NCBI RefSeq assembly: GCF_017873605.1
Contig: NZ_JAGGKI010000002.1
Span: 248,001-312,000 of the forward strand
DNA: 64,000 nucleotides
DNA from: Paenibacillus lactis
GTDB lineage: Bacteria > Bacillota > Bacilli > Paenibacillales > Paenibacillaceae
Direction: 5' to 3'
Shown: positions 1-64,000 of the stretch, in pieces
Position numbering within the stretch: position 1 is the stretch's first letter
How the letters are laid out: every line of letters begins with the position of its first letter
Position numbers and translations under genes: made by a program
The notes under the pieces: generated by a model
Database searches by the model: none
Told to the model about the DNA's origin: nothing
The model's input: only the letters and a program-made list of their open reading frames with translations

Positions 1-2205
1 AATCAGCATATGATCAATCAATATCAACAGCGGAACGAGGAAACCTTGGTCGACGCTGCGAGGCAAGTGGACGAGCAGTTCACGCAGCTGGTCCAATATG
101 CGCTCAATATGGTGGTGAAGCCCCACTTTAAGCCTTCCTTGTCAGATATGGATTTTGTATCGAATATTGAAGAGACGGACGAGCTGTTCAATACGTTGAA
201 CCTGGTGGAGAATGCCGATCCTCTTGTCGACCAGGTATACCTCTATATCAAAAAGCAAAATAAAATCATGGAGCCTGATCTCGGCCTCCGATCGCTTGAC
301 CGGGAAAAGGATGCGGCCAGCTTCAAGAGTCTGATGGACGGGGATGCCGATATGTTCTGGGTGCATGATCTTGAGCGTCCTTTCAACAAAGGGGGCTCCA
401 CCCATGCGCTCGTGATGAGGCTTCCGTTCAACGGCCATACGCCGTACGGGGCCATCGTCATTTACATTGACCCATCGAAGCTGCACGTTATCCGCAATAG
501 CGAGAATGTATCCTTCCTGCTGGATGACCAGGGCCATGTGATCGGGGAGTCCGGGATGAGCAGCCAAATGCCGGAGGCGATGCAAGCGATCCGGGAGCAG
601 CTGATGCTGCGCGGACGCGAAGACGTCCAGACCTCCAATCAGCTGCGGATGAAGGTTCGGATCCCACAGGATGTATTGCTTGTAAATACCGTTCAATTTG
701 AAAAGATGCAGCGGCAATGGACCTATGTATCCGGTACGCCGCAATCGGCAATCATCGCACCGACAAAACCGTACACGCATATCATTCTGATCTGCTTTGC
801 TTTTGCGCTCGCGGCTTCCTTGGCAATAAGCTGGTATGCGTCCAAGAGCATGTACCGTCCGATCCGGAAAATGCTCCATATGATCGGCAGCGATAAAGCC
901 AAGCCCGGCGCAAGGTATAATGAGCTCGATTACATAGAAAATGAGTGGAAGCAGTACCGGTTCTCCCATTCCACGATGCAGAGCCAGTGGAGCCAATCGC
1001 TGCCGGCGATTCGCGAGGCTTATATCAATCAATTTCTGAGCGGACAGGCTGCCCATCTGACCGAGAGTGAATACGCGGCAAAGCTGCAGGAAATGGAGCT
1101 CGATATTACCGGCAAGCAGTTTGCGGCCATTGTCCTTCAGCAGCATACGCACGGGGAAGACCGGACACCGTTAACGGAAAATGATGAGCATCTCCTTACT
1201 TACGCCGCCCTGAATGTCATTCAAGAGCTGGCGGAGGATTTGAAGGCCTACGTTCATCCGATCAACTTCTTTGACGGCTCCTTCGGCGTCATCCTGATCG
1301 TCCCGGCCTCCTCCGATGCAGATGACGGGCGTGCCGACATCATCAAATCATTGTGCGATCAGATCATGCGCGCCCTGCGGGATACGCTGCGCATGACGGC
1401 AACCCTTGTGCTTGGGGGGCCGAGCCGGAAATGGACCGATGTTCCCCATCTGCTGGAGCAGGCCAAGCGGGCGCTGCATTACCGCTCCTTCGATGCCGGC
1501 AGTCAGGTGCTTGAGGCCGAAACGGTGCTGTCCCAGAAAAATGACTGGGTCGACTTTCCGCTGGAGCTGGAGCAGGAGTTCATTCATGCCTTGAATCTGG
1601 GGCTGCACGACAATGCACGGCGGTCCCTAAGCCGGTTCGTCACGGCCCTTCAGGCGGGAGGCGGCTCGGAATGGCATGTCCATCATGGGCTGATGCGGCT
1701 GCTTACCAGCGTTCATCGCTCCATGCTGCAGGCCGGACTGAACCCTTACCAGGTGTACGACTTCTCCAATCTGCAGGAGCAGCTGTCCCTGCTCCGCGAT
1801 TCCAAAGCTTGCGTGGACTGGTTCCAAAGGGAGATTATCGAGCCCTATCTCGATCAGCTGAAGAAGAATTTCAACAGCTCCATGAAATCCCTGGTGGAAC
1901 ACGTGCTTGAGCAAATCGAACAGAACGGGATGCAGGATCTGTCCCTGGATACGATCGCCATGGAAGCCGGCGTCAGCGTATCTCAGCTAAGCAAGGCGTT
2001 TAAGCAGATGACGGGCACGAACTATGTGGACTATCTGACAACCGTGCGCATGAACCGCTGTAAAGAGCTGCTGCTCACGACCGACCTGCGGATTCATGAA
2101 ATCGCGGAGGCCGCGGGGTACCAGCCCTCGTACTTCAACCGAATGTTCAAGAAGCTCGAAGGCGTGACGCCAGGCCAATACCGCCAGCAGGGCTCCGCCG
2201 ATTAG
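1..2205 (+). CDS. Membrane-anchored AraC-family regulator, 5' end outside the window
   Basis: This is a transcription activator that couples an extracellular sensor to a C-terminal AraC DNA-binding domain, a type usually found beside sugar transporters. The frame is open from base 1, ahead of the ATG at 10, and the usual first membrane helix is absent, so the true start lies upstream. What is visible is an extracellular sensor of about 250 residues, a membrane helix near residues 256-278 (IILICFAFALAASLAISW), a HAMP-like and middle region, and two helix-turn-helix units in the last 100 residues (QLSKAFKQMTGTNYVDYL and IAEAAGYQPSYFNRMFKKL). The ligand and targets are probably to the left of the window. 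Confidence 0.85.
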   Translation, partial: NQHMINQYQQRNEETLVDAARQVDEQFTQLVQYALNMVVKPHFKPSLSDMDFVSNIEETDELFNTLNLVENADPLVDQVYLYIKKQNKIMEPDLGLRSLDREKDAASFKSLMDGDADMFWVHDLERPFNKGGSTHALVMRLPFNGHTPYGAIVIYIDPSKLHVIRNSENVSFLLDDQGHVIGESGMSSQMPEAMQAIREQLMLRGREDVQTSNQLRMKVRIPQDVLLVNTVQFEKMQRQWTYVSGTPQSAIIAPTKPYTHIILICFAFALAASLAISWYASKSMYRPIRKMLHMIGSDKAKPGARYNELDYIENEWKQYRFSHSTMQSQWSQSLPAIREAYINQFLSGQAAHLTESEYAAKLQEMELDITGKQFAAIVLQQHTHGEDRTPLTENDEHLLTYAALNVIQELAEDLKAYVHPINFFDGSFGVILIVPASSDADDGRADIIKSLCDQIMRALRDTLRMTATLVLGGPSRKWTDVPHLLEQAKRALHYRSFDAGSQVLEAETVLSQKNDWVDFPLELEQEFIHALNLGLHDNARRSLSRFVTALQAGGGSEWHVHHGLMRLLTSVHRSMLQAGLNPYQVYDFSNLQEQLSLLRDSKACVDWFQREIIEPYLDQLKKNFNSSMKSLVEHVLEQIEQNGMQDLSLDTIAMEAGVSVSQLSKAFKQMTGTNYVDYLTTVRMNRCKELLLTTDLRIHEIAEAAGYQPSYFNRMFKKLEGVTPGQYRQQGSAD

Positions 2206-2249
2206 TGTAATTGTACGAGAACCCCCTCCTCGATTGGAGCAGAATGAAA

Positions 2250-2295
2250 AAGCCGCAGGTTGGCTGCAACAGCAATCCACCTGCGGCTTGATTTC
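2250..2295. terminator. Intrinsic terminator between convergent genes
   Basis: An 11-bp perfect stem, AAGCCGCAGGT (2250-2260) with ACCTGCGGCTT (2279-2289), has T-rich sequence on one side and A-rich on the other. It lies between the convergent AraC and nitroreductase genes and could serve both. Confidence 0.75.
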
Positions 2296-2418
2296 GTCTT
2301 GATAAATAGGTTTTTCCTATTGGATATTGGAAGGACAAGCGGACGAAAACTCTCCCTTTATCCGGGCTCCTCGCGGCTGTATCGTCCAGTTATGCCTGGC
2401 CCTCATTCTGCCGCTCGC

Positions 2419-3162
2419 CTACCGCTTCATGAAGCCCTTCCCCTCCAGGAATTCCTTCATATGCAGTCTCACCGGCTCGGCGAGGCGCTTGCCCATCAGC
2501 TCCGACCAAGGCGTGCGATTCTTGCCGTTCGTCCGCTTGGACAGGTATTCGGCGGAGATTTGGTCATATCGCTTCGCTTCTTCAATTGTCGCCCGGTCGT
2601 AGCTTTCCCGGTGCAGCACCGCTTCCACGGGGAGACGCGGGCGGAGGCCCGGCTGCTGGTCCGGATGGCCGAGACACATGCCGAATACGGGATAGACCAG
2701 CTCCGGCAAATCGAGCGCTTCGGCAAATTCGGCAATCCTGTTGCGGATCCCGCCGATATAAACGATGCCGAGTCCGAGCGATTCCGCGGCGATGGCGGCA
2801 TTCTGCGCAGAGAGCGCAGCGTCTACCGTCGCAACGATGAAGTTTTCGGTCGAATCCTCATACGTCGGCTGGTCGCCGACATGGGGCTCAGTTATTTTTT
2901 TCAGCCGGTACAGATCCGCGCACCATACGAGAAATACGGGACATTCCACAATATACGCCTGATTTCCCGCTAATTCCGCCAATCTTCTCTTCTTCTCCGA
3001 ATCGGTAATCGCGATAATGCTGTAAGCCTGGACATTGCTGGACGTGGATGCCATCTGCCCGGCCGCCACAATCGTCTTCAGCTGCTCCTCCGTCACAGGC
3101 TCGTCCGTGAACTTCCGAATCGATCGATGATTCATTAACAAGGACAACGTATCGTTCATCAT
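2419..3162 (-). CDS. nfrA: NADPH-dependent nitroreductase, NfrA type
   Basis: A flavin (FMN) oxidoreductase of 247 residues that reduces nitro compounds, quinones or flavins with NAD(P)H in the cytoplasm. The N-terminus (LLMNHRSIRKFTDEPVTEEQL) carries the Arg-Ser-x-Arg-Lys-Phe flavin phosphate site, and AAGQMASTSSNVQAYSII is the second FMN/dimer segment. Length and the C-terminal extension after residue 170 fit the NfrA/NfsA group rather than the short nitroreductases found elsewhere in this window. The double-ATG start follows an AGGAGTG ribosome site. No partner gene is adjacent. The physiological substrate cannot be read from the sequence. Confidence 0.85.
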   Translation of the reverse strand: MMNDTLSLLMNHRSIRKFTDEPVTEEQLKTIVAAGQMASTSSNVQAYSIIAITDSEKKRRLAELAGNQAYIVECPVFLVWCADLYRLKKITEPHVGDQPTYEDSTENFIVATVDAALSAQNAAIAAESLGLGIVYIGGIRNRIAEFAEALDLPELVYPVFGMCLGHPDQQPGLRPRLPVEAVLHRESYDRATIEEAKRYDQISAEYLSKRTNGKNRTPWSELMGKRLAEPVRLHMKEFLEGKGFMKR

Positions 3163-3388
3163 CTATTCTCACTCCTAGGTATTTGTAATATGGGTTATAC
3201 TATCCTCCCGGCAAATGCTCCAACCATGATGGCGCACCCGCACGAAAGCTGATCGCTCGGACCGACTTGCCATGCATAGTTGTACCAAAAGTCATTATCC
3301 CCTTGCGTGGTACTTTCAATCTATTATGTAACTTTGGACTTGGAGCCGCAAGCTTCCGCGCCCCGCCAGCATACGAAGGGAAGCACCG

Positions 3389-3430
3389 CAAAAAAACCGG
3401 CGTGCTATGGCGAGATAGCAGCCGGTTTCT
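3389..3430 (-). terminator. Terminator of copZ
   Basis: The stem AACCGGC/GCCGGTT (3395-3401 with 3421-3427), extended by TGCTAT/ATAGCA, is followed on the minus strand by a run of seven U residues (A run at 3390-3396 on the plus strand). Confidence 0.8.
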
Positions 3431-3476
3431 ATTCAGCCCGAAGCTGACAGCCTACGGATTATTCCATTGCCTTCCC

Positions 3477-3680
3477 TTAAGAAACGACGTCGTATCCCTG
3501 ATCTTCGATGGCTTCCTTCAGCGCGTCAAGGCTTACCTTGGAATCATCATATTCAATGCTTACGGTGCCTGATGCAAGATCTACGGTTCCCGAAGCTCCG
3601 GCATTCTTCAGCGCGCCTTCAACCGAATTTACGCAATGATTGCAGGACATGCCTTCTACGGTTAATGTCACTTGTTTCAT
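3477..3680 (-). CDS. copZ: Copper chaperone CopZ
   Basis: A 67-residue heavy-metal-associated domain protein that binds Cu(I) and hands it to the exporting ATPase CopA or to the regulator CsoR. The metal site is GMSCNHC, with Cys13 and Cys16 in the loop after the first strand. Full family length is present. The gene has its own promoter with a CsoR-like box and its own terminator, so it is monocistronic here. Neither csoR nor copA is in the window, which is unusual because the three genes are often clustered. Confidence 0.93.
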   Translation of the reverse strand: MKQVTLTVEGMSCNHCVNSVEGALKNAGASGTVDLASGTVSIEYDDSKVSLDALKEAIEDQGYDVVS

Positions 3681-3728
3681 GATGCTCCTCCTCCTATCGA
3701 TCGTTTCATCTTACACATCTTCACTGTA

Positions 3729-3757
3729 CTATACCCCCGGTAGGTATGTAAAGTCCA
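3729..3757 (-). promoter_or_regulatory. copZ promoter with CsoR-like operator
   Basis: On the minus strand TGGACT (3752-3757) is separated by 17 bases from GTATAG (3729-3734). The segment 3731-3747, ATACCCCCGGTAGGTAT, is an inverted repeat (ATACC/GGTAT) resembling the GC-rich CsoR operators of Firmicutes and overlaps the spacer and -10. Copper-responsive derepression is inferred. Confidence 0.7.
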
Positions 3758-3995
3758 TGATTACGCATGTTTCTGCAATAAAAACACGAAAAAAGTAGGA
3801 AGATTTATCCTTTAATTTTGCTATAATGAAAACAATATCAACGCTTTAATTGCAATTCATACAATTTCGGACAACATCTCCCCAGCATCCTCAAAATTTT
3901 TTCCATAAAATTTGAATATTGTTGCAGGAATTACCAATCGAGTGTCGAACTCTCTTATTACGGAAGTAATGAATGATGAAAGTAGGAATTCGATC

Positions 3996-4613
3996 ATGGT
4001 ATTTGACGGTATTATATTAGGGATACTTGTCGGACTGATTCGGGGCGGTTTCCGTCACGGACTGCAGCAATTCAGCAAGATTCGCCTGAAGGGCGGCCTT
4101 ATATTCCCGATCCTCCTGATTGTGCAGCTGCTCATATTCCGCTTTCAAGAGAATATCGGTTGGTTGGCAGACGCGAGCGGATATATATTTATGCTCATCT
4201 ACGTTGCAGGCATGATTTTCCTATGGATGAACCGGGATCAGAAGGGCTTCGGCAGCATACTGGCAGGGGTGTTCCTTAACTTCCTCGTCATGGCCGTCAA
4301 CGGCGGCAGAATGCCGGTGTCAATGAGCGCCGCATCTGTCCTGGATCCTGTCTATGTGGACATGCTCATGGATGCGACGGCGACAACCAAGCATTACTTG
4401 ATGGATGCATCAACGCGTCTTGCATTCCTCGGCGACATCATTCCATTATCTCCGCCATATCCGAGAACACAGGTTATCAGCATCGGCGATATTATCATGA
4501 ATATCGGAATATTCTTCTACATCGTTCATCTCATGACTTCCGGTAAGAATACCGCCGTTAAGAACATCATGCGCAAGCAAGGCAAGCCTGAACATGTGGA
4601 ACCGCAAAATTAA
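3996..4613 (+). CDS. DUF5317-like integral membrane protein
   Basis: A 205-residue hydrophobic protein of unknown function with about five to six predicted membrane segments. The conserved-looking AVNGGRMPVS motif and the overall layout recall DUF5317 proteins of Firmicutes. I chose the ATG at 3996 (MVFDGIILGILVG) because AGTAGGA precedes it and a membrane helix starts at once; the ATG at 3912 adds 28 polar residues without a ribosome site. A TATAAT at 3822-3827 is a candidate -10. It is followed within 40 bases by a tiny membrane peptide gene and then by a cyclic-di-GMP protein on the same strand. Confidence 0.65.
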   Translation: MVFDGIILGILVGLIRGGFRHGLQQFSKIRLKGGLIFPILLIVQLLIFRFQENIGWLADASGYIFMLIYVAGMIFLWMNRDQKGFGSILAGVFLNFLVMAVNGGRMPVSMSAASVLDPVYVDMLMDATATTKHYLMDASTRLAFLGDIIPLSPPYPRTQVISIGDIIMNIGIFFYIVHLMTSGKNTAVKNIMRKQGKPEHVEPQN

Positions 4614-4648
4614 TCATACATCAAACTACCTGGAAAGGAGGGAGAACT

Positions 4649-4750
4649 ATGAAGAAAACTGATAAAATCAAGTATTCCCGCATCGTGCTGAATGCGATCA
4701 TCGTTGCTTCCGTTGTTGTCGCCCTGACTTCCGGTTACAGATTGGGATAA
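4649..4750 (+). CDS. 33-residue single-pass membrane peptide
   Basis: A very short gene with a strong ribosome site (AAGGAGGG, 4634-4641) seven bases before its ATG. The product is a basic head (MKKTDKIKYSR), one hydrophobic helix (IVLNAIIVASVVVALTS) and a short polar tail (GYRLG). It lies 35 bases after the DUF5317-like gene and 16 bases before an intrinsic terminator, so the two form a unit. No function is known to me. The membrane role is inferred from composition only. Confidence 0.7.
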   Translation: MKKTDKIKYSRIVLNAIIVASVVVALTSGYRLG

Positions 4751-4766
4751 TAAGCATCTCACAAAA

Positions 4767-4797
4767 AACAGGCTGGAATTTTCAGCCTGTTTTTTTA
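4767..4797 (+). terminator. Intrinsic terminator
   Basis: The stem AACAGGCTG/CAGCCTGTT (4767-4775 with 4783-4791) has a 7-base loop and runs into seven T residues. It closes the DUF5317/small peptide unit. Confidence 0.9.
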
Positions 4798-4875
4798 CAT
4801 CTTTTTCGTTGTTTTGCCCTGCAATATATCTTAAAATGTGTAGAAAACAACATGCTTTATTGAGGAGAAACCATT

Positions 4876-6732
4876 ATGTCCCTATTCAAGCGCGCTCAGA
4901 TCTCCAGAGAGCTATCAGGACAGCTGTACTTTGTGTTTATTTCACTGATGGGCTGTATAACCTTTATGATCGTACATCAAGGAGAATTTTTAAATTACGC
5001 TCCTTCGCAGTGGGTATGGGTTTATGCCATGTTAGGCGCCGCGCTGATATTGAATTATTTCACCTTCCAGCTCCCTCCTGAAGGCAACTTGCAATCAATG
5101 GATTCCTCCGTTTATTTGGCGTGCATATTTATTTATGGCGCTCCGTTCGCTCTCTCTGTCATCCTGTTTAATACAATCGCAATCGCTCTCTATGACAGGA
5201 AGGTGCCGTTCTGGAAGCATTTTGTTAACTTCTGCATATACACCCTTATGATCGTCGGCTCCTCTTTGGTGTTCAAAGCCGCCGGAGGGCAGACAGGGCC
5301 TATTCTCAACAATCATTTCGGCGCTTATCTGGCAGCCCTTCTCATCTATTTCATCATTAATGTGCTTCTGCTCGGATTCTATTATTATTTACTGTACAGA
5401 GGCTCTCTATATGATATTCTCAAATCCTTTATCAAGGATACGCTGCTGGTCTACTTGAGCACACTGATCCTTTCCCTGGTTCTATCCGTTCTGATCGTAC
5501 ATAACGGCGTCTTCGGGCTCACGCTGTTCATCGGGCTCAGCGTCATGCTCTCGTATTCCTTCAAGCAGCTGTTCCTGATGTACAACGAGGTTCAGGAGAA
5601 GGCCATCAAGGACCAGCGGACAGGATTGTATAACCACAGCTATTTCGAGAGCCTGCTCGAAGACGAGATCAAAAAAGCGAAGGCCAGTCAATCTCCTTTG
5701 TCTTTGGCGATGATCGATATTGATGATTTCAAGAAATACAATGATCAGTTCGGACATTTGAAGGGCGACATGCTGCTCGGCTTTCTCGGAAATTATCTGA
5801 AGGTTGAGGCCCAGGCGGCCGGAGTTGTGGCGTCCCGGTTCGGCGGCGAGGAGTTTACGCTGCTTATGCCAGGGTATGACGAAAGCAAAGCCGAGGTATT
5901 CATCAACAGGCTCCGCAAAAAATTGAATGATTCGTATTTCGACGGCGTGGAAATCTTCCCGTCCGGCTGCCTCTCCTTTTCCTCCGGGATCGCTCCATAC
6001 CGGATGGATATCCACGATAAATCGCAGCTGGTCGAGCAGGCCGATCAGGCACTGTATTACGCCAAAAAACAGGGCAAGAACAATGTCCATGTGTACGGAA
6101 GCGGCGAGAAGAAGGAATTCGAGATCGACTTTGCGGAGGATGCGCGGGATATCGAGCAGCAGTTGAAGCTGTTTCTTTACAAGGATGTGGATACGTTCAA
6201 GCACTCGAAACGGGTATTCCGCTACGCGATGGATATGAGCGAGGTGCTTGGCCTCGACAGTGTCGAGCGCCGCAATTTCGTGCTTGGAGCGCTCATCCAC
6301 GATATCGGTAAGCTCGAAATTCCATGGGGAATCCTCAATAAACGGGACAAGCTTACGGCAAGTGAGTGGGAAACCGTGAAAAGGCATGTCAGCTGGGGCA
6401 AGCGCATCGCCGAAACGAACGAGAAATTCAAGGAGCTCGTTCCGTATATAGAGCTGCATCACGAACGGTATGACGGCGGCGGTTACCCGCACGGATTCAA
6501 GGGAAGCCAAATTCCGAAGCTGTGCCGGATGCTTACCATTATCGATTCCTTCGATGCGATGACAACGGAACGGCCCTATCAAAAAACCAAAACGTTCGAG
6601 GAGGGTATTGACGAACTCCGCCGCTGCGCCGGAACGCAATTCGACCCCGATCTTGTTGAAGTTTTCATCCTCTACATTGTGGACAAGATCGCAGGGCAGC
6701 AGCAGCCCGCTGCAGGTCTGGAAACCAATTAA
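4876..6732 (+). CDS. Membrane GGDEF/HD-GYP cyclic-di-GMP protein
   Basis: A 618-residue protein combining synthesis and breakdown modules for cyclic-di-GMP. Six to seven membrane helices span roughly residues 15-235. A GGDEF domain follows, with DIDDFKKYNDQFGH and a GGEEF active site at 323-327. An HD-GYP domain has HD at 475-476 (LIHDIGKL) and HHERYDGGGYP at 528-538. The RxxD product-inhibition site normally just before GGDEF is not present (QAAGVVASRF). Both catalytic signatures look intact, so the protein may be bifunctional, or one domain may be regulatory. The ATG at 4876 follows GAGGAG at 4862. The hydrophobic N-terminus differs from common named sensor domains. Confidence 0.9.
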   Translation: MSLFKRAQISRELSGQLYFVFISLMGCITFMIVHQGEFLNYAPSQWVWVYAMLGAALILNYFTFQLPPEGNLQSMDSSVYLACIFIYGAPFALSVILFNTIAIALYDRKVPFWKHFVNFCIYTLMIVGSSLVFKAAGGQTGPILNNHFGAYLAALLIYFIINVLLLGFYYYLLYRGSLYDILKSFIKDTLLVYLSTLILSLVLSVLIVHNGVFGLTLFIGLSVMLSYSFKQLFLMYNEVQEKAIKDQRTGLYNHSYFESLLEDEIKKAKASQSPLSLAMIDIDDFKKYNDQFGHLKGDMLLGFLGNYLKVEAQAAGVVASRFGGEEFTLLMPGYDESKAEVFINRLRKKLNDSYFDGVEIFPSGCLSFSSGIAPYRMDIHDKSQLVEQADQALYYAKKQGKNNVHVYGSGEKKEFEIDFAEDARDIEQQLKLFLYKDVDTFKHSKRVFRYAMDMSEVLGLDSVERRNFVLGALIHDIGKLEIPWGILNKRDKLTASEWETVKRHVSWGKRIAETNEKFKELVPYIELHHERYDGGGYPHGFKGSQIPKLCRMLTIIDSFDAMTTERPYQKTKTFEEGIDELRRCAGTQFDPDLVEVFILYIVDKIAGQQQPAAGLETN

Positions 6733-6842
6733 CATAACGACGGACAAGGCGACTCTTTAGCTTGATTCTCCCTGATTTGATGTTTGATATGCCTTGAAAA
6801 ATGGTAAAAGGTAGTATCCCAACAAAGAATGAGGTGAGTTTC

Positions 6843-7073
6843 ATGGCTGATCGCAAAAAGGAGCTTCCCCTTGATCACGGTCCGGGCCATATGGACCATC
6901 CTGAGCAATATCCGACGGAAGAAGAGAGCTTGTTCGACAAGTTCGAAAGCGAGCGTCATGTCGATCCGATTCCGATGGAGGATGCTGCATTGGAGCGCCG
7001 GGAGGAGAAACGGCGGGACGGCACATCCAAGGACCAATCCTCCAGTCCAGGCAAGTATCACAGCGGCTTTTAG
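6843..7073 (+). CDS. Small hydrophilic protein of unknown function
   Basis: A 76-residue, highly charged protein rich in Asp, Glu, His and Pro, with no membrane helix and no cysteine. The ATG at 6843 (MADRKKELPLDHG) is preferred over 6801 because GAGGTGA lies six bases upstream. It probably sits alone between the cyclic-di-GMP gene and a terminator. Low complexity suggests an unstructured protein; I do not recognise a family. Confidence 0.65.
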   Translation: MADRKKELPLDHGPGHMDHPEQYPTEEESLFDKFESERHVDPIPMEDAALERREEKRRDGTSKDQSSSPGKYHSGF

Positions 7074-7118
7074 GCCGGTAAACGAACCATCGTCTTCCCC
7101 CTCTCTCCCTTAACATGC

Positions 7119-7145
7119 GGGCTCCGTTCTGGCGGAGCCTTTTTA
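7119..7145 (+). terminator. Intrinsic terminator
   Basis: GGCTCCG/CGGAGCC (7120-7126 with 7133-7139) is followed by TTTTTA, directly after the small hydrophilic gene. Confidence 0.85.
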
Positions 7146-7213
7146 TTTCCGTCTTTTTTCTTTAATATAGAGGAGGATAGATTATTGGCAAACGCCCTAG
7201 AGATTATAAAAGA

Positions 7214-8356
7214 GTGGAGTTGGACCTGTTGTTTTCCATCTGGACATTGAACCGCCTGACGCGGAGGATGCTGCTGTCACTGATCGGAGCCGTTCTGGCC
7301 CTTTCATGCCTGCTGGTGATAGCCGGCGGCCATGAAGCCTCTCAAGGCATTACCGCCGCCATCGAACAGAAATATATCGACAGTGCGGCCTTGATCAGCG
7401 ATCCGGGGCCTGCCCCCGAGGAGGCTTCGGGCGTCATGCCCGGCGTACCGCTTATGATGGCCGGACTGATCGGGCTGCTCGGAAGCATGGATGCGGCGCT
7501 AATCATTTATCAGCTTCTCCAGTGCATCTTCCATGCGTTCTCTGTCTATCTGGTGTTCGTGCTGTCACGGTATATGTTTAATCCGCGGATCGCTTTTCTG
7601 TGCTGCTTCATCTATGCCCTATTCTGGCCGGCTTACGGGGCCGTACGGCTGATCCTGCCGGATACGACGATGCAGATGCTGATGCTGCTTCTCGTCTGTG
7701 CCGTCATCGGCGCGCTCGAGCTGAAGCAGGCCGGCTGGTACGCCGCTGCAGGGGCGCTCACAGCGATTATGGCGTGCTACAATCTTCAGGCGCTGCTGTA
7801 TCCGCTCCTATTCATTCCGTTCTGGATCAAGTACCGCAGCCCGGCAAGCATCATCGCCGGCGGAACCCTGCTCGTTATGGCTGGTTATTTGCTGATCCTC
7901 TCGCCGTGGTGGCTTAACATCCCCCTCTTCAACCGGCTGGCGACCTACCTGCCGGGCCCGTGGAATCTAGCATCCTTATGGCTGGACTCCAGATACATCG
8001 AGGGCAACCCGCTGGTGCATCTGTACCGGAGCATATTCGAAGGCCGGACCTCCAAATATGCCGCCGCACTCGGCAACGAAGAGGCACGCAGAGTCGTGCA
8101 GTCCGCCCTCGACGCCGTCCGGCTGGTGCTTCTCTACGCCGGGGTAAGCGGCGTAATCTGGTCGGTATGGAAATACCGGCTGAAGCGGCAGCTTCCCGTG
8201 CTGCTTACGCTCCTGTATTTCATTACGGCGGAATGGCTCGTCCCAAGCCTCGACGGCACCGGCTTCCCATATGCGGTGTTCCTGCTGCTGTATGTCGGGT
8301 TTCTGGCGGACAAAGCCATTATATACGCGCATAAGACCCGCCTACTGCGGTCGTAG
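7214..8356 (+). CDS. Polytopic membrane protein, GT-C glycosyltransferase-like
   Basis: About 380 residues with roughly nine to ten membrane helices. After the first helix comes an acidic external loop (EQKYIDSAALI), then PGVPLMMAGLIGLLG and repeated hydrophobic helices. This layout recalls the PMT/ArnT-like GT-C enzymes that move sugars from polyprenyl phosphate, but no diagnostic motif is certain. The start is unclear: GTG at 7214 has no good ribosome site. A strong AGGAGG at 7171-7176 points to ATT codons at 7181 or 7184, in frame and directly after an in-frame stop, giving GKRPRDYKRVELDLLF at the N-terminus. A terminator follows the gene. Confidence 0.55.
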   Translation: MELDLLFSIWTLNRLTRRMLLSLIGAVLALSCLLVIAGGHEASQGITAAIEQKYIDSAALISDPGPAPEEASGVMPGVPLMMAGLIGLLGSMDAALIIYQLLQCIFHAFSVYLVFVLSRYMFNPRIAFLCCFIYALFWPAYGAVRLILPDTTMQMLMLLLVCAVIGALELKQAGWYAAAGALTAIMACYNLQALLYPLLFIPFWIKYRSPASIIAGGTLLVMAGYLLILSPWWLNIPLFNRLATYLPGPWNLASLWLDSRYIEGNPLVHLYRSIFEGRTSKYAAALGNEEARRVVQSALDAVRLVLLYAGVSGVIWSVWKYRLKRQLPVLLTLLYFITAEWLVPSLDGTGFPYAVFLLLYVGFLADKAIIYAHKTRLLRS

Positions 8357-8440
8357 AACATACGGCCGTAAGACAGATGATCCGCCGGATCGTCCCCGCC
8401 CCGCATCCGGCAGGCAAGGACCTATAAATATTTCATACTC

Positions 8441-8487
8441 AGCCTGAAAGCACGGATGATAATCGACAAGTGCCTTCAGGCTTTTTT
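8441..8487 (+). terminator. Intrinsic terminator
   Basis: AGCCTGAA (8441-8448) pairs with TTCAGGCT (8475-8482), helped by GCAC/GTGC inside, and is followed by TTTTT. Confidence 0.85.
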
Positions 8488-8541
8488 ATGTGCGGGTACA
8501 ATTTCCCTTACATTTTCTTCTAAAAGAGTAATTTTCTCGAT

Positions 8542-8565
8542 AACCTTTTGTCGGCTTTAAACGTC
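8542..8565 (+). promoter_or_regulatory. Candidate ECF-sigma promoter
   Basis: AAC (8542-8544) and CGTC (8562-8565) are separated by 17 bases. This matches the AAC / CGTC core of promoters read by Bacillus-type ECF sigma factors, about 60 bases before the next start codon. Chance occurrence is possible because the core is short. Confidence 0.35.
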
Positions 8566-8624
8566 TATAAAGGTAAAGACAATCTGACGATCTGACGACT
8601 ACTTATAAAGGAGGATGGTCTTCT

Positions 8625-9251
8625 ATGAAATTACAACGAAAATCCATGATGCTCCTCGGCATTGCTGCTGCCTGCGTGCTTATCGTCAGCCTGATTCTTT
8701 ACTTTGGCGATCGCTCGAATCCTGCGGAGCTGCGAGGGCGTGGAGCTGTGGAGAATGCTTCCGGACAACCGCTGGTTCAGATCGGGCCCGTTTTCATTAC
8801 GGAGGCTGATCTCATCCGATATAAAGAACATATGCAGTTTACTTCGGCTACCCCGGCTGATGACCCCACGCTTGTGAAAGAGCTTGCCATCGACCAGTTG
8901 ATGCTGTATTTGGCTGATGCACAAGGGCTGACTGCAACCCGTGAGGAAGGGGTTCGGGAGGCTGAGCGGATGCGGAAGACACTACAGGAGCAGCCGTCCG
9001 ATGTGCAGGAGCAGCATGCTAAGTTTATCGATGAGCTGAAGGTTAACGAGGAAACATACTGGGAGGAATACGCCGCACCGTTTTATCAAGAGCAATTATC
9101 CAAAGAGAAATTGGTGAGCGCGCTGGTCGCCAAGCAGAAGGAGGACGGACGGGACGTGATCGCCACCGGCCAGGCGCTTCGAAACGAGCTGCTGGAAGCC
9201 GCCTTGAAGGATGGTACGGTGAAAGTGCTGGATCCGGACATGCAGTGGTAA
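8625..9251 (+). CDS. Membrane-anchored protein with SurA N-terminal-like region
   Basis: A 208-residue protein with one N-terminal membrane anchor (residues 9-27, MLLGIAAACVLIVSLILYF) and an extracytoplasmic helical domain. The segment QIGPVFITEADLIRYKEHMQF resembles the start of SurA/PrsA-like chaperone domains, but no prolyl-isomerase domain follows. AAGGAGG (8608-8614) precedes the ATG. A folding or envelope-stress role is an inference, supported weakly by the ECF-like promoter upstream. It could equally be an unrelated anchored helical protein. Confidence 0.6.
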   Translation: MKLQRKSMMLLGIAAACVLIVSLILYFGDRSNPAELRGRGAVENASGQPLVQIGPVFITEADLIRYKEHMQFTSATPADDPTLVKELAIDQLMLYLADAQGLTATREEGVREAERMRKTLQEQPSDVQEQHAKFIDELKVNEETYWEEYAAPFYQEQLSKEKLVSALVAKQKEDGRDVIATGQALRNELLEAALKDGTVKVLDPDMQW

Positions 9252-9282
9252 CATCTATCATTTGACGGAGAACGCCCTACCC

Positions 9283-9462
9283 TTACTGCAGCTCGTTTTC
9301 CGAAGCCAACTGCTCCATCCGCTGCTTCCTCTCCCGCTCTTCTCTCGCTTTGCGATCCCGCTCCAGTGCTTCCGCGATATAATCGCGAGGCTTAAGCTTG
9401 CCATTCATATTCAGTAGTATAGCAATCATGACAAGCTGAAGGATGACGATAATAGCCAGCAC
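9283..9462 (-). CDS. Small single-pass membrane protein
   Basis: A 59-residue protein with one membrane helix (LAIIVILQLVMIAILLN) and a long charged tail (DRKAREERERKQRMEQL) likely to form a cytoplasmic helix. I place the start at the GTG at 9462 because AGGGGGTGAT (9466-9475) lies directly upstream; the GTG at 9495 would put this ribosome site inside the gene. The coding strand opposes the flanking genes. Function unknown. Confidence 0.6.
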   Translation of the reverse strand: MLAIIVILQLVMIAILLNMNGKLKPRDYIAEALERDRKAREERERKQRMEQLASENELQ

Positions 9463-9653
9463 AACATCACCCCCTAACGTTAAAGTATGGTTCACCCAAA
9501 GCTGCCTTTAATAAATAAAACACCTTGTTCCTACGGTTGGTTTGGAGCTTTGCCAGATTTCCGCGAATCCGGTAAACTGGATAGGCATGTTTTTTAACTC
9601 CGATTGCTGAATCGGACCCCAAATATCGGATGACGAAATGATTGGTGAAGCTT

Positions 9654-12146
9654 ATGACAACCTCAACCGTTAGCATACCTTTTTATAAACGCCCGTTCGG
9701 CACGAACCGCTTGGATGTTCCCTTGGCAAAGCTGGCCACCTTGGAAAACAGCCGGGATCTGGTGGCCCACGATGCGCCGGACGCGGCTTTTTTTCGCGGA
9801 TTGGAATCGCAGGGTCTATTCTTGAACCGCGCCCAGATCCAGGCCGTACGGCATACGCAGGGCCCGCTGCTTACCCTTGCCGGAGCAGGCTCCGGCAAGA
9901 CGTCCGTGCTGGTCAGCCGCACCGGCTACCTGATCGCCTGCCGCAGGGCCGCCCCGGCCTCCATCCTGCTCGTTACGTTCTCATCCAAGGCCGCGGCCGA
10001 GATGAAGGAACGCATCATGGCGCTTCCCGGGCTGAGAGCCGGAGAAGCGGCCAAAGTGACGGCAAGAACATTCCACTCCTTCTTCCTGTATCTGCTCCGC
10101 ACGCGAGGGTATCGCCAGGAAATTCTGGGAAACGCAAGGCATCAGCAATTCATCATCAAGCGCATACTCCGGGAAATGGGACTGCAGGACCGCTATGAGG
10201 CTGAAACGCTGCTCTCGCTATGGTCCGCTTACCGGATGAACATGACCGGGATGAATGAGCTGCCCGGCAGCACGCCGGCGGAAGTGGAGCAGCGCGAAAT
10301 CTTCGCCCGCTACGAGGCGTGGAAGGAAGCGCACGACCAGATGGATTTTGACGATATCCTGGTGCTGTCGCATCGTCTGCTTACAACCGAGCCGGCATTG
10401 CTGGCCTCGCTGCAAAGGCGTTACCGGTATGTCATGGTCGATGAATTTCAAGACACCGGGCTGCTGCCGTATGAGCTTCTGAAGCTAATCGTCGCCCCGC
10501 ACCGCAACCTCATGGTGGTCGGCGATGACGATCAGACGATCTACGGCTTCAATGGCGCCCGAAACGAGTTTATTCTTGAATTCGATCAGACCTACCCCGA
10601 TGCGAAAATCATCACCCTGGATATCAATTACCGCTCCCTCTCCTCGATCGTCGGGCTCGGCAATGAAATCATCCGGGTCAACCAGCGGCGCCGTCCCAAG
10701 CAGCTGCGATCCACCCGCAAGAGCGGCAGCGTGCCGCTGTACTTGCGTCCCGGCGACCCTGACCAAGAAGCCGAGCTGCTGCTGAACCATATTACGGAAG
10801 AGATCCGGGAGCGCGGCAGGTCCTATCGGGATTATGCGATTTTATACCGGACCGCCAGCAATAGCAGAGCCATATTTGAACAGCTGGTGATGCGGGAAAT
10901 TCCGTTCATTCATTATGAAAATGGCGAGCTGTTCTACGAGCAATGGGTCGTCAAGCCGGTGATGGACCATCTGCGCCTGTCGCTGGACCGCCGCAATTTT
11001 AACGCTATGGAGGGAATGCTCCATACCTTGTATGTGAACCGGGACAAAGGCATGGCCTTTATCCGGGAGAAGGATGCGCCCCGTCCCAAGAAGGGACCTC
11101 TTGCCCATCTGCTGAGCTATCCCGGCCTGAAAGACTTTCAGGTCGAGCAAATCCGGGAACGCTCCAAGCTGATTAAAGGGCTGCAGGCCATGGAGCCGGT
11201 ATCGGCCATTCAAGAGATCCGGCGGCGCTTCTATGACAAGTTCCTGGAGGCGGATGAGCGGCAGGAGCTGACGCTGCATAAGGAGCTGATTCAGGAAGGG
11301 CTTGATGAGCTGGAGGCCTCAGCCAAGCGGTTCAAAGAGGTTGCCGAGTTCGTCGGCTTCGTGGACCGTCTCATTGATATCCATCGGGAGATGGCGGCAA
11401 TGAAGCGGGACGAGGAAGCGGATGCGATCCGGCTGATGACGATTCATAAATCGAAGGGGCTGGAATTCCCTTCGGTCTGCCTGATCGGGGCAAGCGAGGG
11501 CATTTTACCCCATTCCTCTTCGCTCCTCGCCGAGCATTTGGACGATCACCATCCGTTGTCGGACAAGGAAGATAAGGCACTGGATGCGCTGGAGGAGGAG
11601 CGCCGGCTGGCTTACGTGGCGATCACCAGAGCCCGGGATGAGCTCATCATAAGCTCACCGGCTTACTATCGCGGGCGTAAAACCGACGTGTCGCGCTTCT
11701 TCCGGGACGTCTTCCTTACGGAAGAGCAGCGCGAACAAGCACGCGGGAACGCTTCGGAAGCGGCCGAAGCCCGGAGAACCCGCGGAAATGGCTTTGAGAC
11801 AGCCCGCAGGCCGGCATCTTCGGGACGGCCCGTGTCAACGCGGACGGCAGGCGGCGGCTCCGACAGAGCATCACGGGAGCATAAGCGGAAGCCGATTCCG
11901 GTAACAGTTCCCGGTACGGTTAACCCGGAGCGACGGGAGCCCCAGCCGCCCGTTGAAATGGAAACCGTCAACGTATGGCTGTGCACGGGAGCGGGCTGCA
12001 AGGGCTGGCAGCGGATCCAGCCTGCCGGGCAAGCTCCTGTCCGCGGCTCCCGGGGTTCTGAGGGCAAGGCATGCCCGCTATGCCAAGCGCCGATGAAGCA
12101 GGGCCGTAAAGAGGTGCCTGTCCCGAAGCGTGTGCGAAGGTCGTAA
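9654..12146 (+). CDS. UvrD/Rep-type DNA helicase with C-terminal YdjO-like zinc ribbon
   Basis: An ATP-dependent superfamily 1 helicase of 830 residues, probably unwinding DNA during repair or replication restart. All motifs are visible: LNRAQIQAV (Q motif), GAGSGKT (77-83), VDEFQD (262-267), GDDDQTIYGFNGA, INYRS, TIHKSKGLEF and AYVAITRARDE. The N-terminus carries about 60 extra residues before the Q motif. A low-complexity linker follows the helicase core, then a zinc ribbon with Cys777, Cys782, Cys807 and Cys810 (VWLCTGAGCKGW and CPLCQAPM). That ribbon closely matches the stand-alone YdjO protein at 47089-47331. The ATG at 9654 is chosen over TTG at 9642 because GGTGA precedes it. Confidence 0.92.
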   Translation: MTTSTVSIPFYKRPFGTNRLDVPLAKLATLENSRDLVAHDAPDAAFFRGLESQGLFLNRAQIQAVRHTQGPLLTLAGAGSGKTSVLVSRTGYLIACRRAAPASILLVTFSSKAAAEMKERIMALPGLRAGEAAKVTARTFHSFFLYLLRTRGYRQEILGNARHQQFIIKRILREMGLQDRYEAETLLSLWSAYRMNMTGMNELPGSTPAEVEQREIFARYEAWKEAHDQMDFDDILVLSHRLLTTEPALLASLQRRYRYVMVDEFQDTGLLPYELLKLIVAPHRNLMVVGDDDQTIYGFNGARNEFILEFDQTYPDAKIITLDINYRSLSSIVGLGNEIIRVNQRRRPKQLRSTRKSGSVPLYLRPGDPDQEAELLLNHITEEIRERGRSYRDYAILYRTASNSRAIFEQLVMREIPFIHYENGELFYEQWVVKPVMDHLRLSLDRRNFNAMEGMLHTLYVNRDKGMAFIREKDAPRPKKGPLAHLLSYPGLKDFQVEQIRERSKLIKGLQAMEPVSAIQEIRRRFYDKFLEADERQELTLHKELIQEGLDELEASAKRFKEVAEFVGFVDRLIDIHREMAAMKRDEEADAIRLMTIHKSKGLEFPSVCLIGASEGILPHSSSLLAEHLDDHHPLSDKEDKALDALEEERRLAYVAITRARDELIISSPAYYRGRKTDVSRFFRDVFLTEEQREQARGNASEAAEARRTRGNGFETARRPASSGRPVSTRTAGGGSDRASREHKRKPIPVTVPGTVNPERREPQPPVEMETVNVWLCTGAGCKGWQRIQPAGQAPVRGSRGSEGKACPLCQAPMKQGRKEVPVPKRVRRS

Positions 12147-12256
12147 TTGCAAGGCTTCCCGGTGAATCGAACCATGGAGGCCGTAAGGGCCATGCCTACA
12201 ACATCCGAAAATTTCGACACCATTCGATGTTTCCTTATATAATAACGAAAGATTCA

Positions 12257-12304
12257 AAAGAGCCTCCTCTCTCGCATGCTGGAATCCGAGAGAGGAGGCT
12301 CTTT
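12257..12304. terminator. Long bidirectional terminator hairpin
   Basis: An 18-bp perfect stem (AAAGAGCCTCCTCTCTCG, 12257-12274, with its complement at 12287-12304) and a 12-base loop separate the convergent helicase and LacI genes. Confidence 0.85.
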
Positions 12305-12318
12305 GGTCTGTTTATCCG

Positions 12319-12401
12319 GCATTTTTCGTCCCGGTGACGCTTTAGGTCGTTCCGTAAGTTTCGTGCATTTCCGCTCCGGTGAGCTTTAGGTCATTCGCAA
12401 G
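12319..12401. repeat. Imperfect direct repeat, two copies of about 38 bp
   Basis: Segments 12319-12358 and 12365-12401 align along most of their length (for example CCGGTGA followed by GCTTTAGGTC in both). They are non-coding, between the terminator and the LacI stop. Origin unknown; local duplication is likely. Confidence 0.55.
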
Positions 12402-12427
12402 CGCCGTACATTATCGCTTGATCCTGC

Positions 12428-13459
12428 TTACGCACGGGGAGATGACGTGGAATCGCGCTCAATCAGCGTCGTAGGCAGCAGCAGCTCCATATACGGGGCC
12501 TCCGGCTGCTCCATCCGCCAGAACAGCTGCCGGATCGCGGTCTGACCGAATAGCGCCAGATCGACGGCCATCGTAGTCGTTTTCGGCGTTGCGAGCCTGG
12601 ACAGCTGCCCGTTATCGAAGCTGACGATGGATATATCCGTCGGAACCTGATAACCCATATTCTGAACGGTCGAATTCACGATGAAGCCGAGACCGTCATT
12701 GACGCAAAACCAAGCGGTCGGCTGTTCCCCCATCGCCCCGATCCGCTTCTCCAAGAACTCCGGGTCCTCCAGCGCGTCCGAAACGATCCACTCCGGATTC
12801 ACGATCAGCCCAAGCTCATGGTGGGCAAGATGGAAGCCCTCGAGCCGCTCGTAATAACTCGGCGAAAAGGAGGTGTTTCCGATAAAGCCCATTCGGGAAT
12901 GCCCCAGCTCAGACAGGTACTTCACGGCCCGGTAAGCGCTAAAGCGGTTGTTCGTCAAAATGGCGTCCGCGTGCACGTCGGGATGATGATGATCGATCAG
13001 CACCGTAGGAATGCCGGTGTCTACCAGCTTATTCATATAGTCGGTGCTCAAGTGGGAGAGGATGAGAATGCCGTCGACTTCCCGTTGTTCAATGAAGGCC
13101 GGCAGCGCCTCTTCGTCCATCATTTGCTTGGATATCGATTGAATCTGCAAGCTTTTGCCCCTCTTCTGCACTTCCTTCTCGATCGTCAAGTAGATTTCCC
13201 CGAAGAAACCTCTCATGGAAAAGGCAAAGTCCGTCGCAACAAGCGCAATGCTGCCGGTTCCTCCCGTCTGTTCCGCCTGACCTGCGCTCCGCTTCCGGCT
13301 CCCCGTATACACGTAACCCAGTTCATCCGCCGTCCGGAAGATCAGCCTGCGCGTTTCCTCGCTTACCCCCGCCTTGCCGGACAAGGCCTGGGAAACTGAA
13401 TTTTTCGAGATATTCAACCGGTCTGCGATATCCTGCATCGTAATTTTTGGCTTCGTCAA
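12428..13459 (-). CDS. LacI-family repressor of the mannoside locus
   Basis: A 343-residue sugar-responsive repressor. The helix-turn-helix is at residues 7-28 (ITMQDIADRLNISKNSVSQALSG), followed by the hinge and a periplasmic-binding-protein-like effector domain (SIALVATDF near 70 through SFDNGQLSRL near 290). TTG at 13459 is the start, with AAAGGAA upstream. It is divergent from the transporter and GH130 genes, with a palindrome array in the shared intergenic region, so it most likely controls both directions. The inducer is inferred to be a mannose-containing oligosaccharide. Confidence 0.88.
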   Translation of the reverse strand: MTKPKITMQDIADRLNISKNSVSQALSGKAGVSEETRRLIFRTADELGYVYTGSRKRSAGQAEQTGGTGSIALVATDFAFSMRGFFGEIYLTIEKEVQKRGKSLQIQSISKQMMDEEALPAFIEQREVDGILILSHLSTDYMNKLVDTGIPTVLIDHHHPDVHADAILTNNRFSAYRAVKYLSELGHSRMGFIGNTSFSPSYYERLEGFHLAHHELGLIVNPEWIVSDALEDPEFLEKRIGAMGEQPTAWFCVNDGLGFIVNSTVQNMGYQVPTDISIVSFDNGQLSRLATPKTTTMAVDLALFGQTAIRQLFWRMEQPEAPYMELLLPTTLIERDSTSSPRA

Positions 13460-13571
13460 GGATAACGTTCCTTTCTCTTATATGAAGAATAGTAGCATCG
13501 CATCGAAATATTGGATTCTCATCCTACTATACCGAAAACCGATAGAGATTTGAAAGATTCGCCCAATAACA

Positions 13572-13610
13572 TTACAATTAATATTGTAACGTTACAATAA
13601 ATCATTGTAA
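13572..13610. promoter_or_regulatory. LacI-type operator array
   Basis: Four alternating half-sites lie in a row: TTACAAT (13572), ATTGTAA (13583), TTACAAT (13592) and ATTGTAA (13604). The middle pair forms the perfect 18-bp palindrome TATTGTAACGTTACAATA (13582-13599) with the central CG typical of LacI-family operators. Confidence 0.8.
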
Positions 13611-13676
13611 AGCAAAACCGTTCTACACCTTCCGTCAATAAACGCACGAAATCTGATAATTTTCACAACTATATCG

Positions 13677-13756
13677 TTGACAAACCGAGTTTAAATCCAT
13701 AATAATGTGGATATAGCGCTTTCAGTCATGTTATTAATCGAATTAAGTAACGTTAC
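13677..13756 (+). promoter_or_regulatory. Promoter of the mannoside operon with cre-like site and second operator
   Basis: TTGACA (13677-13682), a 17-base spacer and TAATAA (13700-13705) form a good promoter. Downstream, ATATAGCGCTTTCA (13711-13724) resembles a catabolite (cre) site on the minus strand with two mismatches. GTAACGTTAC (13747-13756) repeats the core of the upstream palindrome and may allow DNA looping. Confidence 0.7.
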
Positions 13757-13817
13757 AAATCAATTTATTGTCATTCTCCCATTGGAAGTCATACGTAAAT
13801 TAGGAGGACAGGTCAAC

Positions 13818-15131
13818 ATGAGGAAAAAGAGAATCGCCATGCTTCTTGCCATGACATTGGTAGGCGGCGCTGTGCTCACCGCTTGCGGAGGCGGCGGGAA
13901 AGCCGCTGACGGGACGACCACCGTAGAATTCTGGGCTGCCCCGAACCCGCCGCAGCAGGCCTTCTGGCAGGAGATGGCCAAGGAATACGAGAGCGTTAAG
14001 CCGGACGTGAAGATCAACGTCAGCCCGATCAAGGAATCGCCAAGCTCGGAAGCAAGCATCCAGGCAGCCATCGCAGGCGGCAATGCGCCGACGGTAGCCG
14101 AAAACATCAACCGCGGCTTCGCGGCCCAGCTGTCGAACAGCAAAGCGCTCATTCCTCTTGACGAGCTGCCCCAATTCCAAGAGATCGTCAGCTCCCGCAA
14201 CATGAAGGGGACGATCAAGCCCTGGGTATTCGCCGACGGTCATCAGTACGTGCTGCCGATCTATTCCAATCCGATGCTGATCGGATGGCGCACCGACCTG
14301 CTCCGCGAAATCGGCTACAACGAGCCTCCCCGTACGTATGGCGAGATTTTGGATGCCACGAGCAAGCTGAAGGAGAAGCATCCGGATAAATTCATGTGGA
14401 CGAAGGGCGCCGACCTGGCGGATCCGACCGCATGGAAGCGCTGGTTTGACTTCTTCCTGCTGTATAATGCAGCCTCGGACGGCAACAAGTTCGTCGAAGG
14501 AACCAGCCTGGTTGCGGATGACAAAGCCGGCGTCGAAGTGCTGAGCTTCGTCGATGAGCTGCGCCAAGCGGGCGGCATTTTGTCCCAGAACGCGACCGAC
14601 CCGTTCGAGACCGGAGCCGGCGTATTCACCGATATCGGCCCTTGGACCTTCGATATGTGGAAGACGAAGTATCCGGAGCTTAAGTACGGCGAGAATTATG
14701 AATTGACGCTGCCTCCTGTTCCGGACGGCATGGACCCTGCGGATGCGAAGACTTATGCGGACGCCAAGGGCCTCGTCATCTTTCGGGGAGCACCGGAAGC
14801 ATCCCGGCAAGCGGCAGCCGAGTTCCTGAAATGGGTGTATTCCAAGGAAGAGCATGACGTCAAATGGTTCGAGCAGACCAATCTGCCGCCTGCACGCGAT
14901 GATTTGACGGAGCTGGAAGGCTTCAAGCAGATTCTCGCGGAGAAGCCGGAGCTTGCTCCTTACGCCGAAGCGGTGTCCAAGGGCGTGCCGGCGATGGACA
15001 ATCCGAAGTTCAACGAGATTCAGACGCTCATCGGTCAAGAGGCGTTCAATAAAATCATCCGGGGTGAAACCGATCCGCAAACCGGCTGGGACAACATGAA
15101 GAAAGCGATTGAAGGTGAGCTTCAATCATGA
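13818..15131 (+). CDS. Sugar ABC transporter substrate-binding lipoprotein
   Basis: A 437-residue family 1 extracellular solute-binding protein that captures an oligosaccharide outside the membrane. The start at 13818 follows TAGGAGGA and gives a lipoprotein signal (MRKKRIAMLLAMTLVGG) with lipobox LTAC, so the mature protein is attached through that cysteine. An in-frame ATG at 13707 would run through the operator and is rejected. The stop overlaps the next gene by ATGA. With the GH130 gene in the same operon, a mannose-containing oligosaccharide is the likely ligand. Confidence 0.9.
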   Translation: MRKKRIAMLLAMTLVGGAVLTACGGGGKAADGTTTVEFWAAPNPPQQAFWQEMAKEYESVKPDVKINVSPIKESPSSEASIQAAIAGGNAPTVAENINRGFAAQLSNSKALIPLDELPQFQEIVSSRNMKGTIKPWVFADGHQYVLPIYSNPMLIGWRTDLLREIGYNEPPRTYGEILDATSKLKEKHPDKFMWTKGADLADPTAWKRWFDFFLLYNAASDGNKFVEGTSLVADDKAGVEVLSFVDELRQAGGILSQNATDPFETGAGVFTDIGPWTFDMWKTKYPELKYGENYELTLPPVPDGMDPADAKTYADAKGLVIFRGAPEASRQAAAEFLKWVYSKEEHDVKWFEQTNLPPARDDLTELEGFKQILAEKPELAPYAEAVSKGVPAMDNPKFNEIQTLIGQEAFNKIIRGETDPQTGWDNMKKAIEGELQS

Positions 15132-16009
15132 TCGATAAGCGAAATGATAAATTGGGCTGGATATTCTCCAGCCCCTACCTTATTTTCGGACTGGTGTTCT
15201 TCCTGGGGCCGCTCGTTTGGTCCCTCTATCTGTCCTTCACGGATTGGGATCTCATCGCTCCCGAATACGATTATGTAGGCCTCGACAACTTCCTGAAAGC
15301 CATGGCAACGCCGGGGGTTCAGGCTGCCTTCTGGGTCACCTACAAATTCATGATCATCTTCGTTCCTTTGGTCACGGCCATGTCGCTGGCCGTCGCCGTC
15401 GTCATCCAAGGCTTGCCCCGGTTCAAAAGCGTATACCTGATCGGGTTCTTCCTGCCGTATCTGTCCTCGGGGGTCGTCGCATCACTGATCGTGCAGGGCT
15501 TCCTGTCCTATAACAGTCCGGTCAACGAATTTCTGAGAGGGACGTTCGGCATCCAGATCGACTGGCTCGGCTCTCCTCTCTCGGCGCTGTTTATCGTCGG
15601 TTTGATTTTGGCTTGGAAATTTACGGGCTACTATGCGCTGATCCTGACGTCGGGGCTGGAAAGCATCGATCAGGAAATCTATGAAGCTGCGGCGATTGAC
15701 GGGGTCTCGGACAGACAGCGGTTCTGGAAAATCACGCTGCCGCTCCTGTATCCTGCGCTGTATACGACGCTTATTCTCTCGTTCGGCGTTACCTTAGGCA
15801 TCTTCACCGAGGTGTACCAGCTAACGGGCGGCGGTCCGAACTTCGCGACGAACACCTGGCAGATGGAAATTTTTAATCAAGCCTTTACGAATCTGCAAGC
15901 GGGATATGCTTCGGCGATCGCCATTCTGGCATCCCTGGTAACCTTCATCTCCATCTTCGCAATTCGCAAAGTGCTGGAAATGTGGGGGAAACGCAATGGT
16001 TGGGTCTAA
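15128..16009 (+). CDS. Sugar ABC transporter permease, MalF/UgpA type
   Basis: A 293-residue membrane subunit with six predicted helices, forming half of the translocation pore. The EAA loop that docks the ATPase is visible near residues 185-205 (EIYEAAAIDGVSDRQRFWKITLP). It starts inside the stop codon of the binding-protein gene (ATGA), showing translational coupling. No ATPase gene is in the operon, so a shared MsmX-type ATPase elsewhere is expected. Confidence 0.92.
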   Translation: MIDKRNDKLGWIFSSPYLIFGLVFFLGPLVWSLYLSFTDWDLIAPEYDYVGLDNFLKAMATPGVQAAFWVTYKFMIIFVPLVTAMSLAVAVVIQGLPRFKSVYLIGFFLPYLSSGVVASLIVQGFLSYNSPVNEFLRGTFGIQIDWLGSPLSALFIVGLILAWKFTGYYALILTSGLESIDQEIYEAAAIDGVSDRQRFWKITLPLLYPALYTTLILSFGVTLGIFTEVYQLTGGGPNFATNTWQMEIFNQAFTNLQAGYASAIAILASLVTFISIFAIRKVLEMWGKRNGWV

Positions 16010-16835
16010 TAAAAATAACAAGCGGCGTCTTGCGGTCCGTTATGTCTTGGCAACCCTGCTGCTCCTGGTCATGGTCTATCCGTATCTGTACATGGTGCTC
16101 AATTCGTTCGCCGATTGGTCACAGGTGGACCGCCAGCTGCTTCCGAGCCAATACTCGCTTCAATCCTATGAATGGCTGCTGACCGGGGGCGAGGTCGGCA
16201 TTGCCAGACCGTGGACGAACGCATTCCTGAACAGCGTAATCGTATCAGTCGCCTCCACCTTCTTGATGATGCTCTTCGGGATCATGGTGGCTTATGCCCT
16301 GTCCAAGATGAAGTTCCGAGGCCGGGACACCGTCAACAACTTCGTGCTCTTTCATATGTTCTTCCCGGCCATCATCCTGCTGATCCCCAACTTCCTGATT
16401 ATTCAGAAGCTGGGGCTGTACGACACGTATTGGGCGATGATCATACCGAAGGCGGTCAGCCTGTGGGCCATCTTCATGTACACGAATTTCTTCAAGGCGA
16501 TCCCGGATGCGTTCATCGAGGCGGCCAAGCTGGACGGCGCTTCAGACTTTAAAATTTTGTATAAAATCATGGTACCGATGTCCAAGTCCATTACCGCGGT
16601 CATCTTCCTGTTCCTGCTGATGGAACGGTGGACGGAGCTGCTCTGGGATATGATTGTTGCGCGCAGCGACAACATGCTGACGCTGAACGTGCTCCTGTCC
16701 CAGATGTTCGGGCCGTACGGCAGCTATCCCGGACCGCTGTATGCGGCATCCGTGCTGCTGACCGCGCCGATCATCATCCTGTTCATCATTTTCGGCAAGA
16801 AGTTCAAGGAAGGCATGCAGTTCAGCCTGAAATAA
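15996..16835 (+). CDS. Sugar ABC transporter permease, MalG type
   Basis: A 279-residue second pore subunit with six predicted helices. The EAA loop is AFIEAAKLDGASDFKILYKIMVP near residues 170-190, and the C-terminus (IIFGKKFKEGMQFSLK) is typical of the family. It overlaps the preceding permease by 14 bases. It pairs with the 15128-16009 product. Confidence 0.92.
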   Translation: MVGSNKNNKRRLAVRYVLATLLLLVMVYPYLYMVLNSFADWSQVDRQLLPSQYSLQSYEWLLTGGEVGIARPWTNAFLNSVIVSVASTFLMMLFGIMVAYALSKMKFRGRDTVNNFVLFHMFFPAIILLIPNFLIIQKLGLYDTYWAMIIPKAVSLWAIFMYTNFFKAIPDAFIEAAKLDGASDFKILYKIMVPMSKSITAVIFLFLLMERWTELLWDMIVARSDNMLTLNVLLSQMFGPYGSYPGPLYAASVLLTAPIIILFIIFGKKFKEGMQFSLK

Positions 16836-16894
16836 GGCCACTTGCTGCGGCCAAAACCCATCATTACGTTTACTGTCCAAGGAGGCATACTGCA

Positions 16895-17842
16895 TTGACT
16901 ATGAACCGTTCAACTATAAAAACATGCGAGATCCTGCTGCGCGAATACCAGGATAAGCCGAAAGGCGTCAATAACCCGGTGAAGCTGTCCTTCACCGGCG
17001 TTGGCGGCAAGGATGTGTATAACATTACGGCGCCGTTCACGCTGGGCGGGAAGACCATCCTCGCCGGCCGGGTGGAATCCCGGGACAGCGAGCGTTCGGA
17101 AATCCGCTTCTTTACCGAGCGCCCGGACAGCAGCTGGGCGCCTCTAAGCGGCGCTCCCGTCTTTATGCTGCAGGATCCGTTCTTCACCTTCATTCAAGGG
17201 GAGCTGATCCTCGGCGGTGTCGAAGTCTTCCCGCATCCCCTCAAGGCGGATGCGCCGCTGTGGCGGACGGTATTGTACAAGGGAAAAACGCTCCATGAGC
17301 TGACTCCGTTCTTCACCGGCCCCGACGCCATGAAGGATCTGCGCATCGCCGAGCTGCCCGGCGGGGAGATCGCGGTCTTTACCCGGCCGCAAGGAGCGAA
17401 AGGCGGCCGGGGCAAAATCGGGTACGCCGTCGCCTCCTCGCTGCGCGACCTGACCGTAGAGCTGGTCAACGAGGCCCCGCTGCTCGCGGACCAGTTCATC
17501 GACGCGGAATGGGGCGGTGCCAACGAGTTGCACCTGCTCAAGAACGGGCGGATCGGCGTACTCGGACACGTCGCCTGCTTCGATGACGCCGGAGACCGGC
17601 ACTACTACCCGATGGTGTTCGCGCTCGACCCGGCTACGGGTGAGCATTCCGACATGGCCCTAATCGCAGTCCGGGCCGATTTCCTGCCGGGCGAAGCCAA
17701 ACGTCCCGATCTCGCCGATGTCGTGTTTAGCGGCGGGCTCATGCGCAAGCCGGACGGAACGGCGGACCTCTACGCGGGAATCAGCGATGCCGAGGCGCAG
17801 CGAATCAGCATGCCCGATCCTTTCCTGCGATTTGAGTCCTGA
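16895..17842 (+). CDS. DUF1861-family beta-propeller protein
   Basis: A 315-residue cytoplasmic protein with repeated beta-propeller-like segments (GKTILAGRVESRDSE, VFMLQDPFFTFIQGELILGG, DLRIAELPGGEIAVFTRP, FIDAEWGGANELHLLKNGRIG). It matches DUF1861 proteins, which often lie beside GH130 enzymes. The catalytic role is unproven; an accessory glycosidase or phosphorylase function is inferred from position. I place the start at TTG 16895, nine bases after AAGGAGG (16879-16885); the ATG at 16901 is two codons later and too far from that site. It follows the permease by about 60 bases. Confidence 0.7.
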   Translation: MTMNRSTIKTCEILLREYQDKPKGVNNPVKLSFTGVGGKDVYNITAPFTLGGKTILAGRVESRDSERSEIRFFTERPDSSWAPLSGAPVFMLQDPFFTFIQGELILGGVEVFPHPLKADAPLWRTVLYKGKTLHELTPFFTGPDAMKDLRIAELPGGEIAVFTRPQGAKGGRGKIGYAVASSLRDLTVELVNEAPLLADQFIDAEWGGANELHLLKNGRIGVLGHVACFDDAGDRHYYPMVFALDPATGEHSDMALIAVRADFLPGEAKRPDLADVVFSGGLMRKPDGTADLYAGISDAEAQRISMPDPFLRFES

Positions 17843-17962
17843 TGCCGTTGCTTTTTGACTGATGCTCGATTCCCGAAACAGCTGTTTTTCGGATCGCTAC
17901 CCGAACTTGGACATGATTCATCTTCTTAATTATAAATCTGCTTAATGATTGGGGTTGCAGCT

Positions 17963-19024
17963 ATGAATATATATCGTTATGAGGAGAACCCTCTGATCAC
18001 GCCGGCCGACGTAAAGCCGTACCACGAGGGCTTCGAGGTGATTGGCGCCTTCAATGCAGGCGTTGCCGAATACAACGGTGAAGTGCTGCTGCTGCTGCGC
18101 ATTGCGGAGCGTCCGGTGAGCAGCGACCCTCGCATCGTGAAGGCTCCCGTATACAACACCCGAACCCGGGAGCTCGACATTCTGGAATTCCGCACAGACG
18201 ATGAACGCTATGATTTCTCCGATCCCCGGGTCATCCGCAACGTCCATCAAAGCGCATCGTTCGAGTATTTGACCTCTCTGTCTTATATTCGGCTGGCGCG
18301 CAGCAAGGACGGCCACCGCTTTACGATCGAGGATCAGCCGCTCGTGTATCCGGCCCAATGCCTTGAGACGTTCGGCATCGAGGACCCGCGGGTAACCCAG
18401 ATCGAGGACACTTACTATATCTACTTCTCCGCCGTCTCCCCCGTCGGGATCGGGGAATCGATGGTGTCCACCAAGGACTTTGTCACCTTCACCCATCACG
18501 GCATGATTTTCGGGCCGGACAACAAGGACGTGCTGATCTTCCCGGAGAAAATCGGCGGCAAATACTATGCGCTTCATCGGCCGACCACCAAAAGCACCGG
18601 CAATCCGGAAATGTGGATTGCCGAATCCGACAATCTTGTGTATTGGGGCAACCACAAGCATCTTGCCGGACTCCGCGAAGGCATGTGGGACAGCGGCCGC
18701 ATCGGCGGCGGGGCCGTTCCCATCCGTACGGAGAAGGGCTGGCTGGAGCTCTACCACGGCGCTACCAAGGAGCACCGCTATTGCATGGGCGCCTTGCTGC
18801 TGGATCCGAACGATCCGTCGAAAGTGATTGCCCGCTCGAGCCGCCCGATCATGGAGCCTGAAGCAGACTATGAGAAGAACGGATTTTTCGGCGACGTTGT
18901 GTTCTCCTGCGGTGCCCTTGTCCATGGGGACGTCGTGAAGATGTATTACGGCGTTGCCGATACGTCCATGGCTTGCGCCGAGCTGAGCCTTAGCGAGATT
19001 TTGGACAGCCTTGCCTATGAGTAA
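17963..19024 (+). CDS. GH130 beta-mannoside phosphorylase or hydrolase
   Basis: A 353-residue five-bladed propeller enzyme of glycoside hydrolase family 130, which splits beta-mannosidic bonds, usually by phosphorolysis to mannose 1-phosphate. The catalytic acid is expected at Asp141 in GIEDPR. Other family segments are FNAGVAEYNGEVLLLLR, GGAVPIRTEKGWLELYHG and MGALLLDPNDP. There is no signal peptide, so it acts on imported sugar. The start is taken at ATG 17963; the ATG at 17945 has no ribosome site. Whether it is a phosphorylase or a hydrolase depends on phosphate-binding residues I cannot judge here. Confidence 0.85.
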   Translation: MNIYRYEENPLITPADVKPYHEGFEVIGAFNAGVAEYNGEVLLLLRIAERPVSSDPRIVKAPVYNTRTRELDILEFRTDDERYDFSDPRVIRNVHQSASFEYLTSLSYIRLARSKDGHRFTIEDQPLVYPAQCLETFGIEDPRVTQIEDTYYIYFSAVSPVGIGESMVSTKDFVTFTHHGMIFGPDNKDVLIFPEKIGGKYYALHRPTTKSTGNPEMWIAESDNLVYWGNHKHLAGLREGMWDSGRIGGGAVPIRTEKGWLELYHGATKEHRYCMGALLLDPNDPSKVIARSSRPIMEPEADYEKNGFFGDVVFSCGALVHGDVVKMYYGVADTSMACAELSLSEILDSLAYE

Positions 19025-19055
19025 TGCGCCGGCTCACCTATGAGTAACGCGCCGG
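19014..19055. repeat. Tandem duplication of the GH130 gene tail
   Basis: CCTATGAGTAATGCGCCGG (19014-19032) recurs at 19037-19055 with one mismatch. The first copy holds the last codons and stop of the GH130 gene. It looks like a recent 23-bp slippage duplication. Confidence 0.75.
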
Positions 19056-19072
19056 ATGACTGATGCACATGA

Positions 19073-19112
19073 AGCCGAGACCCGCTGAAGGTGGGGGCTC
19101 GGCTATTTTTTT
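19073..19112 (+). terminator. Terminator of the mannoside operon
   Basis: AGCCGAG (19073-19079) pairs with CTCGGCT (19098-19104), followed by A and seven T residues. Confidence 0.85.
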
Positions 19113-19285
19113 ACGGGATAAACCCTCTCCATAGAACCGGCAGATTCATCCTAAAAAATGACTATGGAAGCGCATTCGAATTGCGTTACAATAGAAGGCA
19201 AATGAATTCCATTTTGACGCTCCAGGTGCGCATGTGAACCCTTTCTATGAAATGCTCCCTGGAACCCTAAGGAGGAATCGACGGC

Positions 19286-19693
19286 ATGATTCAAGGCATT
19301 GCCCATTTGGCTTTCGATGTGGCCGACATGGAGAAATCCCTGCACTTCTACTGCGGCATTCTCGGATTCACCCGCGCGTTCGATATTCCGGACGATCAGG
19401 GCCGGCCATGGATTGAGTACATTAAGGTCAGGGACGGACAATTCATCGAATTGTTCTACGGCGGCCGGAACAAGCCGGAGCGCGTGCAGCAGCCGATCGG
19501 CTTCTCGCATCTCTGCCTGGAGGTGCGGGATATCCATGAAATCGCCGAGCATCTCCGCAAGCATGGCGTCCCTCTCGACGTGGAGCCTGTGCAGGGCAAG
19601 GATCACAACTGGCAGTGCTGGGCCAAGGATCCTGACGGGAACCGGATCGAATTCATGCAGCTGGATCCGAAATCGCCTCAGATGAACTGCTAA
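19286..19693 (+). CDS. VOC/glyoxalase-family protein
   Basis: A 135-residue vicinal-oxygen-chelate fold protein with two beta-alpha-beta-beta-beta modules. The repeats start at IAHLAFDVADMEKSLHFYCGILGF and FSHLCLEVRDIHEIAEHLRKHG. Likely metal ligands are His7, the Glu in FIELFY, the His in FSHL and the Glu in RIEFMQL, the pattern of lactoylglutathione lyase-like enzymes. The substrate is not evident. The start at 19286 follows TAAGGAGGAA. It is probably monocistronic. Confidence 0.8.
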   Translation: MIQGIAHLAFDVADMEKSLHFYCGILGFTRAFDIPDDQGRPWIEYIKVRDGQFIELFYGGRNKPERVQQPIGFSHLCLEVRDIHEIAEHLRKHGVPLDVEPVQGKDHNWQCWAKDPDGNRIEFMQLDPKSPQMNC

Positions 19694-19788
19694 TGAATTT
19701 TTTTACAAAAGAGAACTCATTCCATGAGCCGGCATAGTGACGTACCGTCCTAGCAGTTGGCATAAACATCCGGAATCATCGACTCAAT

Positions 19789-19837
19789 TAGAGCTCTTCC
19801 GCGGGAGTACGTTCCCTGCTGAACAGCTCTTTTTTTC
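19789..19837 (+). terminator. Probable intrinsic terminator
   Basis: AGAGCT (19790-19795) pairs with AGCTCT (19825-19830), with GGGA/TCCC inside, and seven T residues follow. Confidence 0.6.
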
Positions 19838-19875
19838 TCCGCATAAATCCGGCTGTTCCCCTCCCTCCTAACCTC

Positions 19876-19936
19876 TTGCCAACTTCTGTTAATCCGGCTA
19901 CAATAGAACCACCGTATTATTCAAATTTGAATAATA
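19876..19936 (+). promoter_or_regulatory. Drug exporter promoter with palindromic PadR-type operator
   Basis: TTGCCA (19876-19881), 17 bases and TACAAT (19899-19904) make a strong promoter. Eleven bases later, 19915-19936 is a perfect 22-bp palindrome with half-site TATTATTCAAA. Its place just after the -10 suggests repression by the PadR protein encoded downstream. Confidence 0.75.
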
Positions 19937-19974
19937 TGAATCAATTTGCATATAAAAAAAGGAGCATACATATC

Positions 19975-21480
19975 ATGAATGCACAGCAAAGCAACATCAA
20001 ACTCGTTGTGGCCGGGCTGCTGCTCGGGATCTTCATGTCCGCAATCGATAATACGATTGTCGCCACGGCGTTATCCACCATCATTCGCGATCTGCAAGGA
20101 TTCGATCAAGTGGTGTGGGTAACCTCGGTGTATATGGTTGCCGTCATGGCCGGTACGCCGATCTTCGGCAAGCTGTCCGACATGTATGGACGCAAGCGGT
20201 TCTTCATTTTCGGGCTTGTCGTCTTCCTTATCGGATCCGCCTTATGCGGAATGGCCGGAAGCATGACCCAGCTCATTATTTACCGGGCCATTCAGGGCAT
20301 CGGGGGCGGCGCCCTCATGCCGATCGCCTTTACGATCGTGTTCGACCTGTTCCCGCCGGAGAAACGGGGGAAAATGACGGGTCTGCTCGGCGCCGTCTTC
20401 GGGACCTCGAGCATCATGGGGCCGCTTCTTGGCGCCTTCATCACCGACAGCATCGGCTGGGAATGGATTTTCTATGTCAACGTTCCGATCGGGATCGTAT
20501 CCTTCATCTTCATTATGACGGCATACAAGGAATCCCCTGGGCACACCAAGCAGAAGATCGACTGGACGGGAGCGGCTACGCTCGTCGGCGCCATCATCTG
20601 CCTTATGTTCGGCCTCGAGCTCGGCGGCCAGACCTATCCTTGGGGCTCCCCGCAAATTCTGGGACTGTTCGCAGGCTTCCTCGTCCTATTCATCGTGTTT
20701 CTGTTTGCGGAGACCCGAGCAGCCGAGCCGATTATCTCGTTCAAGATGTTCCGCAAGCGTCTGTTCGCTTCAAGCAATCTCGTCGCCCTGTTCTATGGCG
20801 CAACCTTCATCGTGGCGACCATCTACATTCCGATCTTTGTCAGCGGCGTATACGGCGGCAGCGCCACCAATTCCGGGCTGATCCTGATGCCGATGATGCT
20901 TGGCAGCGTAGTCGGGAGCCAGCTGGGCGGCATGCTGACGACCCGTGCCGCATTCCGGAACATTATGATTCTGTCCGCGGTATGCTTTATCGCCGGGATC
21001 TTCTGCCTCAGCACCATCGGCCCGGATACCCCGCGTTATTTGCTGACGGTTTATATGGTATTGACGGGCTTTGGCGTCGGATTCTCCTTCTCCGTGCTCA
21101 GTATGGCCTCCATCCATAACTTTGACGCACGGCAGCGGGGCGCCGCCACGTCTACGAACTCCTTCCTCCGCTCCTTCGGAATGACGGTAGGGATTACGAT
21201 ATTCGGCATCATTCAGCGTAACGGCCTGAATAATCGTCTTGCCGATCTGGGCGGAAACGCCCCTGCCGGCGCCGACCTGAGCGCCGATGCCATTCTGTCG
21301 CCTGAGGTAATGAACCAGATGCCTCCTCAGGTGCGGGAGCAGATCATCGGCTCGCTGGCGGATTCCGTTGCAAGGACCTTTATGTGGGCCTTGGTGCCGG
21401 CCGTCCTCGCTCTTGTCTTCGTGCTCATGATGGGCAAAGAGCGGGTCATCGTACCTGGCAAGAAGGCCAAGAATGCGTAA
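19975..21480 (+). CDS. MFS multidrug exporter, EmrB/QacA (DHA2) type
   Basis: A 501-residue proton-driven exporter with about 14 predicted helices. Motif A is GKLSDMYGRKRFF, and the helix-5 region is GAVFGTSSIMGPLLGAFITD. The helix 1 motif SAIDNTIVATALSTI (residues about 20-34) is typical of DHA2 pumps. ATG 19975 is preferred because AAAGGAG precedes it; the longer reading frame begins inside the promoter. A PadR regulator gene follows after 14 bases, so the pair forms a self-regulated drug-response operon. The substrate is unknown. Confidence 0.92.
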   Translation: MNAQQSNIKLVVAGLLLGIFMSAIDNTIVATALSTIIRDLQGFDQVVWVTSVYMVAVMAGTPIFGKLSDMYGRKRFFIFGLVVFLIGSALCGMAGSMTQLIIYRAIQGIGGGALMPIAFTIVFDLFPPEKRGKMTGLLGAVFGTSSIMGPLLGAFITDSIGWEWIFYVNVPIGIVSFIFIMTAYKESPGHTKQKIDWTGAATLVGAIICLMFGLELGGQTYPWGSPQILGLFAGFLVLFIVFLFAETRAAEPIISFKMFRKRLFASSNLVALFYGATFIVATIYIPIFVSGVYGGSATNSGLILMPMMLGSVVGSQLGGMLTTRAAFRNIMILSAVCFIAGIFCLSTIGPDTPRYLLTVYMVLTGFGVGFSFSVLSMASIHNFDARQRGAATSTNSFLRSFGMTVGITIFGIIQRNGLNNRLADLGGNAPAGADLSADAILSPEVMNQMPPQVREQIIGSLADSVARTFMWALVPAVLALVFVLMMGKERVIVPGKKAKNA

Positions 21481-21494
21481 GAGGGCATAAGCCT

Positions 21495-22070
21495 ATGTCG
21501 ATGAAGCTGGCCATTCTCGGACTGCTGCTGGAGGGCAACTACCACCCTTACGAAATCCACAGCATCATGAAGGACCGCGGCATGGACCAATACACCAAGC
21601 TCCAATTGGGCTCCCTATACTATGCCGTGGACCGGCTGGCCGAGGAGGGCTATATCGAAGCGGTAGAAACGATTCAGAGCGACAACCGGCCGGACAAAAC
21701 CATTTACCGGATCACGAATGCCGGCCGCAAGCATTTTGAGCAGCTGCTGCTGAAGAAGTTCAGGGATATAGAGCCGGTGCATCACCCGCTCTATATCGCG
21801 CTCCCCTTCTCCCGACATGCGGATCCCGAAACCCTCGGCCCGATCCTTCAGGCCCGGATTCGGGATGCCGAGCATCGGGTCAATCAGGCGTATCAGTTGT
21901 ATGTGGAGCACCGCGGCTTCGTTCCCCGAAGCACCCAGCATCTGATGGTCGGAATGTATGAGCACGCGAAGACTGATCTCAACTGGCTGAAACGGCTATA
22001 TGCGGATGTGATCGATGGACGGCTCGGCATAAAGGGAGAGCCGCTGCCGCTTGATGAGGATGAACGATGA
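21495..22070 (+). CDS. PadR-family transcriptional regulator
   Basis: A 191-residue regulator with an N-terminal winged helix (MKLAILGLLLEGNYHPYEIHSIMKDRG and LGSLYYAVDRLAEEGYIEA) and a C-terminal helical dimerisation domain. It probably represses the exporter operon by binding the palindrome at 19915-19936 and releases it when a drug binds. The start at 21495 follows a GAGGG site 14 bases after the exporter stop. Confidence 0.88.
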   Translation: MSMKLAILGLLLEGNYHPYEIHSIMKDRGMDQYTKLQLGSLYYAVDRLAEEGYIEAVETIQSDNRPDKTIYRITNAGRKHFEQLLLKKFRDIEPVHHPLYIALPFSRHADPETLGPILQARIRDAEHRVNQAYQLYVEHRGFVPRSTQHLMVGMYEHAKTDLNWLKRLYADVIDGRLGIKGEPLPLDEDER

Positions 22071-22099
22071 TCGGACATTGAACGGATGTTAAAAATGAC

Positions 22100-22140
22100 A
22101 AAGAGCGAGACGCCCCTGCCGGGCGGTCTCGCTCTTTTTT
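22100..22140 (+). terminator. Intrinsic terminator
   Basis: AAAGAGCGAGAC (22100-22111) pairs with GTCTCGCTCTTT (22126-22137), with GCCC/GGGC inside and six T residues. It ends the exporter/PadR operon. Confidence 0.9.
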
Positions 22141-22154
22141 GTTTATTTTCAAAT

Positions 22155-22985
22155 TTAGAACAGGAACTCGTCCGGATTGGAGCCAAAGCGCTTGTTCTCG
22201 TTCAAGCCGTCGATAGCTGCCATATCCTCGGAAGACAGCTCGAAATCGAAGATGTTGGCATTTTCGCGGATACGATGCTCTTTGATTGACTTCGGTATGA
22301 CGATCACGCCGTTCTGAATATCCCAGCGCAGAATGACCTGCGCCGTCGTCTTGCCGTATTTCTCGGCGATCTGCGCCAGCACCGGATGATCCAGATTGCC
22401 CTGCATCAGCGGGCTCCAGGCTTCGAGCACGATGTTGTTCTCACGCGCATAGGCAAGCAGCTCCTTCTGGGAGAGCAGCGGATGCAGCTCGACCTGGTTC
22501 ACGACCGGAACGACGCCCGTTTCCTCGATAATATGCTTCAGATGGCGGATTTGGAAGTTACTCACACCGATCGAGCGGACAAGCCCCTCTTTTTGCAGGT
22601 GAATAAGTGCCTTCCATGTCTCCAGATACTTATCTCTACCCGGCCAGTGAACCAGGTACAAATCCACGACTTCCAGACCCAGTTTCTTGCGGCTCGTTTC
22701 GAAAGCCTGCAGCGTCTTCTCGTAGCCCTGATCGTCGTTCCACACCTTGGTTGTAATGAACAGCTCGTCCCGAGAAACTCCGGATTCGCGAATGGCTTGT
22801 CCTACACCCTCTTCATTGCCGTAGATCGCAGCTGTATCGATCATGCGGTATCCGGCGGCAATGGCGGATTTTACGGACTGAATAACCTCTTCGCCTTCTT
22901 TGGTCTTCCATACGCCGAGGCCCAGCCAAGGCATCTTGACGCCGTCATTCAAAGTAGGTCCATCGGTAAAAACTTGATTGGCCAT
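22155..22985 (-). CDS. Aldo/keto reductase, YvgN type
   Basis: A 276-residue NADPH-dependent reductase of aldehydes such as methylglyoxal, in a cytoplasmic (beta/alpha)8 barrel. The catalytic tetrad is Asp50, Tyr55, Lys80 and His113. GVSNF (about 139-143) and IPKSIKEHRIREN are the family cofactor-site signatures. AGGAGGG lies upstream of the ATG. It is convergent with the PadR operon and appears monocistronic. Confidence 0.92.
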   Translation of the reverse strand: MANQVFTDGPTLNDGVKMPWLGLGVWKTKEGEEVIQSVKSAIAAGYRMIDTAAIYGNEEGVGQAIRESGVSRDELFITTKVWNDDQGYEKTLQAFETSRKKLGLEVVDLYLVHWPGRDKYLETWKALIHLQKEGLVRSIGVSNFQIRHLKHIIEETGVVPVVNQVELHPLLSQKELLAYARENNIVLEAWSPLMQGNLDHPVLAQIAEKYGKTTAQVILRWDIQNGVIVIPKSIKEHRIRENANIFDFELSSEDMAAIDGLNENKRFGSNPDEFLF

Positions 22986-23178
22986 TCTGAAATCCCTCCT
23001 GATTATGTAATGTCATGCGGTTAGCGGCCGCTTCCTCCAGTATATCAAATTCCAAGTATCCCGCTCAACGTTAGTCGTTAACCGCCTCGGCCTAAGTGAT
23101 TTCTAAACTTGCTTTAAACGGGATTTAAACTTGGACATGTACAATAGAGACAGCTAAGAACACAGGGAGGAATGCCGG

Positions 23179-23370
23179 ATGGAAAAAATAACGCTGGTCA
23201 TCGCGCTTGCTGCCCTTGCGGTTGCCGCGATCCTTTTTATAGGCAACATCTGGAACAACGGAATTGCATCCGCCTTTTCCATGAATGCCCGCGCCAAAAA
23301 ATACGCCGTAGCGTCATTATGCATCTACGCCGTTTCCATCAGCTGCTTCGTGCTTCTCAGGAATATCTGA
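23179..23370 (+). CDS. Small two-helix membrane protein
   Basis: A 63-residue protein with two hydrophobic helices (residues 4-24 and 42-60) joined by a basic loop (MNARAKKYAV). GGGAGGA precedes the ATG by eight bases. TACAAT at 23140-23145 could be the -10. No family is recognised. Confidence 0.6.
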   Translation: MEKITLVIALAALAVAAILFIGNIWNNGIASAFSMNARAKKYAVASLCIYAVSISCFVLLRNI

Positions 23371-23483
23371 CTTGGATAGGTCCTGGAGCTGAACGCGAAA
23401 AGGGCTGATCTCAAGGCAAATAGAAAATATGCCCCAAAGACCAGCCCCCGCTTTTGGATGAACACGCTGCCCAAACCCGTCAG

Positions 23484-23855
23484 TCAATATTTACGCATGA
23501 AGATGCCGAATGTCAGCAGGCCGCAAGCAACCATGAACAGATACGGACCTGCTGCAGCGCCCCGGATCGTTTCCCCTAAGAATTCGATCGTCCTGGACGA
23601 CACGTACATGATGGTGAACAGCACGGCCAGCAGCGCGAAGCTGTATGCGATAATCTTGTTCATCCGCTTTTCTCGTACTACCTTCACGAACGGATAAATA
23701 TAGCACACGATAAAAAACACCCCGCCCTGAAGAAACCCGTTCTCCGCGTCGATACCGATATCCAGCCAGTTGAAAAAGAAAGAGGCCAGCGCGAGGCAGG
23801 TGGCGATAAAAATGATTTTGCCGCCCAAATCCCATTCCATAAACCGAAGCTTCAT
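23484..23855 (-). CDS. Four-helix membrane protein of unknown function
   Basis: A 123-residue protein with four predicted membrane helices (about 12-32, 43-58, 67-85 and 100-118) and little soluble sequence. AGGGGAGTG precedes a choice of two nearby ATG codons; the one at 23855 (MKLRFMEWDLGGKI) opens the hydrophobic frame, while 23859 opens an arginine-rich shadow. It faces the small membrane gene at 23179 across a 110-base gap. Function unknown. Confidence 0.55.
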   Translation of the reverse strand: MKLRFMEWDLGGKIIFIATCLALASFFFNWLDIGIDAENGFLQGGVFFIVCYIYPFVKVVREKRMNKIIAYSFALLAVLFTIMYVSSRTIEFLGETIRGAAAGPYLFMVACGLLTFGIFMRKY

Positions 23856-23966
23856 TCATTACACTCCCCTAGCCCGCGTCCATCGCCGCAAAAGGGCGGA
23901 TGAACCGTGGACTTCAACAAAGTCAGGGATAATTATACCGGATTTTGACCGGGGACGGTAGAGAAA

Positions 23967-24551
23967 CTACACGTCCTTAGAGCTGTTCAGCCAAACGGTC
24001 TTGTCGGCTGCCGGCTGCCGCTTGCCTTGCTTCGGCTCCATATCCGGATATCCGATGTACAGGAAGCCGAGCATTTTCCCATTCGGGCTCAAGCCGAATG
24101 CTTCATTCATCAGGGCGTGGAAGCACGGCTCTCCCGTTCTCCATACAGCACCCAGACCAAGACCATGAATCTCAAGGAGCATGTTCTGAATGGCGGCGAA
24201 TACCGCGCCGTACTCCTCAACCTCAATCACTTTAGGATCCGTTGAGGGCTCGACAGCAACCCCGATCACGACCGGGGCACGGTATGCCTTCGTGCGTCCC
24301 GACTCACGGGCGGCGGCGATCCCTTCTTCGCTGGTGTCGCCTGCACCTGCAGCTTGAATGTCGCCAAGAGCGTTACCGAGTATATCCCGGCCCTCGCCCT
24401 GCATCACAAAAAATCGCCAAGGCTCCGTCATTTTATGGTTCGGCGCCCAGGTGCCCGCCTCAATAATTCGTTCCAGCAGCTCCTGCGGCACGGCGTCAGG
24501 CTTTACTTTGCCGATACTGCGGCGCGTGCGGATCGCTTCACTTACGTTCAT
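23967..24551 (-). CDS. Nitroreductase-family protein, YdjA-like
   Basis: A 194-residue flavin reductase fold protein. Family marks are AIRTRRSIGKVKPD at the N-terminus, AGTWAPNHKMTEPWRF (second FMN contact) and GLGAVWRTGE near the C-terminus. The Pro-Asn-His-Lys pattern is typical of the compact YdjA/TdsD-like subgroup. ATG 24551 is used because AGGAGG lies nine bases upstream; the ATG at 24572 overlaps that ribosome site. A 16-bp palindrome sits about 40 bases upstream. The substrate is unknown. Confidence 0.82.
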   Translation of the reverse strand: MNVSEAIRTRRSIGKVKPDAVPQELLERIIEAGTWAPNHKMTEPWRFFVMQGEGRDILGNALGDIQAAGAGDTSEEGIAAARESGRTKAYRAPVVIGVAVEPSTDPKVIEVEEYGAVFAAIQNMLLEIHGLGLGAVWRTGEPCFHALMNEAFGLSPNGKMLGFLYIGYPDMEPKQGKRQPAADKTVWLNSSKDV

Positions 24552-24592
24552 ATCCTGTATCCTCCTAAGCATATTATCGATATTAGGCCTTC

Positions 24593-24608
24593 CTATGCGG
24601 CCGCATAG
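24593..24608. promoter_or_regulatory. 16-bp palindrome upstream of nitroreductase
   Basis: CTATGCGGCCGCATAG is a perfect inverted repeat, 42-57 bases before the start codon at 24551. It could be an operator or a leader hairpin; no regulator is adjacent. Confidence 0.4.
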
Positions 24609-24619
24609 TAAGCAGATTC

Positions 24620-25070
24620 ATTTCTCTTCAGAATCGGCTTACGCCGACTCCTAGTTCAGATTTTGCAAAATTCGATTTCAGCCGCTTCCGGGTACATTAT
24701 ATAGATGAACTAAACCATTTCGTTCTATATATTGCTAATTGAAAGTCGCTCTTTGGATTTTTGCAATATCCTCAATTGAGAGTCTATCTCAATTATACCA
24801 AAAAGAGAAGAGGCTCACGAATTGCCTGGGACGCTCCCGAGACGCATCCGGGTCAGGGCCGGAATGCGCAGGTAAAACGAGGATAAATTGACCGTCTGAT
24901 AATTAATAGAGTGAATTCAACCTTAGCAGGAGGCAGCTCCCCCTTCATTTCTGTCATATATTCCTGATATCTTCGGTTTTGCATGAAAATTACCAGGTTA
25001 ATTCTCTCGATTTTCATCTAGTAATTCATGCCATTATCTGGGATAATGAGCATTAATATATACTAGAATT
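24620..25070. other. Non-coding gap of about 450 bases
   Basis: No convincing gene is visible. It holds repeated CTCAATT elements near 24773-24795 and an inverted repeat, ATGAAAAT (24983-24990) with ATTTTCAT (25010-25017), ahead of the peptidase gene. AT content is higher than in the flanking genes, consistent with promoters in both directions. Confidence 0.5.
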
Positions 25071-25082
25071 GGAGGATGATTT

Positions 25083-27089
25083 ATGACTGCAAAGAGACGG
25101 ATGACCCCTGAGGATCTGTACCGGATGAGCTGGGTGAACGACCCGGTCGTATCTCCTGCCAGCGGCGCTATTGCCTATGTACATAAGACCGTTAATGAGA
25201 AAAAGGATGGCTACCGCACCCATATCCGGCTGTTTCCAGCCGGCGCGGATCGGGACATTCCGTTCACCGCGGGCGAAACGGATGGCGCCCCGGCTTGGTC
25301 GCCGGACGGTCAACAGCTTGCTTTCCTACGGAAAAAGGATGACAAGCCTCAAGTATGGACGATGCCGGCAAGCGGCGGCGAAGCTCGCCCCGTTACCGAT
25401 TTGAAATATGGCGTCAGCGCCTTTAAGTGGTCGCCGGACAGCAAGATGCTGCTCGTGCGAAGCGAAGTGGCGGATGCCGCGCAAGAGAGCGGAGAAGAAG
25501 AATCGCAGGAGCAAGGCGGGAAGGATAAGCTGCCGGAAGAGAAAATCTACAACCGTATCCGATATAAAGCCGATGGCGCGGGATTGTGGAACGGACGCCG
25601 GTCTCATCTGCACCTCGTGGATCTTGCGGCCGAAGAAACCAAGCAGCTTACGGATGGCGAGTTCGATGTGCAGTCCTTTGCCTGGTCGCCGGACGGCACA
25701 CGTATCGCTTATAGTGCCAGCACCGCTTCCGAGGCTTTTCCCGATCCGGACTTCCGACTGACGAACGATGTATTCGTAGCCGAGGCATCCGGCTCCAACG
25801 CCCGCCAAATTACGGATGGGTCGCTATCCATCGGAACGATCGCTTTCACGCCGGACGGCCGTCACATTCTCCTGCTCGCCAGTGATCTGTCCTGCGGATT
25901 CGCCACCCTCTCCAAGATTCATCTGGTTCCGCTAGCGGGTGGAGAATCCCGTATGCTCTTCCCGGACATGGATATCCAGCTGGGCCATGCGGCAGTCAGC
26001 GATATGCGTGCCGGCGCCGGCACGCCGCCGCTGTTCAGCAGAGACGGCCAATCGGTATATCTCCAGCTCAGCCAGGACGGCGGCGTGTACATCGGCCGTT
26101 TTGCACTGGACGGCTCCTCCTACGAGCTGGTCGTATCCGGGGAACGCGAGGTTTATCAATTCGCCCTGACTCCGGAAGAGAACATCGTATTCGCCGCAGC
26201 CGATTCCCTGCAGCCGGGCGATTTGTTCCTCTACTCGTCAGACAACGGCAGGGAGAAGCAGCTTACGGAGTGCAACAAGGAGCTGTGGGATGAGCTTGAC
26301 CTCAGCAAGCCGGAGGTATTCACGTTCCGCACCTCCGACGGTTGGTCGATCCAAGGCTGGATCATGAAGCCGGTTGATTTCAGGGAAGGCTCGAAGGTTC
26401 CGGCGGTGCTTGAGATTCACGGGGGACCGCAGGCGATGTACGCGCACACGTTCATGCATGAATTCCAGCTGCTGGCTGCTGCCGGTTATGCGGTATTCTA
26501 CACCAATCCCCGCGGCGGTCATGGATACGGTCAGGTTCACGTCAACACCGTCCGGGGAGACTATGGCGGCCGGGACTACCAGGACCTCATGGAAGCCGTG
26601 GATTATGTCCTGAATACCTATGATTACGTGGACGGCTCCCGTCTCGGCGTAACCGGCGGCAGCTACGGAGGCTTCATGACCAACTGGATCGTCGGCCATA
26701 CCGACCGGTTCCAGGCGGCGGTCACGCAGCGCTCAATCTCGAACTGGATCTCCTTCTACGGCGTCAGCGATATCGGGTATACGTTCACGCATGACCAGAT
26801 CTGGGGCAACCCGTGGGACGATCTGGAGAAGCTGTGGAAGCATTCCCCGCTCGCCTACGTGAAGAACGTGAATACCCCGCTCTTGATTCTGCATGGGGAG
26901 CAGGATCTTCGCTGTCCGATCGAGCAGGGCGAGCAGCTGTTTATCGCCTTGAAGAAGCTCGGCAGAAAGACACAGCTCATCCGCTTCCCTGGCGCTGACC
27001 ATAATCTGTCCCGGAGCGGCCATCCGCATCTGCGGGTAAGACGTTTGAGCCACATCGTTCGCTGGTTTGAGGAGCATATCGAGCGTTAA
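25083..27089 (+). CDS. S9-family peptidase (acylaminoacyl-peptidase/prolyl oligopeptidase type)
   Basis: A 668-residue cytoplasmic serine peptidase that cleaves short peptides. The N-terminal half is a beta-propeller with repeated WSPDG units (APAWSPDGQQLAFLR, FAWSPDGTRIAYSA). The C-terminal alpha/beta hydrolase domain has Ser527 in GGSYGG, Asp608 in HGEQDLRCP and His640 in GADHNLSRSG. The start follows TTGGAGGATGATTT. It is a single gene closed by a long hairpin terminator. Confidence 0.93.
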   Translation: MTAKRRMTPEDLYRMSWVNDPVVSPASGAIAYVHKTVNEKKDGYRTHIRLFPAGADRDIPFTAGETDGAPAWSPDGQQLAFLRKKDDKPQVWTMPASGGEARPVTDLKYGVSAFKWSPDSKMLLVRSEVADAAQESGEEESQEQGGKDKLPEEKIYNRIRYKADGAGLWNGRRSHLHLVDLAAEETKQLTDGEFDVQSFAWSPDGTRIAYSASTASEAFPDPDFRLTNDVFVAEASGSNARQITDGSLSIGTIAFTPDGRHILLLASDLSCGFATLSKIHLVPLAGGESRMLFPDMDIQLGHAAVSDMRAGAGTPPLFSRDGQSVYLQLSQDGGVYIGRFALDGSSYELVVSGEREVYQFALTPEENIVFAAADSLQPGDLFLYSSDNGREKQLTECNKELWDELDLSKPEVFTFRTSDGWSIQGWIMKPVDFREGSKVPAVLEIHGGPQAMYAHTFMHEFQLLAAAGYAVFYTNPRGGHGYGQVHVNTVRGDYGGRDYQDLMEAVDYVLNTYDYVDGSRLGVTGGSYGGFMTNWIVGHTDRFQAAVTQRSISNWISFYGVSDIGYTFTHDQIWGNPWDDLEKLWKHSPLAYVKNVNTPLLILHGEQDLRCPIEQGEQLFIALKKLGRKTQLIRFPGADHNLSRSGHPHLRVRRLSHIVRWFEEHIER

Positions 27090-27128
27090 GATCGATATCA
27101 TCGGCTGCTTCGCCCCTAACTTCACAAT

Positions 27129-27190
27129 GCCCCTTGCAATGTTCATTGGAATGCATCGCTTGCAAATGAACATTGCAGGGGCGTTTTTTT
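27129..27190 (+). terminator. Terminator of the S9 peptidase gene
   Basis: A long stem, GCCCCTTGCAATGTTCATT (27129-27147) with AATGAACATTGCAGGGGC (27165-27182) and one bulge, is followed by seven T residues. Confidence 0.88.
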
Positions 27191-27200
27191 GTGTTCAAAC

Positions 27201-27230
27201 AAAAAAAGTCCGCCAGGGATGCCCTGGCGG
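27201..27230 (-). terminator. Terminator of the asparaginase gene
   Basis: CCGCCAGGG (27210-27218) and CCCTGGCGG (27222-27230) form a 9-bp stem; on the minus strand it runs into seven U residues. Confidence 0.85.
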
Positions 27231-27301
27231 CAAGTGTATAAAATGGTGGAAGGAACTTCATAAGTTCAGTAGGATGACCGAGCCAACAGACAACAACGCG
27301 T

Positions 27302-28519
27302 TTACACTTCAGGCGTACCGTACGTTTCGAACCAGCCCTTGATCGTATTGAAATCGTCGGTAAAGGACAGGGAGAGCAGCAGCAGGATCCGTGCTTGCTG
27401 CGGGCTTAGGTTGTCGCCCGAAATAATGCCTTCTCCCCCGCCGTAGACGCTTCCCGAACCGGTGCGGGTGGTCGTTACGAACACAACGCCTTTCTCAATC
27501 GCCTCCTTTCGTGCGGCGCTCATCTCACGGGAGATGCCGCCGGCTCCGGTGCCTGCCGTGACGATGCCCTTCGCGCCGTCGGCGACAAAGCCCTTAATCG
27601 CGCCGCCCCCAGCTTGCTGGTAAGAGACCGCGATCTCCACCTTGGCGAGATCGGCTTTCGAAATTTTGCTCAGATCGAACACCGGCTTGCCCTCGCCGTC
27701 CGCCTTCGTTGCCCGAAGCGGTGCGCGGTAAATGCGGATATTCTCCTCATCAATGTAGCCGACGGCCCCGAGCATCGGCGTCTCGAACGTGTCCGTACGA
27801 TAGTCGTTGGTTTTCGTGACGCCACGGGCCAGATGTATCGTGTCGTTCAGCATCAGCACCGTCCCGAACGAGGCGGTGCGTCCGCTGCCCGCCAGCTTGA
27901 TGGCATTGTACAGGTTGGCCTGGGCATCGGAACCGATCACCGTCCACGGCCTCATCGCTCCTGTAATGACGACCGGCTTGTCGCTCTGCACGGTCAGATC
28001 AAGGAAATACGCGATTTCCTCCATCGTGTCCGTCCCGGTGGTTACCACCACGCTGTCATACGTCTCAAGCGCTTTGTCCACCGTCAGGGACAGGTCGTAT
28101 AAGTCTTCCATCGTATAGGCGCTGGAGCCGGAGTTGCCGAACTGGAGCGCCGTTACATCGGCAACTTTATCCTTGTTCGGCAGCTCGCCGACCATATCCT
28201 CAATCGCCAGCGTTCCTGCTCTGTAGGACTGGAAGCTGGTCGCATCCGTCGACTGCCCGGCAATCGTGCCGCCTGTTCCGATGACGAGCACATTCGGACG
28301 CGTCGACTGTTTAGAAGCCTCGGACAACGGCGGAACCGTCGTATTCCGTCCCGGCGCCGCAGCTGTCGATGCAGATGCAGGCGTACTAACCGTCCCTTTG
28401 ACCTCCGTTACCGTCTGGGCATATGCCGCATAGCTGCCGACCGGGGTTAACGAAATGACTAGTGCGGTTAAAGCTGCCGTGCTCCAGACGGCTATAGGGT
28501 GATTGGTTCTGGACTTCAT
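27302..28519 (-). CDS. ansZ: Secreted type II L-asparaginase
   Basis: A 405-residue exported enzyme converting asparagine to aspartate and ammonia. The signal peptide is about residues 1-35 (MKSRTNHPIAVWSTAALTALVISLTPVGSYAAYA). The catalytic threonines lie in VIGTGGTIAGQ and in VVTTGTDTMEEIAYFLD, and VITGAMRP is a further family motif. ATG 28519 is chosen because GAGGAG is eight bases upstream; the 28543 start would cover it. It resembles B. subtilis ansZ in type. An inverted repeat lies between promoter and start. Confidence 0.9.
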   Translation of the reverse strand: MKSRTNHPIAVWSTAALTALVISLTPVGSYAAYAQTVTEVKGTVSTPASASTAAAPGRNTTVPPLSEASKQSTRPNVLVIGTGGTIAGQSTDATSFQSYRAGTLAIEDMVGELPNKDKVADVTALQFGNSGSSAYTMEDLYDLSLTVDKALETYDSVVVTTGTDTMEEIAYFLDLTVQSDKPVVITGAMRPWTVIGSDAQANLYNAIKLAGSGRTASFGTVLMLNDTIHLARGVTKTNDYRTDTFETPMLGAVGYIDEENIRIYRAPLRATKADGEGKPVFDLSKISKADLAKVEIAVSYQQAGGGAIKGFVADGAKGIVTAGTGAGGISREMSAARKEAIEKGVVFVTTTRTGSGSVYGGGEGIISGDNLSPQQARILLLLSLSFTDDFNTIKGWFETYGTPEV

Positions 28520-28550
28520 GATCGCACGCTCCTCTGATGTCATATTTCCT

Positions 28551-28577
28551 AACTCAATACTATGTATTTATTGAGTT
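28551..28577. promoter_or_regulatory. Inverted repeat upstream of asparaginase gene
   Basis: AACTCAATA (28551-28559) and TATTGAGTT (28569-28577) are perfect 9-bp arms with a 9-base spacer, about 30 bases upstream of the start codon. It may be an operator or a leader hairpin. Confidence 0.45.
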
Positions 28578-28599
28578 CATTCTATTTTATGTTAATTAA

Positions 28600-28919
28600 T
28601 ATCACAAACGATAAATTCCTTCAATTAAGCGATTACATCTAGTTAATTCATGGTTTATTTCCGATTTATCGGCTTTTATCTTTAAATTTCGATTTGCGGA
28701 CACCATATCTGTAACTACATAATCCTACTTTATATGTGATAATAAATAACATCAATGACGTATGTTATTTTCACAACATAAAAAAGCCCGCCACTAGGCG
28801 AGCCGCTTTTATATGCTTGTTTGAATTTTCAAATTTTGTACATTGTACATCACTCGTTCTGTTGGTCCCGTATCTTATTCAACTGAACCCCCGCCGCCCA
28901 TTGTCCCGTCAGATCAATC
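28600..28919. other. AT-rich intergenic region
   Basis: There is no gene I can support. The region is very AT-rich and probably contains the asparaginase promoter on the minus strand. A weak hairpin with A and T flanks at about 28782-28812 (AAAGC and GCTTT arms with GCC/GGC inside) may terminate the minus-strand transcript of the sigma/anti-sigma operon. Confidence 0.45.
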
Positions 28920-29286
28920 TCAATCTCTCCCGGCAGGCTCCTCAACGGCTCCGTCTTCCGTTACCCGATACTCCATAATCTCCCCATCCGCCATATAGTA
29001 CAGCGAGGCAGACTGCACGGTCCCGTCCTCCCCGAATGTCACAAAGAGCTGTTCCTTCATGCTGCCGTTCGACAAGCCTTGGACATCGACCGATACGGCC
29101 TTCTCCGGGTACCGGTAGCCCTCCTTGGCGAAGTCGTACTGTCATGTTGCGGTGCCGCCGGCTTTGCCCGTCGTCTTAGGCTCCCCCAGCTGCGCCCGGA
29201 TGTCGTCATTGTCTTGCCGACGAACGGAACATCCTTAACGAAGCGTCGGGGGCGCTCTCATCCAGCACCAAGCTGAAATTTCTCAT
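28920..29286 (-). pseudogene. Decayed third gene of the sigma/anti-sigma operon
   Basis: A good start (ATG at 29286, AAGGAG upstream, four bases after the anti-sigma stop) opens MRNFSLVLDESAPDAS, then the frame breaks. Coding-like sequence resumes in another frame as DDIRAQLGEPKTTGKAGG, meets an in-frame TGA at 29142-29144, and continues as QYDFAKEGYRYPEKAV and LFVTFGEDGTVQSASLYYM to a stop at 28920-28922. At least one frameshift and one stop are needed to explain it. The DDIRAQLGEP segment recalls BamE/SmpA-like lipoprotein domains. Sequencing error is an alternative explanation. Confidence 0.65.
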
Positions 29287-29290
29287 CTCT

Positions 29291-30112
29291 TTATTCTCCT
29301 TCTCCCGCCTGTTTTTCCCCGGCATTCGTCGTAATATGGAACTCCTTCATCATATTGTGGAAACGCGCCCCGTAGCCTTCAGCCGCTTCAAGGAAATACT
29401 GCTGCTTCACCACAAAGCTTCCGCCCTGTCCGTTATCGAAAATATAGTAGCGCACGATCGGATCATTCCATTCCTTGCCGCCCGTCCCGCCTACCGCCCG
29501 GACTTCGAAGCCGTTAACCGGCTCCTGAATGGCTTCCGCCTCTACCTTCGGCTGATCCGACAGCTCGGCTTCCAGCCGTTCGGATACCACCTTCGGTGCT
29601 TCTTGGTCCTGCGAGATCTCCATGTACACTTCCGGATAGCGGTCATCCTCCGGCTTATGAACCGGCTCGATCCGATCCACGCCTTCGCCTTGAATCATCT
29701 TGAACCGGCTTTCGTCAATATAGATGACATAATCGGCGCTCTCATGCAGGGAATCCACGCTCGTCTCCGGCGACCCTTCCAGCTCCTGCTCCACCGTCTT
29801 CTGGGGAGCGAACCACTCTTTCACCTGGTCGATAAATGCTTGCACCGGCGGCGTCTGAACGCTTAATGCCAGCACAATCACCGCCGCAGCGGCCGTTCCG
29901 ACCATCCAGCTGGCCGTCTTTCTTCCCGAACGGCGCGCCTTCGTCTTCCGCGGGGCGAACGGCACCGCGGCCGGCTCCGAAGACTGCGATGCGCGCTCGC
30001 TGTCAATCCGCTTCTTAATCGACGCCCATATTTCATCCTGCTGCTTCATCGCGTCCTCCGTCCCTTTTTCCAGGCCGTCCTTCAACTCTTTCTCCCATGG
30101 CTCACGTCCCAT
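29291..30112 (-). CDS. Membrane anti-sigma factor
   Basis: A 273-residue single-pass protein. The cytoplasmic N-terminal region (MGREPWEKELKDGLEKGTEDAMKQQDEIWASIKKRI) is expected to bind the sigma factor. A membrane helix follows near residues 68-85 (SWMVGTAAAAVIVLALSV), then an external domain with YVIYIDESRF and EVRAVGGTGGKEWNDP. It overlaps the sigma gene by 11 bases, as is usual for a sigma/anti-sigma pair. The domain resembles DUF4367-type anti-sigma proteins, but I am not certain of the family. Confidence 0.75.
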   Translation of the reverse strand: MGREPWEKELKDGLEKGTEDAMKQQDEIWASIKKRIDSERASQSSEPAAVPFAPRKTKARRSGRKTASWMVGTAAAAVIVLALSVQTPPVQAFIDQVKEWFAPQKTVEQELEGSPETSVDSLHESADYVIYIDESRFKMIQGEGVDRIEPVHKPEDDRYPEVYMEISQDQEAPKVVSERLEAELSDQPKVEAEAIQEPVNGFEVRAVGGTGGKEWNDPIVRYYIFDNGQGGSFVVKQQYFLEAAEGYGARFHNMMKEFHITTNAGEKQAGEGE

Positions 30113-30644
30113 GCTGACTCCCTCCTTGTCTCTGCAGCATCCATTCCTTCAGCTTCTTCCGCGCCTTGAACAATCTTGATTTCACCGTATTGACGTTCAG
30201 CTCCATCATGTCCGCGATATCCTTCTCCGCCAGATCATTCAAGTATTTCAGCACGATGGGGATCCGATGCTCGTCATCCAGCCGCTGCACCATCTCATAA
30301 ACATCGCCGTGGCGGTCAAATTCGTAAGTGTCCGTCTCAGGTGGAAGGTCCGTCTCCTCCGAAATTTCCGAAGGTACCATCCTCGCATGCTTCTTCAAAT
30401 AACGGTTGCATTCGTTATAGAGAATCCGGTGAAACCAAGGGTCAAACGGTCTGCTCAGATCATACATCCCCAAATTGCGGTATACCCGGATAAAGGTCTC
30501 CTGGACGACATCCGCGGCGCTCGCCGCGCTGCCGGTGATCGCCGTTGCCGTTCGGATCGCCCGATCCGCATACAGCCGGTATAGCTGTTCGAACAGCTCG
30601 TCACTATATTCCTGTTGTAATCGTTGTATCAGGTCGTGTACCAA
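30102..30644 (-). CDS. ECF-type RNA polymerase sigma factor
   Basis: A 180-residue group IV sigma factor. Region 2 is at about residues 19-85 (LFEQLYRLYADRAIRTATAIT through DVVQETFIRVYRNL), and region 4 is IVLKYLNDLAEKDIADMMELNVNTVKSRLFKARKKL. I place the start at TTG 30644 (VHDLIQRLQQEYSDEL) because AAAGGAGG lies nine bases upstream; the longer GTG start at 30677 would put it inside the gene. It is followed by its membrane anti-sigma factor, pointing to an envelope or extracellular signal. Confidence 0.9.
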   Translation of the reverse strand: MVHDLIQRLQQEYSDELFEQLYRLYADRAIRTATAITGSAASAADVVQETFIRVYRNLGMYDLSRPFDPWFHRILYNECNRYLKKHARMVPSEISEETDLPPETDTYEFDRHGDVYEMVQRLDDEHRIPIVLKYLNDLAEKDIADMMELNVNTVKSRLFKARKKLKEWMLQRQGGSQHGT

Positions 30645-30734
30645 CCGCGCCTGCCTCCTTTCCAATTGGCCAATCACTTAAGATACCCCGGCATGGTTGC
30701 GCAAAGTTTTCGATTTATAATTTTTTCTCATGAC

Positions 30735-30780
30735 AAAAAAAGGATACCATGCTGCAGTGCAGTCACAGTACCCTTTTCGT
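30735..30780 (-). terminator. Terminator of the sucrose PTS operon
   Basis: On the minus strand AAAAGGGTAC pairs with GGTATCCTTTT (arms at 30767-30780 and 30738-30748) and runs into U residues. It lies just after the EIIBC stop. Confidence 0.75.
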
Positions 30781-30785
30781 GTTTG

Positions 30786-32207
30786 TTATTTCGCTTCCGT
30801 CTTCAAGTCGTCCAGCATTTTATCGTTAAAGCCGAACATCCAGGTCAGCACGAAGGTAATCGCCATCGCCGTCAGGTTGCACAAAATGTAGAGCGGCAGC
30901 TGGCTGTTCAGATACAGGAGCGTCCCCGGAATAACTGTAATCGCCATGCCGGTTGCCTTCAAGTGGAAGATCGAAGCCATGAAGCCTCCAATGCCCCCGC
31001 CGATCAGACCCATGATAAAAGGCTTCACATATCGCAGGTTCACCCCGAATATGGCCGGCTCCGAAATGCCGAGAAATGCCGAGAACGAAGATGGCAGGGA
31101 AAGTGCCTTCAGCTTCTTGTTCTTCGTCTTCATGCCGACGGCAAGGCAGGCTGCGCCTTGAGCCGCCATCGCGCTGGTAACGATCGCGTTGAACGGATTG
31201 CTTCCCGTCTGCTCCAGCAGCTGGATTTCCAGGAAGTTAAAGATGTGATGAACCCCCGTCACGACGATGATCTGATTGAAGAAGCCGATCAACAGTCCGG
31301 CGATGCCAAACGGAAGATCCAGCAGATACGTGACCGCGCTCAGGATGACGTCTTCAAGCGAGTGGAAGATCGGGCCGATCGCAAACAGGCCGAGAATGAT
31401 CATCACCAGCAGCGTGACGAATGGCGTCACGATCAAATCGATCGCTTCAGGAATGCGCTTCCGCAGATAACGCTCGAACTTCGCCCCAAGCAGCCCCATG
31501 AAAAATGCCGGCAGAACCGATCCCTGATAGCCAACCACCGGGATAAAACCAAACATAATAAGTGCTTCCTCGGACCCGTTAGCCACGCTATAAGCGTTAG
31601 GTAGAGCCGGGTTGACGAGCATCAATCCCAGCACGATGCCGAGCACCGGGCTTCCGCCGAATACTCTAAAGGTCGACCAAGCGACAAGGGCAGGCAAAAA
31701 CGCAAACGCCGTATCGGTCAGCACCTGGGTGAACATCAGGAAATTAGCCGAAATATCGTCAGGCGCCATCCCGAACCAGGCAAGCACCGTCTCCTGGGTC
31801 AAGAGGCCCCGCAGCCCCATGAACAGTCCCGTAGCGACCAATACCGGGATGATCGGAACGAATACATCGCCAAATGTGCGGATCGCGCGCTGAAGCGCAT
31901 TGCCCGATTTTTTCGCTTCGGATTTCAGCTCTTCTTTGCTTGTGCTCTCCAGCCCAAGGTTCTCAACTTCTTCAAAGATTTGGTTGACGGTACCGGTGCC
32001 GAAGATGATCTGATACTGGCCGGAGTTGAAAAATGCACCTTTCACCTTGTCGATATTCTCGACCTTCTTCTGGTCGATCTTCTGCTGATCATGAACCATA
32101 ATGCGAAGCCGGGTGGCGCAATGGGCAAAGGAAGCGATGTTCTCCCTGCCGCCGATGGCTTCAACGACCTGCTTAGCAATCTCGCGGTTATTAGCTGCCA
32201 TGCTCAT
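30786..32207 (-). CDS. scrA: Sucrose-type PTS transporter EIIBC
   Basis: A 473-residue phosphotransferase permease that imports and phosphorylates a glucoside, most likely sucrose. The IIB domain (1-90) has the phospho-cysteine Cys30 in SFAHCATRLRI. The IIC domain has about ten helices, with GVHHIFNFLEIQLLEQTGSNPFNA and LGISEPAIFGVNLRYVKPF near the substrate site. No IIA domain is present, so a shared IIA must serve it. The ATG overlaps the GH32 stop (ATGA). Gene neighbours support sucrose rather than trehalose. Confidence 0.92.
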   Translation of the reverse strand: MSMAANNREIAKQVVEAIGGRENIASFAHCATRLRIMVHDQQKIDQKKVENIDKVKGAFFNSGQYQIIFGTGTVNQIFEEVENLGLESTSKEELKSEAKKSGNALQRAIRTFGDVFVPIIPVLVATGLFMGLRGLLTQETVLAWFGMAPDDISANFLMFTQVLTDTAFAFLPALVAWSTFRVFGGSPVLGIVLGLMLVNPALPNAYSVANGSEEALIMFGFIPVVGYQGSVLPAFFMGLLGAKFERYLRKRIPEAIDLIVTPFVTLLVMIILGLFAIGPIFHSLEDVILSAVTYLLDLPFGIAGLLIGFFNQIIVVTGVHHIFNFLEIQLLEQTGSNPFNAIVTSAMAAQGAACLAVGMKTKNKKLKALSLPSSFSAFLGISEPAIFGVNLRYVKPFIMGLIGGGIGGFMASIFHLKATGMAITVIPGTLLYLNSQLPLYILCNLTAMAITFVLTWMFGFNDKMLDDLKTEAK

Positions 32208-33700
32208 TCATTCCCTTCCATATCATTTACGGCTTGCGCCAAATCCCATTTGGCTACCTTCAAGCCGGCACTGCCGTTATTGGCGAAAAACCGAATGCCC
32301 GTGCTGTCGGGGTGTGGAAAAATACGACTAGTAAACACTTCTTCCCCGTCGTTGATAAAACACTCCACCGAGGAAGTGTCCACAAACAAATGAAGCTTGA
32401 GGGACTTCGTCTGCACTCTGCATGACCGGGTCGAGCCGTACTTGCTGTTGATCCTCTCGCCGGCCTCCGAGCGATCAAACGTCAGGATTTGCCGCTCGAA
32501 GTCATAATGAATGACGGTACGCTCCGTTTCACCGGCCCGAAATTCGATGCCTACGGATTCGGCGTTCACATCGGCAAATTCGCAGATCAGCTCGAATGCG
32601 GTTCCGCTCACGCCTGCATATGACTTTTTCTCATTCGTTAGGGTGTCCTGTACCTCGCGGCGCTCTCTTCTCAGCTTCTCCAGCTCCCGCACCGGCTGCT
32701 GCACCAGCTTGCCGTCCCGAAGCTCCAGCGTCCTCGGCAGCGTCAGGCAGTGCGCCCAGCCGTGCGAATCCGTCGGGTAGCCGATCTCCGCCTGCCCCAT
32801 CCAGGCGACCAAGATCCGGCGCCCCTGATCATCCTCCATCGTCTGCGGCGCATAGAAATCAAAGCCTCTGTCCAGCTCATGAAAGGCGCCGTGTTCAAAA
32901 TCCAGCGTCTCCCGGTTCAGCGGCTTGCCGACCAGGTAACCGGATTGGTAAACATTCCGGAAGCGATCTCCTTGCGGCTCTATCCCTTGGGGACAGAAGA
33001 GAAGAACCCCCTGGCCATCGAGCTCAAAATAATCGGGGCATTCCCACATGTAGCCGAAATGCTTCAGCCCGGTCTTGATCTCCCCGGCGAAGCGCCAATT
33101 GAGCAAATCCGAAGACTCATACATGACGGCGGTCCCGGTGGCATCCTCTCTCTGGGCGCCGATGACGCAGCGGTACAGATCGGGATCCTTCCACACCTTC
33201 GGATCGCGAAAGTGCTCGGTATATCCTTCCGGCACATGATCGATGAGAGGCTCGGGAAGCTTGGTGACAGCTCCCGCTGCATCCATGACGGCCATGCACT
33301 GGAAGGAGCGTCTGTTCCAGTCACGATCCCTGGTATTTCCCGTGTACATCAAGTGCAGCTTGCCGTCCTTCACGATACCGCTCCCCGAGTAGGCGCCATA
33401 CCAATCATGCGGATCCCGCGGCTCGATCGCGATTCCGGCATTGCGCCAAAAGACCAAATCCTTCGATGCCGTGTGGTACCAATATTTGAGCCCGTGGTAG
33501 GTTCCGAGCGGAAACCACTGATAGAACAGGTGATACTCACCTGCAAAATAAGCAAACCCGTTCGGATCGTTCAAAAGGCCGGTGATCGGCTGAATGTGAT
33601 ACGTCTGCCTCCAGCCGCTATCCTCCACCTTCTTCCTCAAGGCGGACATTTCTTCGGGAGAAGCCTGTTCCAGGCGGCGGTATTTCTGTTCTCTGTTCAT
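32204..33700 (-). CDS. scrB: GH32 sucrose-6-phosphate hydrolase
   Basis: A 498-residue cytoplasmic invertase that splits sucrose 6-phosphate to glucose 6-phosphate and fructose. The catalytic nucleophile is Asp45 in LLNDPNG, the transition-state stabiliser Asp166 in FRDPKVW, and the acid/base Glu220 in ECPDYFE. A five-bladed propeller is followed by the C-terminal beta-sandwich (SLKLHLFVDTSSVECFINDGEEVF). There is no signal peptide. It is the first gene of an operon with the PTS permease and has twin operators upstream. Confidence 0.94.
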   Translation of the reverse strand: MNREQKYRRLEQASPEEMSALRKKVEDSGWRQTYHIQPITGLLNDPNGFAYFAGEYHLFYQWFPLGTYHGLKYWYHTASKDLVFWRNAGIAIEPRDPHDWYGAYSGSGIVKDGKLHLMYTGNTRDRDWNRRSFQCMAVMDAAGAVTKLPEPLIDHVPEGYTEHFRDPKVWKDPDLYRCVIGAQREDATGTAVMYESSDLLNWRFAGEIKTGLKHFGYMWECPDYFELDGQGVLLFCPQGIEPQGDRFRNVYQSGYLVGKPLNRETLDFEHGAFHELDRGFDFYAPQTMEDDQGRRILVAWMGQAEIGYPTDSHGWAHCLTLPRTLELRDGKLVQQPVRELEKLRRERREVQDTLTNEKKSYAGVSGTAFELICEFADVNAESVGIEFRAGETERTVIHYDFERQILTFDRSEAGERINSKYGSTRSCRVQTKSLKLHLFVDTSSVECFINDGEEVFTSRIFPHPDSTGIRFFANNGSAGLKVAKWDLAQAVNDMEGNE

Positions 33701-33746
33701 ATCCTTCTCCTTACTGGTCTGTTCTTAACAACATCACAACAGCGAC

Positions 33747-33827
33747 ATTGTAGTGGAACCGGTTCCAACCCGAGGTAAAAATAAAGGACGCAGTTCCAAA
33801 GTGTTTCAACGCTTTGGAACCGGTTCC
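33747..33827 (-). promoter_or_regulatory. scrBA promoter region with twin GGAACCGGTTCC operators
   Basis: The perfect palindrome GGAACCGGTTCC occurs at 33755-33766 and 33816-33827, 61 bp apart (near six helical turns, allowing looping). A candidate -10, TACAAT on the minus strand (33747-33752), sits directly beside the first copy. GTTCCAAAG (33793-33801) and CTTTGGAAC (33812-33820) form a further inverted repeat overlapping the second operator. Confidence 0.8.
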
Positions 33828-33849
33828 GATGCTTTGAGTATAATCGATT

Positions 33850-34842
33850 CTATTCGATATTGTCAACGCTTTCGCGCTCGATAAATTCATAATCCAGTAC
33901 CGTCAGGGTGTCGACGGATTCCTCTTGGACAAGCTTCATGACTTGACGCGCGGCCAGACGTCCCCCCGCTGCGTAGCCATATTTAACCGTTGTGAGGCCC
34001 GGATGAATCACTTCAGTCACATCGTAGCCCCCAAAGCCGGTAACCGAAATATCCTCCGGAATCCGGATTCCCCGCATATGCGCCGCCTTCATCACTCCAA
34101 GCGCAATATTGTCCGTTGCGCATACGATGGCCGTCGGACGCCGGTCCCGGTTATCCAGGATACGGGAAGCCGCTTCTACCGCTACCGACATCCTAAACCC
34201 GCTCTCATAAAAATCGGCCGAGGCGCCGGCCTGCTCCTTCAGCGCTTGCTGGAACCCATGCTTGCGCCGCACTCCAACGGCCACATCCTTCTCGGTTACC
34301 CCCAAATAAGCGATATCCCGGTGTCCTTTGGCTAAAATATACCGGCCGATCTCATACCCCGCCGTGTAATCGTCATAAATAATGCTGTGGACATCCTCAT
34401 GCTGCTGACCGAGAAAAATGACCGGGATCCCGATTTCCTCGATCGCCGTCAAATGGGATTCCGTAATCTGCGTAGCGAACAGGACGATCCCCGATATTTT
34501 TTGCCTTGCCAGGTCATACAGGGCCTCGATCTCCCGCGATAGATTCTGGCTTGTATTGATAATCAGCAGCTGGTAGCCGTTCTCCCTCAGCTCCTCATCC
34601 ATGCCCGTCACCGTCTGAGATGCGGCGAAGGAATCCAGCCGGGGTACGATCGCGCCGATCATGCTCGTCTTCTTGGCCTTCAAGCTTTGGGCGAAGGAGT
34701 TTGGAATGTAGCCCGTTTCCTTGATGACATGCTCGATTTTCCGCCGGGTAGCCTCGCTGACGGAACCGCCGTTCAGGTAACGGGACACCGTGCTCTTGGC
34801 CACGCCTGCGATTTTGGCGATATCTGAAATGGTAGTGTTCAT
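33850..34842 (-). CDS. scrR: LacI-family sucrose operon repressor
   Basis: A 330-residue repressor with a helix-turn-helix at residues 4-26 (TISDIAKIAGVAKSTVSRYLNGG) and a sugar-binding core (IGAIVPRLDSF, IVLFATQITES, SVTGFGGYDVTEVIHPGLTTVKYG). It lies upstream of scrB on the same strand, with the twin GGAACCGGTTCC sites between them. It is most likely relieved by sucrose 6-phosphate or fructose; the effector is inferred. GGAGGACAAGA precedes the ATG. Confidence 0.9.
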   Translation of the reverse strand: MNTTISDIAKIAGVAKSTVSRYLNGGSVSEATRRKIEHVIKETGYIPNSFAQSLKAKKTSMIGAIVPRLDSFAASQTVTGMDEELRENGYQLLIINTSQNLSREIEALYDLARQKISGIVLFATQITESHLTAIEEIGIPVIFLGQQHEDVHSIIYDDYTAGYEIGRYILAKGHRDIAYLGVTEKDVAVGVRRKHGFQQALKEQAGASADFYESGFRMSVAVEAASRILDNRDRRPTAIVCATDNIALGVMKAAHMRGIRIPEDISVTGFGGYDVTEVIHPGLTTVKYGYAAGGRLAARQVMKLVQEESVDTLTVLDYEFIERESVDNIE

Positions 34843-35338
34843 TCTTGTCCTCCACCCATGACGTCAACGGCCTGTCCAGCCCCGAGAATGGTTGCGATAT
34901 GTCTGTACACAGTATTCTCTCCTTCATCCTCTGTTTCCCCTAAATATAACATGCAGGCAGGGATGCGGGAAACTAAGGGGGCTTGGCGGCAAAAACTTAG
35001 CTGTAACGGGAGTTACCTTGAATTTTATTTGAGCTTCAAAACCAAATTCCTTGAGCGCGCTCTCAATGCGGCTTCCCTCTCTCTTCCCTGCCCCATTCTC
35101 CAACTTTGTAACTGTTCATACCAAGGATGGATCGAAACACGGTCTATTAGAATGGAAATTTTTACTCCAAGGATGTAACATTGATCAATTTCAAACTGTT
35201 ATGTAAGTTAGATGGAAAAAGAGGAACTCGTATGCTGCTGTACCTTTCTAGGTAATGATAGCATCCGGTTCTTAACCCAGATACCGCCAAAACAGATGCT
35301 GATCATGATCCACCTCATCTTTTAAATAGGAGGCAGCT
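34843..35338. other. Intergenic region of about 500 bases
   Basis: No gene is supported; the short open frames have no ribosome site or recognisable product. The left part must hold the scrR promoter (minus strand), and the right end carries AATAGGAGG (35326-35334), the ribosome site of the next gene. AT content rises toward 35300. Confidence 0.5.
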
Positions 35339-35740
35339 ATGTGTTATTTTATGCATATTGTAATAGATCGTAATATCCCAGATTCTATTATCGGGAAATT
35401 CATCGACATGAATATCTATATTAGGGACATTACACAGGGTGTGGAACATAAACATCCAGAGAAGTACTATTATGATATTACCAACCAATGCTCCTGCGAT
35501 TTTGTCTCTTCTGACCCAAAAAGAAATCAGGCTAATGAAATAAAAGAGTTATTTCAAGCATTACATTTATGTACGGATATTACCTTCTGCATTATCTTAG
35601 ATAACAATAAATATACCAACTTACAATTGGAAATACAGGACATTATCTCTTCACTACCAAATGAAGAATTGGATTTTAACACTTTTATGGATTTATATCC
35701 TGACCAATTGGAAAAGGATAGAGCTTATCTAATTCGTTGA
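35339..35740 (+). CDS. AT-rich orphan gene, unknown function
   Basis: A 133-residue soluble protein (MCYFMHIVIDRNIPDSIIG) with many Ile, Asn and Asp residues, four cysteines and no membrane helix. The gene is visibly richer in A and T than all neighbours and uses AT-ending codons (ATT, AAT, TTA), which suggests transfer from another source. AGGAGG lies just upstream of the ATG, and a strong terminator follows, so it is probably expressed. I recognise no family. Confidence 0.65.
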   Translation: MCYFMHIVIDRNIPDSIIGKFIDMNIYIRDITQGVEHKHPEKYYYDITNQCSCDFVSSDPKRNQANEIKELFQALHLCTDITFCIILDNNKYTNLQLEIQDIISSLPNEELDFNTFMDLYPDQLEKDRAYLIR

Positions 35741-35812
35741 AACGATGGTTTATGTAGAGATGAAGATTTAAATTGTATAAAAGAAAAAGCCCGCCTGATG
35801 CAATCGCCTCTC

Positions 35813-35866
35813 TAAAAAAAGTGTGTCCCAAAGTCTTCACGATGACTTTGGGACACTTTTTTGGCC
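35813..35866. terminator. Bidirectional intrinsic terminator
   Basis: GTGTCCCAAAGTC (35823-35835) and GACTTTGGGACAC (35844-35856) form a 13-bp stem flanked by seven A and six T residues. It separates the convergent orphan and MATE genes. Confidence 0.9.
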
Positions 35867-35935
35867 AACCCCCGCCAACTAAAACAATTGCAATCTTCTT
35901 TCTACCTCTACGCTTGCAGCACAATGATTTATACG

Positions 35936-37330
35936 CTACACTCCGGCGGCTGCCACCGATTCCCCTGGCATTTTCACGGAATCCGCAGGTGCCTGCGATT
36001 CCGCTTTGCGCAGACACTTCTGTCCCCGCCAGCGGAAATAGGATAAGACGCCCCGCAAGTATTCATCGGCAATCATGCAGGAGTAAATGCCGATGAGTCC
36101 CCATCCCATATAGATCCCCAGTACGTAGGACAGGACCGTTGCGACGATCCACATCGAGCCGAGGGAGATATACATCGTAAACCGCGTATCGCCCACTGCA
36201 TTTAGCGAGTTGCCGAGCGCCATATTGAGCATTTTGCCTGGCTGAAGGATCAGGTTCATGCCGAGCAGCGACGCGCCGATCGCAATGATCGTCTTGTCAT
36301 CCGTAAACAGTCCGAGCAGCTGCTTGCCGAACACATACAGCACGAACGCATTCACGATCACGTATATCGCGCCGATGCCGAGCGCACGGTATGCGCTCCG
36401 GTACGCCTCCCGGGTCCGGCCGGCCCCGTACAAATGCGCGATCTGGATCTGGGCCGCCATCGCAATGGAGGAGCCGAGCAGGAAGCAGAACGATTCCAGC
36501 GTATTCATGTACGTACGCGCCGCCAGCTCCGCTGCCCCTAGCTGCGCGATGAACGAGTAGATGACCAGCTGCGAGAATACCCAGCAGGACATATTGATGC
36601 CGAGCGGCCAGCCGATCTTCAAAATCTCGCCGAACAGCGGACGGTCAAACACCCGGAACTCCTTCCACTTGATCTTGTATTCGAACGCGCGCAGGAACAT
36701 GTACAGCAGCATCAGCACCGCGAGCAGCCGGCTGGCCACAGTTGAAATCGCCACCCCGGTCAAGCCCCACTGCGGGAAGCCGAAGGCGCCGAAAATAAAG
36801 CCGTAGTTCATGATGACATGAATAACGTTCATGCCGATCGCCACGTACATCGGTCCGCGGGTATTGCCCGTGTTGCGAATGACGGTGCTCATCGTTGCCA
36901 TCATTGCGATCAGCACCATGCCCCCGCCGACAATCGAGATATAGGTTCCGGCAAGCGGCAGCAGCCGGTCCGGCAGCTGAAGCATGGAAGCAATCGCCTC
37001 AGGCATGGCGAACAGAATCACGCTGCACACCAGGCCGATCAGGGTCGTGACGCTCACCGCCATGATGCCGATCGTCCGGGCATCACCCGTTTTGTATGAG
37101 CCGATCTTCTGCGCGATCAGAATCCCCGCCCCGCTCGCCACCGTCATGAATAGCGTCGTCATCGCCTGGAACAGCTGGTTCGAGAAGCCGACCACCGCTA
37201 CCGCGTCATCGGAAATGCGGCTGACCATCAATGTATCCACCGCTCCCAGCAAAAACTGCAGGAACAGTTCTATAAATATGGGCCATGCCAGAACCCATAG
37301 CGTAAATTTTTTCGTATCTTTATCCAACAT
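35936..37330 (-). CDS. MATE-family efflux transporter
   Basis: A 464-residue exporter with about 12 membrane helices in two homologous halves, expelling drugs or metabolites in exchange for Na+ or H+. The N-terminal half has LGAVDTLMVSRISDDAVAVVGFSNQ and the second half repeats the pattern (AELAARTYMNTLESFCFLLGSS). ATG 37330 (MLDKDTKKFTLW) follows GGAGGT; the ATG at 37396 adds 22 doubtful residues. It is divergent from an AraC regulator that may control it. Confidence 0.9.
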   Translation of the reverse strand: MLDKDTKKFTLWVLAWPIFIELFLQFLLGAVDTLMVSRISDDAVAVVGFSNQLFQAMTTLFMTVASGAGILIAQKIGSYKTGDARTIGIMAVSVTTLIGLVCSVILFAMPEAIASMLQLPDRLLPLAGTYISIVGGGMVLIAMMATMSTVIRNTGNTRGPMYVAIGMNVIHVIMNYGFIFGAFGFPQWGLTGVAISTVASRLLAVLMLLYMFLRAFEYKIKWKEFRVFDRPLFGEILKIGWPLGINMSCWVFSQLVIYSFIAQLGAAELAARTYMNTLESFCFLLGSSIAMAAQIQIAHLYGAGRTREAYRSAYRALGIGAIYVIVNAFVLYVFGKQLLGLFTDDKTIIAIGASLLGMNLILQPGKMLNMALGNSLNAVGDTRFTMYISLGSMWIVATVLSYVLGIYMGWGLIGIYSCMIADEYLRGVLSYFRWRGQKCLRKAESQAPADSVKMPGESVAAAGV

Positions 37331-37487
37331 TCCAACCTCCACCCATGATGTAAGGGTTACACGCCAATTCGCTTCAAACGGCGATAACCTTTTCAAATTA
37401 TAGATGGTATACTAGGGTTATAATATCAGTATCCGAACGTAAATTATAAAAAATCCAACCTCACTCATCACGAAAGGGCTTTTCTTT

Positions 37488-38357
37488 ATGACGATCCTGA
37501 ATTTTACCGTTCCGCCGCTGCCGGTCTATATTCATAGCGGACTCACCCGTGCCCCCGTGAATGGAGGGCATCCGAACCGTAAAAACATCGGCATCTTCGA
37601 CCTGCTCGTCGTCGTCAAGGGGCAGCTTGACGTGACCGAGAACGGCCATCCCTATGAAATCAGGCAGGGCATGTTCCTTATTCTGCGTCCCGACACCCAT
37701 CACTTCGGTACAAGAGGCTGCACGGAGGAAACCGATTATTACTGGCTGCACTTTCAGTCGTCGGGGCCATGGAGCGCGGAGGAATCCGGCGATGCTACGA
37801 GAAGAGAAGACATCGTTGAGCTGAAGGCGATGACGCCGAACTATTTTTCCGTCAAAATCCCGCAATTCGGAAGCCTCCCGCAGCCGGAGAAGGCGGCAGA
37901 GCTGCTGGCCACGCTAAACGCCTTGGTCCAGCATGGGCAGCAGGCCAAATTCCTATGGCGGCAGCAGGTCGTCTTTCAGGAGCTGATCGAACAGCTTGCC
38001 GCCGCCCTGGATGCACCGGTCTCCACGCCTTCCTCCGCCTGCGCCGAACGGGCCGCCGCTTATTTGCGGAAGCACTACAAGGAGGAATTCAAGGTGCAGC
38101 AGCTAGGGGACCGGATCAATTTCCATCCGGTGTATATCGCACGCTGCATGCAGAAGGAATACGGCTGCTCTCCCGTCGAATATTTGCAGCGCTACCGGAT
38201 CGAGCAGTCGAAGCTGCTGCTGCTTCAGACGGACCTGAGCATCAGCCGCATCGCCGAAGAGGTGGGGTTTAACCATGCGGCCTACTTCACCTCCTGCTTC
38301 ACCAAGCAGGAAGGGATCTCGCCTCGAAAGTACAGGCAGCGTTTCTTTATGAGTTAA
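37488..38357 (+). CDS. AraC-family regulator with N-terminal cupin sensor
   Basis: A 289-residue regulator. The N-terminal cupin barrel (NIGIFDLLVVVKGQLDVTENGHPYEIRQGMFLILRPDTHHFG) probably binds a small ligand, and the C-terminal AraC domain has its two helix-turn-helix units near residues 200-280 (VQQLGDRINFHPVYIARCMQKEYG and ISRIAEEVGFNHAAYFTSCFTKQEG). CACGAAAGGGC lies upstream of the ATG. It shares a 157-base intergenic region with the MATE exporter. TATAAT at 37420-37425 is a candidate -10. The ligand is unknown. Confidence 0.87.
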   Translation: MTILNFTVPPLPVYIHSGLTRAPVNGGHPNRKNIGIFDLLVVVKGQLDVTENGHPYEIRQGMFLILRPDTHHFGTRGCTEETDYYWLHFQSSGPWSAEESGDATRREDIVELKAMTPNYFSVKIPQFGSLPQPEKAAELLATLNALVQHGQQAKFLWRQQVVFQELIEQLAAALDAPVSTPSSACAERAAAYLRKHYKEEFKVQQLGDRINFHPVYIARCMQKEYGCSPVEYLQRYRIEQSKLLLLQTDLSISRIAEEVGFNHAAYFTSCFTKQEGISPRKYRQRFFMS

Positions 38358-38387
38358 TGTTTTTTTGATGCCGGATAGGAAAATCAC

Positions 38388-38444
38388 TTGCAATTACGCG
38401 GGAAGTCTTTATAATAAACATTAGTTACATGATAATGATTATCA
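38388..38444 (+). promoter_or_regulatory. Fur-controlled promoter
   Basis: TTGCAA (38388-38393), 16 bases and TATAAT (38410-38415) form a promoter. TGATAATGATTATCA (38430-38444) is a perfect 7-1-7 Fur box of the Bacillus type, placed at about +8, where iron-loaded Fur would block transcription. Confidence 0.85.
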
Positions 38445-38657
38445 TTACCGGACAAGTGAGAATGAGCTGAGAATGGACGCAGCGGCCGCCTGGCTGCTGT
38501 AGCGGTGGATGCAAGCAGTTAGTTCTATAGGGCAATAAGCGCGGAGGGCTCAGACAGACATCCGTGCGGGTCTGGAACATCCGCTGCTGGCAAGACCGCC
38601 TCCATGACCGCCATTCCTGCTTGAAGAATTGAATTATAAAGGAGAGCCGATGGTCTT

Positions 38658-38810
38658 ATGAAAACGACTTCCCGCCGTTGTTCACTGCAGATTGACGATT
38701 ACCTGGATCTGCTGAATCTTGCCATCCAGCTTGGCGATGTGAAATGGCAGAGAGAAATTACCCGCAAGATGGAAATGACGCTGTCCTCTCTGGAAACGAC
38801 CTCGAAATAA
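38658..38810 (+). CDS. 50-residue protein in a Fur-controlled transcript
   Basis: MKTTSRRCSLQIDDYLDLLN starts a small soluble helical protein of 50 residues with a balanced charge pattern (DVKWQREITRKMEMTLSSLE). AAAGGAGAG (38637-38645) is 12 bases from its ATG but four bases from another ATG at 38650, which opens a three-codon frame (M-V-L-stop) whose TGA overlaps this ATG. Translation may therefore be coupled to that tiny frame. Its position below a Fur box recalls the Fur-regulated small basic proteins of B. subtilis (FbpA/B/C), though the sequence is not clearly alike. Confidence 0.6.
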   Translation: MKTTSRRCSLQIDDYLDLLNLAIQLGDVKWQREITRKMEMTLSSLETTSK

Positions 38811-38858
38811 TCACATCCATGCATTTAAGGATTATGGCCACATGATCCCATATATACG

Positions 38859-38927
38859 AAAGACACCTGGACGTCTGTGCCCCGGAAAGTACCGTGGCCG
38901 TGAAGAGCGTTTAAGGTGTCTTTTTTT
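38859..38927 (+). terminator. Terminator of the Fur-controlled unit
   Basis: AAAGACACCT (38859-38868) pairs with AGGTGTCTTT (38914-38923), with a large internally structured loop, and is followed by more T residues. Confidence 0.75.
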
Positions 38928-38990
38928 GACGTTAAGTGACGAGATGCTTTGAATCCTCAGCATGGCAAGGGACGGAGCGACTCCACTTCT

Positions 38991-40574
38991 CTATCCCCGC
39001 CCCAGCTCCGCGTCAGCCTGCAGCTTCATGCGGTATTCATGCGGCGATATGCCTTCCAGCTCCTTGAACACGCGCGAGAATTGCTTCGTGTTCTCGAATC
39101 CGACCGCCTTGCCGATATCGGCCAGCTTCATCGCCCCGTCCTGAAGCAATGCCTTGGCCCGCGAGATCCGCAGCTTCTTCAAATAAGCGACAAAGTTTTC
39201 GCCCGTATGGGCTTTGAATGCCTCGCTGAAATACGAATAATTAAGCGACACGTGATTGCTGACCATCGCCATGTTCAGCGGTCGGTGATAGTTCTCTTCC
39301 ATATAAGCGATGGCTGCCTTCATCTCGGAATGCTCGCTATGAGCGGACCGGATGCCTTGAATATATTCGTCCACACTCAGCAGCAGATGCTCGAGACTGC
39401 GGTAATACGCATGAAAATGACGGTAATTATCCATCGTCCCTACCCTCCGGTAGAGCTTGAGCACCTCGACCATCGACTCCCCGTATACGCGGAACACTTC
39501 ATCGAGCACCTGCTCATTGATCTGCTTGCCGACACGCTCCAGATAAGCGATATCGACATGCGGCATATCCCCGATATGAAAAATATCCAGCAGCAGCGTC
39601 TTGATCTCCCGGTCGCGCCCGGTGCCCAGCATATTGCCAAGCTTGCGGATATCCTCCTCCGGCATCGGATAGCTGCGCAGCTCACCGTTTATGTCCTCAT
39701 GATTCATCAGCCTGATGTTCGGTTGAATGAAGGTGTAGCTGAGCGCGTGGAGCGCCTGACTATAGCAGATCCGGACATCCTCGATCCGGGAGCCTTCCCG
39801 GCTGATGCCGACGAATAATCCGTCCATCTCCCGCTCCGCAAACTGCCGCGCCAGCTTCTCGAACTGTCCATCGGGACTGCCGACCAGCACGAGCCTCCCC
39901 CGGCCGTCCAAAACGCTGGCGCTGATCCGCCCCTCGACGGATTCCATCATTTTCTCCACGAGCTGCTTCAGCTCATCCTTGTTCATCGTGTTGCCGTCTT
40001 CGTACTTATATTTCATGACAGCCACCCGAAACGGCTTGACGTACGCTTCGAAGCCGATCGATTCGGCTGCTGCCGCCAAATCAATGTCGGTATCCTCCGG
40101 CTGCTCCAGCAGCTCCTTGAGACGGTGAGACTGCAGCTGCTGCAGATACACGTCGGTGGCGGCCATGCGGCTGTCCACTTCGGCCTGCCGAATCAGCGCT
40201 TCCTCCGTCTTGCGAAGGGCGGCGAAGAGCTCCTCGCGCCGGATCGGCTTCAGGAGATATTCCTTCACCTGATACCGGATCGCTGCCTTTGCGTATTCGA
40301 AGTCCTCATAGCCGCTCAGGATCAGCACGACCGGCTTGGCTGCCCCCGTTCCTTCCAGCTCGGCCAGCGACTCGATTAGCCGGATGCCGTCCATGACCGG
40401 CATCCGGATGTCGGTTATCACGATGTCCGCCGGCTGGGCGCGAAGCAGCTGCAGCGCTTCCTCCCCTTGCGAAGCCATCCGGATATCGTACGCCTCCGGG
40501 AACTCCCGCTCGATCATCATCTTCAATCCGAAGCGGATGTTCTTCTCGTCATCCACGATCAACAGATTTCTCAT
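38991..40574 (-). CDS. YesN-type response regulator, AraC output
   Basis: A 527-residue regulator with a receiver domain (1-120) whose phospho-acceptor is Asp55 (IVITDIRMPVMDG) and whose conserved Lys lies in YLLKPIRREEL. A long middle region follows, then a C-terminal AraC domain (NMAMVSNHVSLNYSYFSEAFKAHTGENF and LADIGKAVGFENTKQFSRVFKELEG). Its start overlaps the kinase gene by 26 bases, so they form one two-component system. It probably activates the LplB-type sugar transporter operon just upstream. Confidence 0.92.
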   Translation of the reverse strand: MRNLLIVDDEKNIRFGLKMMIEREFPEAYDIRMASQGEEALQLLRAQPADIVITDIRMPVMDGIRLIESLAELEGTGAAKPVVLILSGYEDFEYAKAAIRYQVKEYLLKPIRREELFAALRKTEEALIRQAEVDSRMAATDVYLQQLQSHRLKELLEQPEDTDIDLAAAAESIGFEAYVKPFRVAVMKYKYEDGNTMNKDELKQLVEKMMESVEGRISASVLDGRGRLVLVGSPDGQFEKLARQFAEREMDGLFVGISREGSRIEDVRICYSQALHALSYTFIQPNIRLMNHEDINGELRSYPMPEEDIRKLGNMLGTGRDREIKTLLLDIFHIGDMPHVDIAYLERVGKQINEQVLDEVFRVYGESMVEVLKLYRRVGTMDNYRHFHAYYRSLEHLLLSVDEYIQGIRSAHSEHSEMKAAIAYMEENYHRPLNMAMVSNHVSLNYSYFSEAFKAHTGENFVAYLKKLRISRAKALLQDGAMKLADIGKAVGFENTKQFSRVFKELEGISPHEYRMKLQADAELGRG

Positions 40575-42480
40575 GTCCGCCTCCTCCTCCCGTTAACAAC
40601 ACCTTCGGAAACGTCATCGTCACCTGCGTAAACCCGCCTGCTTCGCTATTCACGTCCAAGCCGTATTCATTCCCGTAGAACAGCTTGATCCGCTGATGCA
40701 CGTTCCGGAGCCCGATGCCTCCGGCCTGGTGCCCGCCTCGCCCGTAATCTCCGGACGGAAGATCCTCATCATGCACCGTGCGCAAAATTTCGCGCAGCCT
40801 ACCCAGACGGTAGGCTTCGATGCCAACCCCGTTATCCTTCACGTAAATCGTAATCCGGTCCTCCTCCCAGGCCACCACATCGATCTGGATCCGCTTCGCT
40901 TCGGCCGAGCCGTCCGGCCAGCCGTGCTTCACCGCATTTTCCACGATCGGCTGCAGCGACATCTTCAGCACCTCCAGCTCCATGAATTCCGAAGGTATAT
41001 TAAGCTCAAACTCAATCGGCTCATCGTACCGGATATTCATAACGTCAATGTAATTGCGAATATGGCGGATTTCATCCCTCAGCTTGACGTATTCCCCCGA
41101 CCACTTGAAATTGTAGCGCATCATGCCGCCCAGCGAGGTTAACGCATCCGAGATCGTGCGCTGTCCCTCGATTTCGGCCAGCATCTTGATATTTTCGAGC
41201 GTGTTGTACAGGAAATGCGAGTCGATCTGGCTGTGCAGCGTTCGGAGCTCTGCTTCCTTCGTGACGGCTTGCTTCCGGATCCCTTGAGCAATCAGCTCAT
41301 TAATCGTGCGGATCAGCTTATTGAAATGATGCGCTAGCTCGCCGACCTCGCCGCCGCCCCGGATATCGATGCCGGAGGAAACCTCGCCCTTGCGGACCTT
41401 CTTCATCGTGTCGGTCAGGCGCCGCAAATTTTTCAAAATAATCGAGTTCAAATAGTACGTGATGACCGACAGCAAAATGATCAGGATCACGTTCGCCGCT
41501 ATGATCTGCCACTGTGCCTTGGAGACATTGTTTAACGCGCCCTCCAGGGAAACGACATTCAGCACATGTGCCTGCAAACGCTCCACCGGCGCGGCGATGA
41601 GCAGGTACGACGCCCCGTCCACGCTGAACCGGGAATGGACGATGCGGTCCGATTCAGGATCGGTTTCCTCCTTTAGGAGCTTCTTGAACTGAGTCTCGAC
41701 CTCGTCTCTCAGCCCCTCGCGGCTTGTCATGAAGGACTGCCTGCGATCCATGAAGAACTGGCCGTCCCGATCCACGATCACCATCTGCGAGCCGGTATCA
41801 TGAATCCCTCCGAACGTCTTCGGCGCGAAATACTTAAGCAGCATATCGACCTGAATAAGCCCGTCCTCGGCACTGCTTCCGACCCGCCGGATCAGGGACA
41901 CCTTCGGCTGCTCCTCGGGCACGTCTGTAGCGTAGCGCTGAAGAATGTCCGGATCCCGGTGATTGAATACCCACAGCTCGCTAACGCCTTGCGACTTCAT
42001 CGGGGCGAACCAGGGCTCCGCGGCAATGCGGCTCTCCTTGAATATAATCGGCCACATTTCCATGACATGCTCATTGCCGGTGAACAAGCGGAGGTGTGCG
42101 ATGTTGGGATTATTCGTCTGAATCCGCTGGATGTCCTTGGACGGCCCCCACGCCACCTCCATCAGCGCAGCCGAGCTGAGCTCCTCCTCGATCCCCAGGT
42201 AATCCTTGATGGCCTGGTCAGAGATCGCAAGCTGCGCCGCCATCTCGATCGACTCGATCTGGCTCTGCATGTTCATCTTCTCGGTCTCCAGCAGGAACGT
42301 GTTTTGGTTCAGCGCATCGCTGATATACGTATCCCGAATCTGTTGAAAAAAGTAATTCGACACGATGATGCTCGGAATGAGCAAAATCAATATATAGGCG
42401 GCCACCAGGCGGCTCTGCATGGACCTGCGCCCGACCCAGTACATAAAGGATGAAATTAGCTGCACCCATCGTTTTCTCAT
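40549..42480 (-). CDS. YesM-type sensor histidine kinase
   Basis: A 643-residue membrane kinase with a first helix (about 26-46), an extracellular sensor domain, a second helix (AANVILIILLSVITYYLNSIIL), HAMP, the phospho-histidine His422 in QIDSHFLYNTLENI, and an ATPase domain (QPIVENAVKHGW, YVKDNGVGI, GGIGLRNVHQRI). ATG 42480 (MRKRWVQLISS) follows AGGAAGTGA; the open frame begins earlier at 42591 without a ribosome site. It likely senses a sugar through, or together with, the neighbouring lipoprotein. Confidence 0.92.
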   Translation of the reverse strand: MRKRWVQLISSFMYWVGRRSMQSRLVAAYILILLIPSIIVSNYFFQQIRDTYISDALNQNTFLLETEKMNMQSQIESIEMAAQLAISDQAIKDYLGIEEELSSAALMEVAWGPSKDIQRIQTNNPNIAHLRLFTGNEHVMEMWPIIFKESRIAAEPWFAPMKSQGVSELWVFNHRDPDILQRYATDVPEEQPKVSLIRRVGSSAEDGLIQVDMLLKYFAPKTFGGIHDTGSQMVIVDRDGQFFMDRRQSFMTSREGLRDEVETQFKKLLKEETDPESDRIVHSRFSVDGASYLLIAAPVERLQAHVLNVVSLEGALNNVSKAQWQIIAANVILIILLSVITYYLNSIILKNLRRLTDTMKKVRKGEVSSGIDIRGGGEVGELAHHFNKLIRTINELIAQGIRKQAVTKEAELRTLHSQIDSHFLYNTLENIKMLAEIEGQRTISDALTSLGGMMRYNFKWSGEYVKLRDEIRHIRNYIDVMNIRYDEPIEFELNIPSEFMELEVLKMSLQPIVENAVKHGWPDGSAEAKRIQIDVVAWEEDRITIYVKDNGVGIEAYRLGRLREILRTVHDEDLPSGDYGRGGHQAGGIGLRNVHQRIKLFYGNEYGLDVNSEAGGFTQVTMTFPKVLLTGGGGGHEKSVDRG

Positions 42481-42582
42481 GACGGTCACTTCCTGTTTCG
42501 TTAACGTCCGCGCTTCCATCGTGAAACTGACGCTCTTCCTGCGACAAGCCGGATATGCTCCTATCATATCGCTTGACATGCC

Positions 42583-42624
42583 AAAAGGCACCCTATTTCG
42601 ACATCAAATGAAATAGGGTACCTT
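42583..42624 (-). terminator. Hairpin between binding protein and kinase genes
   Basis: AAGGCACCCTATTTC (42585-42599) and GAAATAGGGTACCTT (42610-42624) form a 15-bp stem with one mismatch, followed by UUUU on the minus strand. It probably ends or attenuates the transporter transcript before the regulatory genes. Confidence 0.7.
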
Positions 42625-42703
42625 CGCATCTATTGGAGCAACTAGTTAGCGTCAACCTCGCCGCAAATAGTAGCAGCCGTTCACCTCAAGAGGGTTCCTT
42701 TCA

Positions 42704-44377
42704 TTATTTCAGGAATTCCTCAAGCTTTTTCACGTTCTCCTCGTATTCTTTCTGTCTGTATTCCTGCACTTTCGCAAATCCGAGCGACTCGCGTTTAGCC
42801 AAGTAATCGTTCCATGCTTGGTCAAACTCCGCATCCGAGGAGGAGAGCAGCAGCTTCGGCAGCGTCTTGCCCCATTCCGTCAGGACCTTGTCGTTAATGA
42901 TCCCTTCCTCGGAGCTGCCGTCCGGATCAAGCTGGTCAAATTGCGAGAAGCTGTGGGCCTTGCCGCGCGTCCAGTCTTCCATCTGCTTGAACGGCTCGAC
43001 GGCCGGAGGCGCCCATGCCGGAGTCATGTTCGTGTCCATCATCATCCAGAAGGTGTGGGACGCGCCGTATTTTTTGTCAAACGCGCCGCGGTCGCTGTTC
43101 AGCAGCTCCACAACCTCAGGGAGGAACTGGTCCTTGCCGTCAATCGTATCCCAAGTAACGCCTTGCTTGCCGAGATACAGGTCGCGCTGTCCTTCTTCGG
43201 AGATCAAATAGCTCAGGAAGCGGATGGCGCGCGCTTTGTCTTTAACATCCTTGGAGATCAGCGTCAACGTCCAGCCGGAGATCGATGGTCCCGACAGCGT
43301 CGGCTGATCCAGATTGGAGTTGGCCGGTCCGTCTACCGCAATATATACGGAGTTCGGATCGTTCGCGTAAAGCACGTTCTGCTGGTTAGCCATGTCGCTG
43401 CGCTGATACAGCATCGCGAAATAGCGGCCTTGCGCAATCTTCTCTTCCATCTGCGGACGCTTATCCACGAAGATATCCTTGGACAGCAGCCCTTTCTCAT
43501 TCGCCTGGCGCAGCGTCTTCAGCCATTTCACGTATTCCGGATCGGTGGAGCGGTCATACAGCTTGCCGTCCTTCTCCAGCGGGATCGCCAGGAAGTTTTG
43601 GATATAGCTCTCTAGCGAATAGTTGCCCTTCTCGTGGAAGTCGTGCAGGCCAAGCGGAATCAGCGGCTGCCCGTTCACGTCCGGGAACATCTTCTTTGCA
43701 TCTTCAAGCGCTTTCAAGAAACCTTCAGGCGTGCGCATATCCGGCTTGCCGAGCGCCTCGTACATATCCTTGCGCACGAGGAATGTCTGGTTGGACGTGA
43801 TGTTGTCGCTGAACTTCTCGTAATCCTTCGGCGAAGAGGACGCGTTCGGATAGCCGTAGATGTTGCCGTCGTCCTTCGTATACCACGATACCTTCCCGGG
43901 ATCGGTTACTTTAAAGAAATACGGATCGTATTGCTCCGCCAGCTCATTCAGCGGCAGGACGAGCTCACCCTCGATCATTTTCTTAACCGCGTCATTGTTC
44001 CAGTCCAGCGTGATGAAATCCGGAAGCGTGCCGGAGGCGATCATCGTGTTCATCTTCTCGGTCTCATTGCCGGCAGGGACGATAAAGTTGATGTTAACCC
44101 CGGTTTTCTCCGTTACGTATTGGGAGGTGATGTCCTCTCCCCATTTGTTCGGGAACCAGGCGAAGTTGATGTACCAGTCGAACGTGATCGGCGATGTGTC
44201 CACCTTCCAGCCCGGATCGTCCTGGGTCAGCTTCACTTCCTCTGCAGGAGGCGACTGCTCCCCTTCCTTCTCGGAGGCGTTTTTGTTATCGCCGCCGGAC
44301 GAGCATGCTGTCGTAAAGGCCATGACCAGCGCGAACATCAACAGCAGAAGGCTCTTTGGCTTAAGCATCTTGCTCAT
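42704..44377 (-). CDS. LplA/YtcQ-type sugar-binding lipoprotein
   Basis: A 557-residue extracellular binding protein of the large LplA type. The signal peptide (MLKPKSLLLLMFALVMAFTT) ends with the lipobox TTAC, so the mature protein starts at Cys25. The domain includes WYINFAWFPNKWGEDITSQY and the family-typical C-terminal repeats of helices. It is the third gene of the unit after the two permeases. The ligand is an oligosaccharide, not identifiable here; related systems import pectin- or xylan-derived sugars. Confidence 0.9.
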   Translation of the reverse strand: MSKMLKPKSLLLLMFALVMAFTTACSSGGDNKNASEKEGEQSPPAEEVKLTQDDPGWKVDTSPITFDWYINFAWFPNKWGEDITSQYVTEKTGVNINFIVPAGNETEKMNTMIASGTLPDFITLDWNNDAVKKMIEGELVLPLNELAEQYDPYFFKVTDPGKVSWYTKDDGNIYGYPNASSSPKDYEKFSDNITSNQTFLVRKDMYEALGKPDMRTPEGFLKALEDAKKMFPDVNGQPLIPLGLHDFHEKGNYSLESYIQNFLAIPLEKDGKLYDRSTDPEYVKWLKTLRQANEKGLLSKDIFVDKRPQMEEKIAQGRYFAMLYQRSDMANQQNVLYANDPNSVYIAVDGPANSNLDQPTLSGPSISGWTLTLISKDVKDKARAIRFLSYLISEEGQRDLYLGKQGVTWDTIDGKDQFLPEVVELLNSDRGAFDKKYGASHTFWMMMDTNMTPAWAPPAVEPFKQMEDWTRGKAHSFSQFDQLDPDGSSEEGIINDKVLTEWGKTLPKLLLSSSDAEFDQAWNDYLAKRESLGFAKVQEYRQKEYEENVKKLEEFLK

Positions 44378-44548
44378 GTGTTTTTCCCCTTTTCTTATTT
44401 AGAGATATGATTATATAGAACCCTTGCCAGGAGTGGCAAGAGAAACTACCCTTGCTTCGGCAGTACACTCCAGCGGTTGCCCCGCCGGCCGTCCGGAAGC
44501 GCCGCCCTTGCTGCATACATGCCCTGGCGCTCCGCGGCCGATTACGGT

Positions 44549-45430
44549 TTAACCCTTGATGGAGCCGATCATCATCCCTTTGACGAAATAACGCTGCAGG
44601 AATGGGTAGACGAACACGATCGGAAGCGTCGTCACGACCATAGTCGCCATTTTGATCGACTGCGAGGTCACCGTCTTGGAGATGCCTCCCGGCACCTGGG
44701 CCATCATCTGGTTCGAACTGGACTGCGCGATGACCTTGTACAAGTAGGTCTGGATCGGCTGCAGATCCGTGTTGTTGATATAGATCACACCCGTGAAATA
44801 GTCGTTCCATTGGTACACGCCGTGGAACAGGGCGATGGTGGCGATGACCGGCATCGAGACCGGCAGCACGACCCGCAGGAAGATCGACCAATCGTTCGCC
44901 CCGTCGATCTTCGCCGCTTCTTCAAGCCCGTCCGGAATTTCCCGGAAGAACGTCATGAAGATGATGAGGTCGAAGAAGCTGAACATGGCGGGAATGATAT
45001 ACACCAGGAAGCTGTCCAGCATATTGAGATCCTTGATCAGCAGGTACGTCGGAATGAGCCCGCCGGTGAAGAACATCGTGACCGTACCGAGAAAAATATA
45101 CAACTTGCCGCCGATCAGCCCCTTGCGGGAGAATGCGTAGGCTACCATCGCCGTAAACAGGACGTGGACAAAAACGCCGACGACCGTCTTGGCGACCGTA
45201 ACGCCCATGGCCGTCATGATGCCGGAGCTTTGGAAGACGGCCTCAAAATTTTGCAGACTGAACTCCCTCGGCCACCAGTAAATGCCTCCGCGCATGGCGT
45301 CCTGCCCGTCGTTGAAGGCATTGACCAGCACGTACCAGATCGGGTAAATGGTCAGAAAGCATACGATCAGCATGCCGAAATTGTTGAACATGTCGAAGAT
45401 GGCTTCGCCCTTCGTTTTGCGTTTAAACAT
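44549..45430 (-). CDS. Sugar ABC permease, LplC/YtcP type
   Basis: A 293-residue pore subunit with six predicted helices and the EAA loop DGLEEAAKIDGANDWSIFLRVVLPVSMP near residues 180-205. The C-terminus (YFVKGMMIGSIKG) is characteristic of this subgroup. It follows the LplB-type permease by 22 bases and precedes the binding protein by about 170 bases. No ATPase is encoded, so an MsmX-like shared ATPase is expected. Confidence 0.93.
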   Translation of the reverse strand: MFKRKTKGEAIFDMFNNFGMLIVCFLTIYPIWYVLVNAFNDGQDAMRGGIYWWPREFSLQNFEAVFQSSGIMTAMGVTVAKTVVGVFVHVLFTAMVAYAFSRKGLIGGKLYIFLGTVTMFFTGGLIPTYLLIKDLNMLDSFLVYIIPAMFSFFDLIIFMTFFREIPDGLEEAAKIDGANDWSIFLRVVLPVSMPVIATIALFHGVYQWNDYFTGVIYINNTDLQPIQTYLYKVIAQSSSNQMMAQVPGGISKTVTSQSIKMATMVVTTLPIVFVYPFLQRYFVKGMMIGSIKG

Positions 45431-45452
45431 CGTTTGCCGCTGCCTCCTTTCG

Positions 45453-46451
45453 TTAGAACAGGGATGTATCGTTCAGTTTTTTGGTAACCCGGTTGGCAAT
45501 CAGCAGCAGGATGATCGCGATGATCGACTTGAACAGCGAAACGGCCTGGGCGTAAGAATAGCGTCCGTTCTGCAAGCCGGTATGGTAGACGAAGATGTCG
45601 ATAACGTTGCTTGTACTTTCGTTCAGCGGGTTGCGAAGCACCAGGATCTGATCGAAGTTGGAGCTCAGCACGCTACTGACGGCCAGGATAAACAAAATGG
45701 AGATGGTCGCTTTAATGCTCGGAAGCGTGATATACCACATTTTCTGAAAGCGCCCCGCCCCGTCGATTGTAGAGGCCTCGTACATCTCCGGCGAGATGCT
45801 CGCGATGGCGGCCAGATAGATGATCGCGGACCAGCCGAGCTCCTTCCAAATATCCGACGTAATGACGATGCCCCAGAAATACTTCGGCTCAGCCAGGAAC
45901 GTAATCGGCTGATCAATCATGTTCAGCGCGAGCAGGATTTTGTTAATGACGCCGGTGTCGGCAAGCCAGGTCATCAGAATGCCGCCCAGGATAACCCAGG
46001 AGATGAAGTGCGGCAAATACGATATCGTCTGGATCGTCCGCTTGTAACGGAACGACCGGATTTCGTTCAGAAACAGCGCGAAAATGATCGGCAGCGGAAA
46101 CCCGATGAACAGCTTCAGCAAGCTGATCCCGAGCGTGTTGCGCATGACGCTCGTGAAATCGTCGTTGGCGAAAAATTCCTTGAAATGCTCCAGTCCTACC
46201 CATGGAGCCTCGCCAATGGACTTGATGATGTTGAATTCCTTAAAGGCGATGATGACGCCGTACATCGGGATATAGTTGAAAATAATCATCCAGATGACGC
46301 CGAGCAGCGCCATGATCTGCAGATGCCGCTGGCTGTAAAGCTTCTTGAGCCATCGGCTTCGGGCAAGCTTCCTCGCGTCCTCAAGGGGCGGCGCAGGCGC
46401 CCGGCCCGCTCCGGTCTCTGCTGCAGGTTCGGCATGGGGTTGATTGCGCAT
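45453..46451 (-). CDS. Sugar ABC permease, LplB type
   Basis: A 332-residue pore subunit and the first gene of the operon. After a variable N-terminus rich in Ala and Pro come six helices, with the EAA loop PEMYEASTIDGAGRFQKMWYITLPSI. The segment LGVIWMIIFNYIPMYGVIIAFKEFN is typical of the LplB group. The ATG follows CTGGAGGT. The promoter contains the cre-like 20-base motif also found before the GH43 gene. Confidence 0.92.
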   Translation of the reverse strand: MRNQPHAEPAAETGAGRAPAPPLEDARKLARSRWLKKLYSQRHLQIMALLGVIWMIIFNYIPMYGVIIAFKEFNIIKSIGEAPWVGLEHFKEFFANDDFTSVMRNTLGISLLKLFIGFPLPIIFALFLNEIRSFRYKRTIQTISYLPHFISWVILGGILMTWLADTGVINKILLALNMIDQPITFLAEPKYFWGIVITSDIWKELGWSAIIYLAAIASISPEMYEASTIDGAGRFQKMWYITLPSIKATISILFILAVSSVLSSNFDQILVLRNPLNESTSNVIDIFVYHTGLQNGRYSYAQAVSLFKSIIAIILLLIANRVTKKLNDTSLF

Positions 46452-46481
46452 GGTTATGACCTCCAGGTTGATGTCTCTCTA

Positions 46482-46518
46482 TTTTTGTAAACCCTTTCAA
46501 ATGTTTAGCTATATTGTA
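46482..46518 (-). promoter_or_regulatory. lplB-type promoter with cre-like motif
   Basis: On the minus strand TACAAT (46513-46518) is a candidate -10. TGAAAGGGTTTACA (46486-46499) differs from the catabolite (cre) consensus at one central base and lies just after the expected start point. The 20 bases 46482-46501 are identical to 62401-62420. Confidence 0.65.
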
Positions 46519-46650
46519 GTCCCACACGGCATCCTCTCGTAAGGTTTCAGATTTCGTATCGGGGTGCTCATTTTTCGGGTGATTTCGGCAATCCGCCTTG
46601 CTTAGACTCTTTCAGCATCCGATGTCCGTAACGCCGAACAAAAAAATTGC

Positions 46651-46696
46651 ACAAAAAAACATGAGCGGGAAGCTAAAGCTCGCTCCCGCTCATGTT
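46651..46696 (-). terminator. Intrinsic terminator of the 57-residue protein gene
   Basis: AACATGAGCGGGA (46658-46670) and TCCCGCTCATGTT (46684-46696) form a 13-bp stem that runs into seven U residues on the minus strand. Confidence 0.88.
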
Positions 46697-46726
46697 CTCA
46701 ATCTATATTAAGCTGTTGTAATTCGG

Positions 46727-46900
46727 TTATTCCGATTTCTCCTGCTCGCGCTGTTCGTGCTTGCTCTCATGCTCTTGCTGAAACTTTTCGCGCATCAGCT
46801 TCTGCATGATGAATTTTTCCTGATCATTGAGGCTTCCTTGGTTATCCTGAATGATCATGTTGTCGATGTTGCGCTTGAGTACCTCGGTATGCGTGTTCAA
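46727..46900 (-). CDS. 57-residue hydrophilic protein
   Basis: MNTHTEVLKRNIDNMIIQDN starts a small helical, strongly charged protein that ends in a Glu/Gln/His/Lys-rich tail (FQQEHESKHEQREQEKSE). It begins with TTG at 46900 after AAAGGAGTGA, and a strong terminator follows its stop, so it is very likely a real gene. No family recognised. Confidence 0.72.
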   Translation of the reverse strand: MNTHTEVLKRNIDNMIIQDNQGSLNDQEKFIMQKLMREKFQQEHESKHEQREQEKSE

Positions 46901-47088
46901 TATGATTCACTCCTTTTAAATAATCACACCCCTGCAGATTCGTCCAAAAATCTGACAACCTGTGACAGGGACATGTGTATTACCTAACCAAACTCCATCC
47001 GATGAATCAGTTTCGGCCGAATTTCCAGGTATTGGAGCATTCGTGAGCGAACCCACGCTCTCCCTTCTTCCGGCTCTATCTCTGGGTA

Positions 47089-47331
47089 TTAGCTGCTGCT
47101 TCCGTTAATCTGGATTCCCTTGCTGAGCGATTTCTGCTGTTTGTTCGTATTGATGAGCTGGGGAAGCTTTCTCGTTTCCTTGACCATAGGGGAATGACAC
47201 AAGTGGCACACAGGCTCCGTGTCGAACGCAAAATCGTCCCGCATCCACCCTTTGCAGTCTTCCTTCGTGCATGCCCACACTTCCGTAATTTCCTCAGGAA
47301 TACTCTCCATCGAGTTTTTACGCGAATACAT
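47089..47331 (-). CDS. ydjO: YdjO-family cold-inducible zinc-ribbon protein
   Basis: An 80-residue protein with four ribbon cysteines, Cys21 and Cys26 (VWACTKEDCKGW) and Cys42 and Cys45 (CHLCHSPM), predicted to bind one zinc ion. It matches the YdjO family, reported as cold-inducible in Bacillus. The start at 47331 follows AAGGAGGAG; the longer frame to 47484 runs through the csp terminator. It is next to a cspA-type gene on the same strand, which supports a cold-related role. The same ribbon ends the helicase at 9654-12146. Confidence 0.85.
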   Translation of the reverse strand: MYSRKNSMESIPEEITEVWACTKEDCKGWMRDDFAFDTEPVCHLCHSPMVKETRKLPQLINTNKQQKSLSKGIQINGSSS

Positions 47332-47454
47332 ATAACGCTCCTCCTTGTGCTTGTCGTTAGAAATCGAAAAACATCTCTCCTGCAAACGGGCGCTTGCCTG
47401 CAAGCCAGCCCGCCTCCGCAGGGGCCCCTGAACATCCGGCTTTTGTTGAAAAAC

Positions 47455-47498
47455 GAAAAGAGGACTGCCCTTAATGTGACACATTAAGGGCAGTCCTC
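47455..47498 (-). terminator. Terminator of the csp gene
   Basis: An almost perfect palindrome, GAGGACTGCCCTTAATGTG (47460-47478) with its complement at 47480-47498, is followed by U-rich sequence on the minus strand, nine bases after the csp stop. Confidence 0.88.
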
Positions 47499-47506
47499 GC
47501 TCGTAC

Positions 47507-47707
47507 TTACAGTTTTACAACGTTCTCAGCTTGTGGTCCACGGTTGCCTTCAACGATGTTGAACTCAACGCGTTGGCCTTCGTCCAGCGTCTTGAAGCCA
47601 TCGCCTTGGATCGCGCTGAAGTGAACGAATACATCGTTTCCGCCTTCAACTTCGATGAAACCGAAGCCCTTCTCAGCATTAAACCATTTAACAGTTCCTG
47701 TTTGCAT
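47507..47707 (-). CDS. CspA-family cold shock protein
   Basis: A 66-residue single cold-shock domain that binds single-stranded RNA and DNA and melts RNA structure. RNP1 is KGFGFIEV (residues 14-21) and RNP2 is VFVHFSAI (26-33). Full family length with no cysteine. CAAGGAGGA precedes the ATG. It has its own promoter, a leader of about 130 bases with a terminator-like hairpin, and a strong terminator. Confidence 0.97.
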
Positions 47708-47763
47708 GGGGGAATCCTCCTTGATTTGTATTTACATGACCTTTTTTTCTTCGCAAGCGGAAT

Positions 47764-47874
47764 AAAAAAATTCACATATTGCACAAGGTTATCTGAAATG
47801 ACAACCCTCTACAATATGTGAATTCAGGTCGATTTCGATATTCATATCTTACCACATCTGCGCTTCGATAGCAA
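47764..47874 (-). promoter_or_regulatory. csp promoter and leader with terminator-like hairpin
   Basis: TTGCTA (47869-47874), 17 bases and TAAGAT (47846-47851) form the promoter. Within the leader, TTCACATATTG (47812-47822) pairs with CAATATGTGAA (47771-47781) and runs into seven U residues (47764-47770), before the csp ribosome site. This looks like an attenuator or temperature-responsive structure. Confidence 0.65.
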
Positions 47875-48044
47875 ATAATTTGAAAAAATAATCGTACACC
47901 ATAATGAACCGGTGCGCAAGCCCGATCTGACGGGCAATCGCCGCGTTTTATCCGCTCTGAAGACCGAAGCAAGACACCCCCGGTTTTACCGCCGGGGATT
48001 TCTTGCAGCTGTATATCTTCATCGAAAGGGCCGTATTATTGCCA

Positions 48045-48509
48045 TTATTGCCGAAGCTCCTGCAGCGTTTCGCGCCATCTCTCCAGCACGTCATTCGGGT
48101 CATGCAGCCGGATCGTAACGGCGGACAGGATATCCGCATACTTCGCCCGGTCTTCCCGAACCGCCACAACCTCGGCGCTAAATCGCTGCCGGGGATGGCG
48201 GGCGTCCGGCACATCCGGAAGTGCGCGCAGCGCAAGCCGCACGTAGTGGGCCGCCCCCTCATGAATGGCGACCAACGTAGCTTGGCCTGAACGAAGAATA
48301 TTGCCCGTCGTTACCGTGCCCGGCCACAGCGCGATCCGGATCGTGCTCCGGGTTAGTGCCAGCACCTCCCCGGCGCTGACCATGGCGGTATGCGGCCATA
48401 AATCCTCCGTAACGGTCAGCAGCATCATTGCCGTATGCTGCTTGGATTCCAGCTCCAGGCCGTTCAGCCATTGGCATAAACCTGCCGAGATTGAAGCCCT
48501 CTGCGTCAC
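48045..48509 (-). CDS. FMN-binding split-barrel (pyridoxamine oxidase-like) protein
   Basis: A 154-residue protein with the pattern of flavin-binding split barrels: HTAMVSAGEVLALTRSTIRIALWPGTVTTGNILRSGQATLVAIHEG. It starts at GTG 48509 with GGAGAGGA upstream, 25 bases after the GH5 stop, so the two are likely co-transcribed. No active-site residue can be assigned. The family is inferred from the overall pattern only. Confidence 0.5.
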   Translation of the reverse strand: MTQRASISAGLCQWLNGLELESKQHTAMMLLTVTEDLWPHTAMVSAGEVLALTRSTIRIALWPGTVTTGNILRSGQATLVAIHEGAAHYVRLALRALPDVPDARHPRQRFSAEVVAVREDRAKYADILSAVTIRLHDPNDVLERWRETLQELRQ

Positions 48510-48534
48510 AGCGACATCCTCTCCTTCCTTGTTC

Positions 48535-50160
48535 TTACGAAAACTCCACCCAATCCAGCTCGACCCAACCTTGGCTTACGCCGATCACGAGATGGACCGG
48601 CCCTTGTTCGACCACAAGCTCCGAAGCAAGCCTGAACACCTGCCATCCTTCACCGCTGACAGACAGCTTCCCCAGCTCCCTGTCCCCGATCCGCAGCGTT
48701 AACTCTGCGCTGCCTTCCGGAAGCAGCGCCCGGACATCGAGCTGGTATGCAGCCGCTTGGGCGCACAAAGCTTCATAGGCGAGCCAGTCTCCTGCCTGCA
48801 GCTGCACGCACACCAGATTGTCCGTCTCCCACGGCTTGCCGCCTTCCGGCGCGTAGCTCGGCTTCTCGGCCTTGCCGGTCACCATCCGCATCGGGACGCC
48901 GTCGCTTACCCGCAGCCCGATGTTTCTTTCTGCCTTCGTGCCAACGTGATAAGAAACGCCTTCCCCGCGGTAGCCGTAAAATTCAGCCGGAATCTGGATC
49001 GGCAGCTGCCGGAACAGCGAACGCGATACATTCGGATGGGCGTCGCAAGCTTCCAGCGGAAGGCTGTCCAAATACGCCTGAAGGATGGCCTCGGCCTCTT
49101 CTTGGGAAGGCTTCGCTCCACCCTCGAGGTAGCCCGTCAGCTTATCCCAGCCTTCCGGCCTCCGGATCGAGTACGGCGAGTTGCTTGTGTCCATCTTCTT
49201 CCATGTCCAGAAATTCCATGAAATATTGTGGTCCTCGAACAACCGGAACGCACCCGTATACCACTGAGGGTTGTTCTCGCCGCCTTCGCCCATAAAGATG
49301 GGCAAATTCCATTGCTCACGGTGATCCAAATACTTCTGAATGCTCTCCGTATCCGGATTGTTCCAATATTTATGGAATTGCAGCAGCAGATTATCGTCAA
49401 AAGGTTCATCGAATATTTGCCAATCCGTCGACCAGTGCACGCCTTCCAAAATGATCATATGGCGTTGATCCACTTCCCGAATCGCTGCCGTAATTTCCCG
49501 ATAGAGCGGCATGACCCGGTCGTTATACTCGCTGAACCAATCCGGCAGCGGCTCGTTCAGAAGATCATAGCCGGCTACGATCCACTCATCCTTGTAGCGC
49601 TCGGCGAGCATCCGCCACAGCGCCACCGTCCGCTCGGTATTCAGCGGATTTGTGAACAGCTCCGGCAGATCACGCGCTGAATCATCAATATTCGCTCCCG
49701 TCTGTCCTCCGGGCGCTCCATGTAAATCCAGAATAACATACAGCCGGCACGACCTGCACCAATCGATCACCCGATCGATCAACCGAAGATGGCCCTCATG
49801 GAAGTGAAAAGGCTTCTGCTGCCCCTCCTCCATAATAACCCTGGCATTGATCGGCAGCCGGATGGAGTTAAAGCCCTGCTCGGCGATCTGCCGAATATCC
49901 GCTTCTCCGATATACCGGTCATAATAGGTTTCCCAGAAGAGCGCTGCTTTCTCTTCTCCGATCAGATCCTTCACCATAGCCTCGATCCGCCGCGGCCGGT
50001 CTCCCTGCTCGGGCATCTTCCACATGTATCCTTCAGGCAGCAGCCAGCTGCCAAGTCCTACGCCGCGAAGCAAAATTTCTTGTCCTTCCCCGTTCACAAG
50101 ACGTTTGCCGTCTGCACGAATGAAACCGTTTACCAATGAATTGCCGCTCCATCCCATCAT
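48535..50160 (-). CDS. Intracellular GH5 glycoside hydrolase with C-terminal carbohydrate-binding-like domain
   Basis: A 541-residue retaining beta-glycosidase. In the (beta/alpha)8 barrel the acid/base is Glu203 (YDLLNEPLPDW) and the nucleophile Glu292 (LPIFMGEGGENN); LDLHGAPGGQ and SIRLPINARV are further family signatures. The last 150 residues (GDWLAYEALCAQAAAYQLDVR through GWVELDWVEFS) resemble a CBM6-type beta-sandwich. No signal peptide is present, so it may act on imported beta-glucan or related oligosaccharides. ATG 50160 follows GGGGAGGA; the frame extends upstream to 50298 without support. Confidence 0.88.
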   Translation of the reverse strand: MMGWSGNSLVNGFIRADGKRLVNGEGQEILLRGVGLGSWLLPEGYMWKMPEQGDRPRRIEAMVKDLIGEEKAALFWETYYDRYIGEADIRQIAEQGFNSIRLPINARVIMEEGQQKPFHFHEGHLRLIDRVIDWCRSCRLYVILDLHGAPGGQTGANIDDSARDLPELFTNPLNTERTVALWRMLAERYKDEWIVAGYDLLNEPLPDWFSEYNDRVMPLYREITAAIREVDQRHMIILEGVHWSTDWQIFDEPFDDNLLLQFHKYWNNPDTESIQKYLDHREQWNLPIFMGEGGENNPQWYTGAFRLFEDHNISWNFWTWKKMDTSNSPYSIRRPEGWDKLTGYLEGGAKPSQEEAEAILQAYLDSLPLEACDAHPNVSRSLFRQLPIQIPAEFYGYRGEGVSYHVGTKAERNIGLRVSDGVPMRMVTGKAEKPSYAPEGGKPWETDNLVCVQLQAGDWLAYEALCAQAAAYQLDVRALLPEGSAELTLRIGDRELGKLSVSGEGWQVFRLASELVVEQGPVHLVIGVSQGWVELDWVEFS

Positions 50161-50470
50161 GTCATCCTCCCCGCTTTCTTGTCTGTAACGAATGTACTTG
50201 ACTGCCGATTTCCCAGCCGCCGCTTCCGATGACACGGCGATATACCTTCGGCTCGTAACGCATAACACCCAAACTTTATACGATGGCCGGGATGCCAATC
50301 CTTCTGCTGCCGAAAATCAGGGAAACATCCTGAAATTTCGTGCCGCTGCTTCTTAGGCCATGGTATACTGCAAGCGAACGGAACACGGTTTCTGAACGGA
50401 ACAGCTTATGTGCTGTATAGCCCTAAACCCCGGTAAATTTCGGCCGCACGCTTTGGAAAGGATGATCCCT
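50161..50470. other. Divergent promoter region
   Basis: This 310-base gap lies between the divergent GH5 and P-loop genes and must hold both promoters. I see no clear -35/-10 pair, no long palindrome and no further gene. Confidence 0.5.
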
Positions 50471-50995
50471 TTGACAAAAGAAACGAATCTGAGCCTGCTG
50501 TACTTGATTTCGGGTCCGCTTGGCGTTGGAAAATCAACGACAGCGAAGATGTTGGCAGAGCGCGTGGAACGATGCGTGCTGATTGAAGGTGACCTGCTGC
50601 TTCACATGCTGCATCATGAGCTCCCGCTTTCATGGGATGAACGCTTAAGCTTAACATGGAAGAACCTCCTGGCACTAACACAAAATATGCTGCGCCAAGG
50701 CCTGAATGTCGTTATTGATTTTGTCGTAGAGGATGAGCTCGAGTGGTTTTGCGAGCAGTTATCCGACCTGGATGTAAGCATAAAGTATGCTGTGCTGCAT
50801 GCAGACAAGGAGAAAATCGCCGAAAGGCTGACAACAAGAGGGGATATTGATTCCCTGGAGCGCTCACTATTTTTGCTGGACAAATTGGTATCCATGCCGC
50901 AGAACCGGCAGTTCCTGTACGATACGGCGCTGAAGCGGCCCGAGGACACGGCGGAAGCAATACTCCTGGAGCCCCGTTTCCAGGTGCTTTCATGA
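50471..50995 (+). CDS. Small P-loop kinase-like protein
   Basis: A 174-residue nucleotide-binding protein. Walker A is SGPLGVGKSTTAK (near residues 14-26), followed by a lid-like region and ERLTTRGDIDSLERS. The pattern fits small AAA/zeta-like kinases (shikimate, gluconate or chloramphenicol kinase type), but no substrate motif is certain. I prefer TTG 50471, eight bases after AAAGGAT; ATG 50462 overlaps that site. Probably a single gene. Confidence 0.65.
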   Translation: MTKETNLSLLYLISGPLGVGKSTTAKMLAERVERCVLIEGDLLLHMLHHELPLSWDERLSLTWKNLLALTQNMLRQGLNVVIDFVVEDELEWFCEQLSDLDVSIKYAVLHADKEKIAERLTTRGDIDSLERSLFLLDKLVSMPQNRQFLYDTALKRPEDTAEAILLEPRFQVLS

Positions 50996-51032
50996 CATCG
51001 GCAAAAAAATTGCAGTACGTTCGTGCGACACA

Positions 51033-51085
51033 AAAAGGGTGGTTCCCCATTGGCAGATGCCTTCTGCCGGGAGCCACCCTTATTT
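51033..51085. terminator. Terminator between convergent genes
   Basis: AAGGGTGG (51035-51042) pairs with CCACCCTT (51074-51081), with CCC/GGG and GGCAG/CTGCC inside, and A- and T-rich flanks. Confidence 0.75.
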
Positions 51086-51147
51086 CTTCTCCGCGTGCTT
51101 AGCCGCTTACGTCATCCTGCGGATGAGCTGCGGCTAATCCCGAGCGT

Positions 51148-52335
51148 TTACGGTGCCGCCTTGGTAATCCCTGGTGTAGAAGCGGCTGAAGCCGGAATTC
51201 CCGCCGAGCCCCTGCGCTCCCCGCCCGGCAGTTTGCCGAACAGGACCCATGTCCAGCCCCCGAGCCGGCGAATGCCGTACACCAGCAAGTAGGAGACTAC
51301 CAGCGCCGCTGCCAGTCCGCCAGCATACCATGCAAGCAGAAGCCAGGAATTATCCGTCTTCGGCCGATAGTCCCGGTAAACGAGCAGCACCAGCGGGTGC
51401 ACCAGATAAATCCCGAAGGAATACACCCCGATTCTTCGAAAGCCGCGAACCAGCAGGCTCCGCTTGCCGCCGAGGCGCAGAGCGGTCTGCATCATGACCA
51501 GCGCCGTGGTCAGCGTATGCACGTTCCAGAACGCGTCATAGACAAGCGGGTGAACCTCGATTCCATGCAGCCTCTGATTATAACGCAGCCCGATATGAAC
51601 CAGCGCACTGGCGATCCACGTTGTCCACAGCGCGGCCCAGCCGAACCTTCGAAGCAGCGGCCTTGCAGCATGCTTGGCATCGGTCAGCCAGGATTTGACG
51701 CGCTCATAGTGAATCCCCATCCAGGCACCGAGGAAGTAATATGACAGAAACGACAGCGACCAGCTGTTTCGGTTCGTCACATGCCACCACGCGTCATTCC
51801 CCAAGTAGAAAATCCACTGCAGCACGATCCCGACCAGTACGCAGATGGCAGCAAAGCCCCTGAAGCGCTTCAGCAGGAGCAGTACCAGCGGAAACAGCAA
51901 GTAGAATTGAATGTTGATGAAAATAAAATACAAATGCGTGTACGATTTTCCCGTAGCCAGCTTAGGCCAGAAGCTATCCAGCATCGCAGAGACGTCGGTC
52001 ACGCCTCCCCGATGGTACCAAGCCACCGTAAAAAACAGCACCGAGAAGATAAAATACGGCACCAGAATATACATCAGCCGGTTGCGGTAAAACCGGGCAA
52101 GGTCTTTGCCCCGAAACGGACGGTGATAGTAGTTGTAAAACAGCACGAAGCTGCTCAGAAAAATAAACGTCGTCGTACCGACTTTAGAAAATATGTTCAA
52201 AAAGTTGTATAAGCCAAAAAAATCGTCCCCGCGCATCTGGACCGTCGCGAACGATGTCGCATGCACCATCAGCACGCCCATCATCGCAAAGCCTCGAACC
52301 AGGTCGATTTCCGTAAGTTTGGCGCGTTTCTCCAT
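51148..52335 (-). CDS. Membrane acyltransferase, OafA/YrhL family
   Basis: A 395-residue integral membrane protein of the acyltransferase 3 family with about ten helices, which transfers acetyl or other acyl groups to surface polysaccharide or lipid. The N-terminus (LTEIDLVRGFAMMGVLMVHATSF) carries the family Arg and the candidate catalytic His25. YRNRLMYILVPYFIFSVLF and SFGIYLVHPLVLLVY are further family segments. The acceptor is unknown. Confidence 0.85.
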   Translation of the reverse strand: MEKRAKLTEIDLVRGFAMMGVLMVHATSFATVQMRGDDFFGLYNFLNIFSKVGTTTFIFLSSFVLFYNYYHRPFRGKDLARFYRNRLMYILVPYFIFSVLFFTVAWYHRGGVTDVSAMLDSFWPKLATGKSYTHLYFIFINIQFYLLFPLVLLLLKRFRGFAAICVLVGIVLQWIFYLGNDAWWHVTNRNSWSLSFLSYYFLGAWMGIHYERVKSWLTDAKHAARPLLRRFGWAALWTTWIASALVHIGLRYNQRLHGIEVHPLVYDAFWNVHTLTTALVMMQTALRLGGKRSLLVRGFRRIGVYSFGIYLVHPLVLLVYRDYRPKTDNSWLLLAWYAGGLAAALVVSYLLVYGIRRLGGWTWVLFGKLPGGERRGSAGIPASAASTPGITKAAP

Positions 52336-52527
52336 TCATTTCCCCTCTTTTCCGAACGCCCCCTATTATAGCCTACGTTACACCCCCTTGGTACTTAAAT
52401 TTTTCTGAATTTGGTATGGAACAAGCATTCTTTGCCATACCAGTGTAAAAAGAGCCTGGCAGGAAAGTCTGGACAACAACCGGCTCAGGCTGCATTTCAA
52501 CATTCAGCGAATAGGAGGAGATTTCTG

Positions 52528-53256
<729 letters not shown>

Positions 53257-53355
53257 CCCGAAAATCAAGCGAGGCTTCCTTGGTCTCGGGATGATTCATT
53301 CATGACCTTAATGATTGATACCGTGAAGAACATTGATTTTGAAGGGGGATCCGAA

Positions 53356-54165
53356 ATGAATAGAAAATTGTCCAGAACGTTCAGGTGGAGCGCGGCGGTG
53401 CTGTCGCTGATCATCATGCTGATCGCCGCGGGCTGCGGCAGTTCAGGCGAGGTTGACACGCTTGAGGCGATCAAGAAGCGCGGCAAGCTGGTGGCGGGCG
53501 TGAAATACGACACGAAGCTGTTCGGGCTGCAGGACCCTGCTACCGGCCAAGTGGAGGGCTTCGATATCGATATGGCCAAGGCCCTCGCGAAAAAAATCCT
53601 GGGCGACGAGACCAAGCTCGAGCTGAAGGAAGTCACCTCCAAAACCCGAATCGACATGCTGCGAAACGGGGATATCGATATTATCATCGCCACCATGACG
53701 ATAACGGAGGAACGCAAGGAGCAGGTCGACTTCAGCGATGTTTATTTCGAGGCCGGCCAGTCGCTTCTCGTGAAGAAGGGCAGTCCGATCACAGGACTGG
53801 AGAGTCTGAACAAAGACACGAAAGTGCTCACCGTTAAAGGCTCGACCTCTGCGCAAAATATCCGCGAGAAAGCGCCGGACGCCGAGATTCTGGAATTCGA
53901 GAACTATCAGGATGCCTTCACCGCGCTCCGGGCAGGTCAAGGCGATGCGTTGACCACCGACAATTCCATTCTGCTCGGTATGCAGAAGCAGGATCCGAAT
54001 TACGAGCTCGTCGGCGGCAATTTTACGGATGAGCCATACGGCATGGCCATTAAAAAAGGGAATCCCGAGTTTGTGAAGACCGTCAACGAGCTGCTTAAAG
54101 AAATGAAGGAAAGCGGCGAATATGACAGGCTGTATGAGCAGTGGATGGGCATCAAGCCGGAATAA
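53356..54165 (+). CDS. glnH: Amino-acid-binding lipoprotein, GlnH type
   Basis: A 269-residue family 3 solute-binding protein. The signal peptide ends in the lipobox IAAGC. The binding domain has GVKYDTKLFGLQDPATGQVEGFDIDMAKALAKK, IIATMTITEERKEQVDFSDVYF and DALTTDNSILLG, typical of glutamine/glutamate or related amino-acid binders. ATG 53356 follows GAAGGGGGAT. Ligand specificity is inferred only. Confidence 0.9.
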   Translation: MNRKLSRTFRWSAAVLSLIIMLIAAGCGSSGEVDTLEAIKKRGKLVAGVKYDTKLFGLQDPATGQVEGFDIDMAKALAKKILGDETKLELKEVTSKTRIDMLRNGDIDIIIATMTITEERKEQVDFSDVYFEAGQSLLVKKGSPITGLESLNKDTKVLTVKGSTSAQNIREKAPDAEILEFENYQDAFTALRAGQGDALTTDNSILLGMQKQDPNYELVGGNFTDEPYGMAIKKGNPEFVKTVNELLKEMKESGEYDRLYEQWMGIKPE

Positions 54166-54291
54166 TCCGCTCATGAATGCAAGGCGTTCCAGGTATGCGC
54201 ATACCGCCCCTCCTCTTTATTGATCGGGGGAGGGAGCGATTTTAAGCCTTACCGGACGCTGGCCTAATCCCCCTATCGGAGGTGAGGAACA

Positions 54292-54951
54292 TTGAACCTG
54301 TGGGATTTCAGCATCCTGATCGATTATTGGGATGATTTTATGGCAGGCCTAGGTCGGACGGTTCTCGCAAGCCTCCTCGGGCTGATCGGCAGTTTGGTTC
54401 TCGGCACCTTGATTGCCATCCTCCGAATCGCTCCGTTTCGCATACTCAATGTGGTCGGGACCGTCTATGTCGAGTTCATCCGCAACATTCCGCTGCTGGT
54501 GACCGTTTTTTTCTTTTTCCTCGGGGTCCCTGCGCTCGGGATCGCCATGGAACCCTTTACCGCCGGCACGCTCGGTTTAATCGTCTACACTGCCGCTTTC
54601 GTTGCGGAGTCCATCCGGGCCGGTATCCAGGCTGTTCCTTCAGGACAATCCGAGGCGGCACGCTCCTCCGGGCTCAGCTATATTCAAACCATGCGCTACA
54701 TTATTCTCCCCCAAGCGGTCAAAATCGTGCTGCCGGCAATCGGCAACCAGATGATTAATCTCGTGAAGAATTCTTCCGTGCTGGCCGTCATCGCCGGTCT
54801 TGACCTGATGTACTACGCGGACATCATCAATCTGAAAACGTTCAAGGGTATTCCGGTGTATACGCTTGTTGCCCTGTTCTACCTGCTGCTGACCATACCG
54901 CTCAGTCAGGCGGTTCATTACATGGAGCGGCGCTTTGCCAAAAGCAACTGA
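54292..54951 (+). CDS. glnM: Amino-acid ABC permease, GlnM type
   Basis: A 219-residue pore subunit of the His/Glu/Gln/Arg permease group with about five helices. Family motifs are VEFIRNIPLLVTVFFF and AARSSGLSYIQTMRYIILPQAVK, the ATPase-docking loop. It starts with TTG at 54292, nine bases after GGAGGTGA. It pairs with the next permease. Confidence 0.92.
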   Translation: MNLWDFSILIDYWDDFMAGLGRTVLASLLGLIGSLVLGTLIAILRIAPFRILNVVGTVYVEFIRNIPLLVTVFFFFLGVPALGIAMEPFTAGTLGLIVYTAAFVAESIRAGIQAVPSGQSEAARSSGLSYIQTMRYIILPQAVKIVLPAIGNQMINLVKNSSVLAVIAGLDLMYYADIINLKTFKGIPVYTLVALFYLLLTIPLSQAVHYMERRFAKSN

Positions 54952-55016
54952 TATCTTTTGAAACTTGCCGATCTCAGGATTTTGCAAATCCTCATCTATA
55001 AGGGAGGTGGCACAAG

Positions 55017-55667
55017 ATGGATTTTATTGGCGCATATTCCTGGCCAAATTTGCGATATCTCCTTCAAGGCTTTTGGATTACGGTACAGGTTGCCGGCTTG
55101 TCGATTCTATTCAGCTTTATCATCGGAACCGTGCTGGGAACCGTCAGGTATACGAGGGTTGCCTTCGTCTCGAGGACGGTCGCCATCCTCGTGGATGCCA
55201 TCCGTAATCTGCCGCTCCTGTTGATCATTTTTTTCATCGGCATGATTCTGCCTCAAGCCGGCATCCGCATTCCGACCTTTTGGGCGGCGGTCGTCGGGCT
55301 GAGCATCTTCGAAGGGGCGATGATCTCCGAAATCGTACGCAGTGGTCTCGTATCCGTCGATAAGGGGCAGATCGAGGCAGCCCGCGCCTCGGGTCTATCC
55401 TACATGCAGACGCTTCGGCATGTTATCCTCCCGCTCGCGCTGCGCCGAATGTCCCCGCCGATGGTGAGCCAATTCATATCGCTGATAAAGGACACATCCC
55501 TGGCCATCATCATTTCGCTGCCGGAGCTGATGCGGAACGTAAAGATTCTAAGCGGATCCAGCTTCTCTTATGTCATTCCGGCGCTTGTATTTGCGTCCCT
55601 GCTCTACTTCACCTTGAATTATTCGCTGTCGCTGGTTGCTAAACGGCTCGAGGCCAGACAGATTTAA
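55017..55667 (+). CDS. glnP: Amino-acid ABC permease, GlnP type
   Basis: A 216-residue second pore subunit with VDAIRNLPLLLIIFFIG and AARASGLSYMQTLRHVILPLALRR. GGGAGGTGGCACAAG precedes the ATG. It ends the operon; a tandem-repeat region follows. Confidence 0.92.
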   Translation: MDFIGAYSWPNLRYLLQGFWITVQVAGLSILFSFIIGTVLGTVRYTRVAFVSRTVAILVDAIRNLPLLLIIFFIGMILPQAGIRIPTFWAAVVGLSIFEGAMISEIVRSGLVSVDKGQIEAARASGLSYMQTLRHVILPLALRRMSPPMVSQFISLIKDTSLAIIISLPELMRNVKILSGSSFSYVIPALVFASLLYFTLNYSLSLVAKRLEARQI

Positions 55668-55730
55668 GGAGACGAAGACCCTGGGCGCTTGCTCCGATGA
55701 AGCCTTCGTCAAGGAGGCAGGAGCTTCGCA

Positions 55731-55823
55731 AACCGCAAAGCTGCTTCTTGATCCCCAAGGCTATTCCTTGAAAACCTAAGGCTGCCCCTTAAACCGCAAG
55801 GCTGCTTCTTGAACCGCGAGGTC
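55731..55823. repeat. Short tandem repeat, 20-21 bp unit, about 4.6 copies
   Basis: Units begin at 55731, 55751, 55771, 55792 and 55812. Two copies share AACCGCAAGGCTGCTTCTTG almost exactly (55731 and 55792); the middle two are degenerate. Each unit holds CAAG and CTTG, so the region can fold. It is non-coding, between glnP and the secreted NTR-like gene. Confidence 0.75.
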
Positions 55824-55967
55824 TTTTACGCCCTGCGGTTCTTTGCCGTTCCGTCATACTGGTCATTCTGGGGAAATTCGGATGATTTTCCAAGCGGACT
55901 GCAACCCTGTACGTCAACACATCGTCTAATGGGCATACATGCTAATCATTCACAAAGGAGTGCTAAG

Positions 55968-56477
55968 ATGATGAAGAGAGGATTGCAGCTGCTGGTCGGC
56001 GTTTCCCTGATGGCCGGTCTTTGGCTCGGCCCGGCGAGCCCGGAGGCCTCGGCCTTATCTTGTGCTGAGCCCCGAAAAATCACCGAAGAGCTCAAAGTAT
56101 CGGATATCGTGTTCCGCGGAACCCTCGTCTCCTACGACGAGAACGCCGACTTCATGAAAAGCACCTATACATTCTCGGTTTCGGAATGGTGGAAGGGCGA
56201 TCTGGAGAAAGGGACGATCACGCTCCATCCTACCGGCTGGGACACCTTTGAGGAAGGAAGGGAATACATCGTGTTCGCGAATGCGGGTAAAGAAAGGGTC
56301 AAAGCCCGACTCTGCGGGAATACGGGGCCTTCCTCATCGGTCGACACCTCTTCCTTGGGCGAAGGCAAACAACCTGCAGCTTCCGAACTGCCCGAAAGGA
56401 CGGCATCCGGGGCGGGATTCGGAAACCTCCTTGGCAGTGTGATTGAGATTATCCGCTTCCTATGCAGCAAATATTAA
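55968..56477 (+). CDS. Secreted protein with TIMP/NTR-like domain
   Basis: A 169-residue exported protein. The signal peptide (KRGLQLLVGVSLMAGLWLGPASPEASA) is followed by Cys-containing sequence SCAEPRKITEELKVSDIVFRGTLVSYDE, then YTFSVSEWWKGDLEKGTITLHPTGW and RLCGNTGP. The pattern of an N-terminal Cys, the phrase YTFxVxxxWKG and a late LC resembles NTR (tissue-inhibitor-like) domains of bacteria. A hydrophobic C-terminus (FGNLLGSVIEIIRFLCSKY) may anchor it. The start follows AAAGGAG; the frame opens earlier at 55809 inside the repeat. Function unknown. Confidence 0.6.
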   Translation: MMKRGLQLLVGVSLMAGLWLGPASPEASALSCAEPRKITEELKVSDIVFRGTLVSYDENADFMKSTYTFSVSEWWKGDLEKGTITLHPTGWDTFEEGREYIVFANAGKERVKARLCGNTGPSSSVDTSSLGEGKQPAASELPERTASGAGFGNLLGSVIEIIRFLCSKY

Positions 56478-56693
56478 AACCGACTACCTCAAGCCTCGTG
56501 CCATCTCCACAAGAAACCCCCTATAGACGTACTCCCACAGAAGACAGACCGCGTTTAGCAGTATTTTTTCTTGCGATATCAGGCAGCAGATCCTCCGAGG
56601 TTATACTTTCTGATATCTTCAAAAATATCGAACCAATCCTCCGAACATGCGTATATAACAATAAGATTGCACAAGCTGACAGGAGGATGAGAG

Positions 56694-57128
56694 ATGATCA
56701 AGAGATTTTTGCTGCTAACGCTTCTACTGGGGGTTCTCTCGGGCTGCTCATTGCTGGACAGCGTGAACAATTCCCTGGATTATACGAAGGAAGCCGGCAC
56801 GTTCATCAATGAGGCTTCACAATTCGCCCAGTCCATCCCGGATCTGGCCCAACAGGCGGCTACGAGCGCGGATGCCAAAGAGACGCTGACCAAGGAGCTT
56901 GAAGAGATGAAGACCCGCATCTCGGAGTTTAACGGGATCGAGGCTCCCGCTTTTGCGCAGGATATACATGAGCAGCTTGTAGCTTTAAACGATACGCTGC
57001 TAACCGACATCAACGGATATATGGACCAAATCCAAAACGGTGTGACCGACCTCCAAAATTCCGGCATTGTTGAGACGGTGAACAAAATCAACGAAACGAT
57101 GGACCTCATCCAAAACCTCCAGCCATAA
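56694..57128 (+). CDS. DUF6376-like lipoprotein
   Basis: A 144-residue lipoprotein with signal MIKRFLLLTLLLGVLSG and lipobox LSGC. The mature part is helical and acidic (LLDSVNNSLDYTKEAGTFINEASQFAQ), the pattern of DUF6376 proteins in Bacillus. CAGGAGGATGAG precedes the ATG. No cysteines follow the lipid site. Role unknown; surface localisation is clear. Confidence 0.75.
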   Translation: MIKRFLLLTLLLGVLSGCSLLDSVNNSLDYTKEAGTFINEASQFAQSIPDLAQQAATSADAKETLTKELEEMKTRISEFNGIEAPAFAQDIHEQLVALNDTLLTDINGYMDQIQNGVTDLQNSGIVETVNKINETMDLIQNLQP

Positions 57129-57146
57129 TCGAACATTCGCACAGCA

Positions 57147-57192
57147 ATAAGGCTGTTCCCGAAGATCTCGCAGATCTCGAGGACAGCCTTAT
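57147..57192 (+). terminator. Hairpin between convergent lipoprotein genes
   Basis: ATAAGGCTGT (57147-57156) pairs with ACAGCCTTAT (57183-57192), with AGATCT elements inside. No strong T run follows, so it is a weaker call. Confidence 0.55.
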
Positions 57193-57241
57193 CGCTTGTG
57201 TCCGAAGACAGATTATGTCATGCATAGAGATCAATTTCGAC

Positions 57242-58354
57242 TCACTGAACAAAGAGCTGAAGATTGCCCGTAAAAGCTTCACGAACGACATACCGGGTCT
57301 GGTCCGTGCTGGGAGTCAAAATCCAATACGTGCCGCGCCTCTCCGCCGGATCCTCCGGTTCCCAGGCCGCAATGAGCTGCCAGTCTTCTCCGTACCGCTC
57401 GTCGCAGGATTCCCGAAAGGCTTCGGCAATCCGGTCATGGGGCAAGAGCTCCAGCGGGAACGCCTGAACGCTGCCATAGGCCTTCATCCAGTCAGCGAAC
57501 GGCACCATATCCGATGCATACAGCTGCGCATAATATCCTTCTCCTCCACCTGCTATGGCTGCAAAGGCTTGCTCGTCGCCTTCCTGAGCAGCCTGGTACA
57601 GCAGAGAAACCGTCTGAATCGGCGTCCAGAGGGGCGTATCATAATTGGAGGCCAGGAACTCCCTGTATTCCGCAGCCGACTGAATGCCTGCCGCAACGAG
57701 CTCCTCGAAGGACGCCTCCCTTCCCAGCTCATACGCTCCCGGATAAATCGCCGTCTGGTCGATCACCTTCGGTCCGTCCGGAAACACATTGACGAACCAT
57801 ACATTCTGATCCCCATAGCTCAGCTCTTCCAGCACAAGTTCGACCTGACTGCCGTAATGGATGGACAACAGCCGCCTGCTGTCTTCCGCCAGAGTCAGCT
57901 TGTCGAAGGACCGAAAGCGCTCCGGTTTCAGCTCGCGCTTCCCTGCTTCCTCGATCAGCACATCCAGCTTTGACGGCGTCATGCGGACACTGGCAATGTC
58001 CGCATACCGGAAATACGCTTCGCGATCCTCCGCATGCAGCGCTTCGTACATCTGCAGAACGGTATCGACAGCCATGCGGTCCCGTCTGTTCTCCAGCTGG
58101 CCGAGGCTCTGCGAAACCGTGCCCACTCGCTCCTTATCCTCGTTTGCCGTACGCTGGACCTCGGACTTCTCCGCTGGCGGCTGCTGCGCCCGAGCCGTTG
58201 AGAGCTCCTCGACGGAAGCCGGCATAGCGCTGGACAAAGGCTGCGGCGATGCCCCCTCTTGACTGCACGCCGCAGTCAGCAGCATCAACGCAATCCACAG
58301 GGATAATCCTCCCTTACGGCGGTACCGCCTTATACGATCATTCAGCTTGTACAC
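57242..58354 (-). CDS. Lipoprotein of unknown function
   Basis: A 370-residue lipoprotein: basic head RIRRYRRKGG, hydrophobic GLSLWIALMLLTAAC ending in the lipobox, then a Ser/Ala/Gln-rich linker and a folded domain (MAVDTVLQMYEALHAEDREAYFRYAD through WEPEDPAERRGTYWILTP). Start unclear: GTG 58354 overlaps the ribosome site AGGGGGTG, while CTG 58345 lies six bases after it. The helix YEALHAEDREAYFRYAD recalls NTF2-like or DUF4829-type lipoproteins, but I do not claim a family. Confidence 0.65.
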   Translation of the reverse strand: MYKLNDRIRRYRRKGGLSLWIALMLLTAACSQEGASPQPLSSAMPASVEELSTARAQQPPAEKSEVQRTANEDKERVGTVSQSLGQLENRRDRMAVDTVLQMYEALHAEDREAYFRYADIASVRMTPSKLDVLIEEAGKRELKPERFRSFDKLTLAEDSRRLLSIHYGSQVELVLEELSYGDQNVWFVNVFPDGPKVIDQTAIYPGAYELGREASFEELVAAGIQSAAEYREFLASNYDTPLWTPIQTVSLLYQAAQEGDEQAFAAIAGGGEGYYAQLYASDMVPFADWMKAYGSVQAFPLELLPHDRIAEAFRESCDERYGEDWQLIAAWEPEDPAERRGTYWILTPSTDQTRYVVREAFTGNLQLFVQ

Positions 58355-58455
58355 CCCCTCGTAACGACAACCAACGATTTATATGTAATCTTTGTGTCAA
58401 TCCCTATATATTCATCATCGTCATTCCCGAAGCGAATGTTAATTGCTGCAGCAAT

Positions 58456-58491
58456 AAAAATCGCACGGATGAAAGAATTCACCCGTGCGAT
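58456..58491 (-). terminator. Terminator of the 58604-59230 nitroreductase gene
   Basis: ATCGCACGG (58460-58468) pairs with CCGTGCGAT (58483-58491), with TGAA/TTCA inside, followed on the minus strand by five U residues. Confidence 0.82.
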
Positions 58492-58603
58492 AGCTGCCAT
58501 TGCCCCAGCGGCATCCTCGCCCAAACTCACGCAAGCCCAAACTTACGAGCTTATCGGGGATATAGGAAGGGCCTGCTGCTGCATCATGAACCATTGCACA
58601 TCT

Positions 58604-59230
58604 TCAAAACCGGTCATAGCTGACAAACTCCAGCACCGGCTTACGGTAGCCTCTCGGACGAGGCTTGGCTGCATCTTCCTTGCCGATCGCAATCAGCATG
58701 GCGGGAACATATTCAGCGGGAATACCGAGCGCCTTACGAAGCAATTCGGGATCAAAGCCGATCATCGGACAGGTATCCCACCCTTTATCCTTCGCCACGA
58801 GCATCAGCATCATCGCGGATAAGCTTGCATTGCGAATGGCCTCATCCCGCATGAAGGACTCTCCCCGTTCCTTGTAGAATCGGGTGACCTCCTCAACCGT
58901 CTGGTCATATTCCAGCTTGTCGATGATCCCCAGACTGAGGAATCCCTCGTTCATCCGTCCAACCTCCTCATAGGCCCGCATATTGCCAAGCACAACGATT
59001 ACCGCAGAGGCCGTTCGGATCTTATGCTGCTTGTTTGCGGCTTCGTACACCTTATCCTTAAGGTCCGGAGCCTTCACCACCACATAGCGGGCATGCTGGA
59101 GATTGAAAGCCGAAGGAGCGTATTTCACCTCGTTAAATATGTCGTCCAGCGTTCTGTCCGGAATGTCGATGCCTTCGATGAACCGATTCGCCGACCTCCG
59201 GCTTTTGATTAAGGTTGTTAAATCATTCAT
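58604..59230 (-). CDS. Nitroreductase-family protein, YdgI/YodC-like
   Basis: A 208-residue flavin oxidoreductase. Family marks are LIKSRRSANRFIEGIDIP, VKYAPSAFNLQHARYVVV and the C-terminal GKEDAAKPRPRGYRKPVLEFV. It is the third nitroreductase fold in this window and resembles the YodC group, which in B. subtilis responds to quinones and diamide. It is preceded by a DoxX-family gene 30 bases upstream on the same strand, so the two are probably one operon. Confidence 0.87.
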   Translation of the reverse strand: MNDLTTLIKSRRSANRFIEGIDIPDRTLDDIFNEVKYAPSAFNLQHARYVVVKAPDLKDKVYEAANKQHKIRTASAVIVVLGNMRAYEEVGRMNEGFLSLGIIDKLEYDQTVEEVTRFYKERGESFMRDEAIRNASLSAMMLMLVAKDKGWDTCPMIGFDPELLRKALGIPAEYVPAMLIAIGKEDAAKPRPRGYRKPVLEFVSYDRF

Positions 59231-59260
59231 TTTGTACGCCCCTCCAATCGAATTCTTTCA

Positions 59261-59662
59261 TTAAAAGATCAATGCATCCAGAGAGTAAGTTCCCGCACCG
59301 GTAAGAGCAAGCGCCACCGCAGCTGCGATCAGCAGCAGATTATACTCGTAACCATTCGCAGTAGACCAGTAGCCGTTCTTTCCATGAACTTTAACGATTG
59401 CCCCAAGCATTGTCAGCGTGATGAGGGCAGCTCCAAGCACGGTCAGGAAGCCGGAAGCGAGCAGCAGCCCGCCCGCCAGCTCCATCAAACCAGCCATTAC
59501 AGCCGCTGCAACTCCTGGCTTGATGCCGATCGATTCCATCCAGCCGCCGGTTCCCTTCGGACCGTAGCCGCCGAACCAGCCAAGCAATTTCTGTGCGCCA
59601 TGGGCCATAAATGACAGCCCGATGACCAAACGAAGAATAAGCAAACCTAAATCCATCGTCAT
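59261..59662 (-). CDS. DoxX-family membrane protein
   Basis: A 133-residue four-helix membrane protein of the DoxX/DoxD family, with the motif RLVIGLSFMAHGAQKLLGWFGG at the N-terminus. In B. subtilis the DoxX protein CatD works with quinone and catechol detoxification. The ATG at 59662 (M-T-M-D-L-G) follows GGAGGT; the frame begins at 59701 without support. It precedes the nitroreductase gene and lies below a YodB-like palindrome. Confidence 0.9.
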   Translation of the reverse strand: MTMDLGLLILRLVIGLSFMAHGAQKLLGWFGGYGPKGTGGWMESIGIKPGVAAAVMAGLMELAGGLLLASGFLTVLGAALITLTMLGAIVKVHGKNGYWSTANGYEYNLLLIAAAVALALTGAGTYSLDALIF

Positions 59663-59810
59663 TATAAAAACCTCCAAGTTATTTGCTTTATTTAAAATCA
59701 TTTCTCATGATCGATTTATTTTTACATTCTGAATCGCAGATAAAGCCGTACGGAACCATTCGCTCATAGCCGCTAACGTTTATACAACATCAACTCACTC
59801 CTTTATACTT

Positions 59811-59827
59811 ACTATATTTTTTATAGT
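59811..59827. promoter_or_regulatory. YodB/CatR-like operator
   Basis: ACTATA, five T bases, then TATAGT form a perfect 6-5-6 inverted repeat, about 150 bases upstream of the DoxX start. The spacing resembles the quinone-responsive YodB/CatR boxes. A five-codon frame (MLYKR) with a strong AAGGAGTGAG lies just downstream on the minus strand (59773-59790). Confidence 0.5.
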
Positions 59828-59913
59828 TATTTGTCTTGATATTAAGATAAATCATAGACTACCCTTCTGTCAACCACTGATTATGAAAATGACGGATTCC
59901 CATCAGAACAACG

Positions 59914-59950
59914 AAAAAAGCACTCCTGCATGCAAAGAGCAGGAATGCTT
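59914..59950 (-). terminator. Terminator of the GH43 gene
   Basis: AAGCACTCCTGC (59919-59930) and GCAGGAATGCTT (59939-59950) form a stem with one mismatch; on the minus strand it runs into six U residues. Confidence 0.8.
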
Positions 59951-59969
59951 CATCGGATCTTTTCCTATA

Positions 59970-62372
59970 TTATTCCGCCAGCTTCTTGATTTCGCTGTCG
60001 GTTAGCGCCATGTTATAAATCCGAACCTCATCCAGGCTTCCATTGAAGTACGGATCGGCTGCAAAGCGGCTTTTGCCCAAGTAAGCTTCCGTGGTCAACA
60101 GCCCGCTTGGGTTCAGCTTCATATGATCGCCGGAGGCAACAAGCTGTCCGTTTACGTACAGCTTGCCCGTATCCCCCTGAAGGGTCACGGCTACATGCGT
60201 CCATGCATTTACCGGAAGCGGCGCGTCAGCAAGGAGACTCTGGTCGCCGCCGTTGCCGTGAATCGTAAACTGAAGGACGCCGGTGTGCTGGGACGGGGTC
60301 AGGAACATATGCCTTGCGAGCCCGCTGCCGGCATCGAGCACCCGCTGCCACGGAGCCCCTCCCTTCCAATATACCCATGCCGCGAACGTTAGATCATCCG
60401 TGTCTGTTACCAGATTAGGCAGCTCAATATATCCGTTCTTGCCGTCAAAATCAATGCCCCCGCCCTGATAGCCTCGCTCATTCCACTGAACGCCGCCGTG
60501 CGTCCGCCCGTCATATCCGTTCGGGGAGCTGTCGATCACGACGCCCTCTCGGTTCTCACCGAAGCCATAGTTCAATAGCATCGGTCCGGCCGACTGCTGC
60601 AGCACGGTCACGTCAAAGGACCGGGAAGTCTTGTAGCTGCCCTTGACGATCCCGGCAGTCAATGTAACCTTCGCATTTCCGGAGCCCGCGGCTGGACGCG
60701 TCACCTTGCCGTCAGCGGTGATCACGTTCGGATCGGAGGTCGACCACTGGATCGTTGTGCCGCCGGATGCCTCGGAAGGCAGGGTCAAATCGTAGAAGAT
60801 GCCGCTCACATCACCGAGCGACAGGTCTGCTCGAACTTCCTCCGCAATCTGCTTATCGCTGCGCTCCGGCTCCTTCGCTCCCCAAACGGTTGTTCCATCC
60901 GGCGATAAAGCCGTAAAGGTCATGAGCTGCTGCCCGGCCTCGGGATTCCATTGCGGCGCGAACACGCCCTTATACACAACACCGTCCAAAGTCAGCGTAA
61001 CCTGCTGCTTTCCGCTAGTTTTCCATGTGCCGGAGACGCTTCCTGTCACCCGGCCGTTCATATGCAATTGGATCGGCTGCGACTCCTTGATGTTTGCGGA
61101 AATATCCTTCCCATGGTTGATCAGCTTGTATTCCCCTGCTGCATCCTTCGGGGTTACCTTCTTGTCCACTGCTTCCTCTCCTGCATAACGGAACGGGGCT
61201 GCGACAGGCCAACCTTCCTCGTTCATGTACAGTTCATGGACGCGGATTTCATGCTCTTCGCCGCGCTGCGGAAAGCGGCTGTGGAAGATCAGGAACGTTC
61301 TGCCGGTTGCTTTATCGTAGTATACCGAGTTATGTCCAGGGGATACCGCACCGGTTCCCAAGCCCGTTCCCGGATCGCCAATCAAACGCTTGAACAGATA
61401 GTTGCCCATCAGCTTGGTGCCGAACGGCTCGATCGACCGGTCATCGAAGAGCGGCAGGGACGGATCGGCCTTCACCTCTCTCATGTCGTTTCCTTCCGCA
61501 TCATAGAACGGGCCGTCGGGGTTCTTGGATCGGACGACCCGCATATTGTACCCGCCAACCGCATCAAGTCCGCCGTACGAAAGATACAAGTAATAATAAT
61601 CCGTCTCCGGATTGTAGAGCATATACGGTCCTTCGATCCGGCTATGGTTGCCCCCCAGCAGCTTTTTGCCATAGCCCTGTCCAGGAAGCGGCTTGCCGTT
61701 CGCAGGATCCATCTCCATAATGAAGATTCCCCCGGAATAAGAGCCATATACCATCCACAGCTTTCCATCCTTATCAAAGAAAACATCCGGATCCACCACA
61801 TTCGGATGCTTCGTTGCATCGTACACGGTGCCGTCCTCACTCGGCTCGCCCCACATGCCGGATTTCAGAATAATGCCGGTGTCCTTATAAGGTCCTTCGA
61901 TCCGATCGGCTACGGCAATCCCCATCGCCGAGCGCGGGGAGTCTCCTTTGCAGGCATTGTAGTACATATAAAATTTGCCGTCGGCAAGCTGGATCACATC
62001 GGCCGCCCATAGCGTATCGCTCTGAGCCCACGCCAGCGTTTCCTTCAGTTCCTCCGTTACATTCGGAATCAGAGGATTCCCCTCAGCAACCCCGGAAGCG
62101 ATCATGTCCCACTTCATGAGGTCCTTGGATTTGGCCGCTGCCAAATGGGAGCCGAATACATAGTAGGTATCGCCCGCCTTGATCACGGATGGATCGTGCA
62201 CAGAGGCCTCCCGGAATACCGGAGCGCTTGGCTCCTTCTTTTTGGCCGCCGCCTCCACTTTCACGCCTAAGCTCCCCGTCTCCGGCCCCTGCCCAAATGC
62301 CATAGCGCTTCCCGCCAATAAAACGCATACAACAGCTGCGGCAGCTCCAGTTCGAATCATGTTCTTTCGCAT
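59970..62372 (-). CDS. Secreted GH43 arabinanase-like enzyme with Ig-like and LamG domains
   Basis: An 800-residue exported hydrolase, probably cutting arabinan. The signal peptide is about residues 1-28. The five-bladed GH43 propeller has Asp60 (HDPSVI), Asp194 (NVVDPDVFFD) and Glu247 (SRIEGPYMLY), the expected base, modulator and acid. A small C-terminal GH43-associated domain follows, then an atrophied Ig-like repeat (LTLPSEASGGTTIQWSTSDPNVITADGKV) and a LamG-type carbohydrate-binding domain (about residues 600-800, FDGKNGYIELPNL, NAWTHVAVTLQGDTGKLYVNG, GSLDEVRIYNMALTDSEI). AAAGGAG precedes the ATG. A cre-like motif lies in the promoter. Confidence 0.9.
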   Translation of the reverse strand: MRKNMIRTGAAAAVVCVLLAGSAMAFGQGPETGSLGVKVEAAAKKKEPSAPVFREASVHDPSVIKAGDTYYVFGSHLAAAKSKDLMKWDMIASGVAEGNPLIPNVTEELKETLAWAQSDTLWAADVIQLADGKFYMYYNACKGDSPRSAMGIAVADRIEGPYKDTGIILKSGMWGEPSEDGTVYDATKHPNVVDPDVFFDKDGKLWMVYGSYSGGIFIMEMDPANGKPLPGQGYGKKLLGGNHSRIEGPYMLYNPETDYYYLYLSYGGLDAVGGYNMRVVRSKNPDGPFYDAEGNDMREVKADPSLPLFDDRSIEPFGTKLMGNYLFKRLIGDPGTGLGTGAVSPGHNSVYYDKATGRTFLIFHSRFPQRGEEHEIRVHELYMNEEGWPVAAPFRYAGEEAVDKKVTPKDAAGEYKLINHGKDISANIKESQPIQLHMNGRVTGSVSGTWKTSGKQQVTLTLDGVVYKGVFAPQWNPEAGQQLMTFTALSPDGTTVWGAKEPERSDKQIAEEVRADLSLGDVSGIFYDLTLPSEASGGTTIQWSTSDPNVITADGKVTRPAAGSGNAKVTLTAGIVKGSYKTSRSFDVTVLQQSAGPMLLNYGFGENREGVVIDSSPNGYDGRTHGGVQWNERGYQGGGIDFDGKNGYIELPNLVTDTDDLTFAAWVYWKGGAPWQRVLDAGSGLARHMFLTPSQHTGVLQFTIHGNGGDQSLLADAPLPVNAWTHVAVTLQGDTGKLYVNGQLVASGDHMKLNPSGLLTTEAYLGKSRFAADPYFNGSLDEVRIYNMALTDSEIKKLAE

Positions 62373-62400
62373 ACGACGCTCCTTTCAACCAATCGCTGAT

Positions 62401-62491
62401 TTTTTGTAAACCCTTTCAAAACAGACAAACAAGAGTGACATGAAGCCTGAACCACGATAATTTTAATTCATTAAAACATAAAACGTTTTAT
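62401..62491 (-). promoter_or_regulatory. GH43 promoter region with cre-like motif and palindrome
   Basis: TTTTTGTAAACCCTTTCAAA (62401-62420) is identical to the motif before the LplB-type gene and holds the near-cre TGAAAGGGTTTACA on the minus strand. ATAAAACGTTTTAT (62478-62491) is a perfect palindrome with a central CG, of the kind bound by LacI-family proteins. Confidence 0.55.
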
Positions 62492-62684
62492 ATTATATAA
62501 GATATTATCATTGCAGTTGCTCCAATTTCAATCCCCTTTTCCATTTATTTTATCCGAAGCGAATCGGTATGGTCTTAAAGACCCAGTATAAGAAAATGCC
62601 GAATCCCCCTAGAAAAACCTGCCCTTGTTATATTTTCACCCCCCTCTCCGCCGCTTGCACGGAGCATGGGATCTTAATGAACGA

Positions 62685-62725
62685 ACGAAACCCCGACCAC
62701 AAACGGAGGTCGGGGTTTTGTTTTA
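62685..62725. terminator. Terminator of the GH8 gene
   Basis: AAACCCCGACC (62688-62698) pairs with GGTCGGGGTTT (62708-62718); T-rich on both strands. It lies between the GH8 stop and the GH43 promoter. Confidence 0.65.
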
Positions 62726-62765
62726 TGTTTTTATGAATCAAATGAATATAACAGCTATTCTGAGA

Positions 62766-63992
62766 TTAGTAGGTCCACCAATTCCCGGACATGACCAGCA
62801 TCGATAACAGCTTGATGCTTTCTTCGTAATATCCCTCGGCCGACGCATTCGCCGTATAGGTCCACACGGCGTTCAGCCAGCTTTGGTGGTTCTGGGAGAC
62901 CATCGCGCTGACGCCGAACGGAGCGTAGAATGCGCCGCTGTTATACGACACAAGCGGGCTTCCGCCGAGCGTATAGCCAGCCTTGATATTTGCCGGCTTC
63001 TGGCTCGTGTTCGATTTGATGAACGCGTTCATCTTCTCGAGCTGACCCAAGGCCCTCGTGTCGCCGGTCATCAAATAGTCGGTAGCGATTCGCCAAGGCG
63101 TCCGCGCCGAATTGTAATAATAGTTCCCGTCGTTCGCGCCTTCAAGGAAGTCGGCCGCCGCAGGCTGATAGCTTCCCCCCTGCAGCACGACGAAATCCGG
63201 AAGCAATCCCGTATTCGGGCTATAGCTGCTGTGGACGGAGTTGATAATACTATACGTTTTGTTGATCACCTGATCCCATCTGGCATCGCCGGTAGCCTTC
63301 CGGAACGCCTTCAGATGATTCAGCATGAAATCGGACGGGCGTGTGGCGGTATTGAAGCTCCCGCTCGTTGCCCAGTCTCCCAGACGAAGGGTCCATTGCG
63401 ATTGATTCACGTCATGGCTCATGATGGCGCCTATGATGTTTTTGGCGGCTTGCAAATAGTTAATGCTGCCGCTGCTGCCCCACTGCTTGTCTGCCAGCAG
63501 CAGTGCGTATGCGATATCCATATCGCCGTCCGTCGCCGAGTTGGCCCCCTCAATATTCTGGAAGCTGCTGTTCTGCTTCCATGCCATTAAGTATGGATTC
63601 TGGTTGCTCGGATGAGCCTTATAGTATCGGTATAGTCCGTCGAAGTAGGTCTGAGCGTTGGCATCGGCTCCAGCCATCATGACGGTCAGGATCATCCCGT
63701 AGCCATGTGCCTCCGATACCGTTTCTCCGGCCGAGTTGTATTTAACGTAATATTGACCCGTGCCGGCAGGCTTGAGGAAAGAACTCTTCCAGCTGTTCCA
63801 CTTGGTCTTTACAGCATCGTCCATCGCCGTCTGCGTCACATGATTGGGCTTGATCGAGCCGCTCGTATAAGTCGTATGCTGCGGAAACGGCTTTTGATTC
63901 GCCGCCATGGACAATCCCGCCGGCAGCATCAGGAGGACGACACAGAACAACAGCGCGCTCTTGCGGATGACTCGTTTACCGCTTGATTTCAT
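62766..63992 (-). CDS. Secreted GH8 endoglucanase/chitosanase-type hydrolase
   Basis: A 408-residue exported inverting glycosidase of family GH8, which cuts beta-1,4-glucan, lichenan, chitosan or xylan. The signal peptide (KRVIRKSALLFCVVLLMLPAGLSMA) ends near residue 30. The acid catalyst is expected at Glu94 (TVSEAHGYGM); NSATDGDMDIAYALLLADKQWG (near 151-172) and APFGVSAM are family regions. Which substrate it prefers cannot be told. ATG 63992 is likely; TTG at 63995 and the window edge at 64000 leave the ribosome site partly outside, so an upstream start is not excluded. Confidence 0.9.
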   Translation of the reverse strand: MKSSGKRVIRKSALLFCVVLLMLPAGLSMAANQKPFPQHTTYTSGSIKPNHVTQTAMDDAVKTKWNSWKSSFLKPAGTGQYYVKYNSAGETVSEAHGYGMILTVMMAGADANAQTYFDGLYRYYKAHPSNQNPYLMAWKQNSSFQNIEGANSATDGDMDIAYALLLADKQWGSSGSINYLQAAKNIIGAIMSHDVNQSQWTLRLGDWATSGSFNTATRPSDFMLNHLKAFRKATGDARWDQVINKTYSIINSVHSSYSPNTGLLPDFVVLQGGSYQPAAADFLEGANDGNYYYNSARTPWRIATDYLMTGDTRALGQLEKMNAFIKSNTSQKPANIKAGYTLGGSPLVSYNSGAFYAPFGVSAMVSQNHQSWLNAVWTYTANASAEGYYEESIKLLSMLVMSGNWWTY

Positions 63993-64000
63993 CAACCTCA

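What the first reader, a model, noticed from the sequence alone, without database searches (positions are those of the whole stretch)
11970..12146. DNA helicase fused to a YdjO-type zinc ribbon that also exists as a separate gene in the same window
The last 60 residues of the UvrD/Rep-type helicase (VWLCTGAGCKGW and CPLCQAPM) match the whole core of the YdjO protein at 47089-47331 (VWACTKEDCKGW and CHLCHSPM), with the same Cys-x4-Cys and Cys-x2-Cys spacing. YdjO is otherwise known as a small cold-inducible protein of unknown role. A shared ribbon suggests that YdjO binds nucleic acid or the same partner as the helicase, perhaps acting in cold-related DNA or RNA remodelling. The fusion gives a functional hint for YdjO.
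Basis: partly seen in the sequence, partly recalled or inferred. Interest (0 to 1): 0.72.

Follow-up and report, generated by a model that had tools for sequence, protein, structure and literature searches.

The report
Helicase carrying a YdjO zinc ribbon
A DNA helicase in this bacterium ends in the same small zinc-ribbon module as YdjO, a cold-induced protein of unknown role; the match is real and old, and it suggests the module is a docking or nucleic-acid-gripping part, which makes the function of YdjO testable.

Summary
The last ~60 residues of a UvrD/PcrA-like helicase (window 9654-12146, +) pass Pfam's cut-off for YdjO (PF14169); profiles of helicase ribbons and stand-alone YdjOs match (hhalign 98.9%), and 975 cysteine-preserving shuffles score far lower. 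The ribbon was found in 72 of 81 orthologues read from the order, and in two relatives elsewhere; helicase ribbons form one group. Seven orthologues lack it. It hangs on a disordered linker where PcrA has its RNA-polymerase-binding Tudor domain; the genome also has a true PcrA. The YdjO model's one significant PDB match is an entry titled as an integrative model of YdjO with SigA (9A6I). I favour docking on the transcription machinery (0.4), with nucleic-acid grip a close rival (0.35): helicase ribbons are basic (mean +3.8), csp-linked YdjOs acidic (-2.5), which speaks against one shared partner. New context: ydjO lies directly behind a cold-shock gene in 45 of 54 order loci, often after a terminator-like hairpin (31 of 48). 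Function is inferred, not shown.

The parts
9654..12146 (+). UvrD/PcrA-like SF1A helicase gene with C-terminal YdjO ribbon (830 aa from this ATG; frame open from TTG 9642)
   Evidence: ORF, start region; PF00580 212 bits, PF13361 153 bits, PF14169 36.5 bits
9657..11783 (+). helicase motor core; motifs GAGSGKT, DEFQD, GDDDQTIY, IHKSKGLEF, YVAITRA present
   Evidence: sequence, invariant columns of 49 homologues; fold match to PcrA 1pjr E 1.8e-45
11784..11945 (+). disordered linker (model residues 710-763, pLDDT under 50; residues count from the codon at 9657)
   Evidence: about 8-182 residues in 72 orthologues, measured from the last S-R/Q-F/Y
11952..12122 (+). YdjO-type zinc ribbon; Cys codons at 11982, 11997, 12072, 12081
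   Evidence: PF14169, hhalign 98.9%, predicted strands 768-776/784-786/812-821
47089..47331 (-). stand-alone ydjO (80 aa), Cys 21, 26, 42, 45
   Evidence: PF14169 95.8 bits; model pLDDT 86-93 by ten-residue block over residues 11-60
47460..47498 (-). terminator-like hairpin (18-bp stem, T-rich tail) between csp and ydjO
47507..47707 (-). cold-shock protein gene (CSD, 66 aa) directly upstream of ydjO
   Evidence: PF00313 109 bits

Best explanation
The gene encodes an accessory SF1A helicase (UvrD/Rep/PcrA type, distinct from the genome's PcrA) whose linker-borne C-terminal module is a YdjO-type zinc ribbon instead of PcrA's Tudor domain. Shown by computation: the ribbon's homology to YdjO, its wide presence, the separate PcrA, the variable linker. 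Inferred: one old fusion; the tethered ribbon recruits the motor to its place of work, most likely the transcription machinery (SigA/RNA polymerase), where the motor would clear RNA-DNA hybrids or stalled complexes as PcrA is proposed to do. Stand-alone YdjO would be a small cold-induced factor on the same machinery.
For: Homology: (39 of 39 tails match PF14169). Helicase ribbons form one group, support 99/98. Same layout as PcrA: core, disordered linker, small C-terminal domain; PcrA's Tudor domain on a disordered linker binds RNAP (PMC8318588, passages). The pcrA model's match ends at position 667 of 725 on this protein, while the genome's true PcrA scores 1083 bits and includes its C-terminus. 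The one PDB fold match of YdjO at E under 0.001 is 9A6I, titled 'Integrative model of YDJO-SIGA by crosslinking MS and deep learning' (E 1.3e-5; Z 8.1). The csp-ydjO pairing fits a transcription or RNA role for YdjO.
Against: The 9A6I match is YdjO matching YdjO: the only news is the entry's title, the entry is itself partly predicted, and B. subtilis as its source is my inference. The presumed source paper names neither YdjO nor SigA in its main text, and I saw no crosslinks or scores. Net charge of the ribbon core is opposite: mean +3.8 (39 helicase tails) against -2.5 (48 csp-linked YdjOs). The RDNF-x-F stretch of YdjO is not kept in helicase ribbons. Seven of 81 orthologues read lack the ribbon. 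58 of 149 order genomes have no helicase at the threshold used, though 143 of 149 have a YdjO match, so YdjO does not need the helicase. No helicase neighbour hints at a pathway.
Confidence: 0.4

Rival explanations
1. The ribbon is a nucleic-acid grip: a basic zinc ribbon that holds single-stranded DNA, RNA or a fork near the motor and raises processivity, as the C-terminal domains of topoisomerase I hold ssDNA.
For: Helicase ribbons are basic, mean +3.8. Three genomes gave sub-cut-off PF14169 matches (about 23 bits) in the zinc-rich C-terminus of a protein that I read by eye as a type IA topoisomerase. Non-significant fold rows include MCM proteins. Topoisomerase I C-terminal domains bind ssDNA (PMC4678816, start of abstract in the listing).
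Against: csp-linked YdjO is acidic; no significant fold match to a nucleic-acid-binding ribbon; sub-threshold matches are what C4 ribbons commonly give.
Confidence: 0.35
2. The ribbon is a structural or regulatory cap (zinc-stabilised, redox- or autoinhibition-linked) with no fixed ligand; its sharing with YdjO reflects only a common mobile fold.
For: Absent in seven of 81 orthologues read whose motor is intact; one ribbon (L090) has Ser in place of a Cys; linker length varies widely.
Against: Trp, Pro and Met beyond the zinc ligands are invariant and an Arg nearly so in 39 tails; found in 72 of 81 loci read, across families.
Confidence: 0.2
3. The two ribbons are unrelated C4 ribbons that look alike because of their cysteines.
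For: Both are short four-cysteine ribbons; pairwise identity is only 31%.
Against: Profile match 98.9%, PF14169 over cut-off, cysteine-preserving shuffles far below.
Confidence: 0.02

Closest known systems
PcrA/UvrD helicase (TIGR01073; PcrA with C-terminal Tudor domain)
   Same: Same motor fold (1pjr E 1.8e-45), same layout of core, disordered linker and small C-terminal domain.
   Different: 379.8 bits against an equivalog cut-off of 911.2; C-terminal domain is a YdjO ribbon; the genome has its own PcrA elsewhere.
YdjO, cold-inducible protein (PF14169)
   Same: C-terminal ribbon over the family cut-off; same predicted strand pattern.
   Different: Basic on average instead of acidic, lacks the RDNF-x-F stretch, joined to a helicase; its own group in the tree.
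YdjO-SigA integrative model, PDB 9A6I
   Same: 43% identity to the window's YdjO (60 aligned residues, 68 columns).
   Different: Concerns stand-alone YdjO; says nothing about the helicase.

Membership tests
YdjO domain family PF14169 | Score over Pfam's gathering cut-off (27 bits) | tested here: met
   36.5 bits whole helicase, 40.1 bits tail alone; 39 of 39 tails match at E up to 5, best 1.9e-12
YdjO domain family PF14169 | Four cysteines C-x4-C / C-x2-C with flanking Trp | tested here: met
   one of 39 tails (L090) lacks one Cys
YdjO domain family PF14169 | Same three-dimensional fold | tested here: inconclusive
   Predicted strands have the same lengths (9, 3, 10) and the first two the same spacing; the models were not superposed
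YdjO domain family PF14169 | Zinc bound; induction in the cold | not testable with these tools
   needs protein and transcript data
PcrA (TIGR01073 equivalog) | Score over 911.2 bits | tested here: not met
   379.8 bits
PcrA (TIGR01073 equivalog) | C-terminal domain of PcrA (Tudor) | tested here: not met
   model match ends at 667 of 725; the C-terminus is a YdjO ribbon
SF1A UvrD/Rep-type helicase | UvrD N- and C-terminal domains with intact motifs | tested here: met
   PF00580 and PF13361, invariant motor residues in 49 homologues, fold
SF1A UvrD/Rep-type helicase | ATP-driven 3'-5' unwinding | not testable with these tools
   inferred from family

The most novel reading that the evidence does not exclude
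A lineage of accessory helicases carries, where PcrA has its RNA-polymerase-docking Tudor domain, a YdjO ribbon that docks on SigA/RNA polymerase, so that YdjO is a transcription-machinery-binding module used both as a cold-induced free protein (made behind a cold-shock gene and perhaps switched by Csp antitermination) and as a helicase anchor.
Probability: 0.25. Interest if true: 0.78.

Novelty: new variant of a known kind. Interest (0 to 1): 0.52.

Why it matters
YdjO is still described as a cold-shock-induced, functionally uncharacterised protein (PMC6449464, citing a 2002 study; passage). A helicase that carries the same module, a conserved csp-ydjO pair and a deposited YdjO-SigA model together make a direct test possible: does the module dock on RNA polymerase or on nucleic acid? 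It would also show that related helicases can bear different recruitment modules.

Tried and rejected
Unrelated ribbons: rejected. Special to this genome: rejected. A frameshifted or missed ribbon near the ribbonless or broken orthologues: eight loci scanned in six frames with strict motif patterns, none found. A conserved pathway beside the helicase: in 44 loci, mostly with only 1.5 kb of flank, the larger of the 12 clusters printed are alternative frames of the helicase itself; true flanking families reach 7-8 loci. Relatives with solved structures by sequence: best E 0.33 for YdjO and 0.0057 for tails, the latter only a CPLC knuckle; that search did not list 9A6I, the fold search did. RbpA, a sigma-binding zinc protein, appears among fold rows with E above 1; not used as evidence. 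Topoisomerase-like origin: only sub-cut-off matches. Mycobacterial UvrD2 with a cysteine-rich C-terminus came to mind (recalled); one search listed no paper, ten, none read. YjcD of B. subtilis as a name for the orthologue is recalled; one search listed three papers, none read. Rows dropped before counts: near-identical rows (21 YdjO and 49 helicase rows kept, the window's own counted); L096, whose knuckles lie far apart, from the tail alignment; L063 and L064 as second copies of L119 and L111 from the count of 81; duplicate csp-linked ribbons from the tree (42 of 48 kept).

Full report
OBSERVATION. The frame at 9642-12146 (+; ATG at 9654) encodes a UvrD/PcrA-like helicase (PF00580 212 bits, PF13361 153 bits). 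Its last part matches PF14169 YdjO with 36.5 bits against a cut-off of 27. The gene at 47089-47331 (-) is YdjO with 95.8 bits. The genome, 6.74 Mb in 47 contigs, holds no other PF14169 match at E 0.001 or better. Residue numbers below count from the codon at 9657.

IS IT MORE THAN CHANCE. BLASTP of the two tails gives 31% identity over 64 columns. A profile of 39 helicase ribbons against one of 21 stand-alone YdjOs gives probability 98.9 and E 2.2e-17. All 39 tails, scanned one by one at E up to 5, match PF14169, best E 1.9e-12; 35 other families also match some members, among the 25 families shown at most 14 members and best E 0.00085. A profile of 48 csp-linked YdjOs gives the 39 tails 24.6-44.2 bits; 975 shuffles that keep the cysteines in place reach at most 16.4.

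HOW COMMON. Of 149 genomes drawn from the order, 91 have the helicase at E 1e-120 or better and 143 have some PF14169 match. I read the C-terminus in 81 of the 91: 72 carry the ribbon. The nine others are G128, cut by a contig end with a matching helicase end and ribbon at the start of another contig; G054, a truncated gene; and seven that end without a ribbon: G140, G126, G136, G068, G112, G022, G078. Of the ten not read, eight show a PF14169 match in a frame of 857-862 aa; G082 and G116 were not checked. Outside the order, a survey of 299 genomes of the phylum gave four relatives at E 1e-100, all without ribbon; a class survey of 299 genomes with PF14169 turned up one more helicase with ribbon, G669. 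Of 80 named loci (a capped list) I read 17 tails: Paenibacillus radicis, Paenibacillus arenilitoris and Pullulanibacillus pueri have the ribbon; the other 14, at 31-34% identity, do not, and many end by eye like PcrA.

ORIGIN. In a tree of 87 ribbons the 39 helicase ribbons form one group (99/98), the csp-linked YdjOs another (98/99), and six members of a mostly basic stand-alone subfamily lie between them, on the YdjO side. Only 52 columns were used, 46 of 84 inner branches are open and the bootstrap had not settled. One old fusion passed down with a few losses is the simplest reading; transfer to G669 or Pullulanibacillus is not excluded. 29 of 39 tails score higher with the second subfamily's profile than with that of csp-linked YdjO, but that profile rests on six sequences, and the window's own tail does not (32.9 with the second against 33.6 bits with the csp-linked profile).

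ANATOMY. The AlphaFold model of the helicase (mean pLDDT 85) has a PcrA/UvrD core (best fold match 1pjr, E 1.8e-45), a stretch 710-763 under pLDDT 50, then ribbon strands 768-776, 784-786, 812-821. YdjO alone gives 13-21, 29-31, 48-57: the same lengths and, for the first two, the same spacing. I did not superpose the models or place zinc. The linker is roughly 8-182 residues long in 72 orthologues.

WHAT THE RIBBON MAY DO. Three facts point to docking. First, PcrA has the same layout, and its linker-borne Tudor domain binds RNA polymerase (PMC8318588, abstract and passages read); here the pcrA model's match stops before that end, and a true PcrA with its own C-terminus is encoded elsewhere. 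Second, the one PDB fold match of the YdjO model at E under 0.001 is entry 9A6I, titled as an integrative model of YdjO with SigA from crosslinking mass spectrometry and deep learning (E 1.3e-5; Z 8.1, rmsd 3.9, 60 aligned). This is YdjO matching YdjO, so the news is the title alone. The presumed source study (PMC10090944; abstract, section 11 and passages read) names neither YdjO nor SigA in its main text, so the strength of that link is unknown to me. Third, stand-alone ydjO sits behind a cold-shock gene (below). Against a shared partner: the ribbon core carries +3.8 net charge on average in helicases, -2.5 in csp-linked YdjOs and +2.3 in the second subfamily (n = 39, 48, 6). A basic ribbon could equally grip nucleic acid. 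I put docking at 0.4 and nucleic-acid grip at 0.35; both may be true together. Also, 58 of 149 genomes lack the helicase at my threshold while 143 of 149 have a YdjO match, so YdjO has a role of its own.

CONTEXT OF ydjO. A cold-shock gene lies directly upstream on the same strand in 45 of 54 loci read from the order and 3 of 22 outside it. Of the 54, the first 31 were the window's own and the 30 best-scoring YdjOs, hence biased (31 of 31); in the other 23 it is 14. Six of the nine exceptions in the order belong to the second subfamily. A terminator-like hairpin stands between csp and ydjO in 31 of 48 linked loci, against 17 of 960 single-base shuffles; in the window it is an 18-bp stem at 47498-47460. 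Since some Csp proteins melt terminators (recalled), ydjO could be switched on in the cold by read-through; untested. The Rfam cspA thermoregulator scores 61.1 bits over 47777-47457, under its cut-off of 78.

IN PRINT. Seventeen papers of the library hold 'ydjO', six of them also 'helicase'; by title several concern E. coli, where another gene bears that name (recalled). I read passages in six: PMC6449464, PMC4186907, PMC3498285, PMC7407005, PMC10017872 and PMC3514339; those passages name no helicase fusion. [quoted passage not shown] The other eleven papers were seen in the listing only. Since Pfam's own model detects the fusion, the architecture is implicit in public databases; I did not find its meaning discussed in what I read.

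VERDICT.

Noticed in passing
window 47089-47707 (-); loci L001, L003-L032, L120-L123, L133, L144-L183: Stand-alone ydjO lies directly behind a cold-shock gene in 45 of 54 loci read from the order and 3 of 22 outside.
   Followed up: yes
window 47498-47460 (-): Strong terminator-like hairpin between csp and ydjO; 31 of 48 linked loci have one, many with a similar CTGCyCTTAAC stem by eye. Possible Csp-controlled read-through.
   Followed up: partly
loci L147, L148, L151, L152, L155, L163: A second, mostly basic stand-alone YdjO subfamily without csp upstream, lying between helicase ribbons and csp-linked YdjO in the tree.
   Followed up: partly
G044, G069, G075, G079, G101, G127 and the window (35 kb): Helicase and a stand-alone ydjO lie within about 3-36 kb of each other in these genomes; in others that I compared by eye the distance runs to hundreds of kb (coordinates). 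Probably old gene order; no test made.
   Followed up: no
L090 (G079), helicase ribbon: One helicase ribbon has Ser where the third Cys should be, perhaps a decaying ribbon.
   Followed up: no
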